Shown in pieces: positions 1 through 64,000 of a stretch of DNA of 64,000 nt (positions are counted from its first letter, which is position 1; each line of letters begins with the position of its first letter). Made by a program: the position numbers and the translations under genes. Origin of the DNA: Spirochaetaceae bacterium. GTDB lineage: Bacteria; Spirochaetota; Spirochaetia; B11-G9. The stretch lies in NCBI GenBank assembly GCA_015493635.1, contig WGCU01000026.1:71718-135717 (forward strand), given 5' to 3'. The notes beneath the pieces were generated by a model. The model made no database searches. It had not been told where the DNA came from and worked only from the letters and a program-made list of their open reading frames with translations.

Positions 1-323
1 GGAATATGATAATTGGTGTATCACAAGGGTTTACTAATTCTCTTATTGTTAATGGTGTCGGTTACCGGGCAGAAGTGAACAAAGATGTACTTCTTTTGAA
101 TCTTGGGTATTCTACACAGATTGAATATGTTATCAACAAAGATGTTACCATAACATGCGAAGGGCAGAATAAAATCATTGTCAGCGGTATTGACAAACAA
201 AAAGTCGGGCAGACGTGCGCAGAGATTCGTTCTTTGAGAGTGCCGGAGCCTTACAAAGGGAAAGGAATCCGTTATGAGAATGAATCGATCCGAAGAAAGA
301 TTGGTAAATCAGGTATTAAGTAG
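1..323 (+). CDS. rplF: 50S ribosomal protein L6 (5' end outside window)
   Basis: C-terminal ~107 residues of ribosomal protein L6, a primary 23S rRNA binder near the peptidyl-transferase base. The reading frame is open to the first base of the window, so the gene begins upstream and the ATG at position 6 is internal. The second L6 domain is recognisable from VNGVGYRAEV and the conserved tail PEPYKGKGIRYENE. The gene is followed 9 bp later by rplR in the canonical spc order. Identification is secure; only the N-terminal part is unseen. Confidence 0.96.
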   Translation, partial: NMIIGVSQGFTNSLIVNGVGYRAEVNKDVLLLNLGYSTQIEYVINKDVTITCEGQNKIIVSGIDKQKVGQTCAEIRSLRVPEPYKGKGIRYENESIRRKIGKSGIK

Positions 324-332
324 GTCGGTGTT

Positions 333-692
333 ATGAAAAGAGTAGTAGAAAAGAATAAGAGAAGAACAAGAAGAAAACGTCATATTCGAAAAACTATAAC
401 CGGTACTTCAGAATGTCCACGGATGACTGTTTATAGAAGTAACAGTAAAATGTATGTGCAGGTTATTGATGATGCATCAGGGAATACTGTCGCTTCGGTA
501 AGTTCTATGGAAAAAGAATTCAGGGATCTGAAGAATAATGTAGAAAATGCCGGGAAGTTAGGTGCCGTTATCGGTGACCGGTTAAAAAAACTCAACATAG
601 AGAACATTGTTTTTGATAGAAACGGTTACCTGTATCATGGTATCGTGAAGGCTATTGCAGAAGGTACCAGAAAAGCTGGAATCAGGTTTTAG
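333..692 (+). CDS. rplR: 50S ribosomal protein L18
   Basis: 119-residue L18, a 5S rRNA-binding protein of the central protuberance. The Arg/Lys-rich N-terminus (residues 1-25) and the fold motif PRMTVYRSNSKMYVQVIDD are typical, as is the FDRNGYLYHGIVKAIAEGTRKAG tail region read in segments. Length matches the family (~118-120). It lies between rplF and rpsE with 9 and 6 bp gaps, so it is co-transcribed and probably translationally coupled. Confidence 0.97.
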   Translation: MKRVVEKNKRRTRRKRHIRKTITGTSECPRMTVYRSNSKMYVQVIDDASGNTVASVSSMEKEFRDLKNNVENAGKLGAVIGDRLKKLNIENIVFDRNGYLYHGIVKAIAEGTRKAGIRF

Positions 693-698
693 GGGGAT

Positions 699-1196
699 AT
701 GGTGGAAAAAGGTAGAGATAAGGAATTTGTCGAAAAACTTATCAGACTGAACAGGGTTGCTAAAGTTGTGAAAGGCGGTCGAAGATTTTCTTTTTCAGCA
801 TTGATGGTAGTAGGTGATCAAAAAGGAAGAGTTGGATATGGATTCGGCAAAGCTAACGATGTCTCTGAAGCTATTCGAAAGAGTGTAGAAAAAGCAAAGA
901 GAAATCTTGTAACCGTGCCTTTAAAGAAAACAACTATTCCTCATGAAATAACAGGAAAGTTCAAGAGTGCAAGTGTTTTATTAAAACCAGCAGCCCCCGG
1001 TACTGGTGTTATTGCCGGTGGTCCGGTACGGGCGGTAATGGAAGCTTGTGGTATTCATGATATTTTAAGTAAATCACTGGGATCGAAAAATACCATGAAT
1101 ATTTTGAAAGCAGTTTTTGAAGGGTTTGATAATGTTCTTAATGCAAAAGAGATAGCCTCTAACCGGGGAAAAACTCTTGAAGAAATGTGGGGTTGA
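699..1196 (+). CDS. rpsE: 30S ribosomal protein S5
   Basis: 165-residue S5, a small-subunit protein contributing to decoding accuracy. The N-terminal double-stranded-RNA-binding-like domain carries [20 protein letters not shown] and the [10 protein letters not shown] loop. The C-terminal domain carries [17 protein letters not shown]. The ATG at 699 follows a purine-rich AGGGGG six bases after the rplR stop. Family length is 160-170. Part of the spc operon. Confidence 0.97.
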
Positions 1197-1198
1197 GA

Positions 1199-1384
1199 AT
1201 GGCTAAAAGAATTCGAATACGGCTTGTACGTAGTGTTATAGGGAGATTACCTGAACAGAGAAGGACGGTAAAAGCTCTCGGTCTTAAAAAGATGAACAGT
1301 ACTGTTGAACATGATGTTAATCCTGTAATAATGGGTATGGTTAATGCGGTTTCACATTTGGTAAAAGTCGAGGAGATAAACTGA
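1199..1384 (+). CDS. rpmD: 50S ribosomal protein L30
   Basis: 61-residue L30. The start is placed at ATG 1199, two bases after the rpsE stop, because GTGGGG at 1187-1192 then serves as ribosome-binding site; an in-frame GTG at 1187 would add four unconserved residues inside rpsE. The sequence begins [15 protein letters not shown] and carries the family segment [15 protein letters not shown]. The length is right for bacterial L30 (~60). Confidence 0.95.
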
Positions 1385-1386
1385 CT

Positions 1387-1842
1387 ATGGAACAGATAAA
1401 AGCTCCGAAAGGAGCAAATAAACGGAAAACTATAGTTGGACGGGGTAACGGAAGTAAGGGCCGAAGTTCCGGCCGGGGACATGATGGGCAGAATTCCAGA
1501 TCTGGAGGCGGTGTAAGACCAGGTTTTGAAGGTGGTCAGATGCCTCTTTATCGGCGTATTGCCCGAAAAGGTTTCTCTAATCATCCTTTTAAAACTGTGT
1601 ATACTGTTTTTAATCTTTCAGAGCTTAATAACCGTTTCAATGACGGTGAAACCGTAAGTATTGAAAGTTTACGGGAAAAGAGAATGATTAAGGGAAGAGA
1701 AAATATGGTTAAAATCCTGGGGAACGGAGATCTGGATAAGAAATTAACCATTGCAATAGAGAAAATTTCCGCACAGGCGAAGGATAAAGTGCTCAAAGCA
1801 GGCGGCAAAATACAAGTAGAAGAAGGCAATGATGGCAAGTAA
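1387..1842 (+). CDS. rplO: 50S ribosomal protein L15
   Basis: 151-residue L15. The Gly/Arg-rich N-terminal extension that threads into 23S rRNA is clear (GRGNGSKGRSSGRGHDGQNS, then GFEGGQMPLYRR). The C-terminal half has the globular domain ending ILGNGDLDKKLTIAIEKIS. It starts two bases after rpmD and its end overlaps the start of secY by 11-14 bp, the usual coupling of L15 to SecY. Confidence 0.97.
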   Translation: MEQIKAPKGANKRKTIVGRGNGSKGRSSGRGHDGQNSRSGGGVRPGFEGGQMPLYRRIARKGFSNHPFKTVYTVFNLSELNNRFNDGETVSIESLREKRMIKGRENMVKILGNGDLDKKLTIAIEKISAQAKDKVLKAGGKIQVEEGNDGK

Positions 1843-3154
1843 TGCATTTCTAAATGTATTTAGTGTAAAAGAACTCAGAGAGAGAATATTTTTTACGTTG
1901 ATGATGCTTGTTATATTCAGGCTTGGAGTAACGCTGCCTATACCTGGAATTAATATCAATGCTCTAAAACTGTATTTTATGTCTCAGCAGGGTTCAAGTT
2001 CGATTGGTTTAACAGAGTACATTGACTTTTTTGCCGGTGGTGCTTTTAAACATTTCTCAATTTTTATGCTGGGAATTATGCCGTATATTTCCGCTCAGAT
2101 AATACTTCAGCTTCTACTTGTTGTTATACCTTCTCTTAAAAAGTTGTCTGAGGAAGAAGGCGGCAGGAAAAAAATTCAGCGGATAACACGGTACGCAACA
2201 GTAGGTATATGTCTTATTCAGTCTTACGTAGTGACGGTGTATGCTAAATCAATTCCTGATGCAATAACAATGAGTATGCTGCCGTATACACTGTTGGCTA
2301 TGCTTACTGTTACAACAGGAACTGTTTTTCTTATATGGATGGGAGAGCAGATAACTCAGCGGGGAGTAGGAAACGGGATATCCCTCATAATATTTGCCGG
2401 TATTGTGGCAAGAATGCCGGGAGCAACTGTTGAATTATTACGGCAGGTTAAAGAAGGTAATATTAATACAGTACATGTTATTATCGTATTGGCTATGTTT
2501 GCATTTGTTGTCGCACTGGTAATATACGAGCAGCAGGGACAGCGTAAAATTCCTGTGAATTATGCTAAGAGAGTTGTCGGCAGAAAGATGTACAGTGCAC
2601 AGAGTACGTATATCCCGTTTAAAATTAATCCATCAGGTGTTATTCCTGTTATTTTTGCATCTTCAGTTCTTACTTTTCCTCTGCAGATAGCGGGTAATTT
2701 AGGACCGGATGTAAAGTGGCTCGCTAGTTTTTCGTATTGGCTGAGGCCACAGGGTATTCCCTATGTTATAATTTATACGCTCCTTATTATCTTTTTTGCT
2801 TATTTTTATACACAGGTAACCTTAAATCCTGTTGAAATTGCAAAACAGGTACGGGAAAATGGAGGATCTATTCCTGGGATACGAACAGAAAAGATGGAAG
2901 CACATCTTTCCAGAATCCTTAACAGGATTGTGCTGCCAGGATCGATTTTCCTAGCTTTTATAGCAATTATTCCAACAATTGTTCAGCGGCTGTTTCATTT
3001 TCCATATCAGATCTCAATGCTGATGGGAGGAACATCACTGTTAATAATGGTAGGAGTTGATCTGGATACAATGTCACAAATCGAAGGACATTTGAGGATG
3101 CATCATCACGATGGTCTTGTTAAGAAAGGTAAAATACGTTCAAGGAATTTATAG
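1832..3154 (+). CDS. secY: Protein translocase subunit SecY
   Basis: 440-residue SecY, the channel-forming subunit of the SecYEG translocon in the inner membrane. About ten hydrophobic segments are visible. Plug and pore-ring regions (FFAGGAFKHFSIFMLGIMPYISAQI) and the cytoplasmic loop motif YEQQGQRKIPVNYAKR are classical. ATG 1832 is preferred to ATG 1829 because AGAAGG at 1821-1826 then sits 5 bases upstream; 1829 would leave 2. The start overlaps the rplO end. Adk, map and infA, which follow secY in many bacteria, are absent here; rpmJ follows directly. Confidence 0.97.
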   Translation: MASNAFLNVFSVKELRERIFFTLMMLVIFRLGVTLPIPGININALKLYFMSQQGSSSIGLTEYIDFFAGGAFKHFSIFMLGIMPYISAQIILQLLLVVIPSLKKLSEEEGGRKKIQRITRYATVGICLIQSYVVTVYAKSIPDAITMSMLPYTLLAMLTVTTGTVFLIWMGEQITQRGVGNGISLIIFAGIVARMPGATVELLRQVKEGNINTVHVIIVLAMFAFVVALVIYEQQGQRKIPVNYAKRVVGRKMYSAQSTYIPFKINPSGVIPVIFASSVLTFPLQIAGNLGPDVKWLASFSYWLRPQGIPYVIIYTLLIIFFAYFYTQVTLNPVEIAKQVRENGGSIPGIRTEKMEAHLSRILNRIVLPGSIFLAFIAIIPTIVQRLFHFPYQISMLMGGTSLLIMVGVDLDTMSQIEGHLRMHHHDGLVKKGKIRSRNL

Positions 3155-3163
3155 AGGTATACA

Positions 3164-3277
3164 ATGAAAGTTAGAGCAAGTGTAAAACCTATGTGCGACA
3201 AGTGTAAGGTTATTCGAAGGAATGGGGTTGTCAGAATAATTTGTGAAAACCCTAAACATAAACAGAGGCAGAAGTAG
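3164..3277 (+). CDS. rpmJ: 50S ribosomal protein L36
   Basis: 37-residue L36 read directly from the sequence, short enough to be missed by automated calling. It begins [17 protein letters not shown] and ends NPKHKQRQK. The zinc-binding form is present: Cys11, Cys14, Cys27 and His32 form the C-x2-C-x12-C-x4-H ribbon. It sits between secY (9 bp) and rpsM (14 bp). Confidence 0.95.
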
Positions 3278-3291
3278 GAGGACCAAAGTAG

Positions 3292-3657
3292 ATGGCGAGA
3301 ATTGCTGGTATAGACCTTCCAAATAAGGCTGTAAAAATATCACTCACATACATCTTCGGTATTGGAAGAACTTCCGCTGCCAAAATATGTGAAAAAACAG
3401 GAGTAAATCCTGATACGAGAATAAATGATCTATCTGCAGATGAAGTAAACAAAATAAGAGCTGAAATAGACAGTACTTATACGGTAGAAGGTCGTTTGCG
3501 AACCCAGGTTGCCTTGAATATAAAAAGGTTAATGGATATAGGCTGCTATCGGGGGTTAAGGCATCGAAGGGGTCTTCCTGTTCGGGGTCAAAGAACAAAG
3601 ACCAATGCCCGTACACGAAAGGGTAAAAAGAAAACTGTTGCCGGTAAGAAGAAGTAG
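3292..3657 (+). CDS. rpsM: 30S ribosomal protein S13
   Basis: 121-residue S13 of the small-subunit head, contacting P-site tRNA and L5. [25 protein letters not shown], seen in two segments, is the family N-terminus. The helix-two-turn-helix and the basic [25 protein letters not shown] tail region (segments) are intact. AGGAGG about 10 bases upstream is a strong ribosome-binding site. Confidence 0.97.
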
Positions 3658-3670
3658 GTGGAGGAAATAA

Positions 3671-4048
3671 GTGGCTAAAGCTAAAAAGAAAACAAAAAAA
3701 ACTGTTTTTGAAGGTAAAGTTTTTGTACAGGCGACATTTAATAATACCATTGTGACTGTTACTGATCTGAATGGTAATACTGTATCTTGGGCTAGTGCCG
3801 GCGGTCTTGGCTTTCGAGGTGCAAAAAAATCTACACCTTATGCAGCACAGACAACTGCTGAAACTGCTGCAAAAAAGGCAATGGATTTTGGCTTGCGTGA
3901 AGTACATGTGTTTGTTAAAGGACCTGGCGTGGGTAGAGAGTCTGCAATCAGGTCTCTCGGTAATCTTGGTTTAATGGTTAAAAGTATAAAAGATATTACA
4001 CCAACTCCTCATAATGGATGCAGACCAAGAAAGAGTAGAAGGGTTTAG
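3671..4048 (+). CDS. rpsK: 30S ribosomal protein S11
   Basis: 125-residue S11 of the platform, lining the mRNA exit path. It uses a GTG start at 3671 behind GGAGGAAATAA. Diagnostic segments are [32 protein letters not shown] and the C-terminal [18 protein letters not shown]. The basic N-terminus (AKAKKKTKK) replaces the usual short tail. It lies 13 bp after rpsM. Confidence 0.97.
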
Positions 4049-4061
4049 GAGAGTATTATAT

Positions 4062-4697
4062 ATGGCTAGATATTTAGGACCACAGTGCCGGTTGTGCCGG
4101 GCTGAAAATACAAAACTTTTTTTGAAAGGTGAACGGTGTCATAGTGCGAAATGCCCTATTAATAAAAAGGCAAGCCCTCCCGGAAAGGGACCACGGTACC
4201 GGACAAAAAAAATGTCAGATTATGGAATACAGCTGAGAGAGAAGCAGAAACTTAAGCGAATTTTTGGTATGATGGAGAAACAATTCAAACTTGCTTTTGT
4301 AGAAGCTGACAGATTGAGCGGCAAAACTGGTGATAACTTGATTACACTTCTTGAGAGACGTCTTGATAATATTGTCTATAGAATGCGGTTTGCTTCATCA
4401 AGAAAAATGGCACGGCAGCTTGTTTCTCATGGACATATCCTTGTTAATGGAAAGAGAGTAACTATTTCTTCTTTTATTGTAAAAGAGAACGATGTGGTAA
4501 CTGTTCAGACCAAAAGCCAAAAAATGTTGGGAATTAAAGAAAGCTTGAAGGAATATACGAAATCAGGTGCAAAACCGTGGCTGGAAGTTAATCCTGATGA
4601 AATGAAGGGAAGGATAATTGCAATTCCTCGCAGAAATGATGTTACGGATCTCGAGGATATTAATGTTCAATTAATTGTAGAGCTTTATTCTAGATAG
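4062..4697 (+). CDS. rpsD: 30S ribosomal protein S4
   Basis: 211-residue S4, a primary 16S rRNA binder, proofreading protein and translational regulator in many bacteria. ATG 4062 is chosen because [13 protein letters not shown] is the conserved N-terminus; an in-frame ATG 48 bases earlier lies inside rpsK. The N-terminus is the zinc-type form with Cys9, Cys12, Cys26 and Cys31. The S4 RNA-binding domain follows ([30 protein letters not shown]). Its place between rpsK and rpoA is the standard alpha-operon order. Confidence 0.97.
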
Positions 4698-4705
4698 GAG
4701 TTTAC

Positions 4706-5761
4706 ATGGCACCTAAAAACCTTTTGAAGGGATTCAAAATGCCAAAAGGTATTACTTTCGAACATAGTGAGATTAATGAAAACTATGGAAAGTTTGTTGC
4801 ATATCCATTTGAACGGGGATATGGAACGACAATTGGAAATACTCTCAGGAGAATTCTCCTTTCATCAATACAGGGGTATGCTATAACTGCTATTAAAATT
4901 ACCAGTTATGATGCTGATGGTACTCCTCATATTATATCAAGTGAATATGAATCTATTCCTGAAGTTGTTGAAGATACACCGGAAATACTGAGCAATTTGA
5001 AACATCTCCAGATTAAGTTGCCTGATGACATGGAACACAAAATGCTTCTTCTGGAATGTAAGGGACCGGGAGTTCTGAAAGGATCCGATTTTGAAGTAGA
5101 TAATGATGTGGAAATTACGAATAAGGATTTAGTAATTTTTACAATGATGAAAGATGCAAATATAGATCTTGAAATACAGATCGATTTGGGAAGAGGATAT
5201 GTACCTTCTGAAACAAATGAAAACTATATTGAAGTTATTGGAACTATCCCCTTGGATGCTATCTTCTCACCGATAAAGCGGGTTACTTTTTCAATAGAAA
5301 ATACACGTGTTGGACACCGGAATGATTATGATAAATTGATACTTGAGATTTTTACTGATGGAACCATTAAACCGGAAAATGCCTTAGCAGAAGCAGCGAA
5401 AATTGCGAAGGATCATTTTACAATCTTTATAAATTTTGATGAAAATTCTCTCATAGATGACGGAACCGTTGATGAAGAGGAAGAAAGGATTAACAGGATT
5501 CTTGATACACCTGTAGAAGAACTGGAACTTTCTGTAAGATCAAGTAATTGTCTGAAAAATGCAAGCATAAGGACTATTGGAGAGCTTACCAGAAAAACAG
5601 AAGATGAAATTGCAAAAACAAGAAATTTTGGTAAAAAATCTTTGCTTGAGATAAAAGAAAAACTTAAAGAATGGAACTTGAGCCTTGGAATGACCGATTA
5701 TAGTGTTCTTAAAACCTCAAGAAAAATAAATATGAATAAGGAAGCTGAAAATGAATCATAG
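4706..5761 (+). CDS. rpoA: DNA-directed RNA polymerase subunit alpha
   Basis: 351-residue alpha subunit that nucleates RNA polymerase assembly and contacts UP elements and activators. The N-terminal dimerisation domain carries [18 protein letters not shown]. An acidic linker ([13 protein letters not shown]) leads to the C-terminal domain, recognisable from [21 protein letters not shown] and [14 protein letters not shown]. Length is slightly above the usual 310-340 because of a charged C-terminal tail ([12 protein letters not shown]). Its last 11 bp overlap rplQ. Confidence 0.97.
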
Positions 5762-6293
5762 AGTAGGGTTTAACAAGCTCGGACTGAAAACAAGTCATAG
5801 GAAAGCTCTGCACCGGAATATGGCTACATCATTGTTCAGGTATGAGCGTATAACAACAACAAAAGCAAAGGCTCTTGCTGTTCGTCGTACTGTGGAGAAA
5901 TTAATAACAAGGGCTAAAGTTGATTCAGTACATAACCGGCGGATTGTAGCAAAAAAAATTGGTGACAAAGAGATCCTTGCAAAACTTTTTACTGATATTG
6001 GACCAAGATATGCCAGTAGACCTGGTGGATATACGAGAGTTTTGAAACTTGGCTGGAGAAAAGGTGATGCGGCAGAAACAGTCATTTTGGAGCTTGTTGA
6101 AGAAGGTAAAACATCTGTAGCTAAAAAGAAGAAAAAGACAAAGGCAAAGAAAAAAGATATTAAAACTGAGGATAATGCTGATCAAAATGAGCCTGTTGTC
6201 CAGGAAGCATCACCTGCGGAAGTGGAAAAAAAGACTGAAACAGCAGAACAAGAAGAAATATCTGAAGATTCTTCAGAAAAAGAAGAGGTCTGA
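5751..6293 (+). CDS. rplQ: 50S ribosomal protein L17 with charged C-terminal extension
   Basis: 180-residue L17. Residues 1-120 are the normal protein ([20 protein letters not shown], then [16 protein letters not shown]). The remaining ~60 residues are a low-complexity extension: a lysine-rich block ([13 protein letters not shown]) followed by a Glu-rich tail ending [10 protein letters not shown]. Typical L17 stops near residue 120, so this tail is an add-on of unknown role. The start overlaps the rpoA stop by 11 bp. It is the last gene of the operon before a terminator. Confidence 0.95.
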
Positions 6294-6314
6294 TAGTATC
6301 AGAATCTATAACAG

Positions 6315-6339
6315 GGGAGACGGAAGTCTCCCTTTTTTT
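6315..6339 (+). terminator. Intrinsic terminator of the ribosomal/rpoA operon
   Basis: Perfect 7-bp stem GGGAGAC / GTCTCCC with a GGAA tetraloop, followed by seven T residues, 22 bp after the rplQ stop. It separates the ribosomal operon from the unrelated gene downstream. Confidence 0.93.
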
Positions 6340-6431
6340 AACTTAAAATAGAATTCAGTATTCATTTTATGATACCGATAATCAATAATAGTATGGTGAA
6401 ACTTAAAAATCTCAGGATGAAATATTAGTCT

Positions 6432-9200
6432 ATGAATACTCTTCAGAAAATAGTATTCAGTTTTCTCATAACTGTTGTACTCTTTTCAATCTTTATTTTT
6501 GCTGGATTCACTGGCCTTTTTACCACTCTTGAAACTAAGTTTTATAATAAAAAAATACAAAAGATATACATTGAAAAAACAAAAGATATTGCAGATGACA
6601 TAAATAGTTACAATGTAAAAAATAAAGAAAGATTTAGATCTGTCCTATCAAACCTCGATATTCAAAAAATTTATACATCACAGTGGGATGAGAAGTACAT
6701 TATAAAATTGCATAATCTATTCAATTTATTACTTGAACAGTATCCAGGTATAGAGTTCGTATGGTTTTATGATTCGAAAGGGCTTATACATTATAGTACT
6801 GCAGACTTTGCTGTGAAATCTCAAAGCGGTAGTTATAAAAAAGTCTATAAAAATCTAAAAGAAGCTGTTAAGGGTAGTAATAACAGTACAGCAGGAACAA
6901 CTGTAATTGATTTAAGCCTGCTTCAAGAAAATTTAGATACCGATTTTGGATTTGATCTTGATGAAAATCATGGACTGCTTCTATACAAATTTAAAGCAGT
7001 AGATTCTATAAACCTAAACAGAGGAATAGCCTTATTTGTTGTAAATAAAAGTGACCTAAAACGCTATCTTGTTCAAAAGAACGTGATGCAGATAGATGAC
7101 AGACTTACGTTTTTTAATGGTTCGTATGTTATAAACGGTTTCTCTATGGACAAAACGAATCAATATCTTAGTATTGAAAAATTTTGGAAAAGAATATTAA
7201 ATGGAAATAACGAAATATTTGTTGATCCTAATACAAAAGAAGAATACCTTCTTTTCAGTTCAAAGTCTCAGTTTGGAAACATAGTAAATTTTGTAAATAT
7301 ACGGGAATTTTCACTCAGTGATAGTATAAAACTACTCGTACTCATTATTATTTTTGTAACGTTGTATCTCCTTGTTTTTCTTGTCTTTAATATGCGGCAG
7401 AATAAACTTGCCGTACTTCAAGGGAAAATAAAAACCTTTCAGATCAGTTTTATAAGGGAGTATATCAATACAAGATATGATGGAAACGAAACCAATCTCA
7501 GTGGTGATTTAAGGCTTAAAACGAAAGAAATAAAAAAAGATATTCGTAAAAGTATTGGAAGAATAAAAAAGAATCAGTTGGAAAAAGTTGATAAAATGAT
7601 AGATGATTCCTGGGATGAGCTTCTTGAGCTTATTGAAAGCAAAACCAGGAATAAACAGTATCCGACTGCAGCAAATGTTGAAATAGGAAATCTTGAAGAA
7701 ATAATTACTAAAATTCTTACTTCTGAGAAAATGTTGCAGCCGGCAATAACAAAACCACAAAGATTACAAGATATAAGTGAGTTAGCCGCAGAACCTGTGG
7801 GAGAGGCAGCAGAGCCTGAGGAAGCAGAGGAACTTGAAGAGTTACCAGAAGAACCTGAGGGAGAGGCAGCAGAGCCTGAGGAAGCAGAGGAACTTGAAGA
7901 GTTACCAGAAGAACCTGAGGGAGAGGTAGTAGAGCCTGTTGAACTTAATATTGCCGGATTTTCAGAAAGTATAAAGCAGTCAGCAGTTTTGGATCTTGAA
8001 AATGAAGTATTCCAAGGGTACTCGAAAGAGTTCGGTAGTGATGAAATATCAAAGAAAATACTTGCTTTCAAGAAGCAGGAAAAATCTGAAAATATTGAAG
8101 AATTAGAGCAGTTCCAGGAAGATGAGAAAATTTATGATCTTGAAATGGTTTCAGGTGGTGATAATTACACTGTTAGCCCCTATAAACAATTTTTATTTGA
8201 GTCGCCTGTAGAAGGTTTATTGGAAAAAGTACATGACCAAGAACCAATGTCTGGGAAGGAAATAACAATGAAAAACCCCAATGATTCTGAAAACCAGAAA
8301 GACTTGAGCAGTGAAAATAAAGAAGAACTGGAAGAACTGGAAGAACTGGAAGAACTGGAAGAACTGGAAGAACTGGAAGAACTGGAAGAAGAATTAGTAT
8401 ATTCGGATATGGAAGGTATGACTTTCAAGGAAAAGCTTGAAAGTTGTATAGAGCAGAATATTTGTGAGATAGTACCCTTTGCAGAGTACTATTCGATGAA
8501 TAATCAGCCTGAATCTGTTGCCCTCAGCAATGGAGTATTTAAAATTAAGGAAGAAGTATTCCAGAAGAAATTAGAGAAAAAAGATTCTAAATTTGAAGAT
8601 CTCGTTCACTCTGTAATGGACGAAAATGAAACTGCAAATGATTCAAGTATAGGGAATTTTCTGGGTTTAGCTAGTGTAGAGCTTCCGATGTTTTCAAAAA
8701 ATGATCTTAATGCCGGAAAAATCAATGGTATAAAAAATAAAAAAGAGCAAATGTCTGCCCTCATGATTGACAAAGGATTTAATCATGATTTCTATTTAAA
8801 AAGATATGGTACAAATGAACTTGGAATAATGAAATCAATTATGAACTTATCGAGGCATATGAATGCTTTGTATGCAGGAATTCTTGAAAATAAGAATAGT
8901 ACTTGGGTACTTTCTGAGGCCCTTGGATTTAAAAAAGAAACGATCTCAGGATTCGGTATACCTGTAGAAACTCCATTTGAAAAGGAAATTATAAGGAAAA
9001 GGTCCATTTTCTTGACAAAAAAGGGGAAAATTGGCATACAAGATATTGATAAGATGTTCTTACAGGAAGATTCAAAGTATATAGGAGGAATGTTTTTCTT
9101 TCCTTCTCTCTTTAAAAATCAAGAAGCTTATCTTGTCTTTGTATTAAAGAATGCTGAAAATAGTTTACAGGAATATGCAGAAAGGCTTTATTCTGTCTGA
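6432..9200 (+). CDS. Two-TM protein with acidic tandem repeats, unknown function
   Basis: 922 residues, not recognised as a named family. TM1 lies at about 7-29 and TM2 at 299-319, enclosing a ~270-residue extracytoplasmic region that has a Cache-like stretch (EFVWFYDSKGLIHYSTAD, ~108-125). A charged helical region follows. Residues ~457-497 hold an exact two-copy 20-residue Glu/Pro-rich repeat, and 631-651 hold seven EEL triplets. The C-terminal ~140 residues are globular, possibly GAF-like (weak inference). The layout suggests a membrane sensor or scaffold. It is monocistronic between a terminator and the rny promoter. No clear ribosome-binding site lies at the usual distance. Confidence 0.8.
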   Translation: MNTLQKIVFSFLITVVLFSIFIFAGFTGLFTTLETKFYNKKIQKIYIEKTKDIADDINSYNVKNKERFRSVLSNLDIQKIYTSQWDEKYIIKLHNLFNLLLEQYPGIEFVWFYDSKGLIHYSTADFAVKSQSGSYKKVYKNLKEAVKGSNNSTAGTTVIDLSLLQENLDTDFGFDLDENHGLLLYKFKAVDSINLNRGIALFVVNKSDLKRYLVQKNVMQIDDRLTFFNGSYVINGFSMDKTNQYLSIEKFWKRILNGNNEIFVDPNTKEEYLLFSSKSQFGNIVNFVNIREFSLSDSIKLLVLIIIFVTLYLLVFLVFNMRQNKLAVLQGKIKTFQISFIREYINTRYDGNETNLSGDLRLKTKEIKKDIRKSIGRIKKNQLEKVDKMIDDSWDELLELIESKTRNKQYPTAANVEIGNLEEIITKILTSEKMLQPAITKPQRLQDISELAAEPVGEAAEPEEAEELEELPEEPEGEAAEPEEAEELEELPEEPEGEVVEPVELNIAGFSESIKQSAVLDLENEVFQGYSKEFGSDEISKKILAFKKQEKSENIEELEQFQEDEKIYDLEMVSGGDNYTVSPYKQFLFESPVEGLLEKVHDQEPMSGKEITMKNPNDSENQKDLSSENKEELEELEELEELEELEELEELEEELVYSDMEGMTFKEKLESCIEQNICEIVPFAEYYSMNNQPESVALSNGVFKIKEEVFQKKLEKKDSKFEDLVHSVMDENETANDSSIGNFLGLASVELPMFSKNDLNAGKINGIKNKKEQMSALMIDKGFNHDFYLKRYGTNELGIMKSIMNLSRHMNALYAGILENKNSTWVLSEALGFKKETISGFGIPVETPFEKEIIRKRSIFLTKKGKIGIQDIDKMFLQEDSKYIGGMFFFPSLFKNQEAYLVFVLKNAENSLQEYAERLYSV
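7801..7920 (+). repeat. Exact 60-bp tandem duplication inside the acidic-repeat gene
   Basis: Positions 7801-7860 and 7861-7920 are identical base for base, and a degenerate third copy begins at 7921. The unit is in frame, encoding a Glu/Pro-rich 20-mer with the core EEAEELEELPEEPEG. Identity at the DNA level, including third codon positions, indicates recent duplication. Confidence 0.95.
8322..8384 (+). repeat. 9-bp microsatellite-like repeat, seven copies
   Basis: Seven uninterrupted copies of GAAGAACTG, each encoding Glu-Glu-Leu, in the same gene. Slipped-strand mispairing would add or remove whole EEL triplets without shifting the frame, so the tract would change length rather than switch the gene off. 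Confidence 0.95.
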
Positions 9201-9292
9201 AAGTAACGTGAATATCTTATTTACATGATAAAGATGGATATTTTACTATAAAAAACAAATATTATACGGATAATCAAAAATATTTAGTCAAC

Positions 9293-9321
9293 TTGACATT
9301 GCAATAGTAAGAGTCTATTAT
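9293..9321 (+). promoter_or_regulatory. Sigma-70-type promoter of rny operon
   Basis: TTGACA at 9293-9298 and TATTAT at 9316-9321, separated by exactly 17 bp. This is the best housekeeping promoter in the window. It would start transcription near 9328, ahead of GGAGG at 9340-9344 and the rny ATG. Confidence 0.85.
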
Positions 9322-9350
9322 TTAGACTGATCTGATTGTGGAGGAAGAAA

Positions 9351-10880
9351 ATGCGTTTTTTACTATTTATTATACTTCCTCTCGCAGGTTTGATTCTAGG
9401 TTGGATAATTAGATGGCTTTATGCCAAGTTTCAGCTTTCTTCAACAGAACAGAGGGTTGAACGTTTAAATCGTGAGGCAATAAAAGAAGCAGAATCTAAG
9501 AAAAAGGAACTACTTCTAGAGGCAAGAGATCAGCTCCAAAAGGAGCGGAATCAGCAGGAACGGGAATATCGTGAAAGTAGAATTGAGCTGCAGCGTATGG
9601 AACGAAGGTTGCTGCAGAAAGAGGAAAATCTAGAAAAAAAGCAGAATGAACTGGAAAAACATAAAACTCTGCTTGCAGACCGAGAGAGAAAGGTAATTGA
9701 AAAAGAAAAGTATCTTGTTATTGAAGAGGAAAACTGGAAAAAAGAATTAGAAAAGGTTGCGGGAATAACAAAAGAGGAAGCAAAAGTTCTCATCATGAAA
9801 TCGATGGAGAATGAAGCCCGCCATGATTCTCAGGTTATCATTAACAAGATAGAAGCGGAAGCTCAGTTATCGGCTGACAGAAAGGCCAGGGATATTATTG
9901 TAACAACCATTCAGCGGCTGGCGACGGATGTGAGTTCAGAAGTATCCATAAGTTCCGTCAGTTTACCGAATGACGAGATGAAAGGCCGTATTATAGGGAG
10001 AGAAGGGCGGAATATACGTACCCTTGAAACATTGACAGGAGTAGATATTATTATAGATGATACTCCTGAAGCTGTTGTCATTTCATGCTTTGATTCTGTG
10101 CGAAAAGAAATAGCTAAAGTTGCGCTGGAGCGGCTTATCCAGGATGGAAGAATTCACCCGGCTCGTATTGAAGAAGTTGTACTGAAAGTGACGAAAGAAA
10201 TAGGGCAGGTTGTTTTTGAAGAAGGAGAAAAAGTCGTATTTGATCTGGGACTGCATAATATCCCTAAAGAGGGAGTTCAGGCTTTAGGGCGTCTCCATTT
10301 CAGGACAAGTTATGGGCAGAATGTTCTGGATCACTCAAAAGAAGTTGCCGTAATAAGTGGGATGCTTGCTGCTGAACTTGGTGCTGACAGGGAGATTGCA
10401 AAGCGGGGGGGGCTTCTTCATGATATCGGAAAAGGTATTGAAACAGAAGGCGATTCGAACCACGCGGAACTTGGTGCTGAATTAGCACGGAAATTAGGTG
10501 AAAATTCAAAAGTAATAAATGCAATACTGTCTCATCATAATGATGTTGAACCGATCTGTGTTGAGGCTGTTATCGTTCAGATAGCTGATGCCATATCTGC
10601 GTCCCGTCCGGGTGCAAGAAGAGAGACCCTGAACAACTATATAAAACGGTTGGAAAACCTTGAAAAAATATCTGAAAGTTTTGAAGGGGTAGAAAAAGCG
10701 TTTGCTATTCAGGCAGGACGTGAATTGAGGATTATTGTTAATAATGATGCTGTTAGCGATGAAAGGACAAAAAATCTTGCTAAGGATATAGCAAAGAAGA
10801 TTGAGTCTGATCTCCGTTATCCAGGACGTATTAAAGTAACAATTATACGGGAAACCCGGGTAGTAGAATATGCCCGGTAA
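9351..10880 (+). CDS. rny: Ribonuclease Y
   Basis: 509-residue RNase Y, a membrane-anchored endoribonuclease initiating mRNA decay. ATG 9351 follows GGAGG with a 6-base spacer; an upstream in-frame TTG at 9336 is not needed. An N-terminal TM helix (residues ~3-22) is followed by a long coiled coil (~30-180). The KH domain has GRIIGREGRNIR (~213-224) and the HD phosphodiesterase domain has LLHDIGKG with His357/Asp358. It is first in an operon with ymdB and tlyA; YmdB orthologues are also next to rny in Bacillus-type genomes. Confidence 0.96.
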   Translation: MRFLLFIILPLAGLILGWIIRWLYAKFQLSSTEQRVERLNREAIKEAESKKKELLLEARDQLQKERNQQEREYRESRIELQRMERRLLQKEENLEKKQNELEKHKTLLADRERKVIEKEKYLVIEEENWKKELEKVAGITKEEAKVLIMKSMENEARHDSQVIINKIEAEAQLSADRKARDIIVTTIQRLATDVSSEVSISSVSLPNDEMKGRIIGREGRNIRTLETLTGVDIIIDDTPEAVVISCFDSVRKEIAKVALERLIQDGRIHPARIEEVVLKVTKEIGQVVFEEGEKVVFDLGLHNIPKEGVQALGRLHFRTSYGQNVLDHSKEVAVISGMLAAELGADREIAKRGGLLHDIGKGIETEGDSNHAELGAELARKLGENSKVINAILSHHNDVEPICVEAVIVQIADAISASRPGARRETLNNYIKRLENLEKISESFEGVEKAFAIQAGRELRIIVNNDAVSDERTKNLAKDIAKKIESDLRYPGRIKVTIIRETRVVEYAR

Positions 10881-10896
10881 GGATAAGGCATAATAC

Positions 10897-11691
10897 GTGT
10901 CTGAAACTATCAATGCTCTGATTCTTGGTGATGTCTATGGACAACCTGGTTTCAGAGCAGTTTATATTGGTCTGAAAAATCTTGTTAAAGAGAAAAAAGC
11001 GGATTTTGTTATTGTAAACGGGGAAAATGCGGTGGATGGTTTTGGAATTAATCCTCAGATTGCCGGTCAAATTTTTTCTGTTGGCACCGACGTAATAACA
11101 ACGGGTAATCACGTATGGCAGCATAAAGAGATTTACCCCCTTCTTGAGTCTGATGAACCTATCCTCAGACCCGCAAATTATCCTGCTGGTGCTCCGGGAA
11201 AAGGGTATGCAGTTATTGAGAAAAGGGGGGTAAGGATTGGTGTAATCAATCTTCAGGGCCGTCTTAGTATGGCACCCATAGATTGCCCTTTTCAGGTATC
11301 CATGAATCTTATAAAAAAGTTGAAATCTAAAACTGATATAATCATTGTTGATTTTCATGCGGAATCCAGTGAAGAGAAGGAGGCTCTTGCTCTTTATCTT
11401 GATGGCAGGGTTTCATTAGTTGTGGGAACACACACCCATGTACAAACTGCAGATGAACGGATTCTTGATAAAGGAACTGGATATCTGACGGATCTCGGTA
11501 TGTGCGGTCCTGGATTGAGTGTAATAGGCAGTAATGCTGATATTTCTGTCCGTAGATTTTTAACGCAGCTTCCTTTAAAGATAGAAGTTGCGGATACTCC
11601 GGCAGTTATTTCCGGTATTGTAGCAACGATAGATATAAAGAATGGAAAAACAGTAAAAATTGAAAGGTTCCAGAAAGAATCAATCGTATAA
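10897..11691 (+). CDS. ymdB: YmdB-type metallophosphoesterase (TIGR00282)
   Basis: 264 residues with a GTG start. The metal-binding phosphoesterase motifs are all present: GDVYG near the start, NGENAVDG, TTGNHVWQH, DFHAESSEEK and GTHTHVQTAD. Members hydrolyse 2',3'-cyclic nucleotides and influence RNA turnover in Bacillus, which agrees with the adjacent RNase Y gene 16 bp upstream. The gene is full length for the family (~260). Substrate here is inferred, not seen. Confidence 0.92.
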   Translation: MSETINALILGDVYGQPGFRAVYIGLKNLVKEKKADFVIVNGENAVDGFGINPQIAGQIFSVGTDVITTGNHVWQHKEIYPLLESDEPILRPANYPAGAPGKGYAVIEKRGVRIGVINLQGRLSMAPIDCPFQVSMNLIKKLKSKTDIIIVDFHAESSEEKEALALYLDGRVSLVVGTHTHVQTADERILDKGTGYLTDLGMCGPGLSVIGSNADISVRRFLTQLPLKIEVADTPAVISGIVATIDIKNGKTVKIERFQKESIV

Positions 11692-11696
11692 ATGTA

Positions 11697-12488
11697 ATGG
11701 GTGGTTCAACATTATTTGAAAGCATGAAACTCCGATATCCGGACCTTGTAAAAGAGGAGATTTATGCAAAGATACTTTGTGGAGAAGTACTCGTTAACGG
11801 GCAGAAAGAAAGAAATCCGAAAATTATCATAAAAGATACCTCTGAAATTGAAATTTTAGAACAGGAATATGTATCCCGGGGTGGAATGAAGCTGGAAAAA
11901 GCACTTACCATGTGGAATGTAATCTGTAGAGATAAAGTGTTTCTTGATGCAGGGAGTTCAACAGGAGGTTTTACTGATTGTCTTCTTCATCAAGGTGCTG
12001 CTGGTGTTCATTCAGTAGATGTGGGTTATAATCAGCTTGCATACCGTCTAAGGAAGGATCCCCGCGTTTTTGTGCATGAGAAAACAAATATAATGGATGT
12101 AAAGGTTTTGGAACCTTCCCCTGATGCGGGGGTAGCAGATCTTTCTTTCAGATCAATTCATGGAGCAGCTGCTAAAATACTCAGTCTTGTTAGAGAGAGA
12201 TGGTTGATAGCTTTAATTAAGCCTCAGTTTGAGATAGATAAGGCAGAATATCCTCAGTTTAACGGGGTAATATCCGATCCATCGGTTTTATTGCAGACAA
12301 TGAATATTGTAATTGACCGGATGACAGAAGATGGTGTTTATATCTCAGATGTTGCACTATCCCCTATAAGAGGAAGGAAAGGGAATGCTGAGTTCCTGTT
12401 CCTGTTAAAAGATACAGAAGAGCGGCCAAAACAGCTCATAAAAGAACAGGTAAAAAGACTTATCGTCTCACTTAAAGGAGCTCCTTGA
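11697..12488 (+). CDS. tlyA: TlyA-family rRNA 2'-O-methyltransferase (S4 + FtsJ domains)
   Basis: 263 residues. An N-terminal S4 RNA-binding domain (~1-60, GEVLVNGQKERNPK) precedes an FtsJ/RrmJ-like Rossmann domain with SAM motif DAGSSTGGFTDCLL (~82-95). TlyA of mycobacteria and spirochaetes is annotated as haemolysin but acts as a 16S/23S rRNA methyltransferase. The start lies five bases after ymdB, so the genes are co-transcribed. Its 3' end overlaps the convergent GerMN gene by 21 bp, with no terminator hairpin between them. Confidence 0.92.
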   Translation: MGGSTLFESMKLRYPDLVKEEIYAKILCGEVLVNGQKERNPKIIIKDTSEIEILEQEYVSRGGMKLEKALTMWNVICRDKVFLDAGSSTGGFTDCLLHQGAAGVHSVDVGYNQLAYRLRKDPRVFVHEKTNIMDVKVLEPSPDAGVADLSFRSIHGAAAKILSLVRERWLIALIKPQFEIDKAEYPQFNGVISDPSVLLQTMNIVIDRMTEDGVYISDVALSPIRGRKGNAEFLFLLKDTEERPKQLIKEQVKRLIVSLKGAP

Positions 12489-13214
12489 CAGGGGTGCTCC
12501 TACAAAAACCCCTTCAGTGGAGAGGAATTTTTCAATTTTTCCATTGATAAGCAGTTGTACTTTTGAAACTGTTTTAAATTCCGTTGCGGTATAAACAATC
12601 TGTTTTAATGAAGCAACGATACCCTCTTCTCCGAATGAATTGAATTTAACTGAATCGTTAAAATTGATAAAAGCAGTGGATCCTTTTATGGAAATACCAA
12701 GGAGTTTTGTATTTTCAGGAATAAGCGAAATAAGCCCTTTGTTAAGTTCTGATGGAGTAAGCCCCTTTATAAGGCTTTTAATGGTTTCGGTTAAAGGAGA
12801 ATCTACAAAAGAGACCGTACGGGTTACAGCTTTTAGGATAATATCTCCTGTATCACCTACAAGTACAAAATAAAGCACGCTTTGCCGGTGTTTCTTTTGT
12901 ATACTAGTTTGTTTAATATCTGTTGTGCTTTCTGTTGCAGAAGGTTTTACCGTAACCTGAACATCTGACTGTTTTTTCTGGTCGACAGGTGATTGTTTCT
13001 CTGCAGCAGGTTTGGAAACGCTTTTTCCCGTATTTGGCTCTCTCACAACAAGAGGCGCAGTTGTTTCTGTTTTCTTTTTTATAAGATCTGTAAAACCGGT
13101 AGCATTGAGAACTTTTTCTATTCTGGTTCTGCTCATCATGAAAATAACAATGAGAAGGAGTATAAGAGCCACCCAGAATAGACAGCCGATGGTAGATCTG
13201 TTTTTGCGTTTCAT
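12468..13214 (-). CDS. GerMN-domain membrane-anchored protein
   Basis: 248 residues. One N-terminal TM helix (~10-27, CLFWVALILLLIVIFMM), a Lys/Ser/Thr-rich linker (~45-105), and a C-terminal domain (~110-240) resembling the GerMN module: SPLTETIKSLIKGLTPSELNKG region, ending LLINGKIEKFLSTEG. In sporulating bacteria GerMN occurs in spore germination and engulfment proteins; in non-sporulating bacteria it is found in envelope lipoproteins of unclear role. The topology puts the domain in the periplasm. It is divergent from ptsI. Confidence 0.8.
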   Translation of the reverse strand: MKRKNRSTIGCLFWVALILLLIVIFMMSRTRIEKVLNATGFTDLIKKKTETTAPLVVREPNTGKSVSKPAAEKQSPVDQKKQSDVQVTVKPSATESTTDIKQTSIQKKHRQSVLYFVLVGDTGDIILKAVTRTVSFVDSPLTETIKSLIKGLTPSELNKGLISLIPENTKLLGISIKGSTAFINFNDSVKFNSFGEEGIVASLKQIVYTATEFKTVSKVQLLINGKIEKFLSTEGVFVGAPLSRSSFK

Positions 13215-13266
13215 TGTTACAAATTATCGGTAAACCTGTAGAAAATCAATAGGGGATCATTCACGT

Positions 13267-13295
13267 TTGACAGATAGCGAAAAAGTACATATATT
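13267..13295 (+). promoter_or_regulatory. Promoter of ptsI
   Basis: TTGACA at 13267-13272 and TATATT at 13290-13295 with a 17-bp spacer, in the 130-bp divergent region between the GerMN gene and ptsI. The spacer and downstream DNA are A/T-rich. Confidence 0.75.
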
Positions 13296-13355
13296 ATGAT
13301 AAAATAGATAAAATTTTTTATAAGTTGGTTTTGATGATTACATGGAATGATAATA

Positions 13356-15092
13356 ATGAAGAAGTTTAAAGGAATATCTACTTCTCCCGGAATAGCAATA
13401 GGGAGAATTTTTTTGTATCTGGATGAAAAACTTAAAGTTCCCAGATATGATATCCTGCCGGATGATCTTGAAGCAGAATTTGACAGGTTTAAAGAGGCAT
13501 CTTCACGTGCGACTGAGGAAATTAAGGCTCTTCAGAAAAATGCATCAGAACGTGAGCTGGTGGAAGAAAGCCAATTCTTGGAATCTCATATATTGATGCT
13601 TAGTGATCCGGAGTTTCTGAGCAGCATAGAACGTAACTTAAAGAGTTATCTTAAAAATGTTGAATGGATTCTCTATCTTACCGTGAAACAGGTTGTAAAG
13701 AAACTTGAAAGTGCGGACAGCCCTTATCTGAGGGAACGAACGGTTGATATTCACGATGTAGCGAAACGTGTACTCAGTCATCTCATGTTTAATGAGAGGG
13801 TTTCTCTGTCTGATCTTAAAAATGATGTTATTATTGTTTGTCATGACTTGTTACCTTCAGATACGATTGGGATGAAGCGGGAAAGGGTAAAGGGAATTGC
13901 CATGAATGCAGGTGGAAAAACTTCCCATACCGCTATCCTGGCCCGTGCATTCCAGATTCCTGCTGTACTTGGGCTTTCAGATATTACAGATTATGCGAGG
14001 AGTGCAGAAAGAATCATTGTAGACGGTGATAATGGTGTTGTTATTCTAGATCCTGATAAAAAAACACTTGCAGAATATAATGAACATCTCAATGAATGGC
14101 ATCGGCATGAGAAAGTGATCAATTTACAGAATAAGCTTGCCTGTGTGACAGAAGATGGAAAGCGGATTAACCTTTACGCGAATATTGAAGTTCCGGAAGA
14201 GGTGGAGTCAGTGATTGAACATCATGCTGACGGAGTGGGACTGTACCGTTCAGAATTCCTGTTTTTGCAGGCTGATGGTGATGCAACGGAGGAAAAGCAG
14301 TTTAATGCTTATTCCCATGTATTAAAATCCATGAAAGGAAAAGGTAGTGTAACAATAAGGACCCTTGATGTAGGAGGAGATAAGCTGATACCTGACATAA
14401 GTGTTATTGGCGAGAAGAATCCTATTTTAGGATGGAGATCTGTCCGATTCTGTATGGGCCGGAAGGATATTTTTAAAACCCAGCTGCGGGCTCTCTTACG
14501 CGCTTCTGTATCCGGGAATTTACGGATCATGTTTCCCATGATTTCCGGTTCGGATGAACTTGATGATATACTTGATGTGCTGGAAGAGGTGAAAAAGGAT
14601 CTTGACAAAGAAAACGTCCCTTTTGATAGAACTATCCCCGTCGGGATTATGATAGAGGTTCCGTCTGCCGCTGTTACATCAGATTTATTATCAAAAAAAG
14701 TTGATTTTTTCTCCATTGGAACAAATGATCTTATTCAGTATACCATCGCGGTCGATCGGGGGAATGAAAAGGTAGCATATCTCTATGAACCCTTTCACCC
14801 TGCAGTTCTCAGGATGATTAAGATGGTTATTGATAATGCAAATGATGCAGGAATACCGGTCAGCTTATGCGGTGAACTTGCCGGTGAGCCAAAGGCTGCG
14901 GCTGTTCTCTTAGGACTTGGACTGGAAAATTACAGTATGTCTTCCAACAGTCTTCCTGAAATTAAAAAAATTATCCGGTCAATAACGATGAAAGAAGCGA
15001 GAAAATTATCAGAAACAGTTCTTGGTATGGATTCTGCCAAAGAAATCAATAGAACTATTACGGAATGGATGGAAGGTAAATTTGGAAAATAA
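13356..15092 (+). CDS. ptsI: Phosphoenolpyruvate-protein phosphotransferase (PTS enzyme I)
   Basis: 578-residue Enzyme I, which takes phosphate from PEP and passes it to HPr. The phospho-His domain has GGKTSHTAILAR with the active His at ~191. The PEP-binding barrel carries VGLYRSEFLF, LDVGGDK and VSLCGELAG with the catalytic Cys. ATG 13356 (MKKFKGISTSPGIAIG) fits the family better than ATG 13347; both have weak ribosome-binding sites. No HPr or EII gene is nearby, so partners lie elsewhere and the system may be regulatory rather than sugar-importing. The 3' end overlaps der. Confidence 0.95.
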   Translation: MKKFKGISTSPGIAIGRIFLYLDEKLKVPRYDILPDDLEAEFDRFKEASSRATEEIKALQKNASERELVEESQFLESHILMLSDPEFLSSIERNLKSYLKNVEWILYLTVKQVVKKLESADSPYLRERTVDIHDVAKRVLSHLMFNERVSLSDLKNDVIIVCHDLLPSDTIGMKRERVKGIAMNAGGKTSHTAILARAFQIPAVLGLSDITDYARSAERIIVDGDNGVVILDPDKKTLAEYNEHLNEWHRHEKVINLQNKLACVTEDGKRINLYANIEVPEEVESVIEHHADGVGLYRSEFLFLQADGDATEEKQFNAYSHVLKSMKGKGSVTIRTLDVGGDKLIPDISVIGEKNPILGWRSVRFCMGRKDIFKTQLRALLRASVSGNLRIMFPMISGSDELDDILDVLEEVKKDLDKENVPFDRTIPVGIMIEVPSAAVTSDLLSKKVDFFSIGTNDLIQYTIAVDRGNEKVAYLYEPFHPAVLRMIKMVIDNANDAGIPVSLCGELAGEPKAAAVLLGLGLENYSMSSNSLPEIKKIIRSITMKEARKLSETVLGMDSAKEINRTITEWMEGKFGK

Positions 15093-16416
15093 AATAGCGG
15101 CACAGGGAATTCCTGTTGTTGCAGTTGTGGGAAGACCCAATGTAGGGAAGTCTACACTTTTTAACAGGCTTATAGGGAAACGTCAGTCCATTACAGATCC
15201 GACACCCGGTGTTACAAGAGACCCGGTAGAGGGAGATTACACCTTTGGAGAGAGGACAGTACGTCTTGTTGATACTGGAGGATTCAAGGTTGAACGGGAA
15301 GGAATTGATGCACAGGTAACACAAAAAAGTATTGATGTTCTTAAGAGGGCAGATCTTGTACTCTTTTTGATGGATGTAACGCTTGTCACTCCCGAAGATG
15401 AAGCCTTTGCGCAAATTTTACGGAATTATTCAGAAAAAATACTTCTGGGAGTTAATAAAGTCGATAATCCTGAACGGGAAGCGGACGTATGGAATTTCTA
15501 TTCTTTTGGATTTGATCACGTTATAGGACTTTCGGCTGCCCATGGAATAGGAATTTCAGAACTGGAAGAGAAATTTGAAGAATTGATAGATTTTGATAAA
15601 CCGAGAGAGAGCGGTACCTTATCTGAAGCGGACATAAAGATTGCTCTTCTGGGTAAGCCGAATACAGGAAAATCAACCCTTATTAACAGATTGATTGGTA
15701 AAGAAACCGCTATCGTTTCAGATATTCCTGGAACAACGCGGGATGTGGTAGAAGGAAGGTTTGAATACCGTCATATACACTATCGTGTAATGGATACAGC
15801 CGGAATAAGGAAAAAGAAACGGGTTGGTGAAAATGTTGAGTATTATTCGGTAAACAGAGCTATAAAAACAATTGAAGAGGCAGATGTTGTATTACTGATG
15901 ATAGATGCAGTAGAAGGGCTGGGTGATCAGGATAAAAAAATTGCCACACAGATTGTAAAAAAAGGCAGGGGAGTAATTCTGATACTGAATAAATGGGATC
16001 TCGTACAGGCACTTCCTAATCAGATGGAGGCAATTGAGGATAGAACCAGATTCTTGTTTCCTATTCTGGAGTTTGCTCCCATGTTTCCTCTTTCGGCAGT
16101 AACGGGAGAAGGGCTGGAGAAAGTTTTGGATGCTGTGTATAAGGTCTGGAAGCAATTGAATTACCGGATAGAAACCTCGGCTCTGAATAGTGCATTGAAG
16201 AGATGGGTTGAGAAAACTGAACCTCCCCGGTTTAACAAAGGAAGATACAAGATCCTTTATGGAACCCAGACGGGAACAAATCCGGTTCATTTTATTCTTT
16301 TTGTAAACAGGAAGAAAAACTTCCCCGAAAGCTATCAGCAGTATATAAAGAACAATATTAGATCCGAACTGGGATTTTCATCTATCCCCATAGAAGTGGA
16401 GTTGAGAGAAAGGTAA
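15082..16416 (+). CDS. der: GTPase Der (EngA), ribosome assembly
   Basis: 444 residues, tandem GTPase domains. Walker A motifs GRPNVGKSTLFNR and GKPNTGKSTLINR, and base-recognition motifs NKVD and NKWD, mark domains 1 and 2; a KH-like C-terminal domain follows. It is required for 50S maturation. The start is read as TTG 15082, inside the last 11 bp of ptsI, because GGAAGG (15071-15076) lies five bases upstream and this gives the standard length; an earlier in-frame GTG or ATG would add 20 unconserved residues. Confidence 0.94.
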   Translation: MENKIAAQGIPVVAVVGRPNVGKSTLFNRLIGKRQSITDPTPGVTRDPVEGDYTFGERTVRLVDTGGFKVEREGIDAQVTQKSIDVLKRADLVLFLMDVTLVTPEDEAFAQILRNYSEKILLGVNKVDNPEREADVWNFYSFGFDHVIGLSAAHGIGISELEEKFEELIDFDKPRESGTLSEADIKIALLGKPNTGKSTLINRLIGKETAIVSDIPGTTRDVVEGRFEYRHIHYRVMDTAGIRKKKRVGENVEYYSVNRAIKTIEEADVVLLMIDAVEGLGDQDKKIATQIVKKGRGVILILNKWDLVQALPNQMEAIEDRTRFLFPILEFAPMFPLSAVTGEGLEKVLDAVYKVWKQLNYRIETSALNSALKRWVEKTEPPRFNKGRYKILYGTQTGTNPVHFILFVNRKKNFPESYQQYIKNNIRSELGFSSIPIEVELRER

Positions 16417-16752
16417 GTGCAGCGATACTATATTCGTGATGTTTGTAGAATTTTAAAAATAAAAAAGCACATTATCCGTTACTGGGAGCAGGAAATCCCA
16501 TTTCTTGTACCGCGTAAAGATCTTTCCCGAAACAGGGTCTATACGCTTCACGATTTGAATTTGTTTTACAGACTTAAATATCTTATGTACAGTAAGAAAT
16601 TGTCACTCCACGATGCTTCAGCAAAGCTCTGGAGTGAAATAACAACAGATGATCAGAATGCACGGGTAATAATACAAGAAGTTCGTTCCAAGCTCCTCAT
16701 TCTCTATTCCAGATCACACAAGCTTCGTGAGCATCTTAAAGAAATTCTTTGA
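16417..16752 (+). CDS. Small MerR-family DNA-binding protein
   Basis: 111 residues with a GTG start that abuts the der stop codon. The N-terminal winged helix is MerR-like: YYIRDVCRILKIKKHIIRYWE, then NRVYTLHDLNLFYRLKYL. It has no effector-binding C-terminal domain, only a short coiled helix, so it could act as a constitutive regulator or a nucleoid-associated factor. The end overlaps the next ATG by one base (TGATG), indicating translational coupling with the exported protein downstream. Target unknown. Confidence 0.85.
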   Translation: MQRYYIRDVCRILKIKKHIIRYWEQEIPFLVPRKDLSRNRVYTLHDLNLFYRLKYLMYSKKLSLHDASAKLWSEITTDDQNARVIIQEVRSKLLILYSRSHKLREHLKEIL

Positions 16753-18116
16753 TGAAGATGAAAAAAGTGACGATACTAAAGAGGATGAATGCTCTTACAT
16801 TAAAACAGGGGACGGCAGTTTTTCTTTTTGCATTTTTTCTGGGAGTTTCTCATCTCTTCCCGGAGATACCGGTAAATATTAAAAAGATTCCGCTTCCCTC
16901 AACTATTATGGCAAGGGAACAGCTTGCTTCAGCCATCACCGGCCCTCTTAAAGCAGCAGATTCCTTGCTGCCTACTGTTTTTCAGGATGGAATACATGGT
17001 AATTTTATAAATTTTTTTATAAAAAAAGATTATGACGACATCCAGTTCTATTTTTCCCTTGATAATGGTCTCGATTTCAACAATGTTAAAAAAGGAAGTT
17101 GTATCATTATCAGGGCCAGGGTAGCGGAGAAAAAGAATCCTGTCCGGGAAATAAGATTCTATTTAAAGGATGATCCGGATTCCTATGTGCAGATTATACC
17201 TGACAAAGATCTGGATGAATCTCTGCTACGTATTTATCTTTATGGAAATCTTATGCAGACTGATATAAAAGTCCCTCTCCCTATAGAAAAAATTGTCAGT
17301 ACTCCTTTTGATACAATCGAAAAGTTAACTTCCGGTTATGTTAACTGGGGGTTTTATCTGCCTGATCCCCGTTTTATTTATTCTGATGATGTACTCCAGC
17401 TTTCCATGAGAATACTTCCTCTTCTCAGGTTTCTGCATGATGCTGATGATGGTGCGATGGATAAAAATGGCCGTTTCGTGTATATCAAAACGCTGAAAGA
17501 ACAGCAGGGGACCGGTGGGCTGAATTGTTCAGGATTCGCAAAGTGGGTAATTGACGGACTATACTATTACAAAAAGAAGTCTTTTCTGGATATTTCATTG
17601 TTAAAACAGAAACATCCTGCTGACAGAGGTAATAAATGGAGTAGAAAACTCGAGGACAGGTATGATCCCTACTTTGGACTGGATTGGACAAGAAATCTTG
17701 CGTGGGCATACGAAAAAATAAATAATCCAGGAGCTGGATACCGCTCATCAGATGTGACAGATCTTTCATTCCAATCGTATGTCAATAATGTTGGATTCCC
17801 TGTTAAAAGTTTAAAAACAGTACTCTATGAACTGGCAGTTTCAGATCCTGAGTATTTTTATCTTGGAGCAGTAAATATGATTACGGATAATCCGCCGGGT
17901 CTGCGGAAATATCTTCATGTAATCGTTCTTTTCCCCGCTATCGATTCACATGGAAGGTTTTCTTATGTTATCCTCTCCAGAAACAAGGAAATCTCTCTGA
18001 AAGAGCTTGAAATGCAGTACCCGGATTCGTTTGTGCACTTGGTAAGAATACGGGCCGATAATCATTTCGATCCTCCGGGGATTAAGTTTGATCCTGTTTT
18101 GAGAAGATTGTTTTAA
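16752..18116 (+). CDS. Exported protein with NlpC/P60-like catalytic motif
   Basis: 454 residues. An N-terminal hydrophobic signal (~20-37) implies export. The middle is not recognised. Residues 256-270 read GLNCSGFAKWVID, closely resembling the DCSGF motif around the catalytic Cys of NlpC/P60 peptidoglycan peptidases (Cys259). A plausible partner His lies in RKYLHVIVLFP (His389). Function as a cell-wall amidase or peptidase is an inference; the large insert between Cys and His is unusual. It is coupled to the MerR gene and lies 28 bp before the TPR/TonB operon. Confidence 0.72.
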   Translation: MKMKKVTILKRMNALTLKQGTAVFLFAFFLGVSHLFPEIPVNIKKIPLPSTIMAREQLASAITGPLKAADSLLPTVFQDGIHGNFINFFIKKDYDDIQFYFSLDNGLDFNNVKKGSCIIIRARVAEKKNPVREIRFYLKDDPDSYVQIIPDKDLDESLLRIYLYGNLMQTDIKVPLPIEKIVSTPFDTIEKLTSGYVNWGFYLPDPRFIYSDDVLQLSMRILPLLRFLHDADDGAMDKNGRFVYIKTLKEQQGTGGLNCSGFAKWVIDGLYYYKKKSFLDISLLKQKHPADRGNKWSRKLEDRYDPYFGLDWTRNLAWAYEKINNPGAGYRSSDVTDLSFQSYVNNVGFPVKSLKTVLYELAVSDPEYFYLGAVNMITDNPPGLRKYLHVIVLFPAIDSHGRFSYVILSRNKEISLKELEMQYPDSFVHLVRIRADNHFDPPGIKFDPVLRRLF

Positions 18117-18144
18117 TTGATACAGTGGTGTATTATTATAGTCT

Positions 18145-21021
18145 ATGAAAAAGCTGTTCGTTTTGTTTTTTTTCTTTTGGTATCTGATATCAGTTTTCGG
18201 TTTCGATACAAGTTCCGATTCGCTCTTTAATGAAGCTGAAAATAGATATAAAAATGGAGATTTTAACCTATCACTAAAGCTTTATGATGAAATACTATCA
18301 AAATACCCCATGTCGCAGTATGTTCCCGATGCCATTTTTCGGACTACTGTTATAAAGATACGAACGGGGGATTTCCCCGGAGCAGAACAGGGTTTTGAAG
18401 AACTGGATGCCCGGTATTCATCAGCCAGGTTTGCTCCCTATGTACCCTTTTGGAAAGGGATCCTTTTATATCATGAGAAGAGATATTCTGACGCGGTAGC
18501 ATCTTTTTCCCGTTTTATTTCTACGGGACTACCCAATTTTAGGAAAGAAAGTATTATTTATAAAGCCCGATGTGAGTATGAACTATCTGATATCAACGGA
18601 GCATCACAAACACTGTCTATTTTGGAGAAAGAACATATTCCGTATAAAAATGATCCTGCAGCATTATCATTTTATCTTTTTATCCTGGAGCAGAAAGGAA
18701 ATTATCAGAAAGTTTTTGAATTGATCAGCAGTATAAATGACAAAGGCTGGAGTGCTGATTATAAAAACAGAATAACTCTTTCTACTGCAGAAGCTTATTA
18801 TAAAACAGGGCAGGATGATAAAGCAGAACAATATTACCGGAATATACTTAAAGCTTCACCGGAGATAGCTTCAGTGGGATTTATACGGCTTTTTACATTA
18901 TATAAGAATAATGTTGACAGACAAAAAGAAATCCTTTCAAAGGCTCAGCTTGTTCTTGCCGGATATCCCAAGCTTATACAGAATTTTTATATTCATATTG
19001 GTATAGAGAGTTATAAGAGGGGAGATATTGGTACTGCGTTTTCGTATTTAACGAGAGTATGGCAGTCGGAGGGGGATGCTTCTGAACACAGTCTTGTTCC
19101 GCTGTATCTTTCTGCTATCTATGTAAAGAAAAATAATCGGGACAAGGCGGAAAACATTCTTAAGGAGTATCTTAAGAAGAGACAGGGAAGAGATGAAACA
19201 GTACTTTATACCCTGGGAAATCTGTATGTAAAAGACAACAAGTGGCCTGAAGCAGAGAAAGTTCTGTCAGATTTTATTAACGCCTTTCCACAGTCTGTAT
19301 TTATCAGTAAAGCTTCATGGATGTACGCCTACAGTCTTTATAATCAGGGAAAGTATGCAAGCAGTCTTGCGGTTATTGACAAATCTTTGAAATCATCAGA
19401 AGCCGGGAATTGGGTAGATTCTTATCTGCGGTTAAAAAGCAAGGTTCTTATCGGAATGAATAAGCCGGAAGAAGCTCTCGGTTTACTTAGGGAGTATATC
19501 CCCCTTCATCCAGATAACACTGATGCAGAGCTTGATTATATTATCCTTTCTTTTCAGGGCGGGAATTACAGGGATGTTTTAACAATGTATGGAACATTTA
19601 TGAAACATGCAGATACTTCCGGGGCTTCCCTGCTCGGAACGTACATCGCGGGTATTGTAAATATAGGCGAGGGTGATTTTAAGGAAGGAGGCAATCTCTT
19701 AAAATCAATTGACAAGAAATATCTTTTAGAACATTCATTAGGATCTATCTATCCCTACGTAGTATTCTATATCGGCTGGGCAGCGTATGCAGAAGCAGAC
19801 TACAAAGAAGCAGTACACTGGTTTTCCATACTGACTAAAGAGTATAAAACCGCTACCCTCTATCCCCGGGCGCTTTACCTTTCCGGGTGGTCCTTCTATC
19901 TGATGAAAGAGTACGTACCGGCGGCTGAGAATTTCGCGTTTTACAGTAAAGCAGCTCCCCCTGCTGACTGGGGAAAGGGTTCATACTACTATGGAAAAGC
20001 CATGGCGGCAAAAGGAGATACAGAAAAAGCAGAGCTGATATTTCAGAGTATCTACACTTCACGGCCGGATGACGCGTATGCGGATGATGCCCTGTATTCT
20101 CATGCCCAGCTTCTTGAAGAACTGAAAAAAGACAGTGAGGCGATTTTCCTTTATAAAAAACTTGCTGAAAAGTACACCCGAAGCCCCCTGACAGAAGAGG
20201 GCCTGTACAAAATTGGTGAACTCTATTACAAAGACGGAGTATTTGCAAAAGCCCGGAGGGCTTTCTATACGTACCGAAGCCATTACCCCGCCGGCCGGCT
20301 TGTTGATGCTTCATTATACTGGGGCGGGAAGTGTGCCATGAAAATGGGAGAGAAATACGGAGCTCTTCTTGTCTGGGAAAAGCTGGCGGCGCAGTATAAA
20401 CAAAGTACATTCAGAAGTGAAATCTTAAGAAAAATAGCGGCGGTTTATGCTGATGAAGGGGAGTACAGAAAAGCATTGTCCTACTACAGTGATTTTGTAC
20501 TTTCATATCCGGAGGATAGTCTTGTTAAAGATATTAACCTTGAGATAAAAAAATTAAAACTGCTTCAGAGCGGTCTTGGGGAACGGGAAGCTTCGCTTCT
20601 TGTCATTATTGAAAGCAAGGGAGCCTCCAGCAGGGAAGGGAGGAATGCTTCCGTAGAGTTGGCAAGCCTCTATCTATACAATGATGAAAAAAAATGGGAA
20701 ACAGCGTACGAATTTTTAAAAAAGGTTGCAGGTCAAGGAAAAAAGAATGATGCAGCAGCAGCGCGGGCACAGTACTACATCGGTGAATATTTTTCACGGA
20801 AGCACTGGTGGGAAAAAGCAGTAAAAGCATTCCTGAAAGCGGCATCAATGAATCCGGGAGATAAAGATCTTGCTGCTGTTTCCATTTACCGGGCCGCTGA
20901 AAATGCTGTCCATGCCGGAGATATGGCTACAGCAAAAAAAATGATCAATCTTTTAGCATTGAATTTTCCTTCTTCTCAATGGCTGAGTGAAGGGCGGAAG
21001 CTTCTGGAGGGGAGACATTGA
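18145..21021 (+). CDS. Large exported TPR protein (YbgF/BamD-like repeats)
   Basis: 958 residues. A signal peptide (MKKLFVLFFFFWYLISVFGF) is followed by tetratricopeptide repeats over nearly the whole length, many with the YxxGxFxxAxxxF pattern typical of periplasmic TPRs (NRYKNGDFNLSLKLYDEILSKYP type units, here shown in part). No catalytic motif is seen. It overlaps the following barrel gene by 4 bp and heads an operon with ExbB, ExbD and TonB, so a periplasmic adaptor role between peptidoglycan, TonB and the barrel is likely (inference). There is no Shine-Dalgarno; a TATTAT hexamer at 18131-18136 sits just before the ATG. Confidence 0.85.
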   Translation: MKKLFVLFFFFWYLISVFGFDTSSDSLFNEAENRYKNGDFNLSLKLYDEILSKYPMSQYVPDAIFRTTVIKIRTGDFPGAEQGFEELDARYSSARFAPYVPFWKGILLYHEKRYSDAVASFSRFISTGLPNFRKESIIYKARCEYELSDINGASQTLSILEKEHIPYKNDPAALSFYLFILEQKGNYQKVFELISSINDKGWSADYKNRITLSTAEAYYKTGQDDKAEQYYRNILKASPEIASVGFIRLFTLYKNNVDRQKEILSKAQLVLAGYPKLIQNFYIHIGIESYKRGDIGTAFSYLTRVWQSEGDASEHSLVPLYLSAIYVKKNNRDKAENILKEYLKKRQGRDETVLYTLGNLYVKDNKWPEAEKVLSDFINAFPQSVFISKASWMYAYSLYNQGKYASSLAVIDKSLKSSEAGNWVDSYLRLKSKVLIGMNKPEEALGLLREYIPLHPDNTDAELDYIILSFQGGNYRDVLTMYGTFMKHADTSGASLLGTYIAGIVNIGEGDFKEGGNLLKSIDKKYLLEHSLGSIYPYVVFYIGWAAYAEADYKEAVHWFSILTKEYKTATLYPRALYLSGWSFYLMKEYVPAAENFAFYSKAAPPADWGKGSYYYGKAMAAKGDTEKAELIFQSIYTSRPDDAYADDALYSHAQLLEELKKDSEAIFLYKKLAEKYTRSPLTEEGLYKIGELYYKDGVFAKARRAFYTYRSHYPAGRLVDASLYWGGKCAMKMGEKYGALLVWEKLAAQYKQSTFRSEILRKIAAVYADEGEYRKALSYYSDFVLSYPEDSLVKDINLEIKKLKLLQSGLGEREASLLVIIESKGASSREGRNASVELASLYLYNDEKKWETAYEFLKKVAGQGKKNDAAAARAQYYIGEYFSRKHWWEKAVKAFLKAASMNPGDKDLAAVSIYRAAENAVHAGDMATAKKMINLLALNFPSSQWLSEGRKLLEGRH

Positions 21022-22595
21022 AACGGTTGTCAGTAGTAATATTTCTTTGTGTAATTTCCACAGGAGTATGGGCAGTAGATGAAAAACCGTCTTCTGTTGA
21101 CCTTATGATACCTCCGGTAATAATAGAGATAGAGCGTTCTGATAAACAGGATCTTTCCATTATTATTCCGGATTACAATGATTTGAAACTTCCTGATCTT
21201 GGTATTAACCTTCCTGATCCTGCAGATATTACCATTCAGAAGCTTCCTTCCGATATTCCTCTGCCGTCACTCGATACTCCCCAGCAGAAGAAAAAGGTTT
21301 CTTTTTTTACCGATGGAAATCTTGGTGCAGGACTTGATAACCAGCTGACTGGTGATATAAAACTCTTCAGATTGGGATCCGGACCACGATTTTCCATTCT
21401 GTTTTCTCATGATAGTCTTGACGGATACGGAGTTAGAAAAGCAGGAGAAGGATATTCTTATAGGAAAGAACTTTTTGAGGGCACTTTTTACGGGGAATTA
21501 AAGGCTGTTTCTTTTAAGGGAAAAGGATCTTTAAGTGAGAAGGAAGATGGCCTGCAGGGACAAAATCCCCTGTATGTTTCCGTTGCCCGCCGGTTCAGAT
21601 CGATTTCACTCACGATGGATGAGACAGGAACTCCCTGGGGATGGCAGCTTAATGGTGATGTTAAAAGCGCGCAGAAAGTTTTAACAGGAAGCTCTCCGCT
21701 TGTTTTCAATACCTTTTCAGGTACGGGAAAGGGCACGGTAAATTTTTCATCAGGGGCGTTCGGTTTTGCACTGGATGGATCATATCAGCTGGAGAATATA
21801 AAAGAAACAGGATGGCTTTCGCAGCTGGTGGAACTTGGGATAAATACATCGTATCATTTTCCTTCTGTTGATGTGGGGGCCTATGCGGGAGCCGGATATC
21901 TGCCTGAAAGCGGATTTTTGTATCCTTTTTCTCTATACCTTCGGGGTACGGCCGCTAAAACAGTACAGTTTCGGTTTGAAGGGGGACGGAGAATACTTCT
22001 TTCAGATAATTACGATCTATGGAATAGTTTCGCTTTTGCGGGAAATGCTGATGGCTGGTCCGACACTTGGTATGCGGAAGGGAATTTGTTAAGCCCTCTT
22101 TTTTCAGGATTTGTCATTTATGCTGATGTGAATTGGGGAAAGAGCAGCGGTGCTGTGAGTACACCTCAAACTTCTTCTCCTGATCCCGTTACAGGACTCT
22201 TCCCTTATATGAGTTCGGATGAACGGGAAAGTCTTTCTGTAACGGGAGGCTTTTCCTTTGATATTGCTGCCGGAACTGAACTGCGTGCGGAATGGAAGGG
22301 ACAGCTTCTGCCGGATACAGATCCCCTTCTTCCGGTACAGAGTATCAATACCGCGTTAAGTTATGAAGCGCCGGGTGGAATGTTTAAAGCTTCCGCCTCA
22401 GTAAGCTGGAGTCTTATTCCTCTAGCCCTCCCTGAAGCGGGAGGAGATCTCTCCTTTAAAATTAGAAAAGGTATTTTTCTTGATGTAACAGCTGAGGATC
22501 TTCTTCCTCTCTTATTTCAGAAAGACAGAATTGAAGCAGGACCATACAGCCGGCCGTCGGGTAAAATGGCAGTAAATATTAAAATCTCTCTCTAA
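21018..22595 (+). CDS. Predicted outer-membrane beta-barrel protein
   Basis: 525 residues with a TTG start overlapping the TPR gene stop, behind GGAGGGGAG. A signal peptide (MKRLSVVIFLCVISTGVWA) is followed by a Pro/Asp-rich periplasmic stretch (~25-95, with SDIPLPSLDTPQQ). After ~95 the sequence alternates hydrophobic and polar residues with many Gly and aromatic residues, typical of amphipathic beta strands (for example FSILFSHDSLDGYG and FVIYADVNWGKSSG). It ends NIKISL. No TonB box or plug domain is recognised, so it may not be a classical TonB-dependent receptor. It is followed 12 bp later by exbB. Confidence 0.75.
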   Translation: MKRLSVVIFLCVISTGVWAVDEKPSSVDLMIPPVIIEIERSDKQDLSIIIPDYNDLKLPDLGINLPDPADITIQKLPSDIPLPSLDTPQQKKKVSFFTDGNLGAGLDNQLTGDIKLFRLGSGPRFSILFSHDSLDGYGVRKAGEGYSYRKELFEGTFYGELKAVSFKGKGSLSEKEDGLQGQNPLYVSVARRFRSISLTMDETGTPWGWQLNGDVKSAQKVLTGSSPLVFNTFSGTGKGTVNFSSGAFGFALDGSYQLENIKETGWLSQLVELGINTSYHFPSVDVGAYAGAGYLPESGFLYPFSLYLRGTAAKTVQFRFEGGRRILLSDNYDLWNSFAFAGNADGWSDTWYAEGNLLSPLFSGFVIYADVNWGKSSGAVSTPQTSSPDPVTGLFPYMSSDERESLSVTGGFSFDIAAGTELRAEWKGQLLPDTDPLLPVQSINTALSYEAPGGMFKASASVSWSLIPLALPEAGGDLSFKIRKGIFLDVTAEDLLPLLFQKDRIEAGPYSRPSGKMAVNIKISL

Positions 22596-22607
22596 GGAGA
22601 ACAAAAC

Positions 22608-23216
22608 ATGTTAGATTTATTATCCAAGGGTGGAGTTGTAATGTATTTTATTCTCCTCCTCTCCATTATTGCAACAGCTATTATTCTTGAGCGGTTATTT
22701 TACTTCAGAAAAATCAAAGTAGACGAAGAGAAATTTATCGGACATTTAAAATCGGCAATTGAGAAAAAACATTATGAGGAAGCGTTAAATATCTGTGAGA
22801 ATAATACCTCTCCTCTTTCCAATTTGATGAAAGTGGGAATTGAACACAGAAGATACGGGAAAAGAGAAATCAAGGACTCAATTATGAGTGCAGCCAATCT
22901 TGAGATACCTATGCTGGAAAAGTATCTTACTTCTTTAGGTACCATTGCTCATATAGCTCCTCTTTTGGGTCTTCTTGGAACGGTTACCGGAAATATAAAG
23001 GCTTTTGGAGTTCTTGGCCGTTTTGGATCGGTAAGTGATCCCTCACTCCTTGCTTCGGGTATCTCCGAGGCTCTCCTGACGACGGCGGCAGGAATTATTG
23101 TTTCGATTCCGGCAATTGCCTTCTATAATTACCTTGTGGCAAAGGTCAATCATATAATTATTTCACTTGAAAACAGAGTTAATGAAATGGTGCTTTTCCT
23201 TGAGGAGGGGAAGTAA
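22608..23216 (+). CDS. exbB: ExbB/TolQ/MotA-family proton-channel protein
   Basis: 202 residues, three TM helices: ~10-28 (VVMYFILLLSIIATAIILE), ~108-130 and ~148-172. The family signature is AHIAPLLGLLGTVTGNIKAF, with GISEALLTTAAGIIVSIPAIAFYN in the third helix. ExbB forms the pentameric inner-membrane motor using proton flow to drive TonB. The gene stop overlaps the exbD ATG (TAATG). ExbB and TolQ cannot be separated by sequence alone; the adjacent TonB-type protein favours ExbB. Confidence 0.93.
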   Translation: MLDLLSKGGVVMYFILLLSIIATAIILERLFYFRKIKVDEEKFIGHLKSAIEKKHYEEALNICENNTSPLSNLMKVGIEHRRYGKREIKDSIMSAANLEIPMLEKYLTSLGTIAHIAPLLGLLGTVTGNIKAFGVLGRFGSVSDPSLLASGISEALLTTAAGIIVSIPAIAFYNYLVAKVNHIIISLENRVNEMVLFLEEGK

Positions 23217-23623
23217 TGCTTTTTAAGCGGAGACTGAAGCCGATAGCTTCTGTGGAACTTATTCCCATGATAGATGTTATTTTTCAGCTTGTTGTTTTTT
23301 TTATGGTTTCCAGTACCTTTGTTATTACTCCGGGAATAGATCTTCATCTTCCTGAATCAGTAACGGCAGAACCGGTTGTAATGTCAAAAATAATTATAAC
23401 TATTGTATCTTCTGAAGAAATCTATCTGAATAAAAAGAAAGGGGATCTTACGACTCTGGGAGAAAACCTTAAGAAAATAGGGGAGCAGGACTCAAAAAAA
23501 TCAAAGCGCAGCGTTATTGTTCAGGGTGATAAAAATGTTTCGTACAGTCTTATGGTACATGTGCTGGATATCTTGAGAGAAAACGGATTTACCGGCATCA
23601 ATCTAAGGATGAAACAACTTTAA
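23216..23623 (+). CDS. exbD: ExbD/TolR-family biopolymer transport protein
   Basis: 135 residues. A single TM helix after a short basic N-terminus holds the proton-carrying Asp in LIPMIDVIFQLVVFFMVSS. A periplasmic domain (~50-135) follows with the family segment VIVQGDKNVSYSLMVHVLDIL. It is the motor partner of ExbB. One base overlaps on each side with exbB and tonB, giving a tightly coupled trio. Confidence 0.93.
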   Translation: MLFKRRLKPIASVELIPMIDVIFQLVVFFMVSSTFVITPGIDLHLPESVTAEPVVMSKIIITIVSSEEIYLNKKKGDLTTLGENLKKIGEQDSKKSKRSVIVQGDKNVSYSLMVHVLDILRENGFTGINLRMKQL

Positions 23624-24567
23624 TGAAAAGCAGGGCGGACGGAAAGAGACTTCTTACCGCTGCAGGGATAAGTCTGGCAGTTCATTTGGCGGGTATTGTT
23701 ATTCTTGGTATGTGGAGTTTAAAATCCCCTCCTGTACCTGCCAGAATACCTCCCCTCGCCGTTTTTCTGGAACCGGAAGTTGTCCCTCAGCCTGTTATCA
23801 AGAAGCCGGAGAACCTTCCTGCTGTGATCCCTGCCGCTGAAAAGAAGGTTCATCCTGCCCGGAAAGTCTCAAAGCCGGTTTCCAGACCGGCGCCTAAAGC
23901 GGCTCCTTCTCCTGTTGCAATTCCTGCAAAACCACTTCCTGCTCCTTCACCGCCTGAGCAGACATCTGTTAAGGGGCCGGATACAAATATGAAAACAACC
24001 CCTGACAGCAGTGAGCAGTTGACAGCGGTAAAACCAAATCCCCTTCTAAAACCAAAAGGTTCAAAAATTGTTTACGCAGATACTTCTGACACCGGTAAAA
24101 CAGCAGATACACCAGCTCCTACAGCAGAATCTTCACCGAGTGTTATATCTTCTGCAGAGCTTAATGCTTTTACAGCATCGTTGCAGAAAGAAGGTACTTC
24201 TTCTGAGGAAAGCCCCCATCCGCCGGAGGTGACGGACAAAACTGCGGGACCGGCTGGAGTCCCGCTGCCTGACACTGTTTCTCTTGCTCTTGGTGATTTC
24301 AGCAATACCCGGAAGCCGGTAGCTAAACTCACCTTGAATATTCCTGAAGAAATGCTTCGGAAAATCGAACATGACAGCTTTTTAACTGCTACGTTTACAT
24401 TGACCCCTGATGGTTATATACTGGACCCCAAAGTTCTCGTTTCCCAGGTTAGTCCGCAGATAGAAGCAAGGGTTCTCGAAGCGCTCAGGAAATGGGAATT
24501 CAACAGAGGTTCTTCCGCGGATGGTAATGTGGAGGGACAAATTACCATACGGTTTAAGGTAAAATGA
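23623..24567 (+). CDS. tonB: TonB-family energy transducer
   Basis: 314 residues. The N-terminal TM helix carries the S-x3-H motif of TonB (Ser17/His21 in ISLAVHLAGIV). Residues ~40-210 are a Pro/Lys/Ala-rich linker with many PxP dipeptides that can span the periplasm. Residues ~225-314 are a TonB C-terminal domain (TATFTLTPDGYILDPKV, ARVLEALRKWEFNRG, ending IRFKVK). It transmits ExbBD motor force to the outer membrane; the natural partner here is the barrel or TPR protein encoded just upstream. Confidence 0.93.
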   Translation: MKSRADGKRLLTAAGISLAVHLAGIVILGMWSLKSPPVPARIPPLAVFLEPEVVPQPVIKKPENLPAVIPAAEKKVHPARKVSKPVSRPAPKAAPSPVAIPAKPLPAPSPPEQTSVKGPDTNMKTTPDSSEQLTAVKPNPLLKPKGSKIVYADTSDTGKTADTPAPTAESSPSVISSAELNAFTASLQKEGTSSEESPHPPEVTDKTAGPAGVPLPDTVSLALGDFSNTRKPVAKLTLNIPEEMLRKIEHDSFLTATFTLTPDGYILDPKVLVSQVSPQIEARVLEALRKWEFNRGSSADGNVEGQITIRFKVK

Positions 24568-24568
24568 A

Positions 24569-25228
24569 ATGAAAATTAAAGCAGTTGGATTCGATATAGA
24601 TGGAACAATGTATCCAGATTCTTCGATGTACGTTCTTTCACTTTTTGCTTTTTTAAAGCATCCGGTACTCTTTTCACATTTCGGAAGAGTACGGAAAACT
24701 ATCCGTACTATCCAGTACGAGGGGGATTTCCGTTCTGCCCAGACACGTCTTTTTGCTGCTTCTCTCGGGGTGAGCCCAGACGATGCGGCTGATTATATGA
24801 ACCGTTTTATTTATGGGGGGCTGGAAGATGCTTTTAAAAGGATCAAACCCTTTAAGGACCTCCGGCCTGTTCTGCTTTCATTAAAAGAAGCCGGGCTGCA
24901 CCTTGGGGCCATGTCGGATCTTCCCGTTGGAAGGAAACTAGAGTATCTGGGGGTTGATGATTTCTTTGATTTTGCATTTTCTACGGAGGATACAGGGTTT
25001 CTGAAACCCCACGCTGTCCCGTTTAAAAAGATGATACAAAAATTTGATCTGTTTCCGGAAGAGATTCTTTACGTAGGGAACAATTACAGATATGATGTCG
25101 TTGGAGCTGCCGCTTTAGGAATGAAAACGGCACACCTTGCAAAAAAGAAAGTGCAGAATTCACAGGCTGATATAACTTTTTCCTCCTTTCTTACATTACG
25201 GGATTGGATATTTGCTATAAATAATTGA
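24569..25228 (+). CDS. HAD-superfamily hydrolase (subfamily IA)
   Basis: 219 residues starting two bases after the tonB stop. HAD motif I is DIDGT (residues 9-13), motif II AMSDLP, motif III the Lys in FLKPHAVPF and motif IV YVGNNYRYDVVGA. The alpha-helical cap inserted after motif I fits subfamily IA phosphatases such as phosphoglycolate phosphatase-like enzymes. Substrate cannot be deduced. As last gene of the tonB operon it may be a passenger. Confidence 0.88.
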   Translation: MKIKAVGFDIDGTMYPDSSMYVLSLFAFLKHPVLFSHFGRVRKTIRTIQYEGDFRSAQTRLFAASLGVSPDDAADYMNRFIYGGLEDAFKRIKPFKDLRPVLLSLKEAGLHLGAMSDLPVGRKLEYLGVDDFFDFAFSTEDTGFLKPHAVPFKKMIQKFDLFPEEILYVGNNYRYDVVGAAALGMKTAHLAKKKVQNSQADITFSSFLTLRDWIFAINN

Positions 25229-25253
25229 CAACTTGTTATTACTGGGTAACAAT
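25225..25253 (+). promoter_or_regulatory. Possible promoter of the SpiroCoCo gene
   Basis: TTGACA at 25225-25230, overlapping the HAD gene stop codon, with AACAAT at 25248-25253 after a 17-bp spacer. The -35 is perfect and the -10 matches four of six. It is the only promoter-like sequence in the 51-bp gap. Confidence 0.5.
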
Positions 25254-25279
25254 AAGGGTAGAAACCGGGGAGAGGAACT

Positions 25280-28200
25280 ATGGTGTTTTCTATTGGAAAT
25301 ATAATTACGCTGCTTGTTGTTCTTGTCATACTTGCCTTATACAGGCAGATGGACAAAAATAACCGTTCACTTGAAAAAATCAAACGATATTCTGATAAAA
25401 TTAAAGAAGAACTGAATGAATACGTCGATGAAAAGACGGTGGAAGTAAAGAACTTTGCCATAGAGCTGGAAGTTCATCACAAAACGGGGAAAGAAATCCT
25501 TGCGCGGATACAATCACTGGAAAATCAGTTCGATTCAAGAGCCGGACGTGTTGAAGAAATTTATAAAAAAATAGATGACTATGATACAGCTTTAAAAGAT
25601 CTGAATACTATGACGTTGAAAGTTCAGGAGAATTTAAACCGGCTTCATGAGGAGTCAGAGTTTGTTGATAAAGTCGGAAAAAGAATAAAAGATGCGGGTA
25701 TTTCCGTACTCCAGCTGGAAAAATCCATTGGAGGAATTAAAAATGATTTTGCAAAGCAGAACTTAAAGGACCTCCAGACAATACGGGGGAAGGTTGCCAG
25801 AGATACAAAAGAGTATGTTTCGAAAATTCATAAGGATCTTGAAAAGTCCGCGGAGAAAGTTAAGGAACTGGAAAATTCGGTTCTGTCTTTTGAAACACGT
25901 AAAGATGCAATGATCAGTGATGCTGTTGATGTAATGAGCAAGAACTTTGATGAACAGATATACCGGGCTGAACAGTCCGGAGAGAAACTGCAGTCGGACT
26001 TTGCAGAACAGCTGGATGCTCTCCTGGCAGTAAAAAAGAGAGATGCTGAAGCAGTTGAAGAACAGCTTAATGATACAAATGTACGGCTGTCTACTGCAGT
26101 AAAAGAAAAAAGTGAAGAACTGAACATGATGGTGGAAGAGTTTACCCGGAATATCAGGGAGATTGAGGGTGCCTATAAAGAGGCACTTAAAAAGGCTGCT
26201 GCGAGGGGTGTTGCTCTGGAGGACGAAGCTTTTAGCAGTCTGAAAGAGGATATAGAAAGAAAGGCTGCTGCACAGCGGGAGGAATTTACCGGAGAACTTA
26301 AAAAAACACGGGATGTTCTTTATAAGGATTTTCATACATTCCAGGATGAATTTACTTCGTATATAAAGGATTCTGAAGAGAAGTATCAAGCAAATTCCGC
26401 AAAACTACGTCAATTTGAAGAAAATCTTGGAAATAAGTTTCTTGAGATGGAAAAACGTATTTCGGAATATGAAGAAGAGGTGACATACCGGTTTGGGAGA
26501 ATTGAGGAAATAGGTTCTGATATTGATGCCCTGGAAGAAAACCTCCGTTCTGTTATGGACAGAACGGTACTGCGTATTGAAGATGATTTCAGCGGGTATG
26601 AAAAGAACCTTGAAAAACAGAGGGATGAATACAAGGTTAAATTCCTGTCTGAAATGGAAGAAATTACAACGGGACTCAACAGTCTGGAAAGCGAACTTAA
26701 TGATTTAAAGACCCGGGCCTATGAAAATGTATCGGAGAAATTAAAGATATTTGAAGATGATTTTTTTGCCGATCTGCAGTCGAGAAATGCCTCCATGGAG
26801 GAGAAATTCCTGGAATGGCAGAAGGGTATGGATCAAACGCTGGGAACCCTGGCCGAAGAAAACGTTCAGAAACGCAGTGCCGTTGAAAAGAAGTATAACG
26901 AAGAATTTAGACAGAAATTTGAGGAGTTTCAGGCTAAAATTTTCAAACAGCATGATAAATTTGAAGAAAAAGTATCTGCTTTTCAGGTTACTATCGAAGA
27001 ACGACTTAAAGAATCTGATGCTTCCATTGAAACAACAGCCGGAGAGATACGGAAGGAAATTCTTGATGTAAAAGAGAGTTCTTCAACCTTTTTTACCCGG
27101 GAATTTACAGATTACAAAACAGGTATCAGCAGCGAATTGAAAAAATCATCCAGAGAGTTTGAAAATCAGCTGAAAGCGATTGAAGAGCTCCTTGAAAGCA
27201 GGGAGAAAGATCTTCTGACAACGATTGAAACAACTCAGTCCGATGTAACCGTATGGCAGACAAAAGTTCTGCAGCAGTTTCAGACGGCGGAGACTGAAAT
27301 GCAGACTCATTACGGTGATCTCCGCAAGGAAGTACTGGAAAATATCACGCAGATAAAAACAGATTTTGAATCCCAGCGCGATGATCTTGTTCTTTCTACT
27401 CAGGAAGAACGAACCCGGCTTAAGAACGAGTTGAAAGAGATTGGTGATGGTGTCATTAATCTTGAGGGAGAACTGAGGAAACGTACGGAAGATGCTTTTG
27501 AAAAGTTTAACAGGGAGTTTGAAAGTTTTTACTTTGAAATTCAAAAGAAAAACAGGGAAATGCAGAATGAACTGGAAAAACGGATAAAAGATTTCAGAAC
27601 AATTTCTCAGGATACCAAGGAAAAATCAGAACAACTGCAGCATAAACTGTTTGGTAAAATTGAAGAGAATTATAAGGTTCTCGCGGTGAATTTGCAGGAA
27701 ATTGATAAACGGCAGAAGGGTTTTATTGCTCAGACGAAGATTTTTACGAGGGCTGACTCCTTGAAGGTTAGTCTTCAGGAAAGTATAGAGGATCTTAAGA
27801 CGGAACTTACCCGTGTGGAAGCTCAGGAAAATGGAATCAGGGAAACTGAAAGAAAGTTTGCGGCAATAAAGAAGCTGGGTGATGAGGTATCTGTAAAATT
27901 AAACAGATTCATGGCGGAGAAACGGCGTATTGAAGAGATGGAAGGAGATTTTAAGAAACTTATAAATATTTCCCAGGCGGTTGATCAAAAACTTCTCCAG
28001 GTAACAGGAGCTCATGATGATCTTCAGGCAATTCAAATCAAAATAAAAAACATTGCCGATCTTGAAAAAGAAACCGAAGTCCGCTTTGAACGGCTAGAAA
28101 AGAAGAACCAGATTATAGATGCGACAACAGAGAGTGTTGATAAGAATTTTCAGTTTCTTGAAGAACTGGAAGGGCAGGTGCGCTCCTTGAAAGATGTCGT

Positions 28201-28612
28201 GTCTTCTATCCCTGAACAGATTCACGATATTTCCAACAGGATTGAGCCGCTTTCCCGTAACAAGAAAAAGGCGGATGATGCCATTGAAAAACTTAAAACC
28301 CTTGATGGGCTTTTAAAAGATCTTGAAACAAGAACTGAAAAGATGCAGAAAGCCAGGGAGTGGCTTGCCAGAACCGAGACACGTCTTGAAGAAGTGAGTA
28401 AACAGGCTCAGGAGCAGGTTAAACTGCTTGGATCAATTCTGAAAGAGGGCGGTAAATCAGGCCCCAACGATAAGGGAGCCCCATCCATGGGAACGAGGGA
28501 GGTTGTAACTCGTCTTGCCCATCAGGGCTGGTCGGTAAAGGAAATAGCGAGTGCAACAAAATTATCACGAGGTGAGGTTGAACTCATCCTTGAATTACTT
28601 CCGAAGAAATAG
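25280..28612 (+). CDS. SpiroCoCo-type giant coiled-coil membrane protein
   Basis: 1110 residues. A single N-terminal TM helix (~5-22, IGNIITLLVVLVILALY) anchors an almost continuous heptad-rich coiled coil to ~1060, very rich in Glu, Lys and Asp. The last ~42 residues form a separate domain (EVVTRLAHQGWSVKEIAS, SRGEVELILELL) that looks like a helix-turn-helix and resembles the C-terminus of SwrB/DUF2802-like membrane proteins. I recognise the architecture as the SpiroCoCo coiled-coil family of spirochaetes; function is not known. Cytoplasmic filament or envelope scaffold roles are speculative. Confidence 0.85.
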   Translation: MVFSIGNIITLLVVLVILALYRQMDKNNRSLEKIKRYSDKIKEELNEYVDEKTVEVKNFAIELEVHHKTGKEILARIQSLENQFDSRAGRVEEIYKKIDDYDTALKDLNTMTLKVQENLNRLHEESEFVDKVGKRIKDAGISVLQLEKSIGGIKNDFAKQNLKDLQTIRGKVARDTKEYVSKIHKDLEKSAEKVKELENSVLSFETRKDAMISDAVDVMSKNFDEQIYRAEQSGEKLQSDFAEQLDALLAVKKRDAEAVEEQLNDTNVRLSTAVKEKSEELNMMVEEFTRNIREIEGAYKEALKKAAARGVALEDEAFSSLKEDIERKAAAQREEFTGELKKTRDVLYKDFHTFQDEFTSYIKDSEEKYQANSAKLRQFEENLGNKFLEMEKRISEYEEEVTYRFGRIEEIGSDIDALEENLRSVMDRTVLRIEDDFSGYEKNLEKQRDEYKVKFLSEMEEITTGLNSLESELNDLKTRAYENVSEKLKIFEDDFFADLQSRNASMEEKFLEWQKGMDQTLGTLAEENVQKRSAVEKKYNEEFRQKFEEFQAKIFKQHDKFEEKVSAFQVTIEERLKESDASIETTAGEIRKEILDVKESSSTFFTREFTDYKTGISSELKKSSREFENQLKAIEELLESREKDLLTTIETTQSDVTVWQTKVLQQFQTAETEMQTHYGDLRKEVLENITQIKTDFESQRDDLVLSTQEERTRLKNELKEIGDGVINLEGELRKRTEDAFEKFNREFESFYFEIQKKNREMQNELEKRIKDFRTISQDTKEKSEQLQHKLFGKIEENYKVLAVNLQEIDKRQKGFIAQTKIFTRADSLKVSLQESIEDLKTELTRVEAQENGIRETERKFAAIKKLGDEVSVKLNRFMAEKRRIEEMEGDFKKLINISQAVDQKLLQVTGAHDDLQAIQIKIKNIADLEKETEVRFERLEKKNQIIDATTESVDKNFQFLEELEGQVRSLKDVVSSIPEQIHDISNRIEPLSRNKKKADDAIEKLKTLDGLLKDLETRTEKMQKAREWLARTETRLEEVSKQAQEQVKLLGSILKEGGKSGPNDKGAPSMGTREVVTRLAHQGWSVKEIASATKLSRGEVELILELLPKK

Positions 28613-28623
28613 TAGGATTCCCC

Positions 28624-29622
28624 ATGATTCCTGATACAATTGTTGTTCATCTTATCATTATCCTTATAAGTTTTTATGTCCTTACAAAAAGTGCCGACTT
28701 TCTTGTTGACGGTTCGGTTGCAATAGCGTACCGGTTTAATATACCCAAGATGATTATCGGCATTGTTCTTGTCAGCTTTGCTACCACAACCCCGGAATTT
28801 ACGGTATCACTGTTGTCCGCGTTAAAAGGGTATCCAGAGATTGCACTGGGGAATGCCATCGGTTCGGTTATAGCCGATGATGCCCTTGCCCTTGCTCTTG
28901 GAATGATAGTTGCCCCAACCGTTATTGCTGTTGACAGTAAAATCCTCAAGAGCGCCGGAATCTTTCTTATTGTCATAGATATTGTTGCATTTATTCTCGC
29001 ATTTAATGGTACGGTAAGCCGTTTTGAAGGGGCTTTTCTCATTATTATCCTTATCGGATATTTCGGATGGGTTATCGTTAGTGAGAAACGCAGGAAGAAC
29101 GGAAAAGTTTCCAAAGAAATTGACAATGAAGTTATGGAACATGTGAAAGGAACGGTCCTTTCGCAGGTCCTTAAATTTGTCGGCGGAGTAGTCGGTGTTG
29201 TCATAGCGAGCCGTTTCCTTGTTGATTCTTCCGTATGGACGGCAACGTACTTTAAAGTGCCTCAGGTTATTATCGGCCTTACCCTGGTCGCTATCGGGAC
29301 CTCTCTTCCTGAAATCGCGACGAGTATTATTGCGTCCCGGAAGGGGCATGGAGATCTTGCCCTCGGAGATATTATCGGAGCTGATATACTTAATATACTC
29401 TGGATTATCGGTTCAGCGTCTCTGGCCCGTCCCATAAAAGTTGCTCCAAAAATTATATACTTTGCTTTTCCTGCAATGATAACTGTTGTTGTCACAATGC
29501 TTCTTTTTGCGCGGCATAAATACCGCCTTACACGGTTTAAAGGTGTTATTCTTGTTTTAATGTATATTGCATATCTTGTATCTTCTCTCTTGCTGTTCCA
29601 TACGCCAGCAGCAGGTTCCTGA
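28624..29622 (+). CDS. CaCA-family Na+/Ca2+ (cation) antiporter
   Basis: 332 residues, about ten TM helices in two inverted halves joined by a charged loop (~150-180, SEKRRKNGKVSKE). Alpha-repeat 1 reads SFATTTPEFTVSLLSALKG and GNAIGSVIADD; alpha-repeat 2 reads AIGTSLPEIATSIIASRKG and GDIIGADILN. Both conserved Glu residues for cation binding are present. The usual GSN in each repeat is altered (GSV and GAD), so ion selectivity may differ from classical YrbG-type exchangers. It follows SpiroCoCo by 11 bp. Confidence 0.88.
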   Translation: MIPDTIVVHLIIILISFYVLTKSADFLVDGSVAIAYRFNIPKMIIGIVLVSFATTTPEFTVSLLSALKGYPEIALGNAIGSVIADDALALALGMIVAPTVIAVDSKILKSAGIFLIVIDIVAFILAFNGTVSRFEGAFLIIILIGYFGWVIVSEKRRKNGKVSKEIDNEVMEHVKGTVLSQVLKFVGGVVGVVIASRFLVDSSVWTATYFKVPQVIIGLTLVAIGTSLPEIATSIIASRKGHGDLALGDIIGADILNILWIIGSASLARPIKVAPKIIYFAFPAMITVVVTMLLFARHKYRLTRFKGVILVLMYIAYLVSSLLLFHTPAAGS

Positions 29623-29648
29623 GATTCCTCTCTTTTTTTCTAAAATGC

Positions 29649-29678
29649 TTGACGCTAGTGCACATTGATTAGTATTTT
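29649..29678 (+). promoter_or_regulatory. Possible promoter of grpE-dnaK-dnaJ
   Basis: TTGACG at 29649-29654 and TATTTT at 29673-29678 with an 18-bp spacer in the 104-bp gap before grpE. The stretch has no CIRCE (TTAGCACTC-N9-GAGTGCTAA) that I can see. TTGAC and GTCAA arms about 30 bp apart flank the -10 but are too short to claim as an operator. Confidence 0.45.
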
Positions 29679-29726
29679 TCAGTCAAACGTAATAAACAGT
29701 GAAATTAACATGAAATAGAGGTTGTT

Positions 29727-30353
29727 ATGTCTAATGCAAAGCATAAGAAGAAACCGGAGGGGAAGAACGTTCCAGCTGAAACCGCTTCTGCGGAGGAAGA
29801 ACCGAAGCAGGAGGAACTTGTACCGGAGCAGGATGAAAAAGAAATTTTAAAGGCCAGAATAGCGGAGCTTGAGTCTGAAGTATCGGAGATAAAGGATCAG
29901 ATGCTCAGGAAACAGGCGGAACTTGATAACTTCAGGAAGCGTCTTCTGAAGGATAAGGAAGAATCAATAAAATATGCCAATGTAAATCTGCTGACGGATC
30001 TTATTACCATTATTGATGATTTTGAACGGGCAATCCAGTCAGCAACAGCTTCCCGGGATTTTGACAGTTTTCATTCAGGGATTGAGCTCATAGAGAAGCA
30101 GTTTACCGGAATGCTGGAAAAAAAATGGGGTCTTACCCGGATTGTCAGCGTTGGGGAGGAGTTTGATCCTCAGAAACATGAGGCAATAGGAATGGAAGAA
30201 TCGTCCGACTATGATACGGAGACCGTTATAGAGGATTATCAGAAAGGATACATTCTTCAGGATAGAGTTATCCGGCCGGCTAAAGTCAAGGTAGCCATGC
30301 CCATGAAAAAAAATGAAACGGAAGCTGGAGAAACAGTTGCCGATGAGCAATAA
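29727..30353 (+). CDS. grpE: Nucleotide exchange factor GrpE
   Basis: 208 residues. A low-complexity charged N-terminus (~1-50, AETASAEEEPKQEEL) leads into the long dimerisation helix (~55-110, RKQAELDNFRKRLLKDKEES). The beta-domain that contacts DnaK ends VIRPAKVKVAMP. GrpE triggers ADP release from DnaK. AGAGG lies a few bases before the ATG. HrcA, the usual first gene of this operon in many bacteria, is absent upstream. Confidence 0.95.
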   Translation: MSNAKHKKKPEGKNVPAETASAEEEPKQEELVPEQDEKEILKARIAELESEVSEIKDQMLRKQAELDNFRKRLLKDKEESIKYANVNLLTDLITIIDDFERAIQSATASRDFDSFHSGIELIEKQFTGMLEKKWGLTRIVSVGEEFDPQKHEAIGMEESSDYDTETVIEDYQKGYILQDRVIRPAKVKVAMPMKKNETEAGETVADEQ

Positions 30354-30390
30354 AATAAATAACTTATAGTAAAGTAAAGGAGATAATAAA

Positions 30391-32340
30391 ATGGGACGGA
30401 TAATTGGTATTGATCTTGGAACGACTAATTCCTGTGTTGCAGTTATGGAGGGTGGAGAGCCTGTTGTAATACAGAACTCTGAAGGGCAGAGAACGACGCC
30501 TTCAATTGTTGGGTTTACTGCGAAAGACGAACGTCTGGTAGGACAGCCTGCCAAAAACCAGATTGTAACCAACCCGGAAAATACGATATTTTCAATAAAG
30601 AGATTTATGGGCCGGCGGTTTAATGAAGTGCCGGGTGAAATAAAGATGGTTCCGTATAAAATAAAAGACTCGGGATCCGGGGAAGTGCGGGTTGCCATTC
30701 AGGGAAAAGATTATTCTCCTCAGGAGATTTCCGCTGCAATTTTGCAGAAAATGAAAAAAACTGCAGAAGATTATCTTGGAGAACCTGTTACCGAAGCAGT
30801 TATTACCGTACCGGCGTATTTTAATGATGCACAGCGTCAGGCAACAAAGGATGCCGGTAAAATTGCGGGGCTTGAGGTAAAACGTATAGTAAATGAACCG
30901 ACAGCTGCTTCACTGGCGTATGGTTTTAATAAAGACAACAAGGAAGAAAAAATTGCTGTTTATGATCTGGGCGGCGGTACGTTTGATATTTCCATCCTCG
31001 AACTTGGTGATGGTGTTTTTGAAGTAAAATCAACAAACGGAGATACCCATCTTGGTGGTGATAATTTTGACCAGAAGGTTATAGACTGGCTCGTTGACAG
31101 TTTTAAAAAGGATTATGGAATTGATTTAACCCAGGACAGAATGGCGCTCCAGCGGTTGAAAGAAGCAGCTGAGAAGGCAAAAATCGAACTGTCCAGTACT
31201 CAGTCAACAGAAATAAATCTCCCCTTTATTACAGCTGATGCGTCCGGACCGAAACATCTTCAGTATTCTCTTTCCCGTTCAAAATTCGAACAGATGGTAG
31301 GAGAACTTATTGAATCAACGAAGACTCCCTGTCTTCAGGCTCTGAAAGATGCAGGGCTTTCTGCTTCTGATATAGATGAGGTTGTTCTGGTCGGCGGATC
31401 TACAAGAATCCCTGCTGTTCAGGAATCAGTGAAAAAACTTTTCGGTAAAGAACCTCATAAAGGAGTAAATCCTGATGAGGTAGTTGCTATGGGAGCTGCT
31501 ATTCAGGGTGGTATTTTAGGCGGAGATGTAAAGGATGTACTTCTCCTTGATGTAACGCCGCTTTCACTGGGTATTGAAACCCTTGGAGGAGTATTTACGA
31601 AACTTATTGAGAGAAATACAACCATTCCAACAAGGAAAAGCCAGATTTTCTCAACAGCTGCGGATAACCAGACTGCGGTTTCTGTTCATGTTCTCCAGGG
31701 AGAGCGGGAAATGGCTTCCCAGAACAGGACTCTTGGACGGTTTGATCTTGTCGGCATACCGGCAGCTCCCCGTGGAGTTCCCCAGATAGAGGTTACCTTT
31801 GATATAGATGCAAATGGTATTGTCCATGTGTCGGCAAAAGATCTTGGGACAGGGAAAGAACAGAAGATACGTATTGAATCTTCTACCGGTCTTTCTGAAA
31901 GCGAAATAGAGAAGATGGTAAAAGAAGCAGAGCTTCATGCTGAAGAAGACAAAAAAGAAAAAGAGAAAGTTGAAGCAGTCAACGGAGCTGATACACTGAT
32001 CTACTCTACTGAAAAATCGGTAAAGGAGCTTGGTGATAAATTATCCGCTGATGAAAAAGAAAAGGTAGAACAGGCCGTTGCTGATTTGAAAAAAGCACTG
32101 GAAACCGGTGATGTTGCTGATATTAAGGCTAAAACCGAGGCTCTTACTCAGGCTTCTCACAAGCTTGCTGAAGAACTTTATAAAAATGCCGGAGGAGCTC
32201 AGGCCGGAGCAGCAGGTGCAGATCCTGGAGCCCCGGGCGGATCTACCGACGAAAGTGCGCATACTGATAATGAACCGAAAAGCGGAAGTGTTGAAGATGT
32301 CGATTACGAAGTTGTCGATGATGATGATTCTACTAACTAA
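30391..32340 (+). CDS. dnaK: Chaperone DnaK (Hsp70)
   Basis: 649 residues. The ATPase domain has the phosphate-1 motif [15 protein letters not shown], the phosphate-2 motif [14 protein letters not shown] and [14 protein letters not shown]. The interdomain linker is [13 protein letters not shown]. The substrate domain precedes a lid, a Gly/Ala-rich spacer (~610-625) and the conserved acid tail [20 protein letters not shown] precedes the ATG, a strong site suited to high expression. Confidence 0.98.
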
Positions 32341-32354
32341 ATAAGGAAATCGAA

Positions 32355-33476
32355 TTGGCAAAACGTGATTATTATGAAGTCCTTGGTGTCCCGAAAGGGG
32401 CATCAAAGGATGATATAAAAAAAGCATATCGAAAACTCGCCATAAAGTATCATCCTGACAAGAATCAGGGCAACAAGGAAGCTGAAGAGAAATTTAAGGA
32501 AGCTACCGAAGCCTATGAAGTTTTAAGTGATGAGAAAAAGAAGCAGGCGTACGATCAGTTTGGTTTTGCCGGGGTAGAAGGCATGAGCGGCGGTGCTCAT
32601 GATTATTCATCGGTATACCGGGATTTCGAAGATATCTTCGGTGATTTCGGAGGTATTTTTGATTCTTTTTTCGGTGGTGGCCGGAGACGCGGCAGCCATG
32701 GGAATTCCAGAAACCGGGGAGCTGATCTACGGTACAATTTGAATATTCCCTTCAAGGATGCTGTATTTGGAACGAAAGTACAGATAAGCTACTCACGGCA
32801 TGTTTCCTGCCCCTCATGTCATGGAAGTGGTGCTGAATCAGGAGGGGGGCGGAAAGTGTGTCCCACCTGCGGAGGAAGCGGACAGGTGCGTAGAAGTTCC
32901 GGATTTTTTTCCATAGCTTCAGCATGTCCTACCTGCGGAGGTGACGGTTTTATCATAGACAATCCCTGCAAGATGTGCCATGGGACAGGTGTTGTTCAGA
33001 AAACACAGAAAATTAAAGTTACCATACCACCGGGTATTGAATCGGGGAAAAGGATAAATATTCCTTCCCAGGGGGATGTCGGCCCTAATGGCGGTCCCGC
33101 GGGAGATCTGTATGTATACATAAACGTCGAGCCTCACAAGTACTTCGAACGGGATGGAGCCGATCTTTACTGTGTTATTCCGGTATCCTTTACCCAGGCA
33201 GCTTTGGGTGCTGAAATACAGGTGGAAACAATTGAAGGGAAGAAGGTGAAACTTAAAGTTCCATCAGGTACGCAGAACGGAAAGATACTCCGGCTTCGCG
33301 GTGAAGGGGTTCCCTATCTTCATAATGCACATAAACGTGGTGATATGTACATAAAATTACAGGTGGATATTCCCAGAAGACTTTCTTCGAAAGCAAAAGC
33401 TCTCCTAAAAGAACTTTCTGAGCTTGAAGGGAATTCCGGTACTCCCAAACCGGTTCCTCTCTCGGAACTGCGGTAA
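32355..33476 (+). CDS. dnaJ: Chaperone DnaJ (Hsp40, type A)
   Basis: 373 residues with a TTG start behind AAGGAAAT. The J domain has the HPD triad in [11 protein letters not shown] Gly/Phe region (~75-120) follows, then four zinc-binding C-x2-C-x-G-x-G units: [24 protein letters not shown] and CKMCHGTG. C-terminal substrate domains are complete. It delivers clients to DnaK. A strong terminator 6 bp later closes the operon. Confidence 0.97.
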
Positions 33477-33481
33477 ATATG

Positions 33482-33515
33482 TCCTCCATGCCAGGGTTGC
33501 ATGGAGGATTTTTTT
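33482..33515 (+). terminator. Intrinsic terminator after dnaJ
   Basis: Perfect 10-bp stem TCCTCCATGC / GCATGGAGGA with a 7-base loop (33492-33498), then seven T residues at 33509-33515. Strong, as expected for a highly induced chaperone operon. Confidence 0.94.
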
Positions 33516-33585
33516 ATATTTTTCTCTTTTTAATATACTGGTAATCCGATATTCATGGTAAATCGTATTTTTAAAGGGGCAGTAT

Positions 33586-34008
33586 TTGGAAAAGAGGTAT
33601 CTACTGTTTACTGTATTTTTTTTATTTACATTATCCGTTGGTTTTTGTGAAAACAGAGTTCTTGACTGTAATGCAATTACCCGGCAGATGGAAAAAATAG
33701 AGGGAGGGAAGCCCGTCGATTCCTACGACAGTAACGGCGACGGGAAAGTGGACTTCATGGAAAAGCAGAATAAAGAAGGGGAAAAGATAATGGAAATTTT
33801 TGACTTCAATCATGATGGTACCATGGACGATTTCTATTTTTATTCTGACGGTATTATTTCATTACGTGAAATTGATTCAAATTTTGATAAGAAGGTTGAT
33901 ATCTGGGTATACATAAAGGACGGCAGTTATATAACAAAGTATGAGCGTGATCTTGATTTTAACGGAACGATTGATCAGGTTAAGGTTTTTGGAGAGAAAA
34001 AAAAGTGA
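33586..34008 (+). CDS. Exported EF-hand-like (calcium-binding repeat) protein
   Basis: 140 residues with a TTG start. A signal peptide (~1-20, YLLFTVFFLFTLSVGF) is followed by four Asp-rich loops spaced ~25 residues apart: DSNGDGKVDF, DFNHDGTMDD, DSNFDKKVD and DLDFNGTID. These match the DxDxDG calcium loop of EF-hand/dockerin-like repeats. A Cys follows the signal but with Phe before it, so a lipobox is doubtful. It overlaps rlmB by four bases (GTGA). No named family recognised. Confidence 0.75.
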   Translation: MEKRYLLFTVFFLFTLSVGFCENRVLDCNAITRQMEKIEGGKPVDSYDSNGDGKVDFMEKQNKEGEKIMEIFDFNHDGTMDDFYFYSDGIISLREIDSNFDKKVDIWVYIKDGSYITKYERDLDFNGTIDQVKVFGEKKK

Positions 34009-34724
34009 TTCTAACAGGATTCCATGCCATTGAGGAGTTTATCAAGTCAGGTTCAGGGAAGGGGGTTGTCTCCTATGTAAAAGAGAATCCCCGAATCAGC
34101 AGTATCCTCGCTCTTGCTGCAGAAAACGGCTTTTCCGTTAAAAAAGTTTCTGAGAGGGAATTTTCAAAACTATCCGGAGAACTTCAGGCAAAAGGAATTC
34201 TTCTGGAAGGGGAAAAATTTGATATAACATGGGAAACTCTTGATGATTTCCTCGCCGAAAAGCGGGATGGTAGTTCTCTGGTTGTTGTTCTGGACGGGGT
34301 AACAGATCCTCATAACCTTGGAGCTGTTCTACGGAGTGCTGCTCAGTTTGACGCTGACATTGTTCTTGTTCCATCCCGCCGGAGTGTAAAAGAGACCGAT
34401 GTAGTGGCCAGAACGTCGGCAGGCGCAAGTTCTTTTGTTCCTGTTATTCAGGAGACAAATCTTGTAAGGTCCATCGATAAACTAAAAAAGGCCGGTTATT
34501 GGGTGTATGGAGCACGAATGGACGGCCAGCGTATTGATACCGTTGATTTTTCCGGTAAAATTGCCCTCGTTCTCGGATCAGAGGGGAAAGGAATGCGGGA
34601 CCTGGTGGAAAAGAAGTGTGATTTCTTTGTATCCATCCCTACTGCCGGCAGAATAGACTCTTTGAACATATCTGTTGCTGCGGGAATAATTATGTACGAT
34701 ATCTACCGTAAGATGACTCATTGA
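34005..34724 (+). CDS. rlmB: 23S rRNA 2'-O-ribose methyltransferase (RlmB-type, SpoU)
   Basis: 239 residues with a GTG start. An N-terminal substrate-binding domain (MILTGFHAIEEFIKSG, ~1-75) precedes a SpoU knot domain with motif 1 VLDGVTDPHNLGAVLRSA, motif 2 LVLGSEGKGMRDLVEKKCD and motif 3 IPTAGRIDSLNISVAAGI. Such enzymes methylate G2251 of 23S rRNA in E. coli; exact site here is inferred. It is coupled to the EF-hand gene. Confidence 0.92.
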   Translation: MILTGFHAIEEFIKSGSGKGVVSYVKENPRISSILALAAENGFSVKKVSEREFSKLSGELQAKGILLEGEKFDITWETLDDFLAEKRDGSSLVVVLDGVTDPHNLGAVLRSAAQFDADIVLVPSRRSVKETDVVARTSAGASSFVPVIQETNLVRSIDKLKKAGYWVYGARMDGQRIDTVDFSGKIALVLGSEGKGMRDLVEKKCDFFVSIPTAGRIDSLNISVAAGIIMYDIYRKMTH

Positions 34725-34745
34725 GTAATGTTTTAAGGTAACTGG

Positions 34746-35729
34746 TCAACTTTCCAGGAATTCTTTAAATATTTTTTTGTACTCGTTGTAAGTCGATGCG
34801 TGGACCACCTTATTTCTTAAAGCGGCACCACCCCTGACTCCCTTTGTGTAGCTTCCTATGTGCTTCCGCATCTCCTTGCAGGCAACGGGTTCGCCCTTGT
34901 CGGTAATACACATCTTTAAATGATCGAGAGCTGTGAAAAACCTTTTCTCCACCGGCGGGGGAGGGGGGCAGGTTCCGGACTGGAGCAGTTCTGCTGTTCT
35001 TTCAAAGATAAAGGGATTTCCGATGGCGCCCCTGGCAAACATGACGCCGTCAATTCCTGTTTCTTCCAGCATCCGTTTGGCATCTTCCGGAGCAAAAAGG
35101 TTCCCCGAGCCGATAACCGGAACAGTTATGCTTTCTTTAAGGGTTTTAAGCATGTTCCAGTCCGCTGACCCTGAGTATCCCTGGGTTCTTGTTCTCGGAT
35201 GCATGGCAACAAGTGATGCTCCTGCCTCTACAGCGTATTTTGCTGCTTCCAGGTAGTTTATGGAACTGCTGTCCCATCCGGAACGGATCTTTACTGTTAC
35301 GGGAATATCGGTACATTCGGTGATTGCTTTTACAATCTCACCTATTTTTTCAGGAGTTTTCATGAGGGCAGCTCCGCTGCCGGACTTTATCACCTTGGGA
35401 ACGGGGCATCCGCAGTTGATGTCTATCAGGGAAGGTTGTGCTTTTAGAAGAGCAGGTAACGCTCTGCAGGCGGTTGAACTGTCCGGGAGGAATATCTGAA
35501 TCCCCAAAAAGCTTTCCCCCGGGGCTCTTTTCATAAGATTTTTGGTTTTTTCGCTGTTTCTGGCAAGGGCTTCGGCTGAAACCATCTCACTGTACGTAAA
35601 GGATGCCCCGTGCCGGTGACAGATCTGTCTGAAAGCGGGGTCTGTAAATCCCGCTAAGGGAGCAAGAAACAGATTGCCCGGAACCAGCATATTCCTGATT
35701 CGGACAGGGTGGAAAAGTTCCTTATCCAT
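34746..35729 (-). CDS. dusB: tRNA-dihydrouridine synthase (DusB-like)
   Basis: 327 residues. FMN-binding TIM-barrel enzyme reducing uridines in tRNA. The N-terminus has LAPLAGFTDPAFRQICHRHG, the active-site Cys lies in DINCGCPVPKV, and the FMN phosphate region has GSGNLFAPEDA and FARGAIGNPFIF. A small helical domain follows. It is convergent with rlmB (21 bp apart) and downstream of tatD on the minus strand by 16 bp. DusB versus other Dus subfamilies is a best guess. Confidence 0.92.
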   Translation of the reverse strand: MDKELFHPVRIRNMLVPGNLFLAPLAGFTDPAFRQICHRHGASFTYSEMVSAEALARNSEKTKNLMKRAPGESFLGIQIFLPDSSTACRALPALLKAQPSLIDINCGCPVPKVIKSGSGAALMKTPEKIGEIVKAITECTDIPVTVKIRSGWDSSSINYLEAAKYAVEAGASLVAMHPRTRTQGYSGSADWNMLKTLKESITVPVIGSGNLFAPEDAKRMLEETGIDGVMFARGAIGNPFIFERTAELLQSGTCPPPPPVEKRFFTALDHLKMCITDKGEPVACKEMRKHIGSYTKGVRGGAALRNKVVHASTYNEYKKIFKEFLES

Positions 35730-35745
35730 GTTCCGGAGTTCTGGT

Positions 35746-36519
35746 TTAATCCTCTACACCGAAAAATGCAAGGCTGTTTTGATACAGGGCCTCAGAAAGT
35801 TCTTCAACAGGGATATCTCTCAGTTCAGCGATAAATTGTGCCGTTGCACCGAGATATGAAGGCTTGTTCCTCTTACCCCGATAAGCGGACGGAACCATGA
35901 AAGGGCTTTCTGATTCAATAAGCATTCGATCCAGGGGCATGTTTTTTGCTGTTTCATGAAGATTTCGTGCATTTCTGTACGTCACATTTCCAGCAAAAGA
36001 TATGTAGAGGTTCAAAGACAATGCTTCCTGAGCAAACTGCCAATTTTCTGAATAACAGTGAAGAACCCCCCCCCTTGGAGAGAGTTTTGTCTTTAAAATA
36101 TCAAGGACATCCCGTCCTGCTTCCCTGTTATGTATGATAACGGGAAGATTAAAGTGTTCCGCGAGTTCAAGCTGCCTTATAAAGAGTTCTATTTGTGAAT
36201 TTTTGTCACCAAACTTCCGATAATAATCAAGACCGGTTTCACCGATTGCTATGACACGGTCAAGAGAGACCCCTTCTTCAATTTTGAGCTCCCAATCGTG
36301 TCCGGGATGTAAGACTTCTGAAGGAGAAACACCGATACTGTGATAAACGTGCTTCGCGGTAGACAGATTATTGTATACCTGGAAAAAATCCTGCAGATTG
36401 TTGCATATACTGACGATATGCGCTATACCTGCTTGCTTTGCTTCTTTTGTAATAATGAGCTGCTCTATCGGATCTTCATTTATAAGACCAATATGAGCAT
36501 GAGTATCAAACAATTTCAT
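35746..36519 (-). CDS. tatD: TatD-family metal-dependent hydrolase
   Basis: 257 residues with ATG at 36519 (MKLFDTHAHIG), preceded by GGAAAG on the minus strand; the reading frame stays open for 93 codons upstream, but those residues are not conserved and overlap the M23 promoter and start. Metal ligands are present in DTHAH, GETGLDYY, IIHNRE and LHCYSE. The last ligand region reads IESESPFMVP, where most relatives have ETDSP, so the catalytic Asp is replaced by Glu. Probable 3'-5' DNA exonuclease/deoxyribonuclease. Confidence 0.9.
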   Translation of the reverse strand: MKLFDTHAHIGLINEDPIEQLIITKEAKQAGIAHIVSICNNLQDFFQVYNNLSTAKHVYHSIGVSPSEVLHPGHDWELKIEEGVSLDRVIAIGETGLDYYRKFGDKNSQIELFIRQLELAEHFNLPVIIHNREAGRDVLDILKTKLSPRGGVLHCYSENWQFAQEALSLNLYISFAGNVTYRNARNLHETAKNMPLDRMLIESESPFMVPSAYRGKRNKPSYLGATAQFIAELRDIPVEELSEALYQNSLAFFGVED

Positions 36520-36597
36520 AAGGCTTTCCAATTTTGGTTTGAATTTACGCTTGTATGAAGGAACAGTATCACGAAGACCTGCAGACGTCAATTGTAT

Positions 36598-36626
36598 TTG
36601 ACAATTTTTTTTCAACATGGTAATCT
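36598..36626 (+). promoter_or_regulatory. Possible promoter of the M23 peptidase-bactofilin operon
   Basis: TTGACA at 36598-36603 and TAATCT at 36621-36626 with a 17-bp spacer ending TGG, giving an extended -10 (TGGTAATCT). It lies 20 bp before the M23 ATG. The rpsT promoter has the same extended pattern (TGGTAATTT). Confidence 0.5.
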
Positions 36627-36645
36627 TTGTCGCTAAGGAGAAATA

Positions 36646-37671
36646 ATGTCGCAAACTCATGGATATAAAAAAGCAGAAAACAGGGTTTATCGTTTTATAG
36701 TGCGGCAGTTTTCCAGGCTGAGCAGCAGTATTTCCCATTTCTTTAACCGTCTGGTATCTCAGGGGAAGCAGCGCTTTACTGTTATGCTTATTCCTCATTC
36801 GGAAAAAAAGATCTTCAATTTTAAAATTTCTGTTTTTTCAATGGTATTTATCAGCGTCATTTTTGCAGGAGTAATAGTAGCGTTTTTTGTTTTCAGTACC
36901 AGATTCAGCGGGATGTCCCATATCCTTGTAACACGTACATCGGAACTGCAGCAAACCCGGGCGAGTCTTGAGCAGGTCAGGAATGAAGTTGCCGATCTTA
37001 AAAAGGTTTCAAGTGCGTTTGAAACAACACTCAATAAAACTCTCGGTATTCTGGGAATGGGCAGCTCAAAACCTACCGGAAAAGATTCGGAAACGGGGGA
37101 TCTTGCTTCTTTTTTTAACATTGAAGAACAGGACAGGGGCACACTCAAGGAAGTTTCTGATTTAAAGAACATCAAAGACTTCATGAGTAAGTCTGAAACA
37201 GCTCTTCAAAGGGTCTCTGGACTCTTGTCTTCCCAGGGGAAGCTTCTCGTTGATTTACCGACAAAATGGCCTGTTGGTTCAGGTATTGGACGGATAACAA
37301 ACTATTTCGGTCCTGAAATTCATCCTTTTACCGGACAGTGGTATCTACATAAAGGAATTGATATTGCTTCGTACCGCAGGGGAGTCCCTATTCTTGCGGC
37401 TGCAAACGGCAAGGTTATAGAGCGCGGTTATGAAGCCATGGGGTATGGAAACTACATTGTTATCCGTCATGCATACGGATTCAGTACAAAATATGCCCAC
37501 ATGTCCCGGATATTTGTGAATGAAGGTGATACAGTTACCCAGGGACAGCGGGTTGGAACCATGGGTAATACCGGTCTTTCCACAGGTCAGCATCTGCATT
37601 TTGAGGTGAGAATTGGATCCCAGGTAGTAGACCCTCTGCGTTTTCTCAATGTAAAGTCCGGAATACGGTAA
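36646..37671 (+). CDS. M23-family (LytM) peptidoglycan endopeptidase
   Basis: 341 residues. A basic cytoplasmic N-terminus (~1-55) precedes one TM helix (~64-84, VFSMVFISVIFAGVIVAFFVF), a coiled coil (~98-135), and a C-terminal LytM domain. Zinc ligands are in HKGIDIA (H-x3-D) and HLHFEV (H-x-H), both intact, so the enzyme should be active. AAGGAG precedes the ATG. The bactofilin gene 24 bp downstream makes this the M23-bactofilin pair known to set cell curvature in Helicobacter and other bent bacteria. Confidence 0.93.
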   Translation: MSQTHGYKKAENRVYRFIVRQFSRLSSSISHFFNRLVSQGKQRFTVMLIPHSEKKIFNFKISVFSMVFISVIFAGVIVAFFVFSTRFSGMSHILVTRTSELQQTRASLEQVRNEVADLKKVSSAFETTLNKTLGILGMGSSKPTGKDSETGDLASFFNIEEQDRGTLKEVSDLKNIKDFMSKSETALQRVSGLLSSQGKLLVDLPTKWPVGSGIGRITNYFGPEIHPFTGQWYLHKGIDIASYRRGVPILAAANGKVIERGYEAMGYGNYIVIRHAYGFSTKYAHMSRIFVNEGDTVTQGQRVGTMGNTGLSTGQHLHFEVRIGSQVVDPLRFLNVKSGIR

Positions 37672-37695
37672 AACTTTTAAGGATTAAAAAAAGCT

Positions 37696-38145
37696 ATGAG
37701 TGATCATCTAGATACAGACGGTGTGTTTATAAATTCAATAGTAGGTGAGGGAACACGTTTTTCGGGTGATATTTTTCTAAACGGACTTCTCCGGATAGAT
37801 GGAGATTTTAAAGGATCAATAACAACAAAGGGTAAAGTCCTTATCGGTAAAAATGGAAGAGCGGAATGTACCATCAAAGCAGATACCATCGTTATCGGAG
37901 GGGTGGTAAAAGGGGATATTACATCAACGGATAAAGTTGTTATTCTTTCGTCAGGGATGCTTATTGGAAATCTTTCCGCACCCCGGCTCATTGCTGAAGA
38001 AGGGGTTGTTTTAAACGGCGACTGTAAAATTGCAAAAGGAACGACAGTAGAAAAACCTGCGGCAGTACAAACACAGAAAGAAAAAGTGGAAGATATAGAG
38101 CGTTACAATCCGGTTAAGAGATCTTTTTCTTTATGGAAAGGATAA
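37696..38145 (+). CDS. Bactofilin (first copy)
   Basis: 149 residues. The bactofilin beta-helix core (~12-110) has the characteristic turns: GTRFSGDIFLNGLLRIDGDFKG in pieces, GKNGRAECTIKADTIVIGG, then KGDITSTDKV. Bactofilins polymerise without nucleotides and guide peptidoglycan remodelling. The Lys/Glu tail (~112-149) is variable. It is paired with the M23 peptidase upstream and overlaps YaaR downstream by 13 bp. Confidence 0.93.
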   Translation: MSDHLDTDGVFINSIVGEGTRFSGDIFLNGLLRIDGDFKGSITTKGKVLIGKNGRAECTIKADTIVIGGVVKGDITSTDKVVILSSGMLIGNLSAPRLIAEEGVVLNGDCKIAKGTTVEKPAAVQTQKEKVEDIERYNPVKRSFSLWKG

Positions 38146-38621
38146 CCTCTGCAGACAGGACACCATTAAAGCGGAAAAGGGATAAACACCGGCTCAAGAA
38201 GAAAGGTTTTTCCGGTTCCGTCCTGCCGGAGAATGTTGAAAAACAATCCATCCGGTTTAACGAACTGTTCACTCTTGAGGATGAAGACATATCGAATGAA
38301 CAGCTGGAAGATCTGCTTGATGAAATTCATGAAACAGGTGATGTGTTAAAAGAACAGCCGACACTGGAAAATATTAAACAATACCGGCAGTCTGTATCGA
38401 ATTTTATGAAATTTGTCGTTAAAAACTCTCTGGAAACCGATACTGCTGTCAGTAGGCGTATTAATCCATTGAAAAAACAGAAAAGGTATACCATAATACG
38501 GGTAATTAACAGGAATCTTGAACAGCTTGCTTCCGGAGTGCTTCAGAATCAGCTGACTCAATTAAAGATTCTTGAGAAAATTGATGAAATTAATGGGTTG
38601 TTGGTAAACCTTTTAAAGTAA
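38133..38621 (+). CDS. YaaR-like protein (DUF327)
   Basis: 162 residues. A basic disordered N-terminus (~1-32) precedes a helical domain with the DUF327/YaaR pattern (QLEDLLDEIHETGDVLKEQP, then YRQSVSNFMKFVVKNSLETD). YaaR is frequently encoded next to RicT (YaaT) as here and in Bacillus. Function is unknown. It shares 13 bp with the bactofilin gene. Confidence 0.85.
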   Translation: MERITSADRTPLKRKRDKHRLKKKGFSGSVLPENVEKQSIRFNELFTLEDEDISNEQLEDLLDEIHETGDVLKEQPTLENIKQYRQSVSNFMKFVVKNSLETDTAVSRRINPLKKQKRYTIIRVINRNLEQLASGVLQNQLTQLKILEKIDEINGLLVNLLK

Positions 38622-38646
38622 CCGATGTGTATTGGAGATATGTAAA

Positions 38647-39498
38647 GTGAGTGATACTGTTCTCTCTGAAATATATGTTCTTGTAAAAATTCTGCATTCA
38701 AGTGAGACTCAGGTATGCAGAACCGGTCCGGACATAAAGAAAGGTGATCATGTTATTGTAAGGAGCAGATACGGGAAAGATCTTGCAAAAGTTCTCGGCC
38801 CTCTTTCGGGTATAGATTCAGCGGTTAGTACAGGTATTGAGAATATTGTACGGATAGCCTCCTCCGCTGACCTTGAACGCTATGAGGATAATCTTGAAAA
38901 AGAAAAGGAAGCGTTTTTAATCTGCAGAAAGAAGATAAAAAATCATAAACTGGAGATGAAACTTATTTCAGCTCATTATGTTCTTGAAGAATCGAAAGTT
39001 CTTTTCTTTTTTACCGCGGAATCGAGGGTGGATTTCAGGGAACTGGTAAAAGATCTTGTAGCAGTTTTTAAAATGAGAATTGAGCTGCGGCAGGTTGGTG
39101 TCAGAGATGAGTCCCGTGTCCTCGGAGGGTTGGCTGTCTGCGGACGTACTTACTGCTGCCATGGTGTAACTGATAAGCTGAAGCCTGTTTCGATAAATAT
39201 GGCCAAAGAACAGAGTCTTTCTCTTAATTCCATGAAGATATCCGGTCCATGCGGAAGGCTGCTGTGTTGTCTTTCCTATGAATTTGATCTGTATAAAGAA
39301 GAAAAGTCGAAATTCCCTCATGAAGGAGTCAGATTAGTTTTTAATGATGAGAGGTTCAAGGTTATCGGCGTGAATATTCTCACAAAGAAGATATCCGTTG
39401 TATCAAGTGATGGAAGATTTATCGATATACCATCTTCCAGTCTATCTCGGGACTCGAAAGGGTTCTGGCATATTGATGAAGATTTTTTTCGTGATTGA
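38647..39498 (+). CDS. ricT: RicT/YaaT-family PSP1 protein
   Basis: 283 residues. GTG 38647 is chosen, with TTGGAG nine bases upstream. The PSP1 domain is typical: VLGGLAVCGRTYCCHGVTDK and KISGPCGRLLCCLSYE contain the paired Cys residues that bind an iron-sulfur cluster in the Bacillus Ric (RicA-RicF-RicT) complex, which tunes RNase Y activity. RNase Y is encoded elsewhere in this window, so a regulatory link is plausible. RicA and RicF were not seen nearby. Confidence 0.9.
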   Translation: MSDTVLSEIYVLVKILHSSETQVCRTGPDIKKGDHVIVRSRYGKDLAKVLGPLSGIDSAVSTGIENIVRIASSADLERYEDNLEKEKEAFLICRKKIKNHKLEMKLISAHYVLEESKVLFFFTAESRVDFRELVKDLVAVFKMRIELRQVGVRDESRVLGGLAVCGRTYCCHGVTDKLKPVSINMAKEQSLSLNSMKISGPCGRLLCCLSYEFDLYKEEKSKFPHEGVRLVFNDERFKVIGVNILTKKISVVSSDGRFIDIPSSSLSRDSKGFWHIDEDFFRD

Positions 39499-39504
39499 TG
39501 AGGC

Positions 39505-39533
39505 TTGACATGAGTCTTTTATTCTGGTAATTT
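39505..39533 (+). promoter_or_regulatory. Possible rpsT promoter
   Basis: TTGACA at 39505-39510 and TAATTT at 39528-39533 with 17-bp spacing and an extended TGG. A perfect TATAAT at 39544-39549 also occurs but without a -35 at the right distance, so two start sites are possible in the 77-bp gap before rpsT. Confidence 0.5.
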
Positions 39534-39575
39534 CGTAAACCGTTATAATATGAAAATTTAATGAGGGGGAGCCCA

Positions 39576-39845
39576 TTGGTTACAAAAGATAGTGCTGCCA
39601 AAAGAAACAGGCAGAATGTTAAGAGAAACTTACGGAACAGAATGGCTAAGAGTACTGTTCATACAGCAAAACGTTCTTTTTTTGCAGCGGTAAAAGCTGC
39701 TGACAAAGAAAAAGCAGCTTCAGAGTTTGTAAAACTCTCAAAGCTTATTGATACTGCTGCAGGAAAGAAGATCTTTCATAAGAACACTGCGGCACGTAAG
39801 AAATCACGGTTTCATAAAATGCTCAACAAAATGAGTGTGGAGTAG
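39576..39845 (+). CDS. rpsT: 30S ribosomal protein S20
   Basis: 89 residues read from TTG 39576, which lies six bases after GAGGGGGA; an in-frame ATG at 39561 overlaps that ribosome-binding site and adds five unconserved residues. The sequence is rich in Lys and Arg (SAAKRNRQNVKRNLRNRMAK) with family helices and ends MLNKMSVE. A TTG start fits S20 autoregulation known in E. coli, which uses a rare UUG start. Confidence 0.94.
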   Translation: MVTKDSAAKRNRQNVKRNLRNRMAKSTVHTAKRSFFAAVKAADKEKAASEFVKLSKLIDTAAGKKIFHKNTAARKKSRFHKMLNKMSVE

Positions 39846-39851
39846 AAAAAA

Positions 39852-40157
39852 ATGGATTCCAGCAGGAAACTGACCAAAGCCGAAATAATTGATTCAATCC
39901 GTGAAGAAGTGGATCTTGAAAAGGAAGATATTCACAGCGTTATTGACAGTTTTTTCAAGCATGTAAAAGATGCTCTGGAATCGGACAAAGTCATTGAACT
40001 GCGGGGATTCGGTACCTTTGAAATTAGAACACGGAAGGGACGTGAAAGAGCACGTAATCCAAAAACGGGTGATATTGTTCCCGTTAATACACACGGAGTT
40101 GCTGTTTTCCGTCCCGGAAAGGAATTAAAGAAACGAGCCTGGCCATTGAGACATTAG
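39852..40157 (+). CDS. HU-family DNA-binding protein
   Basis: 101 residues. The N-terminal helical dimer part (KLTKAEIIDSIREEVDLEKE) is followed by the beta-arm region GFGTFEIRTRKGRERARNPKTG, here seen in two pieces, with the Pro that intercalates DNA. HU bends DNA and compacts the nucleoid. It starts six bases after rpsT, so the pair is co-transcribed. HU versus IHF cannot be settled by eye. Confidence 0.94.
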   Translation: MDSSRKLTKAEIIDSIREEVDLEKEDIHSVIDSFFKHVKDALESDKVIELRGFGTFEIRTRKGRERARNPKTGDIVPVNTHGVAVFRPGKELKKRAWPLRH

Positions 40158-40187
40158 CCAGGAGGTTCTGACCCTTCAGGAGAATGA

Positions 40188-41795
40188 ATGAATTCACTGC
40201 GGACCTCTTTTTATAAAACAGTAACAGAGCTTGGACTGCTAATTTTATCTTCAGTACTTTTTTCGCTTTCTTTTCCAAGCTTTTTATCCCATGGCGGATA
40301 TGTTTTTCTTGCCTTTTTTTCGGTTGTACCTGTATTTGTTGTTATACACCGGTGTCACTGGAAAGCTGTTGCACTTTACGGTGTTTTTTATGGTTTTGTA
40401 ACTTACGCACTCTTTAACTATTGGCTTGCCACTTTTCAGCCGCTTGCAATTATTATTGTCCCTATCATTTATGCAGTTTATTTCCTGATTTTGTTCCCTT
40501 TTTTGAAACTGGCAGATACTCTTTTCCCAAAATATGGATATATTCTTCAGGCTTTTCTGTGGATATCGTATGAATATCTCCGCACAAAAGGGTTCCTTGG
40601 ATATCCCTATGGAAACATTGGGTATTCCATGTACTCGTTTGTTCCTTTTATTCAGTCGGCGTCAATTACAGGATCCTGGGGAATTTCATTCCTCGTTATT
40701 TTTCCTTCCGCGTATATAGGGAACGCGTTGAAAACAGAAGGGGTTCGGTTTTCCGCTTTTCTCAAAAAGCATAAAATAGACGGTTTTGTATACCTTGCTC
40801 TTATAGCACTTAATCTCGTGTATGGCGCATTCTCTCTAAAGGATTTTTCTTCTTTCCGGCAATGGAAAGTCGCTCTTATACAGCACGATGCTGATTCCTG
40901 GAAAGGGGGAATCCGTACCTACGAACGGAATTTCCGTATACTTAGGGACCTGAGCCTTCAGGCAGTTAAAGAAAACCCTGATATTGTTGTCTGGTCCGAA
41001 ACTGCTTTTGTCCCCGGTGTTGACTGGCATTCCCGGTATCGTACTGATAATGAGCGGTATGCTCTTGTCAAGGATTTAAAGGATTTTCTTGCAACCCAGA
41101 AGATTCCTTACGTTATCGGAAATGATGACGGTCAGCTGAAAGATCCATCACTGCCTCCTGTACTTCCCGACGGAACCTACAACAGGGTTGATTACAATGC
41201 GGTATTTCTTTATGAGCATGGAAAATTAATGGAGACGTACCGTAAAACACACCTTGTCCCGTTTACGGAAAGTTTTCCTTACAAGAAGATGTTTCCTCAA
41301 TTCTATCAGCTGCTTGTGAGCCATAAGTATCATTTCTGGGAAAAGGGTACTGAATATACCGTTTTTAATGCCGATGGTGTAAGATTCTCAACACCAATCT
41401 GCTTTGAGGATGTTTTCGGATACATATCCAGAAATTTTGTCCGTAACGGTGCCCAGGTTATTGTAAATATGTCCAACGATTCCTGGTCGGGAGCTGTTTC
41501 GGCAGAAATGCAGCACATGCAGATGTCTGTGTTCCGGGCTGTGGAAAACCACCGAAGTGTTGTCCGGAGCACAAACTCCGGCATGACCGTTATCATTGAT
41601 CCTGACGGAAGAATTCTTAAAGAGCTGACACCCTTTACAAGAGGATATCTTGTGGGGAAGGTTCCTGTTTATGATTCTGTAACTACTCTCTATACGAGAT
41701 GGGGGAACTGGTTTGCAGTACTTTCTCTCATTATATCAGCTCTTGTTCTTGCAATTGGCGTGATACGGTATATAATAATTGACAAGAGAGCATAA
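40188..41795 (+). CDS. lnt: Apolipoprotein N-acyltransferase (first copy)
   Basis: 535 residues. Six or more TM helices (~15-220) precede a C-N hydrolase domain in the periplasm and a final TM helix. The catalytic triad motifs are WSETAF (Glu), YRKTHLVPFTE (Lys) and TPICFEDVF (Cys). Lnt N-acylates the lipoprotein amino-terminal Cys, the last step of triacyl lipoprotein maturation. A second paralogue lies at 50619-52193 on the other strand. Upstream is HU by 30 bp. Confidence 0.94.
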   Translation: MNSLRTSFYKTVTELGLLILSSVLFSLSFPSFLSHGGYVFLAFFSVVPVFVVIHRCHWKAVALYGVFYGFVTYALFNYWLATFQPLAIIIVPIIYAVYFLILFPFLKLADTLFPKYGYILQAFLWISYEYLRTKGFLGYPYGNIGYSMYSFVPFIQSASITGSWGISFLVIFPSAYIGNALKTEGVRFSAFLKKHKIDGFVYLALIALNLVYGAFSLKDFSSFRQWKVALIQHDADSWKGGIRTYERNFRILRDLSLQAVKENPDIVVWSETAFVPGVDWHSRYRTDNERYALVKDLKDFLATQKIPYVIGNDDGQLKDPSLPPVLPDGTYNRVDYNAVFLYEHGKLMETYRKTHLVPFTESFPYKKMFPQFYQLLVSHKYHFWEKGTEYTVFNADGVRFSTPICFEDVFGYISRNFVRNGAQVIVNMSNDSWSGAVSAEMQHMQMSVFRAVENHRSVVRSTNSGMTVIIDPDGRILKELTPFTRGYLVGKVPVYDSVTTLYTRWGNWFAVLSLIISALVLAIGVIRYIIIDKRA

Positions 41796-41812
41796 GTATA
41801 GGATTATAGAGT

Positions 41813-42559
41813 ATGAAAACAAAGATACTGATTGTTGATGATGAGCCCATGAATCTGGATTTTTTTGATCTCATGCTCTCTAAACTTGGGTTTGAGGTTA
41901 TAAGTGCTGATAATGGATTTGATGCTCTTGAAAAAGTTAAGGAAGTGCATCCCGATCTTATCCTTCTCGATAATGTTATGCCGAAAATGTCCGGCTGGCA
42001 GGTAACGAGGCTCCTTAAGGAAGATGATGCATACAAACATTTCAGGGATATTCCCGTCATCATGTTTTCGGCCATGGATGATGTTGAGGATAAGATTGAA
42101 GGATTTGAGCTGGGTGTGGATGATTATATAACAAAACCATTCAATTTTTCAGAGGTAATAGCCCGGATACGTGCTGTCTTGAAAAACAGAGAGATGTATC
42201 GGCAATTTTTTCACAATGAACAGCGTATGCAGTTTGGAAAGGCCTTAAGCGATTCGGTTAAACTGGTTATTGGTTCCTTTCAGCCTCCGCTGGAACAGAT
42301 TATTTCCGACTCCGAGGATCTTGACCTTGATGACAGAGCGTCAACCGAAAAGTTTGTGGCAAACGTAAAAAAGGAAACCTCAGATATCCTTTCTTCTTTT
42401 AAAAAACTGGAGAAAGATATTGTATCTTTCATGGAGCTGGAAAATGGGGATTCTCTCGATTCTTCTCTTCTCATGGAATTTGATAAAAGGATTCGGACCC
42501 ATTTTCTTGAATCTGAAAAGAAGGAAAGCGGGCAGCTTTCAGGGAGCAGCCATCAATGA
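41813..42559 (+). CDS. Response regulator, REC domain plus helical tail
   Basis: 248 residues. A CheY-like receiver (~1-125) has the acidic pair Asp9/Asp10, phospho-acceptor Asp53 in LLDNVMP, Ser86 and Lys108 in TKPF. The C-terminal ~120 residues are helical and highly charged, with no HTH, GGDEF or kinase motif, so the output is likely protein-protein interaction. It overlaps a TPR tail-protein gene by 4 bp and lies upstream of a bactofilin. No cognate histidine kinase is adjacent. Confidence 0.9.
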   Translation: MKTKILIVDDEPMNLDFFDLMLSKLGFEVISADNGFDALEKVKEVHPDLILLDNVMPKMSGWQVTRLLKEDDAYKHFRDIPVIMFSAMDDVEDKIEGFELGVDDYITKPFNFSEVIARIRAVLKNREMYRQFFHNEQRMQFGKALSDSVKLVIGSFQPPLEQIISDSEDLDLDDRASTEKFVANVKKETSDILSSFKKLEKDIVSFMELENGDSLDSSLLMEFDKRIRTHFLESEKKESGQLSGSSHQ

Positions 42560-42777
42560 TAAGTGAGGATAAACAGAAGGTTCTTGATCTTTTTGCTGAG
42601 GGACGGAGAAAGTATAAACTTATGGATTTCAAAGGCGCACGAAAATGTTTTGCCGATGCTCTGAAGATAGATGCGGAGGACGGACCTTCCCAGGTTTATT
42701 ATGCACGGTGCAAGCACTATCTTGATAATCCTCCTCCCGAAGACTGGGACGGCATATTTGTCATGAATACAAAATAA
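42556..42777 (+). CDS. Small TPR protein resembling adenylate-cyclase C-terminal tails
   Basis: 73 residues. It has one TPR-like helix pair (RRKYKLMDFKGARKCFADAL), then QVYYARCKHYLDNPPPEDWDGIF. The PPPEDWDG motif closely resembles the tail found C-terminal to the catalytic domain in TPR-bearing class III adenylate cyclases, here without any cyclase domain. Coupled to the response regulator by ATGA overlap, so it probably partners it. The match is from memory of the motif, not from a search. Confidence 0.78.
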   Translation: MISEDKQKVLDLFAEGRRKYKLMDFKGARKCFADALKIDAEDGPSQVYYARCKHYLDNPPPEDWDGIFVMNTK

Positions 42778-42801
42778 ATATATACATGTGAGACATACAT
42801 A

Positions 42802-43215
42802 ATGAAAAAAACAGGAAACAATAATGCACGAAAAATCGGAACAACCCTCGGGGAAACAACGGTTTTTTCAGGAGTAATGAATTTTACCGATTCATTAAAA
42901 ATTAATGGAAACTTTAAAGGGGAGATTATTTCAACTGGATTCCTTTATGTAGATGCCGGAGCAGTTGTTAATGCGGATATAGAGGTTGATTCAATTGTTA
43001 TAGCAGGTGTTGTAAGGGGAAATATCGTTGCGTCCAGTCACGTTGAAATGATGCCCGGAGGGCAGGTTTACGGGAATGTACGGACGTCAAGACTCCGTAT
43101 CTCCGATAATGTTGTTTTTGAAGGGAAGTGCGAGATGATAAAGGATCCGCGCACGGTGGATATTTTTTCCGCCCGGGTTGATAAACTGAAAAAGACGGTA
43201 GGCAGTGTCGAGTAA
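42802..43215 (+). CDS. Bactofilin (second copy)
   Basis: 137 residues. The bactofilin core shows TTVFSGVMNFTDSLKINGNFKG in parts, then DSIVIAGVVRGNIVASSHVEM and GGQVYGNVRTSRLRI. It is a clear paralogue of the protein at 37696-38145 (shared DSIVI/GVV/G repeat rhythm). It has no adjacent M23 peptidase but lies next to a response regulator, suggesting a different cue. Its last 11 bp overlap cinA. Confidence 0.92.
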   Translation: MKKTGNNNARKIGTTLGETTVFSGVMNFTDSLKINGNFKGEIISTGFLYVDAGAVVNADIEVDSIVIAGVVRGNIVASSHVEMMPGGQVYGNVRTSRLRISDNVVFEGKCEMIKDPRTVDIFSARVDKLKKTVGSVE

Positions 43216-44458
43216 AGCATATGTTTCTCTTCTTCTTATAGGAACTGAATTAACCAACGGTACGATACAGGATACTCATGGGAGATATATAGCGTCCAGG
43301 CTGACAGAACTTGGATTTACTGTTACTAAAATCCTTCTTGCTTCTGATGACTTGTCCACAACGGATGATTTACGGAATCTTGCGGCCTGCAGTGATATTG
43401 TTATTGTATCAGGAGGTCTTGGTCCCACCTCGGATGATATTACCCGGGAGATGCTTGCTGCTTTGTCCGGCGGCAGCCTTGATTTCAAACAGGATGTCTG
43501 GGATGATATCGCTGCACGGTTTGATGTCCGTAAGGGGCAGTCAAATAAAAGGCAGGCTTTTGTTCCTGAACATTTTTCAACCATACAAAATACAAAAGGA
43601 ACAGCTCCCGGATTAAAGGGAACTGTCGGTAATACCCTTCTGTATGCGCTCCCAGGACCCCCTCATGAGATGCGGAGAATGTTTGACCGTGCGGTGGTAC
43701 CTGATCTTGTACAGAGTTTTCATGTAGAAACGGAAGAGTTTCTTGAAGCAACCTGCTTCCTTCTCAGTGAATCTTTACTCGAAGATGCCTGCGGCAAATT
43801 TCCCCGGTCAGGGGTGTCCTGGGGAACTCGGGCAGGTGAAGGGATGATTCATCTCTACCTTCGTGGAGGGATGCAGCAGGAACGGGAAGCTTTCTTAGGT
43901 TTTCTGCAGGAATATTTCGGGAAAGAACGGCTTAAAAATGGTTCTGTTGATCTTCCTGCGTATACGGTTGCACTTTTTAAGGACCTTGAATATACACTTT
44001 CCAGTGCTGAATCCTGTACCGGCGGTCTTTTTTCCAAGCTGGTTACCGATATTCCGGGAAGTTCTGAGGTTTTTCCTGGGGGGGTTGTAAGTTACTCCGC
44101 CGGTACAAAGGCAGTGTATCTGCATCTTGACAGAAGCGAAATTGAAACTCACGGGGTTGTTTCCGGCGAAACAGCAGCTGCCATGGCACAGTCGGTCAGA
44201 GTACTTTCCGGATCGGATATAGGGATCTCTTTTACCGGTATAGCGGGACCCGGAGGCGGAAGTACGGAAATACCCGTGGGAACGGTCTGGATTGGTATTG
44301 CCGGCCATGATGGAGAAATCCGGACATTTCCCTTCCGCTTTAAGGGCTCACGGGACAGGATCCGCCGGAAAGCGGTTGCAGCGGGTTTTTTATTGCTTGA
44401 AATTTGGGTGACGGAGAAAAAGAGACTTGACAGTTACAGAAAGTGGCAATATATTTAG
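43205..44458 (+). CDS. cinA: CinA-family protein (MoCF-like + nicotinamide-nucleotide amidase domains)
   Basis: 417 residues, GTG start. The N-terminal molybdopterin-binding-like domain has IGTELTNGTIQDTHGRYIA and VSGGLGPTSDDITRE. The C-terminal CinA domain has SAESCTGGLFSKLVTDIPG and SFTGIAGPGGGS. Members act as NMN deamidase and/or ADP-ribose pyrophosphatase in NAD salvage. It overlaps the second bactofilin gene, so operon membership is likely, without an obvious functional link. Confidence 0.93.
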   Translation: MSSKAYVSLLLIGTELTNGTIQDTHGRYIASRLTELGFTVTKILLASDDLSTTDDLRNLAACSDIVIVSGGLGPTSDDITREMLAALSGGSLDFKQDVWDDIAARFDVRKGQSNKRQAFVPEHFSTIQNTKGTAPGLKGTVGNTLLYALPGPPHEMRRMFDRAVVPDLVQSFHVETEEFLEATCFLLSESLLEDACGKFPRSGVSWGTRAGEGMIHLYLRGGMQQEREAFLGFLQEYFGKERLKNGSVDLPAYTVALFKDLEYTLSSAESCTGGLFSKLVTDIPGSSEVFPGGVVSYSAGTKAVYLHLDRSEIETHGVVSGETAAAMAQSVRVLSGSDIGISFTGIAGPGGGSTEIPVGTVWIGIAGHDGEIRTFPFRFKGSRDRIRRKAVAAGFLLLEIWVTEKKRLDSYRKWQYI

Positions 44459-44528
44459 TGTGTATTAAAGTCCTCTTGAAACCGTTTTTAAACCCTGAAG
44501 ATATAAATAATTTGACATGGAGTTCCTG

Positions 44529-46118
44529 ATGCCGGAAAGCATTGAAAATGAAACATTAATTAAATCACCACAAAATGAAGAATCTATACAAAAAAGTGAG
44601 GAAGGGATGCCCGCAGAAACCCAGAATGTATCCGTAGTAGCAAAAAGACGCCCCCGCCGGAAAAAACTGCGTGTGGAACTGATAAAGGAATCCGTTGGAA
44701 TGGATGGAGACACTCAGGAAGAGTCTCCGGATATGTCAGATGCATCGGAAGAGGTTAAAACGGTTACCCTGCGTAAAAAGAACGGGAAAAGCCACTCTCA
44801 CAAGAACAAGAAAGGGAAAGACCCGGTACCGGACGGTTCTCGCGAACGGTTGAGTATTAATGAATTGTCACGTCTGACGGTTCCCGCTTTACGGGATTTA
44901 GCCACGGAACTGGGGATAGCTTCTGAAACACTGCTGACCATGAAAAAACAGGAAGTAATATTTACTATCCTGAAAACCCATACCCAGAAGGGCGGTATAA
45001 TCTATGCTTACGGTTCTCTTGAAATTTTACCTGACGGCTACGGATTCCTCCGGTCTCCCCAGAACAGTTACCTTCCCGGCTCCGATGATATTTACATGTC
45101 TCCTTCACAGATACGTCTATTCAACCTGAAAACGGGAGATACTGTTTACGGCCAGATACGTTCACCGAAAGACGGAGAACGCTTTTTTGCCATGCTCCGG
45201 GTTGAAAAGGTTAACGATGATGATCCGTCAATTGCCCAGTCAAGGGTCTCTTTTGACAGCCTGACCCCCCTCTATCCCCATGAGAGAATAGATATGGAAA
45301 CGGCCGACGGAGAACCGTCAACTCGGATGATAAATCTGTTCTGCCCCATTGGCAAAGGACAGCGGGGGCTCATTGTTTCACCTCCCCGGACAGGTAAAAC
45401 GATACTGCTGCAGAAAATAGCCAATGCTATAACGGCAAATCATCCCGAGATTTTTCTCATTGTGCTTTTAATTGATGAACGTCCTGAAGAAGTTACCGAT
45501 ATGCGACGGAACGTGAAAGGAGAGGTTATTGCCTCTACCTTTGATGAACAGGCCACCCGGCATGTACAGGTCGCGGAGATGGTTATTGAGAAGGCAAAGC
45601 GTCTTGTTGAACATAAACGGGATGTTGTTATTCTTCTTGATTCCATAACCCGTCTGGCCCGGGCGTACAACCAGACAGTACCTACTTCCGGAAAGATCCT
45701 TTCTGGCGGTGTTGACTCCAACGCTCTTCACAAGCCGAAACGGTTCTTCGGAGCTGCCAGGAACATAGAGGACGGCGGAAGTCTTACCATAGTTGCTACC
45801 GCCCTTATTGAAACAGGGTCCCGGATGGATGAGGTTATCTTTGAAGAATTCAAGGGTACCGGCAACATGGAGATCAATCTGGACCGGAAGATGTCGGACC
45901 GGAGGCTTTTCCCTGCCATCAATATAAAGAAATCGGGAACCAGAAAGGAAGAACTCCTTCTTTCCGAGGAAGAATTGAACAAGATGTGGGTTTTAAGAAA
46001 AGTTATAAATCCAATGGATGATATGGAAATCATTGAACTACTCATTGACAGAATGCGTAAAACCAAGAATAATGAGGCGTTCCTTCGATCGATGAATACC
46101 TCTGGCGTATCATCATAA
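44529..46118 (+). CDS. rho: Transcription termination factor Rho with N-terminal extension
   Basis: 529 residues from ATG 44529, six bases after GGAG; ATG 44517 is a less likely alternative. Residues ~1-112 are a Lys/Arg-rich disordered extension ([17 protein letters not shown]) before the usual Rho_N helix pair. The cold-shock RNA-binding domain and the RecA-like motor follow (Walker [15 protein letters not shown], Walker [17 protein letters not shown]). It is a hexameric RNA helicase that ends transcription. Extension length is typical of high-complexity Rho forms. Confidence 0.95.
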
Positions 46119-46149
46119 GGATTAAAGGTATAAATATGGAGGAAACAGT

Positions 46150-46359
46150 ATGAAAGCAGGAATTCATCCGAAATATGAGATGACAACAATCACCTGTGCC
46201 TGTGGTAATGTAATCAAGACCAAATCTACCGCTAAAGATATAGAAGTGGAAATTTGCTCAAAATGCCATCCTTTTTACACAGGCAAACAGAAACTGGTTG
46301 ATACTGCAGGCCGGGTTGAACGGTTCAACAAAAAATACGGTATCAAAACAAACAAATAA
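46150..46359 (+). CDS. rpmE: 50S ribosomal protein L31 (zinc form)
   Basis: 69 residues. Cys16 and Cys18 (CAC) and Cys36/Cys39 (CSKC) form the zinc site, so this is the C+ paralogue, not the zinc-independent form. Family segments are [11 protein letters not shown] and [20 protein letters not shown]. It sits 31 bp downstream of rho, an order common in many bacteria. Confidence 0.95.
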
Positions 46360-46390
46360 CCGGGTATGTCCCGTAATCTGTTTGTATGAG

Positions 46391-46419
46391 AGGGCTGCTT
46401 AGTAAGCAGCTCTTTTTTT
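46391..46419 (+). terminator. Intrinsic terminator after rpmE, overlapping the prsW reading frame
   Basis: Stem AGGGCTGCT / AGCAGCTCT (one G-T pair) around a TAGTA loop, followed by seven T residues. The prsW-like frame opens at 46390 and passes straight through this hairpin. Confidence 0.88.
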
Positions 46420-46569
46420 ATCTTTCTTGTTATTGTAATCGACTTTGCTGCTCTTGCCGCGTGGGGGAAAATACTCCATCACCTTGATGCGTTTACTATT
46501 GATAAAAAAAATGAGTACTATCTGTTCTGGTTTATCATTGCGGGGGTTTTCCTTAATCTTATTCTTGTA

Positions 46570-47820
46570 ATGGTCATGTATCCCCTCTGGGAATTTGTAC
46601 TGTACGGAATAACCGGTCTGCATGATGGTCAGGACCCCTTTGTAACGTACTTTTTGATTGTAGGTCCCGTTGAGGAGACAACCAAATTTCTTGTCTTTAT
46701 CTTCCTGGCAGGTATTTTTAAGTCCATAAAGGAACCGAGAGACGGCCTTATCCAGGCAGGTTCGGCTGCTCTCGGGTTTTCCCTTATGGAGAACTTCGGC
46801 TATGCCATGGATTACGGATTATCCGTACTTCTTATCCGTTCGGGTATAACCACCCTCGGGCACGTAACCTTCGCTGCCTTCTGGGGGCTCGGGTGGGGGG
46901 CGTACCGGTACAGTTCAGGATCCGGGGAGAAAACAACAGACCGGTTTTTTGTGATCCCGCTTCTTATTGCTGCCATGGTTGTTCACGCTGGCTTTGACAC
47001 CCTTCTTGAGTACGGACATTTTTATTTAGCACTGTTTCTTGATCTTGCTGACCTGTATATCTTTATTATGTTTTACCGTTTTGTAAAGAATGAAAGGTTT
47101 CAATACCCCAGGGTAAACCCTGGACTCAGGCCGCTATCGCGGCCTATTCCGCGGCAGAGCCGCGGGGTATTTCAACCTTCCGTTCTCTGCACTCGCTTAG
47201 GGCAGAAACCAACAAGTTGTTCCGCTCCACTCACTCCGTTTGAGAATAACTCACCCTACAGGCGCTACACCCTCAGAGAATACAAAAAGGCAATACCAGT
47301 GCTGGAAGCAGGATTAAAAAGGCATAAGGACAGTTACGTGCTGAACAAGAGGATGGGCATCTTTAAAATGTATGTACGAAGATACCGCGAGGCTCAGAAA
47401 AACCTGAAAACGGCTGTAAAGATAAATTCCCGGGGGCTAGAGGCCCGGTACTTTCCCGGTGCATCGATGTTTCTTCCGGGAGATACGGAGAAGGGGCTGA
47501 AGATGATGAATTCTGTTGTTTCCAGGATGCCGGAGGTACCGCGTAAAAAGCTTAACCGGAAGCTTAAAAAGATAATAAGCAGCACTCCGGACAGGGAGAA
47601 GATCTACAGCAGGTACTGTGCTTCAGCGGGAAAGTTTACTGAACACCGTTACCTTGCGGAGCGGGAGTATGCAGGTTTGAACAGAGCCCTGCAGCGGCGG
47701 GGGAGCTCCGATATCTGGAAGCGGGGGTACCTTGCTAAAAGGCAGCGGCGGACGTACGGCAGCAGACTCGACGAGCAGGTTGCCCGGTACAAGGAGCTTG
47801 TGGCCAGGCTGAAGGATTGA
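46570..47820 (+). CDS. PrsW-type intramembrane protease with C-terminal TPR region; N-terminus damaged
   Basis: The ORF from ATG 46570 has 416 residues. PrsW motifs are present: IVGPVEETTKFLVF (Glu pair), GFSLMENFGYAM, TLGHVTFAAFWG and VVHAGFDTLLE (His/Asp). Homologous-looking coding continues upstream in frame to 46432 or so (…IDKKNEYYLFWFIIAG…) but without ATG, GTG or TTG, and the frame enters the rpmE terminator, so the natural 5' end appears lost or uses a rare ATT start. The core is followed by an in-frame palindrome/repeat insertion (47102-47248) and then a TPR-like region (~245-300, YKKAIPVLEAGLKRHKDSYV). Possibly a decaying gene. Confidence 0.65.
   Translation: MVMYPLWEFVLYGITGLHDGQDPFVTYFLIVGPVEETTKFLVFIFLAGIFKSIKEPRDGLIQAGSAALGFSLMENFGYAMDYGLSVLLIRSGITTLGHVTFAAFWGLGWGAYRYSSGSGEKTTDRFFVIPLLIAAMVVHAGFDTLLEYGHFYLALFLDLADLYIFIMFYRFVKNERFQYPRVNPGLRPLSRPIPRQSRGVFQPSVLCTRLGQKPTSCSAPLTPFENNSPYRRYTLREYKKAIPVLEAGLKRHKDSYVLNKRMGIFKMYVRRYREAQKNLKTAVKINSRGLEARYFPGASMFLPGDTEKGLKMMNSVVSRMPEVPRKKLNRKLKKIISSTPDREKIYSRYCASAGKFTEHRYLAEREYAGLNRALQRRGSSDIWKRGYLAKRQRRTYGSRLDEQVARYKELVARLKD
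47102..47171. repeat. Perfect four-stem cloverleaf palindrome
   Basis: 70 bp in which every stem pairs perfectly. Outer stem AATACC (47102-47107) with GGTATT (47166-47171). Hairpin 1: CCAGGG/CCCTGG, loop TAAA (47108-47123). Hairpin 2: GGCCGC/GCGGCC, loop TATC (47129-47144). Hairpin 3: CCGCGGC/GCCGCGG, loop AGA (47149-47165). Linkers of five and four bases separate the hairpins. It lies in frame within the PrsW-TPR ORF. It looks like merged REP-type palindromes rather than a tRNA: no seven-base anticodon or T loop exists. Confidence 0.9.
47169..47248 (+). repeat. Dispersed ~80-bp repeat, copy A
   Basis: Begins ATTTCAACC, contains CGTTCTCTGCACTCGCTT and ends CGCTCCACTCACTCCGTTTG plus AGAATA. 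It directly continues from the cloverleaf. About 80% of positions match copy B at 48116-48194 by eye, with conserved blocks at both ends and a divergent middle. Same orientation as copy B. Confidence 0.88.
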
Positions 47821-47840
47821 CAGGAGAGAGCAGAAAAGGA

Positions 47841-48071
47841 TCATGGCTCCTGCTGCTCCTCCAGACTGTCCAACAGGCCCTGCAGAACGGAATTCTTCTC
47901 CGCGTTGACAAATATGTTAAGGTTATCCATTGCCCGGGTAACGGCAACGTACAGAAGGTTCCGCTGTTTTTTCTCATCCTCTTCACTTTTGAGCTGGAAG
48001 AGATAGGGCCGGTAGAGCATTATCACGGGTAAGTCGAGCCCCTTGCTGGAATGGATTGAAGATTGACTCAT
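47841..48071 (-). pseudogene. C-terminal remnant of a UvrD/Rep-type helicase
   Basis: 76 codons that match only the C-terminal end of superfamily 1 helicases: motif V region SIHSSKGLDLPVIMLYRP and motif VI region RNLLYVAVTRAMDNLNIFV. An in-frame stop (TGA at 48072-48074 on the minus strand) precedes it, and no P-loop or other helicase motif exists in the window. Normal proteins exceed 600 residues, so this is a fragment. The break lies 42 bp from repeat copy B. Confidence 0.85.
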
Positions 48072-48115
48072 TCATAAGTACAGATACATAAATGTTTGGG
48101 ACATTGTATCCAGCT

Positions 48116-48194
48116 ATTTTAACCTTTCGTTCTCTGCACTTGCTTGGGAACGGGGCCACCACGTTTTCCCGCTCCACTCACTCCGTTGAGAATG
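48116..48194 (+). repeat. Dispersed ~80-bp repeat, copy B
   Basis: Second copy of the element at 47169-47248. Shared blocks include CGTTCTCTGCACT and CCGCTCCACTCACTCCGTT. It lacks the cloverleaf. It forms the last 22 codons and stop of the ATPase gene on the minus strand and lies beside the helicase remnant. The two copies are direct repeats ~950 bp apart. Confidence 0.88.
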
Positions 48195-49312
48195 AAATCA
48201 AGATAGTTCTTGTTGTTTATAATCTCAAAACGAGCATCGGGATAAGTTCTTTTCCAGTCTGTGGGTACCTTTGTTTTTTTATCCGGAGACCACTTTATTT
48301 CGTATCCGGAAAGCTGTCCGTCTTTCTCTTCAACAAGATCTATCTCCTGTTTGTTGTAGGTCCGCCAAAACCAGGAGTTGGTAAAGTTTCTGTGGTAGGT
48401 GTTTTTCTTTAAACGTTCGAGTACAATAAAATTTTCCCATAACTGCCCGATATCATTACGCAAATCCATACTGTTGAACTGGGAAATTACAGCATTACGA
48501 ATTCCTGTATCCCAAAAGTAGTACTTGTTTTTTTTGTTTATTTCTTTCCGTAAATTCCTGCTGAATCCTTTTACTGATAGTATGACAAATGTTTTTTCAA
48601 GCAGGTCGATATAGTGCTGGACAGTTTTTGTATCAATTCCCAGAGTATTGGACAGTTCGTTGAAGGAAACCTCGGATCCTGTTTGAAAAGCCAGTAGTTT
48701 AAGAAGGTTGTATATGACATTTGAACCCCTGATATTCCCGTGAGCAAGAATATCCTTTAACAGGTAAGATTGAACAAGTTCTTCCAGTAATTCTCTTTTC
48801 CCGGCTTTGTCTTTTGTTGTTATAACTTCAGGATATGAACCGTATATCAGCATGTTTTCCAGCTGTTCCTTCAGTTCATGTTTGTTGTAGATAGTATTCA
48901 ATTCAAGCTGGGATATGGGAAAAAGAATACGGGTAATTTTTCTTCCTGTTAACGGTTCTCCTATCTTTTTTGAAAGTTCAAAAGAAGATGACCCTGTCGC
49001 AATAATTCTTAAATCCGGTCTTTGATCAACCAGTATTTTTAAACCTTTACCGATGTTGGCAATTTCCTGGGCTTCATCAATTGCAACAAGCTCATATCCT
49101 TCTGCGTAGTCCAGAATATCTGTAAAATCCTGAGACTGAAAAAGCTGCTGAATCTTGATGTTATCTCCGGAATCCAGTTTGTATTTCAGCGTTGTCCCTG
49201 ATAAGAAACTGTTCAAAAGTGTTGTTTTCCCAACCCTTCTGGGGCCGTAAAGGACAAGAACTTTCCCGCTTTGTAAAATATCCGCCAGATTGTATGAGCG
49301 TTCAATGAACAT
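48119..49312 (-). CDS. AAA ATPase with DUF4143 domain
   Basis: 397 residues from ATG 49312 (MFIERSYNLADIL); a GTG 24 bases upstream is also in frame. Walker A is LYGPRRVGKTTLLN, Walker B is LVAIDEAQEI, and sensor ATGSSSFEL follows. After a winged-helix-like segment comes the DUF4143 nuclease-like fold with FWRTYNKQEIDLVEEKDG and YEIKW, resembling PD-(D/E)XK residues. The last ~22 residues, after YLDFIL, are read from repeat copy B and are not family sequence. Such genes are frequent, often mobile, and of unsettled function. A+T-rich compared with prsW. The start has no ribosome-binding site and lies 5 bp from a -10 hexamer. Confidence 0.85.
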   Translation of the reverse strand: MFIERSYNLADILQSGKVLVLYGPRRVGKTTLLNSFLSGTTLKYKLDSGDNIKIQQLFQSQDFTDILDYAEGYELVAIDEAQEIANIGKGLKILVDQRPDLRIIATGSSSFELSKKIGEPLTGRKITRILFPISQLELNTIYNKHELKEQLENMLIYGSYPEVITTKDKAGKRELLEELVQSYLLKDILAHGNIRGSNVIYNLLKLLAFQTGSEVSFNELSNTLGIDTKTVQHYIDLLEKTFVILSVKGFSRNLRKEINKKNKYYFWDTGIRNAVISQFNSMDLRNDIGQLWENFIVLERLKKNTYHRNFTNSWFWRTYNKQEIDLVEEKDGQLSGYEIKWSPDKKTKVPTDWKRTYPDARFEIINNKNYLDFILNGVSGAGKRGGPVPKQVQRTKG

Positions 49313-49317
49313 GGTTA

Positions 49318-49346
49318 AGAATATGACCAATTCCACAAATTGTCAA
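49318..49346 (-). promoter_or_regulatory. Promoter of the AAA/DUF4143 ATPase, probably leaderless
   Basis: On the minus strand TTGACA (49346-49341) and TATTCT (49323-49318), 17-bp spacer. The ATG is at 49312, so transcription would begin within a base or two of the start codon. A direct repeat ATTCCACAAATT (49330-49341 and 49363-49374) overlaps it. Confidence 0.55.
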
Positions 49347-49354
49347 GAATTTAT

Positions 49355-49367
49355 GGAATAGTATTCC
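49355..49367. promoter_or_regulatory. Palindrome GGAATAGTATTCC upstream of ATPase, possible operator
   Basis: Perfect 6-bp arms around one base. Another GGAATA lies at 49388-49393. It is located 9 bp upstream of the -35 of the ATPase promoter. Function as an operator is inference. Confidence 0.5.
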
Positions 49368-49418
49368 ACAAATTTGTAATATTTTCTGGAATACAAGATG
49401 TCCGTGCCGGAATCTTGT

Positions 49419-50450
49419 TTAGAAAGAATACTCAAGACAGTTATTCATATCTATACATTCCAAAGGTATATCAGGATATGCATTTATAAGGGTTTGGTAT
49501 TTTGAAATTCTAAACCTGTCCCTGTCAAATTTTACCTCGTATGCAGCTGCTGATCCGTCATCTTTTTGCACTATAAAATCGACTTCCTGTTTTTTACGGG
49601 ATCTCCAGAAATGTATGTTGTCTCCTGAGAACTTATTTCGGAGTAATAGATAGATATAGTTTTCAAGCAGGGCTCCTTTGTTGTCCCTAAGCCCTATCGG
49701 CTTGAAGTTTTCTATAAGAGAATTTCTAAGACCAAGGTCGGCAAAGAAAATCTTGGGTATTTTCCTCAGTTCTGATGAGAGATTTTTAAAGAAAGGAAGC
49801 AGTAAGTGAATATGAAACGATTTACGCATTACCCATAAATATCTGTCAACTGATTTATTATCAACGGATGTATCTGCTGAAAGTGTGTTTAGATTGAGAA
49901 GTGATCCTATCCTGGAGGCAGTTAATTTTAGAATATGGATATAGACATCCAAATTTTGTAAATGAGACTCCACAGCATCTTTTTTGGCATAAGATTCCTA
50001 CAGTTCTCTTAAGAGTAAAGCTTTTTCCTCTAAATTCTTTTCCAGAACAACTTCAGGATAGCCGCCATAGATAAGGTATTCGTAAAAATATTTTCTTATT
50101 TCATCTTCATAGACCATTGGGACGTTACCGGCATTTAGATAAGGAATGAGATCGTCTCTCCCCCTAAAATGCAACAGCTCTGCAAGAGTAAGAGTGGATA
50201 ACTCAAAGATCCTTTTTCTCCCGGCAAGAGAATCTCTAAATTTACGGTCTATGTAAAAACTTGAAGAACCGGTTACAATAAATTTAAGGGAGTTCTGGTA
50301 AAGGTCATAGTGATATTTTAAGAAATTTGAAGGATCTTTCAGATACTGTATTTCATCGATAAACAAAAACATCCGCTTATCACTTAAAGGCGGGATTAGT
50401 TTAAAAAGATTTTTAGGGTTTTCATCAAGGGAATTCCAAAAAAGTACCAC
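49419..50450 (-). pseudogene. Second AAA/DUF4143 ATPase, broken by an in-frame stop and 5' deletion
   Basis: Two reading frames, 49998-50450 and 49419-49973, lie in the same frame and are separated by a single TAG codon at 49998-50000 (LLREL-stop-ESYAKKDAVESH). The upstream half has Walker B LFIDEIQYL and VTGSSSFYI; the downstream half is DUF4143 with FWRSRKKQEVDFIVQKDDG and YEVKFD. The Walker A P-loop and preceding ~50 residues are missing, and an in-frame TAA precedes the first GTG. It is a paralogue of the neighbour at 48119-49312 and non-functional as an ATPase. Confidence 0.85.
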
Positions 50451-50542
50451 TATAAAGCATAATTAATTCCAAAATTGTTCCTGAGGTAAAGTGCAAGCGT
50501 CCTGTCTTGACCGGGATCAGTTGAAAAAGGATCTTTAAAAAA

Positions 50543-50555
50543 GACCAAGTTGGTC
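50543..50555. promoter_or_regulatory. Palindrome GACCAAGTTGGTC, possible antitoxin operator
   Basis: Perfect 6-bp arms around a single G, 13 bp before the Phd-like start codon and just ahead of GAGGAGGA. Phd/YefM antitoxins bind palindromes at this location. Confidence 0.55.
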
Positions 50556-50568
50556 GAGGAGGATAGGT

Positions 50569-50631
50569 ATGCTGCTGGCGAACATATACGAAGCTAAAAC
50601 GCATCTATCTTCACTGATTCAGAATTGGTAA
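50569..50631 (+). pseudogene. N-terminal remnant of a Phd/YefM-type antitoxin
   Basis: 20 codons: MLLANIYEAKTHLSSLIQNW then TAA. NIxEAKTxLS is the characteristic start of Phd/YefM antitoxins, which are normally ~75-90 residues. A very good ribosome-binding site (GAGGAGGA) and the palindrome upstream remain. The remnant stops within the 3' end of the second lnt gene (13-bp overlap), and no toxin gene follows, so the module was lost at this junction. Confidence 0.75.
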
Positions 50632-52193
50632 CTATTCTGCCGTTTCAGCAGATACAGGTGGCCTGAAACAAGCAGAATAAACAGGAGGACGGGAAACCAG
50701 TCGCCGAAACGGGTATAGAAGGTGAGTGTTTGTTTTTCATAAACCGGAACGGTTATATTTTCGGCTTTCGATATGAAAAGAGGAAGAAGATTGTGGGCTT
50801 TGCCGTAGGGGTCAACCACCGCGGTAACGCCGGCATTAGTAGACCGGACAAGGGTCCGGCGGTTCTCGATAGCCCGGAATTCAGCTGCAATGTAGTGCTG
50901 GGTTTCTCCGGAGACGGTTTTTGACCATGAATCGTTGGACAGGTTTATAAGAAGGTCCGCTCCGTGAAGAAAAAATTGCCGGGCTATAGAGGGAAACGAG
51001 TCCTCAAAGCAGATAGGTGATCCAAAACGCAGGGTTGTTCCCTGCTTATTTTTAAAAGAAAAAAGTATGTTGGGGGTACCTACTGCCCATCCTTCAGACT
51101 GGAGTCCAAGGACGTTGCGGAAGAAAGACTGTACAAAAGGAACATGCCAGAAGGGTATATTTTCCGCGAAGGGAACAGGGTGTGTTTTTCCGTAGTAGGT
51201 AAGAATTTTACCCCGGGGGCTGATAAGCATAACAGCATTAAGGGCGGAATAGGTTTTCGGGTCAAGAATGTAGGGGCTTCCCACAAGAATTGGTGTATCG
51301 ATCTCTTTTAAAAAGGGAATAAATGGATCATTTTTCGGATTTCGGAGATAGCGGATGCTTCCCTCGGTGTAAGGGTAGCGGAAAGCGTTTTCGCTCCATA
51401 CAACAATATCGGGTTTTACCGCTGAAGATTCAAGGGACTGCCGGGTAAGAATCTGTCCCTTTCTGATGCTCTCCATTTCGTTCCCTGCGACCCATGAATC
51501 GGCATCCTGTTGGACAAGAACAGCATTGAAAGTTGCTTTAACGGGAATCTTTGTCTGAAGAATACTGCCGCCGTATAGAAGTGCTCCGGCAAGGAGAATG
51601 CCGGTAAAGAGGGAGACCCTGGCAAGAGACGCTTTCACCGCTGATGAACCTGCCGGGAGAACAATCATTGTTTCAAGTACCAGAGCGTTGACAAGAGCCA
51701 CAAGAAACGAGACCCCCCATTGTCCGGTGATATCCGAAATCTGAATAAACGGGAAGAAAGTTCCTGTTGTGTGGGCAAGCAGACCCCAGGGGAGGGCTAG
51801 ATATCCGATGGATTTCAGGTATTCATAGACGATCCATACTCCCGCTGTTACCAGGGGACGGATAAAGGATGGGTACTTCCCTGCTGTATACAGCAGGGGC
51901 CCAAGGAAAATAAAAAACAGAATATGGGCAAAAATAACGCCGGAAAGTGTCCAGAGTGAGAAGTCCTGAAAAAAAAGAAGCCAGAAATAGATAAGACCGG
52001 TAGAAAGAAAACCAAAGTACCCTCCGGTAAGGATAGCGGCTTTTATGGTTTTTACGTGATAAAGGGTGTACAGAAAGGGTACAAGGGCAATAAACCCTAA
52101 ATATGGATTTCCCCAGTTAAACAGCTCATTCGGCAGGGCAAGAGCGTACAGCAAGGCGGAGAGGGTTACCAGGACAAAGCTTTTTACCAGCAT
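50619..52193 (-). CDS. lnt: Apolipoprotein N-acyltransferase (second copy)
   Basis: 524 residues. N-terminal TM bundle, then C-N hydrolase domain with WSENAF (Glu), YYGKTHPVPFAE (Lys) and SPICFEDSF (Cys), and a final TM helix. It is a full-length paralogue of the lnt at 40188. Shared blocks such as VQQDADSW/IQHDADSW and INLSNDSWSKTVSGETQH confirm it. Both copies keep the triad, so both may be active, perhaps on different lipoproteins. The extreme C-terminus (KRQNSYQF) is probably reset by the antitoxin-remnant junction. Confidence 0.92.
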   Translation of the reverse strand: MLVKSFVLVTLSALLYALALPNELFNWGNPYLGFIALVPFLYTLYHVKTIKAAILTGGYFGFLSTGLIYFWLLFFQDFSLWTLSGVIFAHILFFIFLGPLLYTAGKYPSFIRPLVTAGVWIVYEYLKSIGYLALPWGLLAHTTGTFFPFIQISDITGQWGVSFLVALVNALVLETMIVLPAGSSAVKASLARVSLFTGILLAGALLYGGSILQTKIPVKATFNAVLVQQDADSWVAGNEMESIRKGQILTRQSLESSAVKPDIVVWSENAFRYPYTEGSIRYLRNPKNDPFIPFLKEIDTPILVGSPYILDPKTYSALNAVMLISPRGKILTYYGKTHPVPFAENIPFWHVPFVQSFFRNVLGLQSEGWAVGTPNILFSFKNKQGTTLRFGSPICFEDSFPSIARQFFLHGADLLINLSNDSWSKTVSGETQHYIAAEFRAIENRRTLVRSTNAGVTAVVDPYGKAHNLLPLFISKAENITVPVYEKQTLTFYTRFGDWFPVLLFILLVSGHLYLLKRQNSYQF

Positions 52194-52297
52194 ATAGGAT
52201 ACTATCGTACATAATTATTTCATTTCAAGGCGGAAGAGTAACTAAAAAAAAGATTTTGTTGATTTATACTTCATTTTCTAATAAAATGACGGGTGTA

Positions 52298-53455
52298 ATG
52301 AATAATTTAATTTTTCAGCATAAAACAGAATACGGTGTTGAGCCGGAAGTAATTGCTCAGGCACCAGGTTCTTTTAACATAATGGGTGCGAATACCGATT
52401 TTTGTGATGGATACGTTATCCAGACAACAATTCAGCAGACAGTAAAAATAGCACTGTCCAGACGGGGAGATAATTCGCTCCGGTTTTACTCTGCCGATCT
52501 TAATGAGCGGAAACGGACAACCATAGCCAACCTGAAGTATAAGCGTGAAGACCGCTGGGCAAACTATATAAAGGGCGTCATGTTTGAACTTATCCAGCAG
52601 GGGTATTCTTTTTCAGGGCTTGATGTTTCCGTAAGCGGCGATCTCCTTCAAGGGGTGGGGCTTGGTTCTTCCGCAGCAGTGGGGGTAAGCACCGCACTAG
52701 CTCTTGACAAGCTCTTTTCATTCGGTTTGGAGAAAATACAGCTTGTTCAGTCCGCATATCTTTCAGAGAGCGCCTTTATCGGAAAGAATGAGAAACTTAC
52801 CGACCAGTTTACCGCTCTGTTCAATACAAAGAACAACGCGCTGTTCCTTGACGTCAGGTCTCTCCGGTACGCGAATATTCCCCTCTCTTTAGGGGACTAT
52901 GTTTTTGTACTGACAAACAGTAATATTCCGGTGGTTCCCATTACGGAAGAGCTGTCCGATATTATTTCGCGCTGTCAGGAAGCTGTTGATAAGCTTAATG
53001 CGGGGGGGGGCGGGAGTGTTAACCTTCGTGATTTTACTGAAACGGATATAAAATCGAGCATGGGAGTTCTCTACGAATCATCACGGAGATTATGCCTTCA
53101 TATCATAGAAGAAAATAAACGGGTACTTGAAGGGAAAAAAATACTTGAGAACAAGGATCCCCTCTCCTTTGGGAAACTCATGAACAGGTCTCACGAGAGC
53201 CTCCGGGACAATTTTGAGGTTTCTTCACCGGAGCTTGACTGGCTTGTAAAGCGGGCGTCAGAGCTTGACGGATGCTCAGGATCAAGAATGGTTGGCCCGG
53301 GATTTTACGGCTGCACAGTGTCACTCATGAAAAAGAGTATTATAGACCAGTACGTGGAACGGCTTGAAGAATATGAGCGGATTTTCGGGTTTCATCCTGA
53401 ATATTTTCTATGCAGCCCCCCTGTCAGTGCCGGGATACTGTATTTCAATGGATAA
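52298..53455 (+). CDS. galK: Galactokinase
   Basis: 385 residues of GHMP kinase. Signature APGSFNIMGANTDFCDG matches the galactokinase motif, although Arg/Glu/His of the usual GRVNLIGEH are replaced by FNIMGANTDF, so substrate may differ. The ATP-binding motif is GVGLGSSAAVGVSTALAL and the C-terminal motif is SRMVGPGFYGCTVSL. ATG 52298 is picked over ATG 52286 with low certainty. The stop overlaps the following TPR gene by 8 bp. Confidence 0.85.
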   Translation: MNNLIFQHKTEYGVEPEVIAQAPGSFNIMGANTDFCDGYVIQTTIQQTVKIALSRRGDNSLRFYSADLNERKRTTIANLKYKREDRWANYIKGVMFELIQQGYSFSGLDVSVSGDLLQGVGLGSSAAVGVSTALALDKLFSFGLEKIQLVQSAYLSESAFIGKNEKLTDQFTALFNTKNNALFLDVRSLRYANIPLSLGDYVFVLTNSNIPVVPITEELSDIISRCQEAVDKLNAGGGGSVNLRDFTETDIKSSMGVLYESSRRLCLHIIEENKRVLEGKKILENKDPLSFGKLMNRSHESLRDNFEVSSPELDWLVKRASELDGCSGSRMVGPGFYGCTVSLMKKSIIDQYVERLEEYERIFGFHPEYFLCSPPVSAGILYFNG

Positions 53456-54122
53456 AAACTATTTTGAATCCGGACTTAAATTCTACCGTGCAAAGCGGTA
53501 TAAAAACGCGCTGGATGAATTTCTTCTTGTAACGGAGGATCCCTCTGAAAATTCTGATCTATCATACTATCTGGGACTCTGCTATGCGAATCTGGAAAAG
53601 TATGAAGATGCTCTTGTTTTTTTAGAACAGGTGGTTACCTCCCATACTGATATCCTTATTATCTATCAGGCCCGTCTTCTTTTAAGCTACATCTATACCA
53701 TTACACGGAGATACAAACTGGCGGAGTTTGAACTTGACGAACTTGTCAAAGTCGGATTTGAATCCGCCCAGGTATATTCAATTCTCAGTTATGTTTCATA
53801 CGCCCAGAAAAATACTGACAGAAGTCTCGAGTTTCTTGAAAAAGCACTGGATCTTGAACCCGAAAATCCGAATCTTCTGAATTCCCGGGGATATATAGGT
53901 GCCGAGACCGGCGGGGATATTGAGGATGCCCTTACGTACTGTAAAAAAGCTGTGCGTATGAAGAATGATCATCCTGCCTATCTTGATTCTTTAGGATGGG
54001 CCTACTACAAAGCCGGAAGACTGGAGGAAGCAAAGGTTTACCTGAAACGAGCGTATGCATTGGCGTCCAACAACAAGATAATTGCGCATCATTTGAAAAT
54101 AGTTATTGAACATAATTCGTAA
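53448..54122 (+). CDS. TPR-repeat protein
   Basis: 224 residues from ATG 53448 (MDKNYFESGLKFYRAKRYKN). About five TPR helix pairs, for example SDLSYYLGLCYANLEKYEDAL and YLDSLGWAYYKAGRLEEAKVY in part. There is no signal peptide, so it is cytoplasmic. The start lies inside the last 8 bp of galK. It has no catalytic motif. It precedes the TPR-NHL-VWA protein by 24 bp. Confidence 0.85.
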   Translation: MDKNYFESGLKFYRAKRYKNALDEFLLVTEDPSENSDLSYYLGLCYANLEKYEDALVFLEQVVTSHTDILIIYQARLLLSYIYTITRRYKLAEFELDELVKVGFESAQVYSILSYVSYAQKNTDRSLEFLEKALDLEPENPNLLNSRGYIGAETGGDIEDALTYCKKAVRMKNDHPAYLDSLGWAYYKAGRLEEAKVYLKRAYALASNNKIIAHHLKIVIEHNS

Positions 54123-54161
54123 ATTATAGAAATCTATTCAATTCCGGTGTATACTAAGCGT

Positions 54162-56198
54162 GTGAAAAAAAATATTGGTCGATGTATAAACGGTTTTCTC
54201 CTCTTTTTTGCGGCAGTTTTTTCCGCTTATGGACAGAGTATTGATCTTGCCAAGGTTGATGCTTCTGATAATCTGCGCATGGGAATTGTGTCATTTCAGA
54301 GCGGGGAGTACAACAAGGCAATACTTTCTCTGGAAAAGTCTCTTTCCTTTAAACCCGATTGGAATGTAACAAAAATATGGCTGGGAAACGCGTATTTTAA
54401 AGCAGGATTTACCGATCAGGCTCTCTCATACTGGAAGGATGTTTTAAAAAACGGTGGTGGATCTTCCACGCTGAAAGTCCGTGTTGATAATGTGCAGTAC
54501 AGAAGGAACATGGGGCCTCTCCTGAAAGATAACTCACGGTACGTTACGTATCATGAGATTGACGGTACAACAAAAGACTACACTCTGTTCCTCCGGCCGG
54601 GAACGCTGGTTCCGGCGGATGACGGGGGATTATACCTTACGTCATTCGGAGAGAACAAAATACTGAAAATTTCGGCCAACGGTGTAAAAACTCTCTCTAT
54701 TACCGGAGGAGTACGGGGGATCAACCATCCCTTTGATATTATAAAAGCAGATAGTTATCTCTTTTTTTCTGCTTACGGTTCGGATCAGATTATCAGAAGT
54801 GATCTTGACGGCAGAAAAATAATACGTTTCGGATTGTCGGGAAGCGGTCCCGGACAGTTTCTCGGCCCTCAATATATTGCTGCTGACGGTTACGGTTATA
54901 TCTATGTAACGGATGAAGGCAACAGGCGTGTCTCAAAATTCAGCTATGACGGTAAATTTATATTTTCTTTTGGAAAAAAATCGGGAGATTTCGGCGGATT
55001 TTCTGAACCTACCGGTATTGTGTATGTCAATAACAATATTCTTGTTGCAGATAAACAGAATACAGCGCTGTATCTCTTTGATAAAAGCGGTAATTTCATC
55101 CGTTCTTTTTCTTCACCGGTATTGAAAGCTCCGGAAGGGATTTTTATGCTTCCTGACGGGCGTTTTCTGCTTGCGGATACAGGAAGGGTTCTTGTTTTTA
55201 ATATGGCAGATGAAACTTTTCGGGTTGTGATGGAACGTGAAAACAGGAACAGCCTTGTTCTCAAAGCAGTACAGGATGTTAACGGGGATATTGTTCTGGC
55301 TGATTTTAACAGGAATAAACTATCGTATCTTGCGGATATTACCAGAATGTATACGGGGTTCAATGTATCCATAGACCGGGTAGTCTCCGGGGCTTTTCCA
55401 AAAGTAGATGTTGAACTTTCGGTATCTACCATAGACGGAACCCCGATTGTAGGGCTTGCTGATAATAATTTTCTTGTTACCGAAGACAGTTACCCTGTGT
55501 CAGGTGCAAAACTTGTATACGCAGGCAACAAGTCAAAGATAACGAATATCTCGCTTCTTCTGGAAGGCTCTCTCCGGATGGCCGGTAACGTTAAAGCCCG
55601 GCAAGATGTGCTGAGTGATTTGGTAACGAGTCAGAAAGGGAAAGGTACTATTACCGTGATAACAGCGGAAGGGGTCCCTGTCATAGACAGTGAAAGCAGT
55701 TCTGATCCGGACATCCTTGCTAAAGCGGTTATACCGGAGGGGAATTATACCCGTAACTGGCAGTTTGATTTAGGAGTCCGTCTGGCAGCTTCAAAACTTG
55801 TTCAAAAAAGCGACAGACGAGCGGTGGTGTTTCTTACATCGGGGAAACTGCCTCAGGAATCTTTCTCTCATTACAGTCTTGATGAAATTTATGAGTTTCT
55901 CATTAATAATAACATTACTTTTTATGCTGTTTATACGGGATCAAAAAGCGATGTATCTCCGGAACTTGCGTACCTTTGCAGAAAGACAGGCGGAGAGATG
56001 CTTCAGCTTTACCGGCCGGCGGGTGTAAGCCGGATAATAGGTGATATTCAGAAAAAACACATGGGTACCTACGTGCTTACGTATTCTACTAAGCAAGATT
56101 CTAATTTTGGTAGGGATGCTCTTCCTGTGGAGGTACAAGTCTCTCTTTTCGGAAGGAGCGGTAGGGGCGAGTCGTTGTACTACGCACCTTTAAAGTAA
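54162..56198 (+). CDS. Exported TPR-NHL-VWA-like protein
   Basis: 678 residues from GTG 54162; GTG 54147 is also in frame. A signal peptide (~5-25, NGFLLFFAAVFSAYGQ) is followed by one TPR region (~35-90), about six NHL/beta-propeller repeats (~130-390; GPGQFLGPQYIAADGYGYIYV, then GGFSEPTGIVYVNNNILVAD), and a C-terminal von Willebrand-A-like domain (~420-660, ITNISLLLEGS, RRAVVFLTSGK). The VWA MIDAS DxSxS is degenerate (LLLEGSLRM). Likely a periplasmic or surface scaffold. No Shine-Dalgarno is visible; TATACT at 54150-54155 is just upstream. Confidence 0.82.
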   Translation: MKKNIGRCINGFLLFFAAVFSAYGQSIDLAKVDASDNLRMGIVSFQSGEYNKAILSLEKSLSFKPDWNVTKIWLGNAYFKAGFTDQALSYWKDVLKNGGGSSTLKVRVDNVQYRRNMGPLLKDNSRYVTYHEIDGTTKDYTLFLRPGTLVPADDGGLYLTSFGENKILKISANGVKTLSITGGVRGINHPFDIIKADSYLFFSAYGSDQIIRSDLDGRKIIRFGLSGSGPGQFLGPQYIAADGYGYIYVTDEGNRRVSKFSYDGKFIFSFGKKSGDFGGFSEPTGIVYVNNNILVADKQNTALYLFDKSGNFIRSFSSPVLKAPEGIFMLPDGRFLLADTGRVLVFNMADETFRVVMERENRNSLVLKAVQDVNGDIVLADFNRNKLSYLADITRMYTGFNVSIDRVVSGAFPKVDVELSVSTIDGTPIVGLADNNFLVTEDSYPVSGAKLVYAGNKSKITNISLLLEGSLRMAGNVKARQDVLSDLVTSQKGKGTITVITAEGVPVIDSESSSDPDILAKAVIPEGNYTRNWQFDLGVRLAASKLVQKSDRRAVVFLTSGKLPQESFSHYSLDEIYEFLINNNITFYAVYTGSKSDVSPELAYLCRKTGGEMLQLYRPAGVSRIIGDIQKKHMGTYVLTYSTKQDSNFGRDALPVEVQVSLFGRSGRGESLYYAPLK

Positions 56199-56220
56199 TC
56201 GGTATGAGATGAGGGAGTTC

Positions 56221-56526
56221 ATGGGAATATCAAGAGATACTGAAATTGAAAATAAAAGCAGGACAGAGCTTAAAGAACCTTCTCTGTACAGGGTTCTTCT
56301 GCTGAATGACCACTATACAACGATGGATTTTGTTGTGGAAGTAATTAGAACTGTTTTTCATAAAACAGCAGCAGAAGCAACAAAAATCATGCTTGATGTA
56401 CATAGAAAGGGGCGGGGTGTTGTCGGTCTGTATCCGTATGATATAGCGAAAACAAAGGTTATAAAGGTTGAAAAATTGGCACAGGATGCCGAGTTCCCTC
56501 TTGAATGTACGATGGAAGAGGAGTAA
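56221..56526 (+). CDS. clpS: ATP-dependent Clp protease adaptor ClpS
   Basis: 101 residues from ATG 56221, five bases after GAGGG; an ATG at 56209 is in frame but lacks a site. The N-degron pocket region is YRVLLLNDHYTTMDFVVEVI and continues DVHRKGRGVVGLYPYDIAKTK. ClpS binds N-terminal Leu, Phe, Trp and Tyr of proteins and hands them to ClpA. clpA and aat follow, completing a bacterial N-degron cluster. Confidence 0.94.
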   Translation: MGISRDTEIENKSRTELKEPSLYRVLLLNDHYTTMDFVVEVIRTVFHKTAAEATKIMLDVHRKGRGVVGLYPYDIAKTKVIKVEKLAQDAEFPLECTMEEE

Positions 56527-56536
56527 TCCGCGGTAT

Positions 56537-58789
56537 ATGAAAATTTCACTGGAAGTACAGAGTGTATTAAATGCAGCGTATCTTGAAGCCAAAGAGCACC
56601 GCCATGAGTATCTGACCCCTGAACATATTCTCTATGTTTCTCTTTTTTTTGAAGATGTGCGGTCCATCCTATCCGACTGCGGTGTGGATACCACCGCTTT
56701 GCAGAATGATGTAAGAAAGTATCTGGAAAAATACATCCCCACCATTGAAGATGGTGAACCAATTCAGAGTGTTGGACTTCAGTCCATTATTGAATCGGCA
56801 CTTTTTCATACTGAGACTTCATCGAAGGATAGTGTTGATCTGGGTGATCTTCTCGTGTCTCTCTTTGATCAGGAGACCCTTCACGGGGCTTTTTACCTCC
56901 GTAAGGCAGGAGTTTCCCGGGGTAAGCTCCTCAGGTCTGTCAGCCGCAGGGAAAGAGGCGGGACGGAAGAGGAAACTGTGAAAGAAAAGAACGGGGAGAG
57001 TGTCCAGCCGGGGCAGCCGGAAAGAAAGAGTGCTCTGGATATATATACCCGGGAGCTTACCCGGGCTGCAAAGCAGGGGGAGATGGAACCGTTAATCGGC
57101 AGGGAAGCCATCCTGGAACGTATCGAGCAGGTACTCTGCAGGAGACTTAAAAACAACCCTATTCTTATAGGAGAACCGGGAGTTGGTAAAACAGCATTGG
57201 CGGAAGGTCTGGCCTCACGCATTGCAGAGGATTCTGTTCCTGCACTCTTAAAAGGGTACCGGATTTTTTCTCTGGATATGGGTGGTCTTGTTGCCGGCAC
57301 AAAGTTCAGAGGGGATTTTGAAGAGCGGATAAAACAGATTATAAGGGAACTGAACAAGCAGGATAAGGTAATTCTGTTTATTGATGAAATACATACAATA
57401 GTCGGGGCGGGCGCAACATCCGGAGGAGCTCTTGATGCTTCCAACCTGTTAAAACCTGCTCTGGCTTCAAGTGCCATCCGATGTATTGGTTCAACAACCT
57501 ACGATGAGTTTAAAAAAAGCTTCAGCAAGGACAGGGCGTTGACGAGACGGTTCCAGGAAGTCTATGTCCCTGAAACAACCGATGAGGAAACCCTGCAGAT
57601 TATTAAAGGCCTTAAGGAGAAGTATGAGACCTATCACAATGTAACGTATACGGAGGAAGCGCTCCTGTCCATTCTTGAACTTTCTGCCCAGTATCTGGGC
57701 GACAGGCACCAGCCTGACAAAGCAATAGATATTCTCGATGAAGCGGGAGCCTACATCCAGATGAGATCATTTAAGCAGAACGCTGCTGTCTCTGCTCCCG
57801 TTGAGATCGGCAGGGAAACCATTGAGAAGGTGGTGGCAAAAATTGCGGGTATTCCTGAAAAGACTGTATCCACTACCGAAACTGATAAACTGCGAAACAT
57901 TGAAAGTGAGCTTAAGACGAGGGTCTTCGGACAGGATCATGCGGTTAAAGAGGTTGCAGGAGCTGTCAAGCGTTCACGGGCCGGAATAGGGGAAAGAGAA
58001 AAACCCATTGCTTCTTTCCTGTTTGCGGGGCCGACTGGTGTCGGGAAAACGGAACTTGCCCGCCAGCTTGCGGACGTTCTCGGGGTTAAGCTTATCCGCT
58101 TTGATATGAGTGAGTATCAGGAAAAGCATACCGTATCACGGCTTGTCGGATCACCTCCCGGTTATGTCGGGTATGAAGAGGGCGGACTGCTTACTGATGC
58201 TATCCGGAAAACACCTCACGCAGTACTTCTGCTTGATGAGATAGAGAAAGCCCACAGTGATGTTTTTAATGTTCTTCTGCAGATAATGGACTATGCAACC
58301 CTTACTGACAACAACGGCAGGAAAGCCGACTTTAGAAATGTTGTTCTTATTATGACAAGCAACGCGGGAGCACGGGAGATCGGTAAGGATCTTATAGGAT
58401 TCGGTGAACGGCGGGTTACAGACGAGGCAATACATGATGCTGTTGAAAAAACGTTTACACCGGAATTTCGTAACAGGCTTGATAAAGTGGTTACCTTTGG
58501 TAAGCTTGGCAGGGATGTTGTTGAACATATTGTTGAGAAGGAACTGCGTATATTTACCGAAGAACTTGAGAAAAAATCCATCCGCCTTGAAGTTTCCCGC
58601 GAATGTATCCTCTGGCTGGCAGAGCATGGATATTCTCCCGAGTTTGGAGCACGGAATATAAAGCGTCTCATTCAGGAAAAGATAAAGGATTTCTTTATTG
58701 ATGAAATTCTCTTTGGAGCGTTAAAAGACGGCGGGAAAGCGGCCGTCTCTGTTGAGAATGATGATATAACGGTCTCTGTTCAGGGATAG
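56537..58789 (+). CDS. clpA: ATP-dependent Clp protease ATP-binding subunit ClpA
   Basis: 750 residues from ATG 56537 (MKISLEVQSVLNAAYLEAKE), matching ClpA N-termini; the frame stays open upstream through clpS. Two AAA+ modules: Walker A GEPGVGKTALAEG and Walker B VILFIDEIHTIVGAG, then GPTGVGKTELARQ and VLLLDEIEKAHSDV. The C-terminal D2-small domain contains FGARNIKRLIQEKIKD. ClpA unfolds substrates for ClpP, which is not in the window. Distance to clpS is 10 bp. Confidence 0.96.
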   Translation: MKISLEVQSVLNAAYLEAKEHRHEYLTPEHILYVSLFFEDVRSILSDCGVDTTALQNDVRKYLEKYIPTIEDGEPIQSVGLQSIIESALFHTETSSKDSVDLGDLLVSLFDQETLHGAFYLRKAGVSRGKLLRSVSRRERGGTEEETVKEKNGESVQPGQPERKSALDIYTRELTRAAKQGEMEPLIGREAILERIEQVLCRRLKNNPILIGEPGVGKTALAEGLASRIAEDSVPALLKGYRIFSLDMGGLVAGTKFRGDFEERIKQIIRELNKQDKVILFIDEIHTIVGAGATSGGALDASNLLKPALASSAIRCIGSTTYDEFKKSFSKDRALTRRFQEVYVPETTDEETLQIIKGLKEKYETYHNVTYTEEALLSILELSAQYLGDRHQPDKAIDILDEAGAYIQMRSFKQNAAVSAPVEIGRETIEKVVAKIAGIPEKTVSTTETDKLRNIESELKTRVFGQDHAVKEVAGAVKRSRAGIGEREKPIASFLFAGPTGVGKTELARQLADVLGVKLIRFDMSEYQEKHTVSRLVGSPPGYVGYEEGGLLTDAIRKTPHAVLLLDEIEKAHSDVFNVLLQIMDYATLTDNNGRKADFRNVVLIMTSNAGAREIGKDLIGFGERRVTDEAIHDAVEKTFTPEFRNRLDKVVTFGKLGRDVVEHIVEKELRIFTEELEKKSIRLEVSRECILWLAEHGYSPEFGARNIKRLIQEKIKDFFIDEILFGALKDGGKAAVSVENDDITVSVQG

Positions 58790-58802
58790 GAACGGCAGAT
58801 TC

Positions 58803-59576
58803 ATGGATTTTTCTTTTCCCTACCTTTCTGAAGAGACGGAATTTCTGTTTCCCTCTGTCGAAACCTCTTCTGAAGAGGGCATTGTTGCTATGGGCGGGAA
58901 TCTTTCTCCCGGTATGCTGTTATCTGCCTATCGGCAGGGAATTTTCCCCTGGTATTCGGAAGGGGAGCCTATTCTATGGTGGAGTCCCAATCCCCGAATG
59001 GTGCTTTTCCCTGAAAAAATACATGTTTCCCGATCAATGATAAGAACGTTCAAACGTAACTATTTTACCTACTCGCTGGATCAGGATTTTGAAAGAGTTA
59101 TGCGTTCATGCGGAGAGATAAAACGGGAAGGACAGGATTCTACATGGATCTTGGAAGAAATGGTTGAGGGGTATAAGGAACTTTACCGTCTCGGTTATGC
59201 CCATTCTGTGGAGGTGCGGCAGGAGGGTAAACTTGTGGGAGGTTTGTACGGCCTTTCCCTCGGTTCAGTCTTTTTTGGCGAATCCATGTTTTCAGCGGTT
59301 GCCGATGCCTCAAAAGCAGGGTATATTTTATTGGTGAAGGCACTGTTGCGGAAAGGCTTCACCCTCATAGACTGCCAGGTTTATACACCCCATCTGGCGT
59401 CTCTGGGCGCGGAAAACATTGAACGGAACACTTATCTGGCTTTTCTTAAAAATGGACTTACAGGTGCAGCAACCCAACGGGGGAACTGGGATACACTTAT
59501 TGATCTTGAGAAAGAGAGGGAACGATGTCTCGATATAGTAGAAGATATGGTAGAAGATATGGTAGAAGAGGAATAA
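58803..59576 (+). CDS. aat: Leucyl/phenylalanyl-tRNA--protein transferase
   Basis: 257 residues. It has GIVAMGGNLSPGMLLSAYRQGIFPWY, shown in halves, plus WWSPNPRMVLFPEKIHVS and GESMFSAVADASKAGYILL typical of Aat. The enzyme adds Leu or Phe to N-terminal Arg/Lys, creating the N-degron read by ClpS. Its C-terminal tail is IVEDMVEDMVEEE, encoded by a 12-bp tandem repeat that is the start of the next gene in another frame. Typical Aat is ~230-240 residues, so the tail is extra. Confidence 0.94.
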   Translation: MDFSFPYLSEETEFLFPSVETSSEEGIVAMGGNLSPGMLLSAYRQGIFPWYSEGEPILWWSPNPRMVLFPEKIHVSRSMIRTFKRNYFTYSLDQDFERVMRSCGEIKREGQDSTWILEEMVEGYKELYRLGYAHSVEVRQEGKLVGGLYGLSLGSVFFGESMFSAVADASKAGYILLVKALLRKGFTLIDCQVYTPHLASLGAENIERNTYLAFLKNGLTGAATQRGNWDTLIDLEKERERCLDIVEDMVEDMVEEE

Positions 59577-59998
59577 GGCAGGTTATTACCGGAATTGTTC
59601 TTCTCGGGTTCTCAGGTTTTCTCTACAGCCCCTTCAGCTGGACAATAGGGGCGATGGGAAGACATGGCGGAACATCTCTATGGCGGTTGTTTCTGCTCGG
59701 AATAGGTATCATGTTTCTTGCAAAGGGAGCTTCATCACTTTTCACTGTGTATGCAGGACGGAGACGGAAAAAGGACAGGTTAAACCAACAGAAAGTAAAT
59801 GAAGAAAAGACTATTCTCCGGTTGGCCCGGGAAAACAGTGGTATAGTTACTGTTGCGAAAACATCACTTGCTCTCGGTACCTCACTGGATACTACCGAGC
59901 AGCTGCTGAATACTCTTGTTACAAAGGGACACGCGACTATGGAAATGAATGACGAGGGCAGAATCTACTATCTTTTTTCCGATTTTCTGGACCGGTAA
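59525..59998 (+). CDS. Small two-TM membrane protein, out-of-frame overlap with aat
   Basis: 157 residues, ATG 59525 behind AGAGGGAACG, overlapping aat by 52 bp. The N-terminus is SRYSRRYGRRYGRRGIRQ, strongly basic; TM helices lie at ~20-40 and ~52-77, and the C-terminal cytoplasmic half (~95-157) is helical with VAKTSLALGTSLDTTEQLLN resembling a winged-helix. No family recognised. The positive N-terminus should face the cytoplasm. Coupling with the N-degron genes suggests a membrane partner, which is speculation. Confidence 0.72.
   Translation: MSRYSRRYGRRYGRRGIRQVITGIVLLGFSGFLYSPFSWTIGAMGRHGGTSLWRLFLLGIGIMFLAKGASSLFTVYAGRRRKKDRLNQQKVNEEKTILRLARENSGIVTVAKTSLALGTSLDTTEQLLNTLVTKGHATMEMNDEGRIYYLFSDFLDR
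59532..59567 (+). repeat. 12-bp tandem repeat read in two frames
   Basis: Three copies of GATATGGTAGAA (first copy with one change, GATATAGTAGAA). In the aat frame it encodes VEDM units; in the next gene's frame it encodes RRYG units. Confidence 0.95.
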
Positions 59999-60002
59999 CT
60001 CC

Positions 60003-61658
60003 TTAGTAGGAAAAATCACTCTCCCCGATAAACTCTCTGAGAATAGACTGAGCGGGAACGTAGCGGGGAGGAATCATTGAAAAATTATACAGGAATGATT
60101 GAAGCCTCCGTGCTTCGGTATACACTTCATCGGAAGGTTTCACCGTTTTCAGGAGTGGTTCAGCAAATATTCTCAGGACTGCCAGTTCGTAATCGAGAGC
60201 CGAATTAAAGGCTGAATCGGCTTGGTTCTGATAGGGGAATATATTTTTATCCTCTCCCCGCCGCACCGATGGCCACATGCGGAGAGTATCGCCTGCACTG
60301 TTTCCCCTGAACTGATGATCCCGTACCATCCGTCTGATAAGACGGTTGTCAGTCGTAGGAATTCTGTTGTGATCATCAAGATTAAGCTGGGTAAGAGCGG
60401 AAATGTAGATTTTGTACTTTGTATCTGTTGGAATTTGGGAAGTTAATTCCGGATTTAAACCATGAATACCCTCTAAAATAAGGATGTTCCTTTTGTGCAT
60501 ACGAAGTTTTTTCCCTTTTTCTTTAGGCCTCCCTATTTTAAAATCAAAGAGCGGTATTTCAACTTCCTCTCCTGCAAAAAGAGCAAGAAGATGTTTGTTC
60601 AGCAGTTCAACATTAAGAGCATGAAGCGCTTCAAAATCGGGATTTCCGTCTTTGTCTCGCGGGGTTTGGTCATTGGGAAGATAGTAGTCATCGAGAGAAA
60701 TAGCTACCGGATTAAAACCCATAACCTGCAGCTGGATGGAAAGTTTCTTGGAAAAGGTTGTTTTCCCTGAAGAGGAAGGACCCGCAATGAGGACAACCTT
60801 GACATTGCCTTTTCTTGTATAAATATCATCAGCTATTTGAGATATTTTTTTGTTCTGAAGAGCTTCGGCAACTCTGATAAACGGTTTTATCTCCCTGTTT
60901 TCCGAAAGCCGGTTCAATCTGCCTACACAGTTGACATTAAGAATTTTACCCCAGGCCTTGTACTCCTTGTACACATTAAAAAGAGTCGGTATATCCTTAA
61001 AAGGGGAGAGTGTCCCCGGTGTGGAACGGTTTGGATACCTTAAGAGGAATCCCGGGGGATAGTTGCGCAGTTCAAAGGGTTTTACAAGACCTGAACTTGG
61101 AAGCATCGGTTCAAATGAAAGATCAATGAAATCTCCGCATACATAGATGGGAATCTTTGATTCATTCCTGTACCGGAGAAGCAGCGCTGTACCTTTTTGA
61201 TTTTCATTTTTGAAAAAACTGATAGCTTCGGCGTAAGAAATAACCTTCCTTTCAATGGGTAGATCGGCTTCTATTATTTCATGCATCACTCTGGAAAGGT
61301 CGTTAATATCCTTGTCTGAAATTTCGGCTTCTCCATTGTAATAATAATAGTAACTGTCTCCGAGGGAGTGCCCGATTATAAGAGCTCTATCTGGAAAAAG
61401 CTGCCGGGATGCCATGGCAAGTATGAATGAAAGTGTTCTCCTGAAAATTCGAATTCCCAGGGGAGATTCCAGTGTTACTGCCTGTAATGACGCGTTAATT
61501 TCAACTTTAAAACTCAGACTTACCAGTTCATTATTTACTAAAGCCGCAACGGGGGTGTTGTGTATTTTTCCCCTGAAATCATCTAATACAGTACTTACCC
61601 GTGTTCCGTAAGGGTAGTCCTTAGTAGAATTATTAAATGTTACCGTTATTTCTTTCAT
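60003..61658 (-). CDS. Nucleoside kinase with TGS and tRNA-SAD-like N-terminal domains
   Basis: 551 residues. Residues 1-65 resemble a TGS domain (MKEITVTFNNSTKDYPYG), and ~70-220 resemble the second additional domain of threonyl-tRNA synthetases with HSLGDSYYYYYNG. After a linker, a uridine-kinase-type P-loop IAGPSSSGKTTFSK (residues 291-304) leads into ISLDDYYLPNDQTPRDKDG and LILEGIHGLNPELT. I recognise this fusion as the TGS-containing nucleoside kinase family found in spirochaetes, clostridia and Bacteroidetes; substrate uncertain. It converges with the gene at 59525 with only 4 bp between stops. Confidence 0.88.
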   Translation of the reverse strand: MKEITVTFNNSTKDYPYGTRVSTVLDDFRGKIHNTPVAALVNNELVSLSFKVEINASLQAVTLESPLGIRIFRRTLSFILAMASRQLFPDRALIIGHSLGDSYYYYYNGEAEISDKDINDLSRVMHEIIEADLPIERKVISYAEAISFFKNENQKGTALLLRYRNESKIPIYVCGDFIDLSFEPMLPSSGLVKPFELRNYPPGFLLRYPNRSTPGTLSPFKDIPTLFNVYKEYKAWGKILNVNCVGRLNRLSENREIKPFIRVAEALQNKKISQIADDIYTRKGNVKVVLIAGPSSSGKTTFSKKLSIQLQVMGFNPVAISLDDYYLPNDQTPRDKDGNPDFEALHALNVELLNKHLLALFAGEEVEIPLFDFKIGRPKEKGKKLRMHKRNILILEGIHGLNPELTSQIPTDTKYKIYISALTQLNLDDHNRIPTTDNRLIRRMVRDHQFRGNSAGDTLRMWPSVRRGEDKNIFPYQNQADSAFNSALDYELAVLRIFAEPLLKTVKPSDEVYTEARRLQSFLYNFSMIPPRYVPAQSILREFIGESDFSY

Positions 61659-61697
61659 GAGCGAATTCTAATACGAAATGGTTCATTTGTACAGTAA

Positions 61698-61868
61698 CTA
61701 TTTTAATAATGTTAGCCATTCCCCCGGCCCTATATAACCGGGGAGGGGTTTTATGAGGGTGTCTAACTCCTGAAGAGAGGTAAGCGGTTTCGGAGAGCGC
61801 AGACTTTCAACGATGAGCTTGATTTCTTGTGAATCGGGTTTACTGTAGGCTTTTTCATACCTTTGCAT
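61698..61868 (-). CDS. Small conserved-looking ORF, 56 residues
   Basis: Read directly on the minus strand: begins MQRYEKAYSKPDSQEIKLIV and ends GYIGPGEWLTLLK. AAAGGA lies about eight bases before the ATG, and the gene starts 11 bp after the stop of the upstream protein gene, so it fits as the next operon member. It contains a CCCCGG/CCGGGG inverted repeat (61722-61727 and 61738-61743). No family recognised. It is too short for many gene callers. Confidence 0.65.
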   Translation of the reverse strand: MQRYEKAYSKPDSQEIKLIVESLRSPKPLTSLQELDTLIKPLPGYIGPGEWLTLLK

Positions 61869-61879
61869 TATGGTTTCCT

Positions 61880-62995
61880 TTAAAATAACGTAAGCTGTAC
61901 AGGCTGTTTTTTCCTGTTTCCTGTTTCTTCGTAATGAGGAACTGTCTGTCGTTCTGAAACAGTGGGGCTGCCGGCGGATTCCCCTGTAATTTCATATTTC
62001 AAGGTATGAAAAAGATCAAAAGAAACTTTTCCGTTCCGGCCGGTAACCAGTTCCGGGAAATAGGTGCTGCATTCTTCGTATAAACGGAGAATCATGTTGT
62101 CAAATCCATTGATAAAATCATCCTCTTCCGCAAGTATTGCTTCATTTCGTAAGACACCGTCTATCTCTTCTGAAATAATAGTGAAATAGGCTGCAATTTC
62201 AGTATGGGAAGCATCTCCCCTGCGTATATTTGAAGTAAGACTCTGCAGCCAGAAGAGAATACTTATATCAGGTTCAACAGAACCCAGCGCCAGGGCAAAG
62301 AGACGCAGCCCGTCCGCCTGCCCAAAAATAAGCTTGTAGTTATGGAGAAAGAGCGTTTGACTGAAATCTCTTTCAGCTGCTTCTTTAATACTCCACAGGG
62401 CAATTCTCTCTGCTGCTTCAGCATCTTTTCTCTTTATCTCACGTACAAGAAGTACAGCTGTCTCAATAAACAGTTCTTCCATATTGTTGGCAAGGGCATC
62501 TTCAAGGAGGTCCCGTGTGCTTTGATAAATGGATCTGTCTTTCTGTATAAGGTGTATGAAGTTTTTTTGTGTTTTATTGGGTGAAGAAATTTCAATTTTT
62601 CCTGAGAGATGAAGAAGCATGAGGCCGAGCTGATAGGGAGGGGTTTCTTCATCAATGTCCTCTAAAAAAGCAGTCATGCTGCTGTAATCCTGGTTATAGA
62701 AGGATTTAATGGCAAGGGTAATAAACTTCCACGGGGATAGAACCGATTCACTGCTGATTTTGTCAAGATTAGATATGGCTTCCGGGTTCTCCATTCCGTT
62801 TGTAACAGATTCAAAGGCGTCAATAATAATCTGTGCTTCCTTTTTCAGGGGAGCGTTATCCGCCAAGAGAGACGATCTGTCCAAAATAGCCGGATCATTC
62901 AGTGCTGTCATAAGTTCATTCCGGTACCGGGAATAATTTTCAGAGGACATGTCAGTGCTGATAAAGTTTTGAATGCAAAGGCAATTTTCTTTCAT
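61880..62995 (-). CDS. Uncharacterised helical protein with C-terminal QLTLF
   Basis: 371 residues, mostly alpha-helical with a repeat-like rhythm (TPR-like or HEAT-like possible), no signal peptide or TM helix. No family recognised. The C-terminus after a disordered stretch (~340-371, SPTVSERQTVPHYEETGN) ends QPVQLTLF, where QLTLF fits the bacterial sliding-clamp-binding consensus QLxLF. The next downstream gene is the 56-residue ORF; the upstream neighbour is an HD-GYP gene 70 bp away. Confidence 0.7.
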   Translation of the reverse strand: MKENCLCIQNFISTDMSSENYSRYRNELMTALNDPAILDRSSLLADNAPLKKEAQIIIDAFESVTNGMENPEAISNLDKISSESVLSPWKFITLAIKSFYNQDYSSMTAFLEDIDEETPPYQLGLMLLHLSGKIEISSPNKTQKNFIHLIQKDRSIYQSTRDLLEDALANNMEELFIETAVLLVREIKRKDAEAAERIALWSIKEAAERDFSQTLFLHNYKLIFGQADGLRLFALALGSVEPDISILFWLQSLTSNIRRGDASHTEIAAYFTIISEEIDGVLRNEAILAEEDDFINGFDNMILRLYEECSTYFPELVTGRNGKVSFDLFHTLKYEITGESAGSPTVSERQTVPHYEETGNRKKQPVQLTLF

Positions 62996-63065
62996 AGTTG
63001 ATGAGCTCCAAAACTATATGAATATTGGTCGCATGTCAACGAAAAGAAAAAAAAATTATAATGTT

Positions 63066-64000
63066 TTACGTGAAAAGGGCTTTAAGGGATTTTATTTCTT
63101 CTTTGTTCAATGTCCGTTCAATCTGGACATCATCTTCAGGGTGGCTTTGAAGAATCGGTTTGTGGTTATAAGGGGCCCCGTTTTCATCAGTAAGCAGTTT
63201 GAGAATTGGATTCTTCGGTGTTTCCAGATTTGTTTTTATAACAATCCCCTGAACACCGTTGGTTAATCTGACGTATGTTCCCACCGGGTAGACCGAGAGA
63301 ATAAAAACGAGTGCTCTGAGAATTGTCTCATCATACTTTTTCCCTTTCCCTGTGAGGAGATCCATAATGCCGCTGTGACCGTCTTTTTTGTCTCTGAATT
63401 CCCTTTTTGATGTTGCTGCGCAGTAAGCTGATGCTACGGCAATTATTTTACCGTAGAGAGATATCTTGCTGCCGTCAATACCGCGGGGGTATCCGGTTCC
63501 GTCAATGTATTCGTGATGTTCCAGTACCGCTCGGTAGATAGGAGAAGGATACTCCGCTTTTTTAAGGGTATTGTAGGTAATAACGGGATGGGTCCGGATC
63601 ATCTGCCGTTCCCGTTCAGAAAGAATCCGGCTGTTACGGTAGATCTTGGCAGGCAGACGAAGCATACCTAGTTCATGAAGCATCGCACTTATGCCAAGCT
63701 CTATGAGTTTGTGGGGAGGGAGTTTGATAAATTCCCCTATGGCAAGAGACAGTATTGTTGTTTTTATGGAATGGACGGCAAGGTATACATCAGGATCATT
63801 GTTTAGCCCCTCTTTTGTAGGGATGGAAAGGAGCAGTGTCCGATGCTCACGGATCTGGGTGATAATTTCTTTTACTTTGTCGGAAAGGGGAGTTATTGAA
63901 AGTATGTTAGATTCCAGAAACTGATTGAAATAGGAATCGATGAAATCAACACTCTTATTAAAAAAATCAAAAACTTCCTTTTCCTCTTCCTGCTCTTTAA
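63066..64000 (-). CDS. HD-GYP-domain protein (5' end outside window)
   Basis: At least 310 residues; the minus frame is open to the window edge. The visible N-terminal part is charged and helical. The HD-GYP region shows AVHSIKTT, MLHELGMLRLP, THPVITYNTL and HHEYIDGTGYPRGI. Cyclic-di-GMP phosphodiesterases have HD where this has HE, so metal binding may be altered; the GYP motif itself is intact. A C-terminal domain (~residues after GTYVRLTNGVQG) reads like a small beta domain. No REC domain is seen in the part available. Confidence 0.88.
   Translation of the reverse strand, partial: KEQEEEKEVFDFFNKSVDFIDSYFNQFLESNILSITPLSDKVKEIITQIREHRTLLLSIPTKEGLNNDPDVYLAVHSIKTTILSLAIGEFIKLPPHKLIELGISAMLHELGMLRLPAKIYRNSRILSERERQMIRTHPVITYNTLKKAEYPSPIYRAVLEHHEYIDGTGYPRGIDGSKISLYGKIIAVASAYCAATSKREFRDKKDGHSGIMDLLTGKGKKYDETILRALVFILSVYPVGTYVRLTNGVQGIVIKTNLETPKNPILKLLTDENGAPYNHKPILQSHPEDDVQIERTLNKEEIKSLKALFT

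Follow-up and report, generated by a model that had tools for sequence, protein, structure and literature searches.

Short, transposase-less elements termed PATEs have been described in Haloquadratum; they lack terminal inverted repeats, carry near-terminal palindromes, and make no target duplication (PMC3119063), and their ends are related to those of IS605-type transposons (PMC3119063). The ends of IS200/IS605 elements are subterminal hairpins of 20–25 nt (PMC6006769), and transposition of these elements uses the lagging-strand template (PMC6006769). REP sequences are 21–65 nt long and are tagged by a tetranucleotide, for instance GT[AG]G (PMC6006769).

The DNA analyzed here, referred to as the window, is a 64,000-nt stretch of a Spirochaetaceae bacterium (G000:C26:71718-135717; the assembly comprises 3.27 Mb in 101 contigs). 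A sequence-only reading of the window had pointed to a perfect cloverleaf inside a coding region and had proposed a mobile REP-like unit. Our analysis indicates that the cloverleaf is almost certainly part of a class-wide family of mobile DNA elements.

Fold, conservation, and distribution of the element

The features of the locus are as follows.

46420..47820, plus strand: PrsW-family protease gene that has a C-terminal repeat region and contains the element in frame (Pfam PF13367; insert absent from orthologues)
47089..47249, plus strand: whole element as aligned, AATGAAAGG...GAGAATAA (about 40 copies aligned, covariance model 184 bits, flank joining)
47102..47171, plus strand: four-way cloverleaf of a junction stem and three hairpins (fold and shuffles; pair counts in 40 copies)
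47093..47182, plus strand: outermost stem region (AAAGGT / ACCTTC side) enclosing the cloverleaf (fold with flanks; pair counts)
47183..47247, plus strand: right-hand hairpin half (GTTCTC...GAGAAT), the left end on the bottom strand (two covarying helices)
47245..47249, minus strand: target pentamer TTATT flanking the insertion (conservation; reconstructed empty sites)
47089..47093, minus strand: other terminus TCATT (AATGA conserved, background beyond; identical in the IS200 elements of genomes G287 and G264)
48091..48195, plus strand: second, decayed copy, right half retained and cloverleaf mostly gone (covariance model 57 bits; 81% direct repeat)

As single-stranded DNA, positions 47102–47171 form a mismatch-free four-way cloverleaf with a 6-bp outer stem, as had been read from the letters, except that the three hairpins measure 6, 7, and 7 bp and not 6, 6, and 7 bp. 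The folding energy is −24.9 kcal/mol (z −6.19) and none of 200 shuffles folds as well, in agreement with the earlier statement that the structure is unlikely to arise by chance. The RNA fold of the same interval with 30 nt of flank reaches −61 kcal/mol (z −7.1), and when flanks are included pairing extends outward past the cloverleaf (AAAGGTT/AACCTT). The interpretation of AATACCCC and GGGGTATT as two merged REPs is rejected, as these are the two arms of a single junction. Folding of the cloverleaf in mRNA, which had also been raised, is possible, but the element can be explained without it. The net insertion of the window copy is 156 nt (e.g. 47089–47244 or 47092–47247), its placement being ambiguous by the 3–4 nt common to both junctions. 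The mobile unit is thus about 156 bp, not the 70 bp first proposed, whereas mobility itself and a Y1/HUH-type transposition system were retained from that proposal. All complete copies are about 155 bp long, which is too short to encode a transposase. Palindromes lie near the termini, as indicated by the folds and the covarying pair counts, and the ends AATGAAAGG and GTTTGAGAATAA are non-complementary, so that terminal inverted repeats are lacking. In some copies (L103 and L104 in genome G055, L132 in G080), a cloverleaf hairpin has a further hairpin of about 20 nt nested within it.

Conservation of the structure was assessed in an alignment of 40 copies from many genera, with the consensus structure calculated by RNAalifold. 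In this structure 94.8% of the cells are paired and 16 of 25 pairs show two-sided changes; none of 500 shuffles reaches either the paired fraction or the two-sided-change count, results that are not to be read as probabilities since the shuffles ignore relatedness, and the paired fraction falls to about half when the partners are shifted. The junction model derived from the window copy gave comparable figures, with 93.5% paired and two-sided changes in 11 of 24 pairs. For the outermost stem, 93% of the cells are paired and two of five pairs change on both sides, and the two helices of the right-hand hairpin half show such changes in 2/4 and 7/8 pairs. The helices with covariation support are the outermost stem, hairpins 1 and 3, and the right-hand hairpin. 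The junction stem hardly varies and is backed by pairing alone, and hairpin 2, which can be drawn in the listed copies, is too variable for alignment and was left unscored. The idea that the coding region contains a palindrome by chance has the short length of each stem in its favor and nothing further; given the shuffled folds, the roughly 55 copies in the genome, and the compensatory changes across genera, this explanation can in practice be discarded.

The sequence-only reading had named a search for further copies as the observation that could overturn a mobile element. A search with window positions 47080–47280 returned about 40 copies in the same genome at 78–94% identity, with a common block extending from AATGAAAGG to GAGAATAA. 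The covariance model located 65 non-overlapping places, 55 of them at ≥40 bits and 44 at ≥100 bits. With about 55 convincing copies in its own genome, many in relatives, and empty sites, the mobile-element reading withstood this search. Across 297 Spirochaetia genomes the model matches 25, spread over 13 genera and several with at least 10 copies each, and in a phylum sample of 393 genomes the five with matches all belong to the same class. DNA searches at the genus and family level proved too narrow, the genus being represented by this genome alone and the family yielding one diverged copy, in G001. An exact 19-mer scan of a public genome collection matched one Guaymas spirochaete contig and an exact 25-mer scan matched nothing; exact-pattern scans of viral contigs and searches of phage and plasmid collections likewise returned no match. 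A tRNA search was also negative. Because the element matches no Rfam model, the phage and plasmid collections contain no match, and a limited search of the open-access literature found no description of it, the element appears to represent an undescribed Spirochaetia repeat family.

Insertion sites and genomic context

The gene carrying the window copy contains the PrsW protease domain, in agreement with the assignment made from the letters, and the cloverleaf lies in frame. The PrsW orthologues in genomes G001, G003, G006, and G017 align to residues 1–224 and about 276–410 only; in place of VKN-[52 residues]-NSPY in the window protein, they have sequences such as VKDNSPY or VRDNSPY. As this copy happens to be 156 nt long, the frame is left intact and gains 52 residues. 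The PrsW copy would thus be, from comparison of the predicted proteins, an example of an element lengthening a protein without breaking it. Empty sites could be reconstructed in three coding genes, namely PrsW, a PD-(D/E)XK gene of the same genome, and rloB of a relative. At G000:C32:17082-17234, a 294-codon frame covering positions 6–229 of 229 of PDDEXK_2 is recovered once the two flanks of the copy are joined. In G287, rloB without its 154-nt element and a 614-bp IS200 close by encodes a product that covers RloB positions 1–195 of 195. At the latter locus (L143; G287:C4, about 75.4–76.5 kb), a single rloB contains the element and the IS200, both with the same junction motifs.

All three inserts can be placed on the bottom strand 3′ of TTATT or TCATT, with an insert end of CATT, and the 3–4 nt common to the junctions at these three empty sites are constant motifs rather than variable target letters. 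Conservation among copies stops abruptly at AATG on the left and, on the right, at AATAA in the own genome and AATNA elsewhere; AATAA is found at the right end in at least 33 of 35 own copies. The junctions and these sharp limits together give a bottom-strand reading of T(N)ATT, the element, and an end of ...TTTCATT. The element is inserted precisely and has neither inverted repeats nor a variable target duplication.

When genes are called by a simple frame-based method, 29 of the 40 copies lie between genes, the neighboring genes show even orientations (−+ 10, +− 8, ++ 8, −− 8), and a single long frame extends across both sides in the window copy alone. In at least four copies (L012, L017, L018, L025; possibly L010) the AATGA of the element supplies the TGA stop of the upstream gene, which may be the reason such insertions are tolerated. 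Where the TAA within the target AATAA serves as a stop codon, an insertion would, judging from the motifs, exchange it for TGA and leave the protein intact.

These contexts bear on the idea of a conserved functional RNA, a regulatory or terminator element for which DNA mobility is secondary. The very stable RNA fold, the strong covariation, the mostly intergenic location, and the stop codons supplied to upstream genes are all compatible with such a role. The lack of an Rfam match and the even neighbor orientations speak against it, and it leaves unexplained both the disruption of the PD-(D/E)XK and rloB genes and the terminal pentamers that match those of an insertion sequence family. We attach little weight to this explanation.

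Several further observations concern individual copies. The decayed copy at 48091–48195, 0.9 kb away from the intact one, gives C-terminal codons to a DUF4143 ATPase ORF (48119–49336, minus strand). On G000:C32:9613-17234 (L176), a 7.6-kb span contains four same-orientation copies, and one of these interrupts the PD-(D/E)XK transposase-family nuclease gene. A cassette array was considered for this region, where the spacing is about 2.3–2.9 kb, and was rejected because the copies lie between or inside unrelated genes; integron attC sites, also considered, consist of a GTTRRRY/RYYYAAC core pair beside cassette genes and intI. Two contigs (G000:C11 and C12, positions 119–277; L010 and L014) start with the same right flank and element and differ on the other side, either because the element was a site of recombination or because the assembly is broken there. 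Elsewhere in the window, positions 7779–8399 encode Glu-rich tandem repeats with 60-nt and 9-nt units that are unrelated to the element.

Candidate transposase and proposed mechanism

Matches to PF01797 (Y1) were mapped in 43 genomes, and 31 Y1 loci were scanned for the element. A single locus, that in rloB of G287, lies near a copy; none of the 31 has a Y1 gene flanked by element copies (a REPtron), and no autonomous element with the exact element ends was found around them. The TnpA at the G287 locus, P0001 (PF01797), has clade relatives in G264 (75% identity), G260, and G029, and its clade forms intact IS200 elements of about 610 bp in related spirochaetes. The G264 element, defined by two 98%-identical copies, has a 5′ flank of TTATT (on C5) or TTGTT (on C8) and the end GTTCATT, and the G287 element lies between TTATT and GTATCG with the end AAATTCATT. 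The junction motifs of the element and of these TnpA-bearing IS200 elements are near-identical. In addition, the left-end hairpin of the G287 insertion sequence has a 23-nt stretch, AAATACCCCGCGGCTTGCCGCGG, in common with the own-genome element consensus (score 48, the highest score among 1000 shuffles being 24). A weaker similarity is seen for the left end of the G264 insertion sequence, matched by 1 of 1000 shuffles. There is no significant sequence similarity between the right ends of the insertion sequences and the element, or between the G287 element and the ends of the G287 insertion sequence. Seven element copies in G287 have a mean identity of 97.3%, compared with 73–86% in seven other genomes, figures that refer to the best-scoring copies and a contrast that comes from one genome; this would be consistent with elements having moved recently in a genome that contains the enzyme.

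The sequence-only reading had suggested a test for a RAYT/TnpA-type gene elsewhere. The one intact Y1 gene of the own assembly has ends different from those of the element, for which reason the own-genome IS200 was rejected as the mobilizer. A close relative of P0001 was not found in the own assembly, and the element-rich genomes G098, G174, G204, and G222 have no Y1 gene at E ≤ 1e-4, with a completeness of 99% for G098 and 77–87% for the other three. The orientation of the element relative to GC skew shows no bias (18 of 37), although GC skew stands in only weakly for the replication strand when the assembly consists of contigs. The missing Y1 genes and the lack of strand bias make the mechanism less certain and leave the conclusion of mobility unaffected.

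We consider it probable that the element is a non-autonomous IS200/IS605-like element of the PATE type that has unusually elaborate ends and depends on TnpA supplied in trans for its movement. On the bottom strand it starts after T(N)ATT and ends with TTTCATT, and it has no coding capacity. As single-stranded DNA it would expose a side hairpin at the left end and the cloverleaf at the right end, and a Y1 (HUH) transposase of the IS200/IS605 type, supplied in trans, would recognize these folded ends and cut 3′ of T(N)ATT and 3′ of TCATT. The cut strand would be circularized and then joined 3′ of another T(N)ATT. On the shared motifs the P0001-clade TnpA is the presumed mobilizer, the single-stranded fold is presumably what it reads, and its cognate enzyme may have been lost from this genome or left unassembled. 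The broader proposition, that class-wide miniature elements carry a four-way-junction transposon end that is read by an IS200-type TnpA and mobilized in trans across genera, is put forward tentatively, as we judge it somewhat more likely to fail than to hold.

Two other enzymes could be responsible. An unrecognized recombinase might use folded or double-stranded DNA as its substrate, and the resemblance to IS200 ends would then be convergence on short A+T-rich motifs; the element-rich genomes in which no Y1 gene was detected and the absence of strand bias speak in its favor. This is rather unlikely, as a single TnpA clade matches the element in its two junction pentamers as well as in its left-end hairpin. 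Less likely still is a REP/REPIN-type element that depends on a RAYT (TnpA-REP), which is close to what the sequence-only reading had favored. It would account for a palindromic, many-copy, mostly intergenic element, and RAYT-like Y1 proteins of 160–215 aa occur in several relatives, including one encoded 2 kb from the only strong copy in G001. However, an element of about 155 bp with two unlike ends is not a 21–65-nt hairpin with a GT[AG]G tag, so that size and tag place it outside the REP description (PMC6006769), and it inserts precisely with a target motif. Furthermore, no RAYT gene flanked by the element was found; apart from the IS200 near one copy the scanned Y1 loci have no such neighbor, and the closest link is to the IS200-type TnpA clade with the same insertion signature. 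The RAYT gene of G001 (L153, G001:C136) is flanked by different repeats, GGGTCAGAGG. This RAYT-like gene and its repeats possibly form a separate REP-type system.

Comparison with known systems

The element resembles REP, REPIN, and RAYT systems (PMC6006769, PMC3116915) in being dispersed and palindromic and in its link to the same Y1 protein superfamily. It differs from REPs in its much greater length, its asymmetric ends AATGA/AATNA, the lack of GT[AG]G at the hairpin foot, and the lack of a REPtron. It is unlike a classical MITE in having neither terminal inverted repeats nor target duplication. The window copy is similar to the Rickettsia palindromic elements (PMC10969869), being a palindromic insert of about 150 bp in frame in a protein gene, but those elements are mostly in frame, whereas 1 of 40 copies here is convincingly so, the rest being mostly intergenic and some gene-disrupting.

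With PATEs the element has in common the lack of inverted repeats, the near-terminal palindromes, the lack of duplication, and a length too short for a transposase. Unlike PATEs, it has a compound cloverleaf end and is spread across a bacterial class, and a related autonomous element was found in relatives and not in its own genome. As to IS605-type ends, the junction pentamers and one left-end hairpin are common to the element and the IS200 elements of relatives; the right ends are not significantly similar, and no such insertion sequence is present in the own assembly. As in the P0001-type IS200 elements of G287 and G264, insertion is 3′ of TTATT/TTGTT, the 3′ end is TTCATT, and a left-end hairpin follows AATACCC. 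In contrast to IS200/IS605, there is no tnpA/Y1 gene between the ends, which carry at least four hairpins rather than one each. The conserved secondary structure, the defined ends, and a concrete candidate enzyme make recognition of a compound DNA fold in single-strand transposition directly testable on this element. If the proposed mechanism is correct, at least one insertion has been kept as an in-frame PrsW linker and single-strand transposition has gained a new end architecture, in which the cloverleaf end would be a new variant of the IS200/IS605 end.
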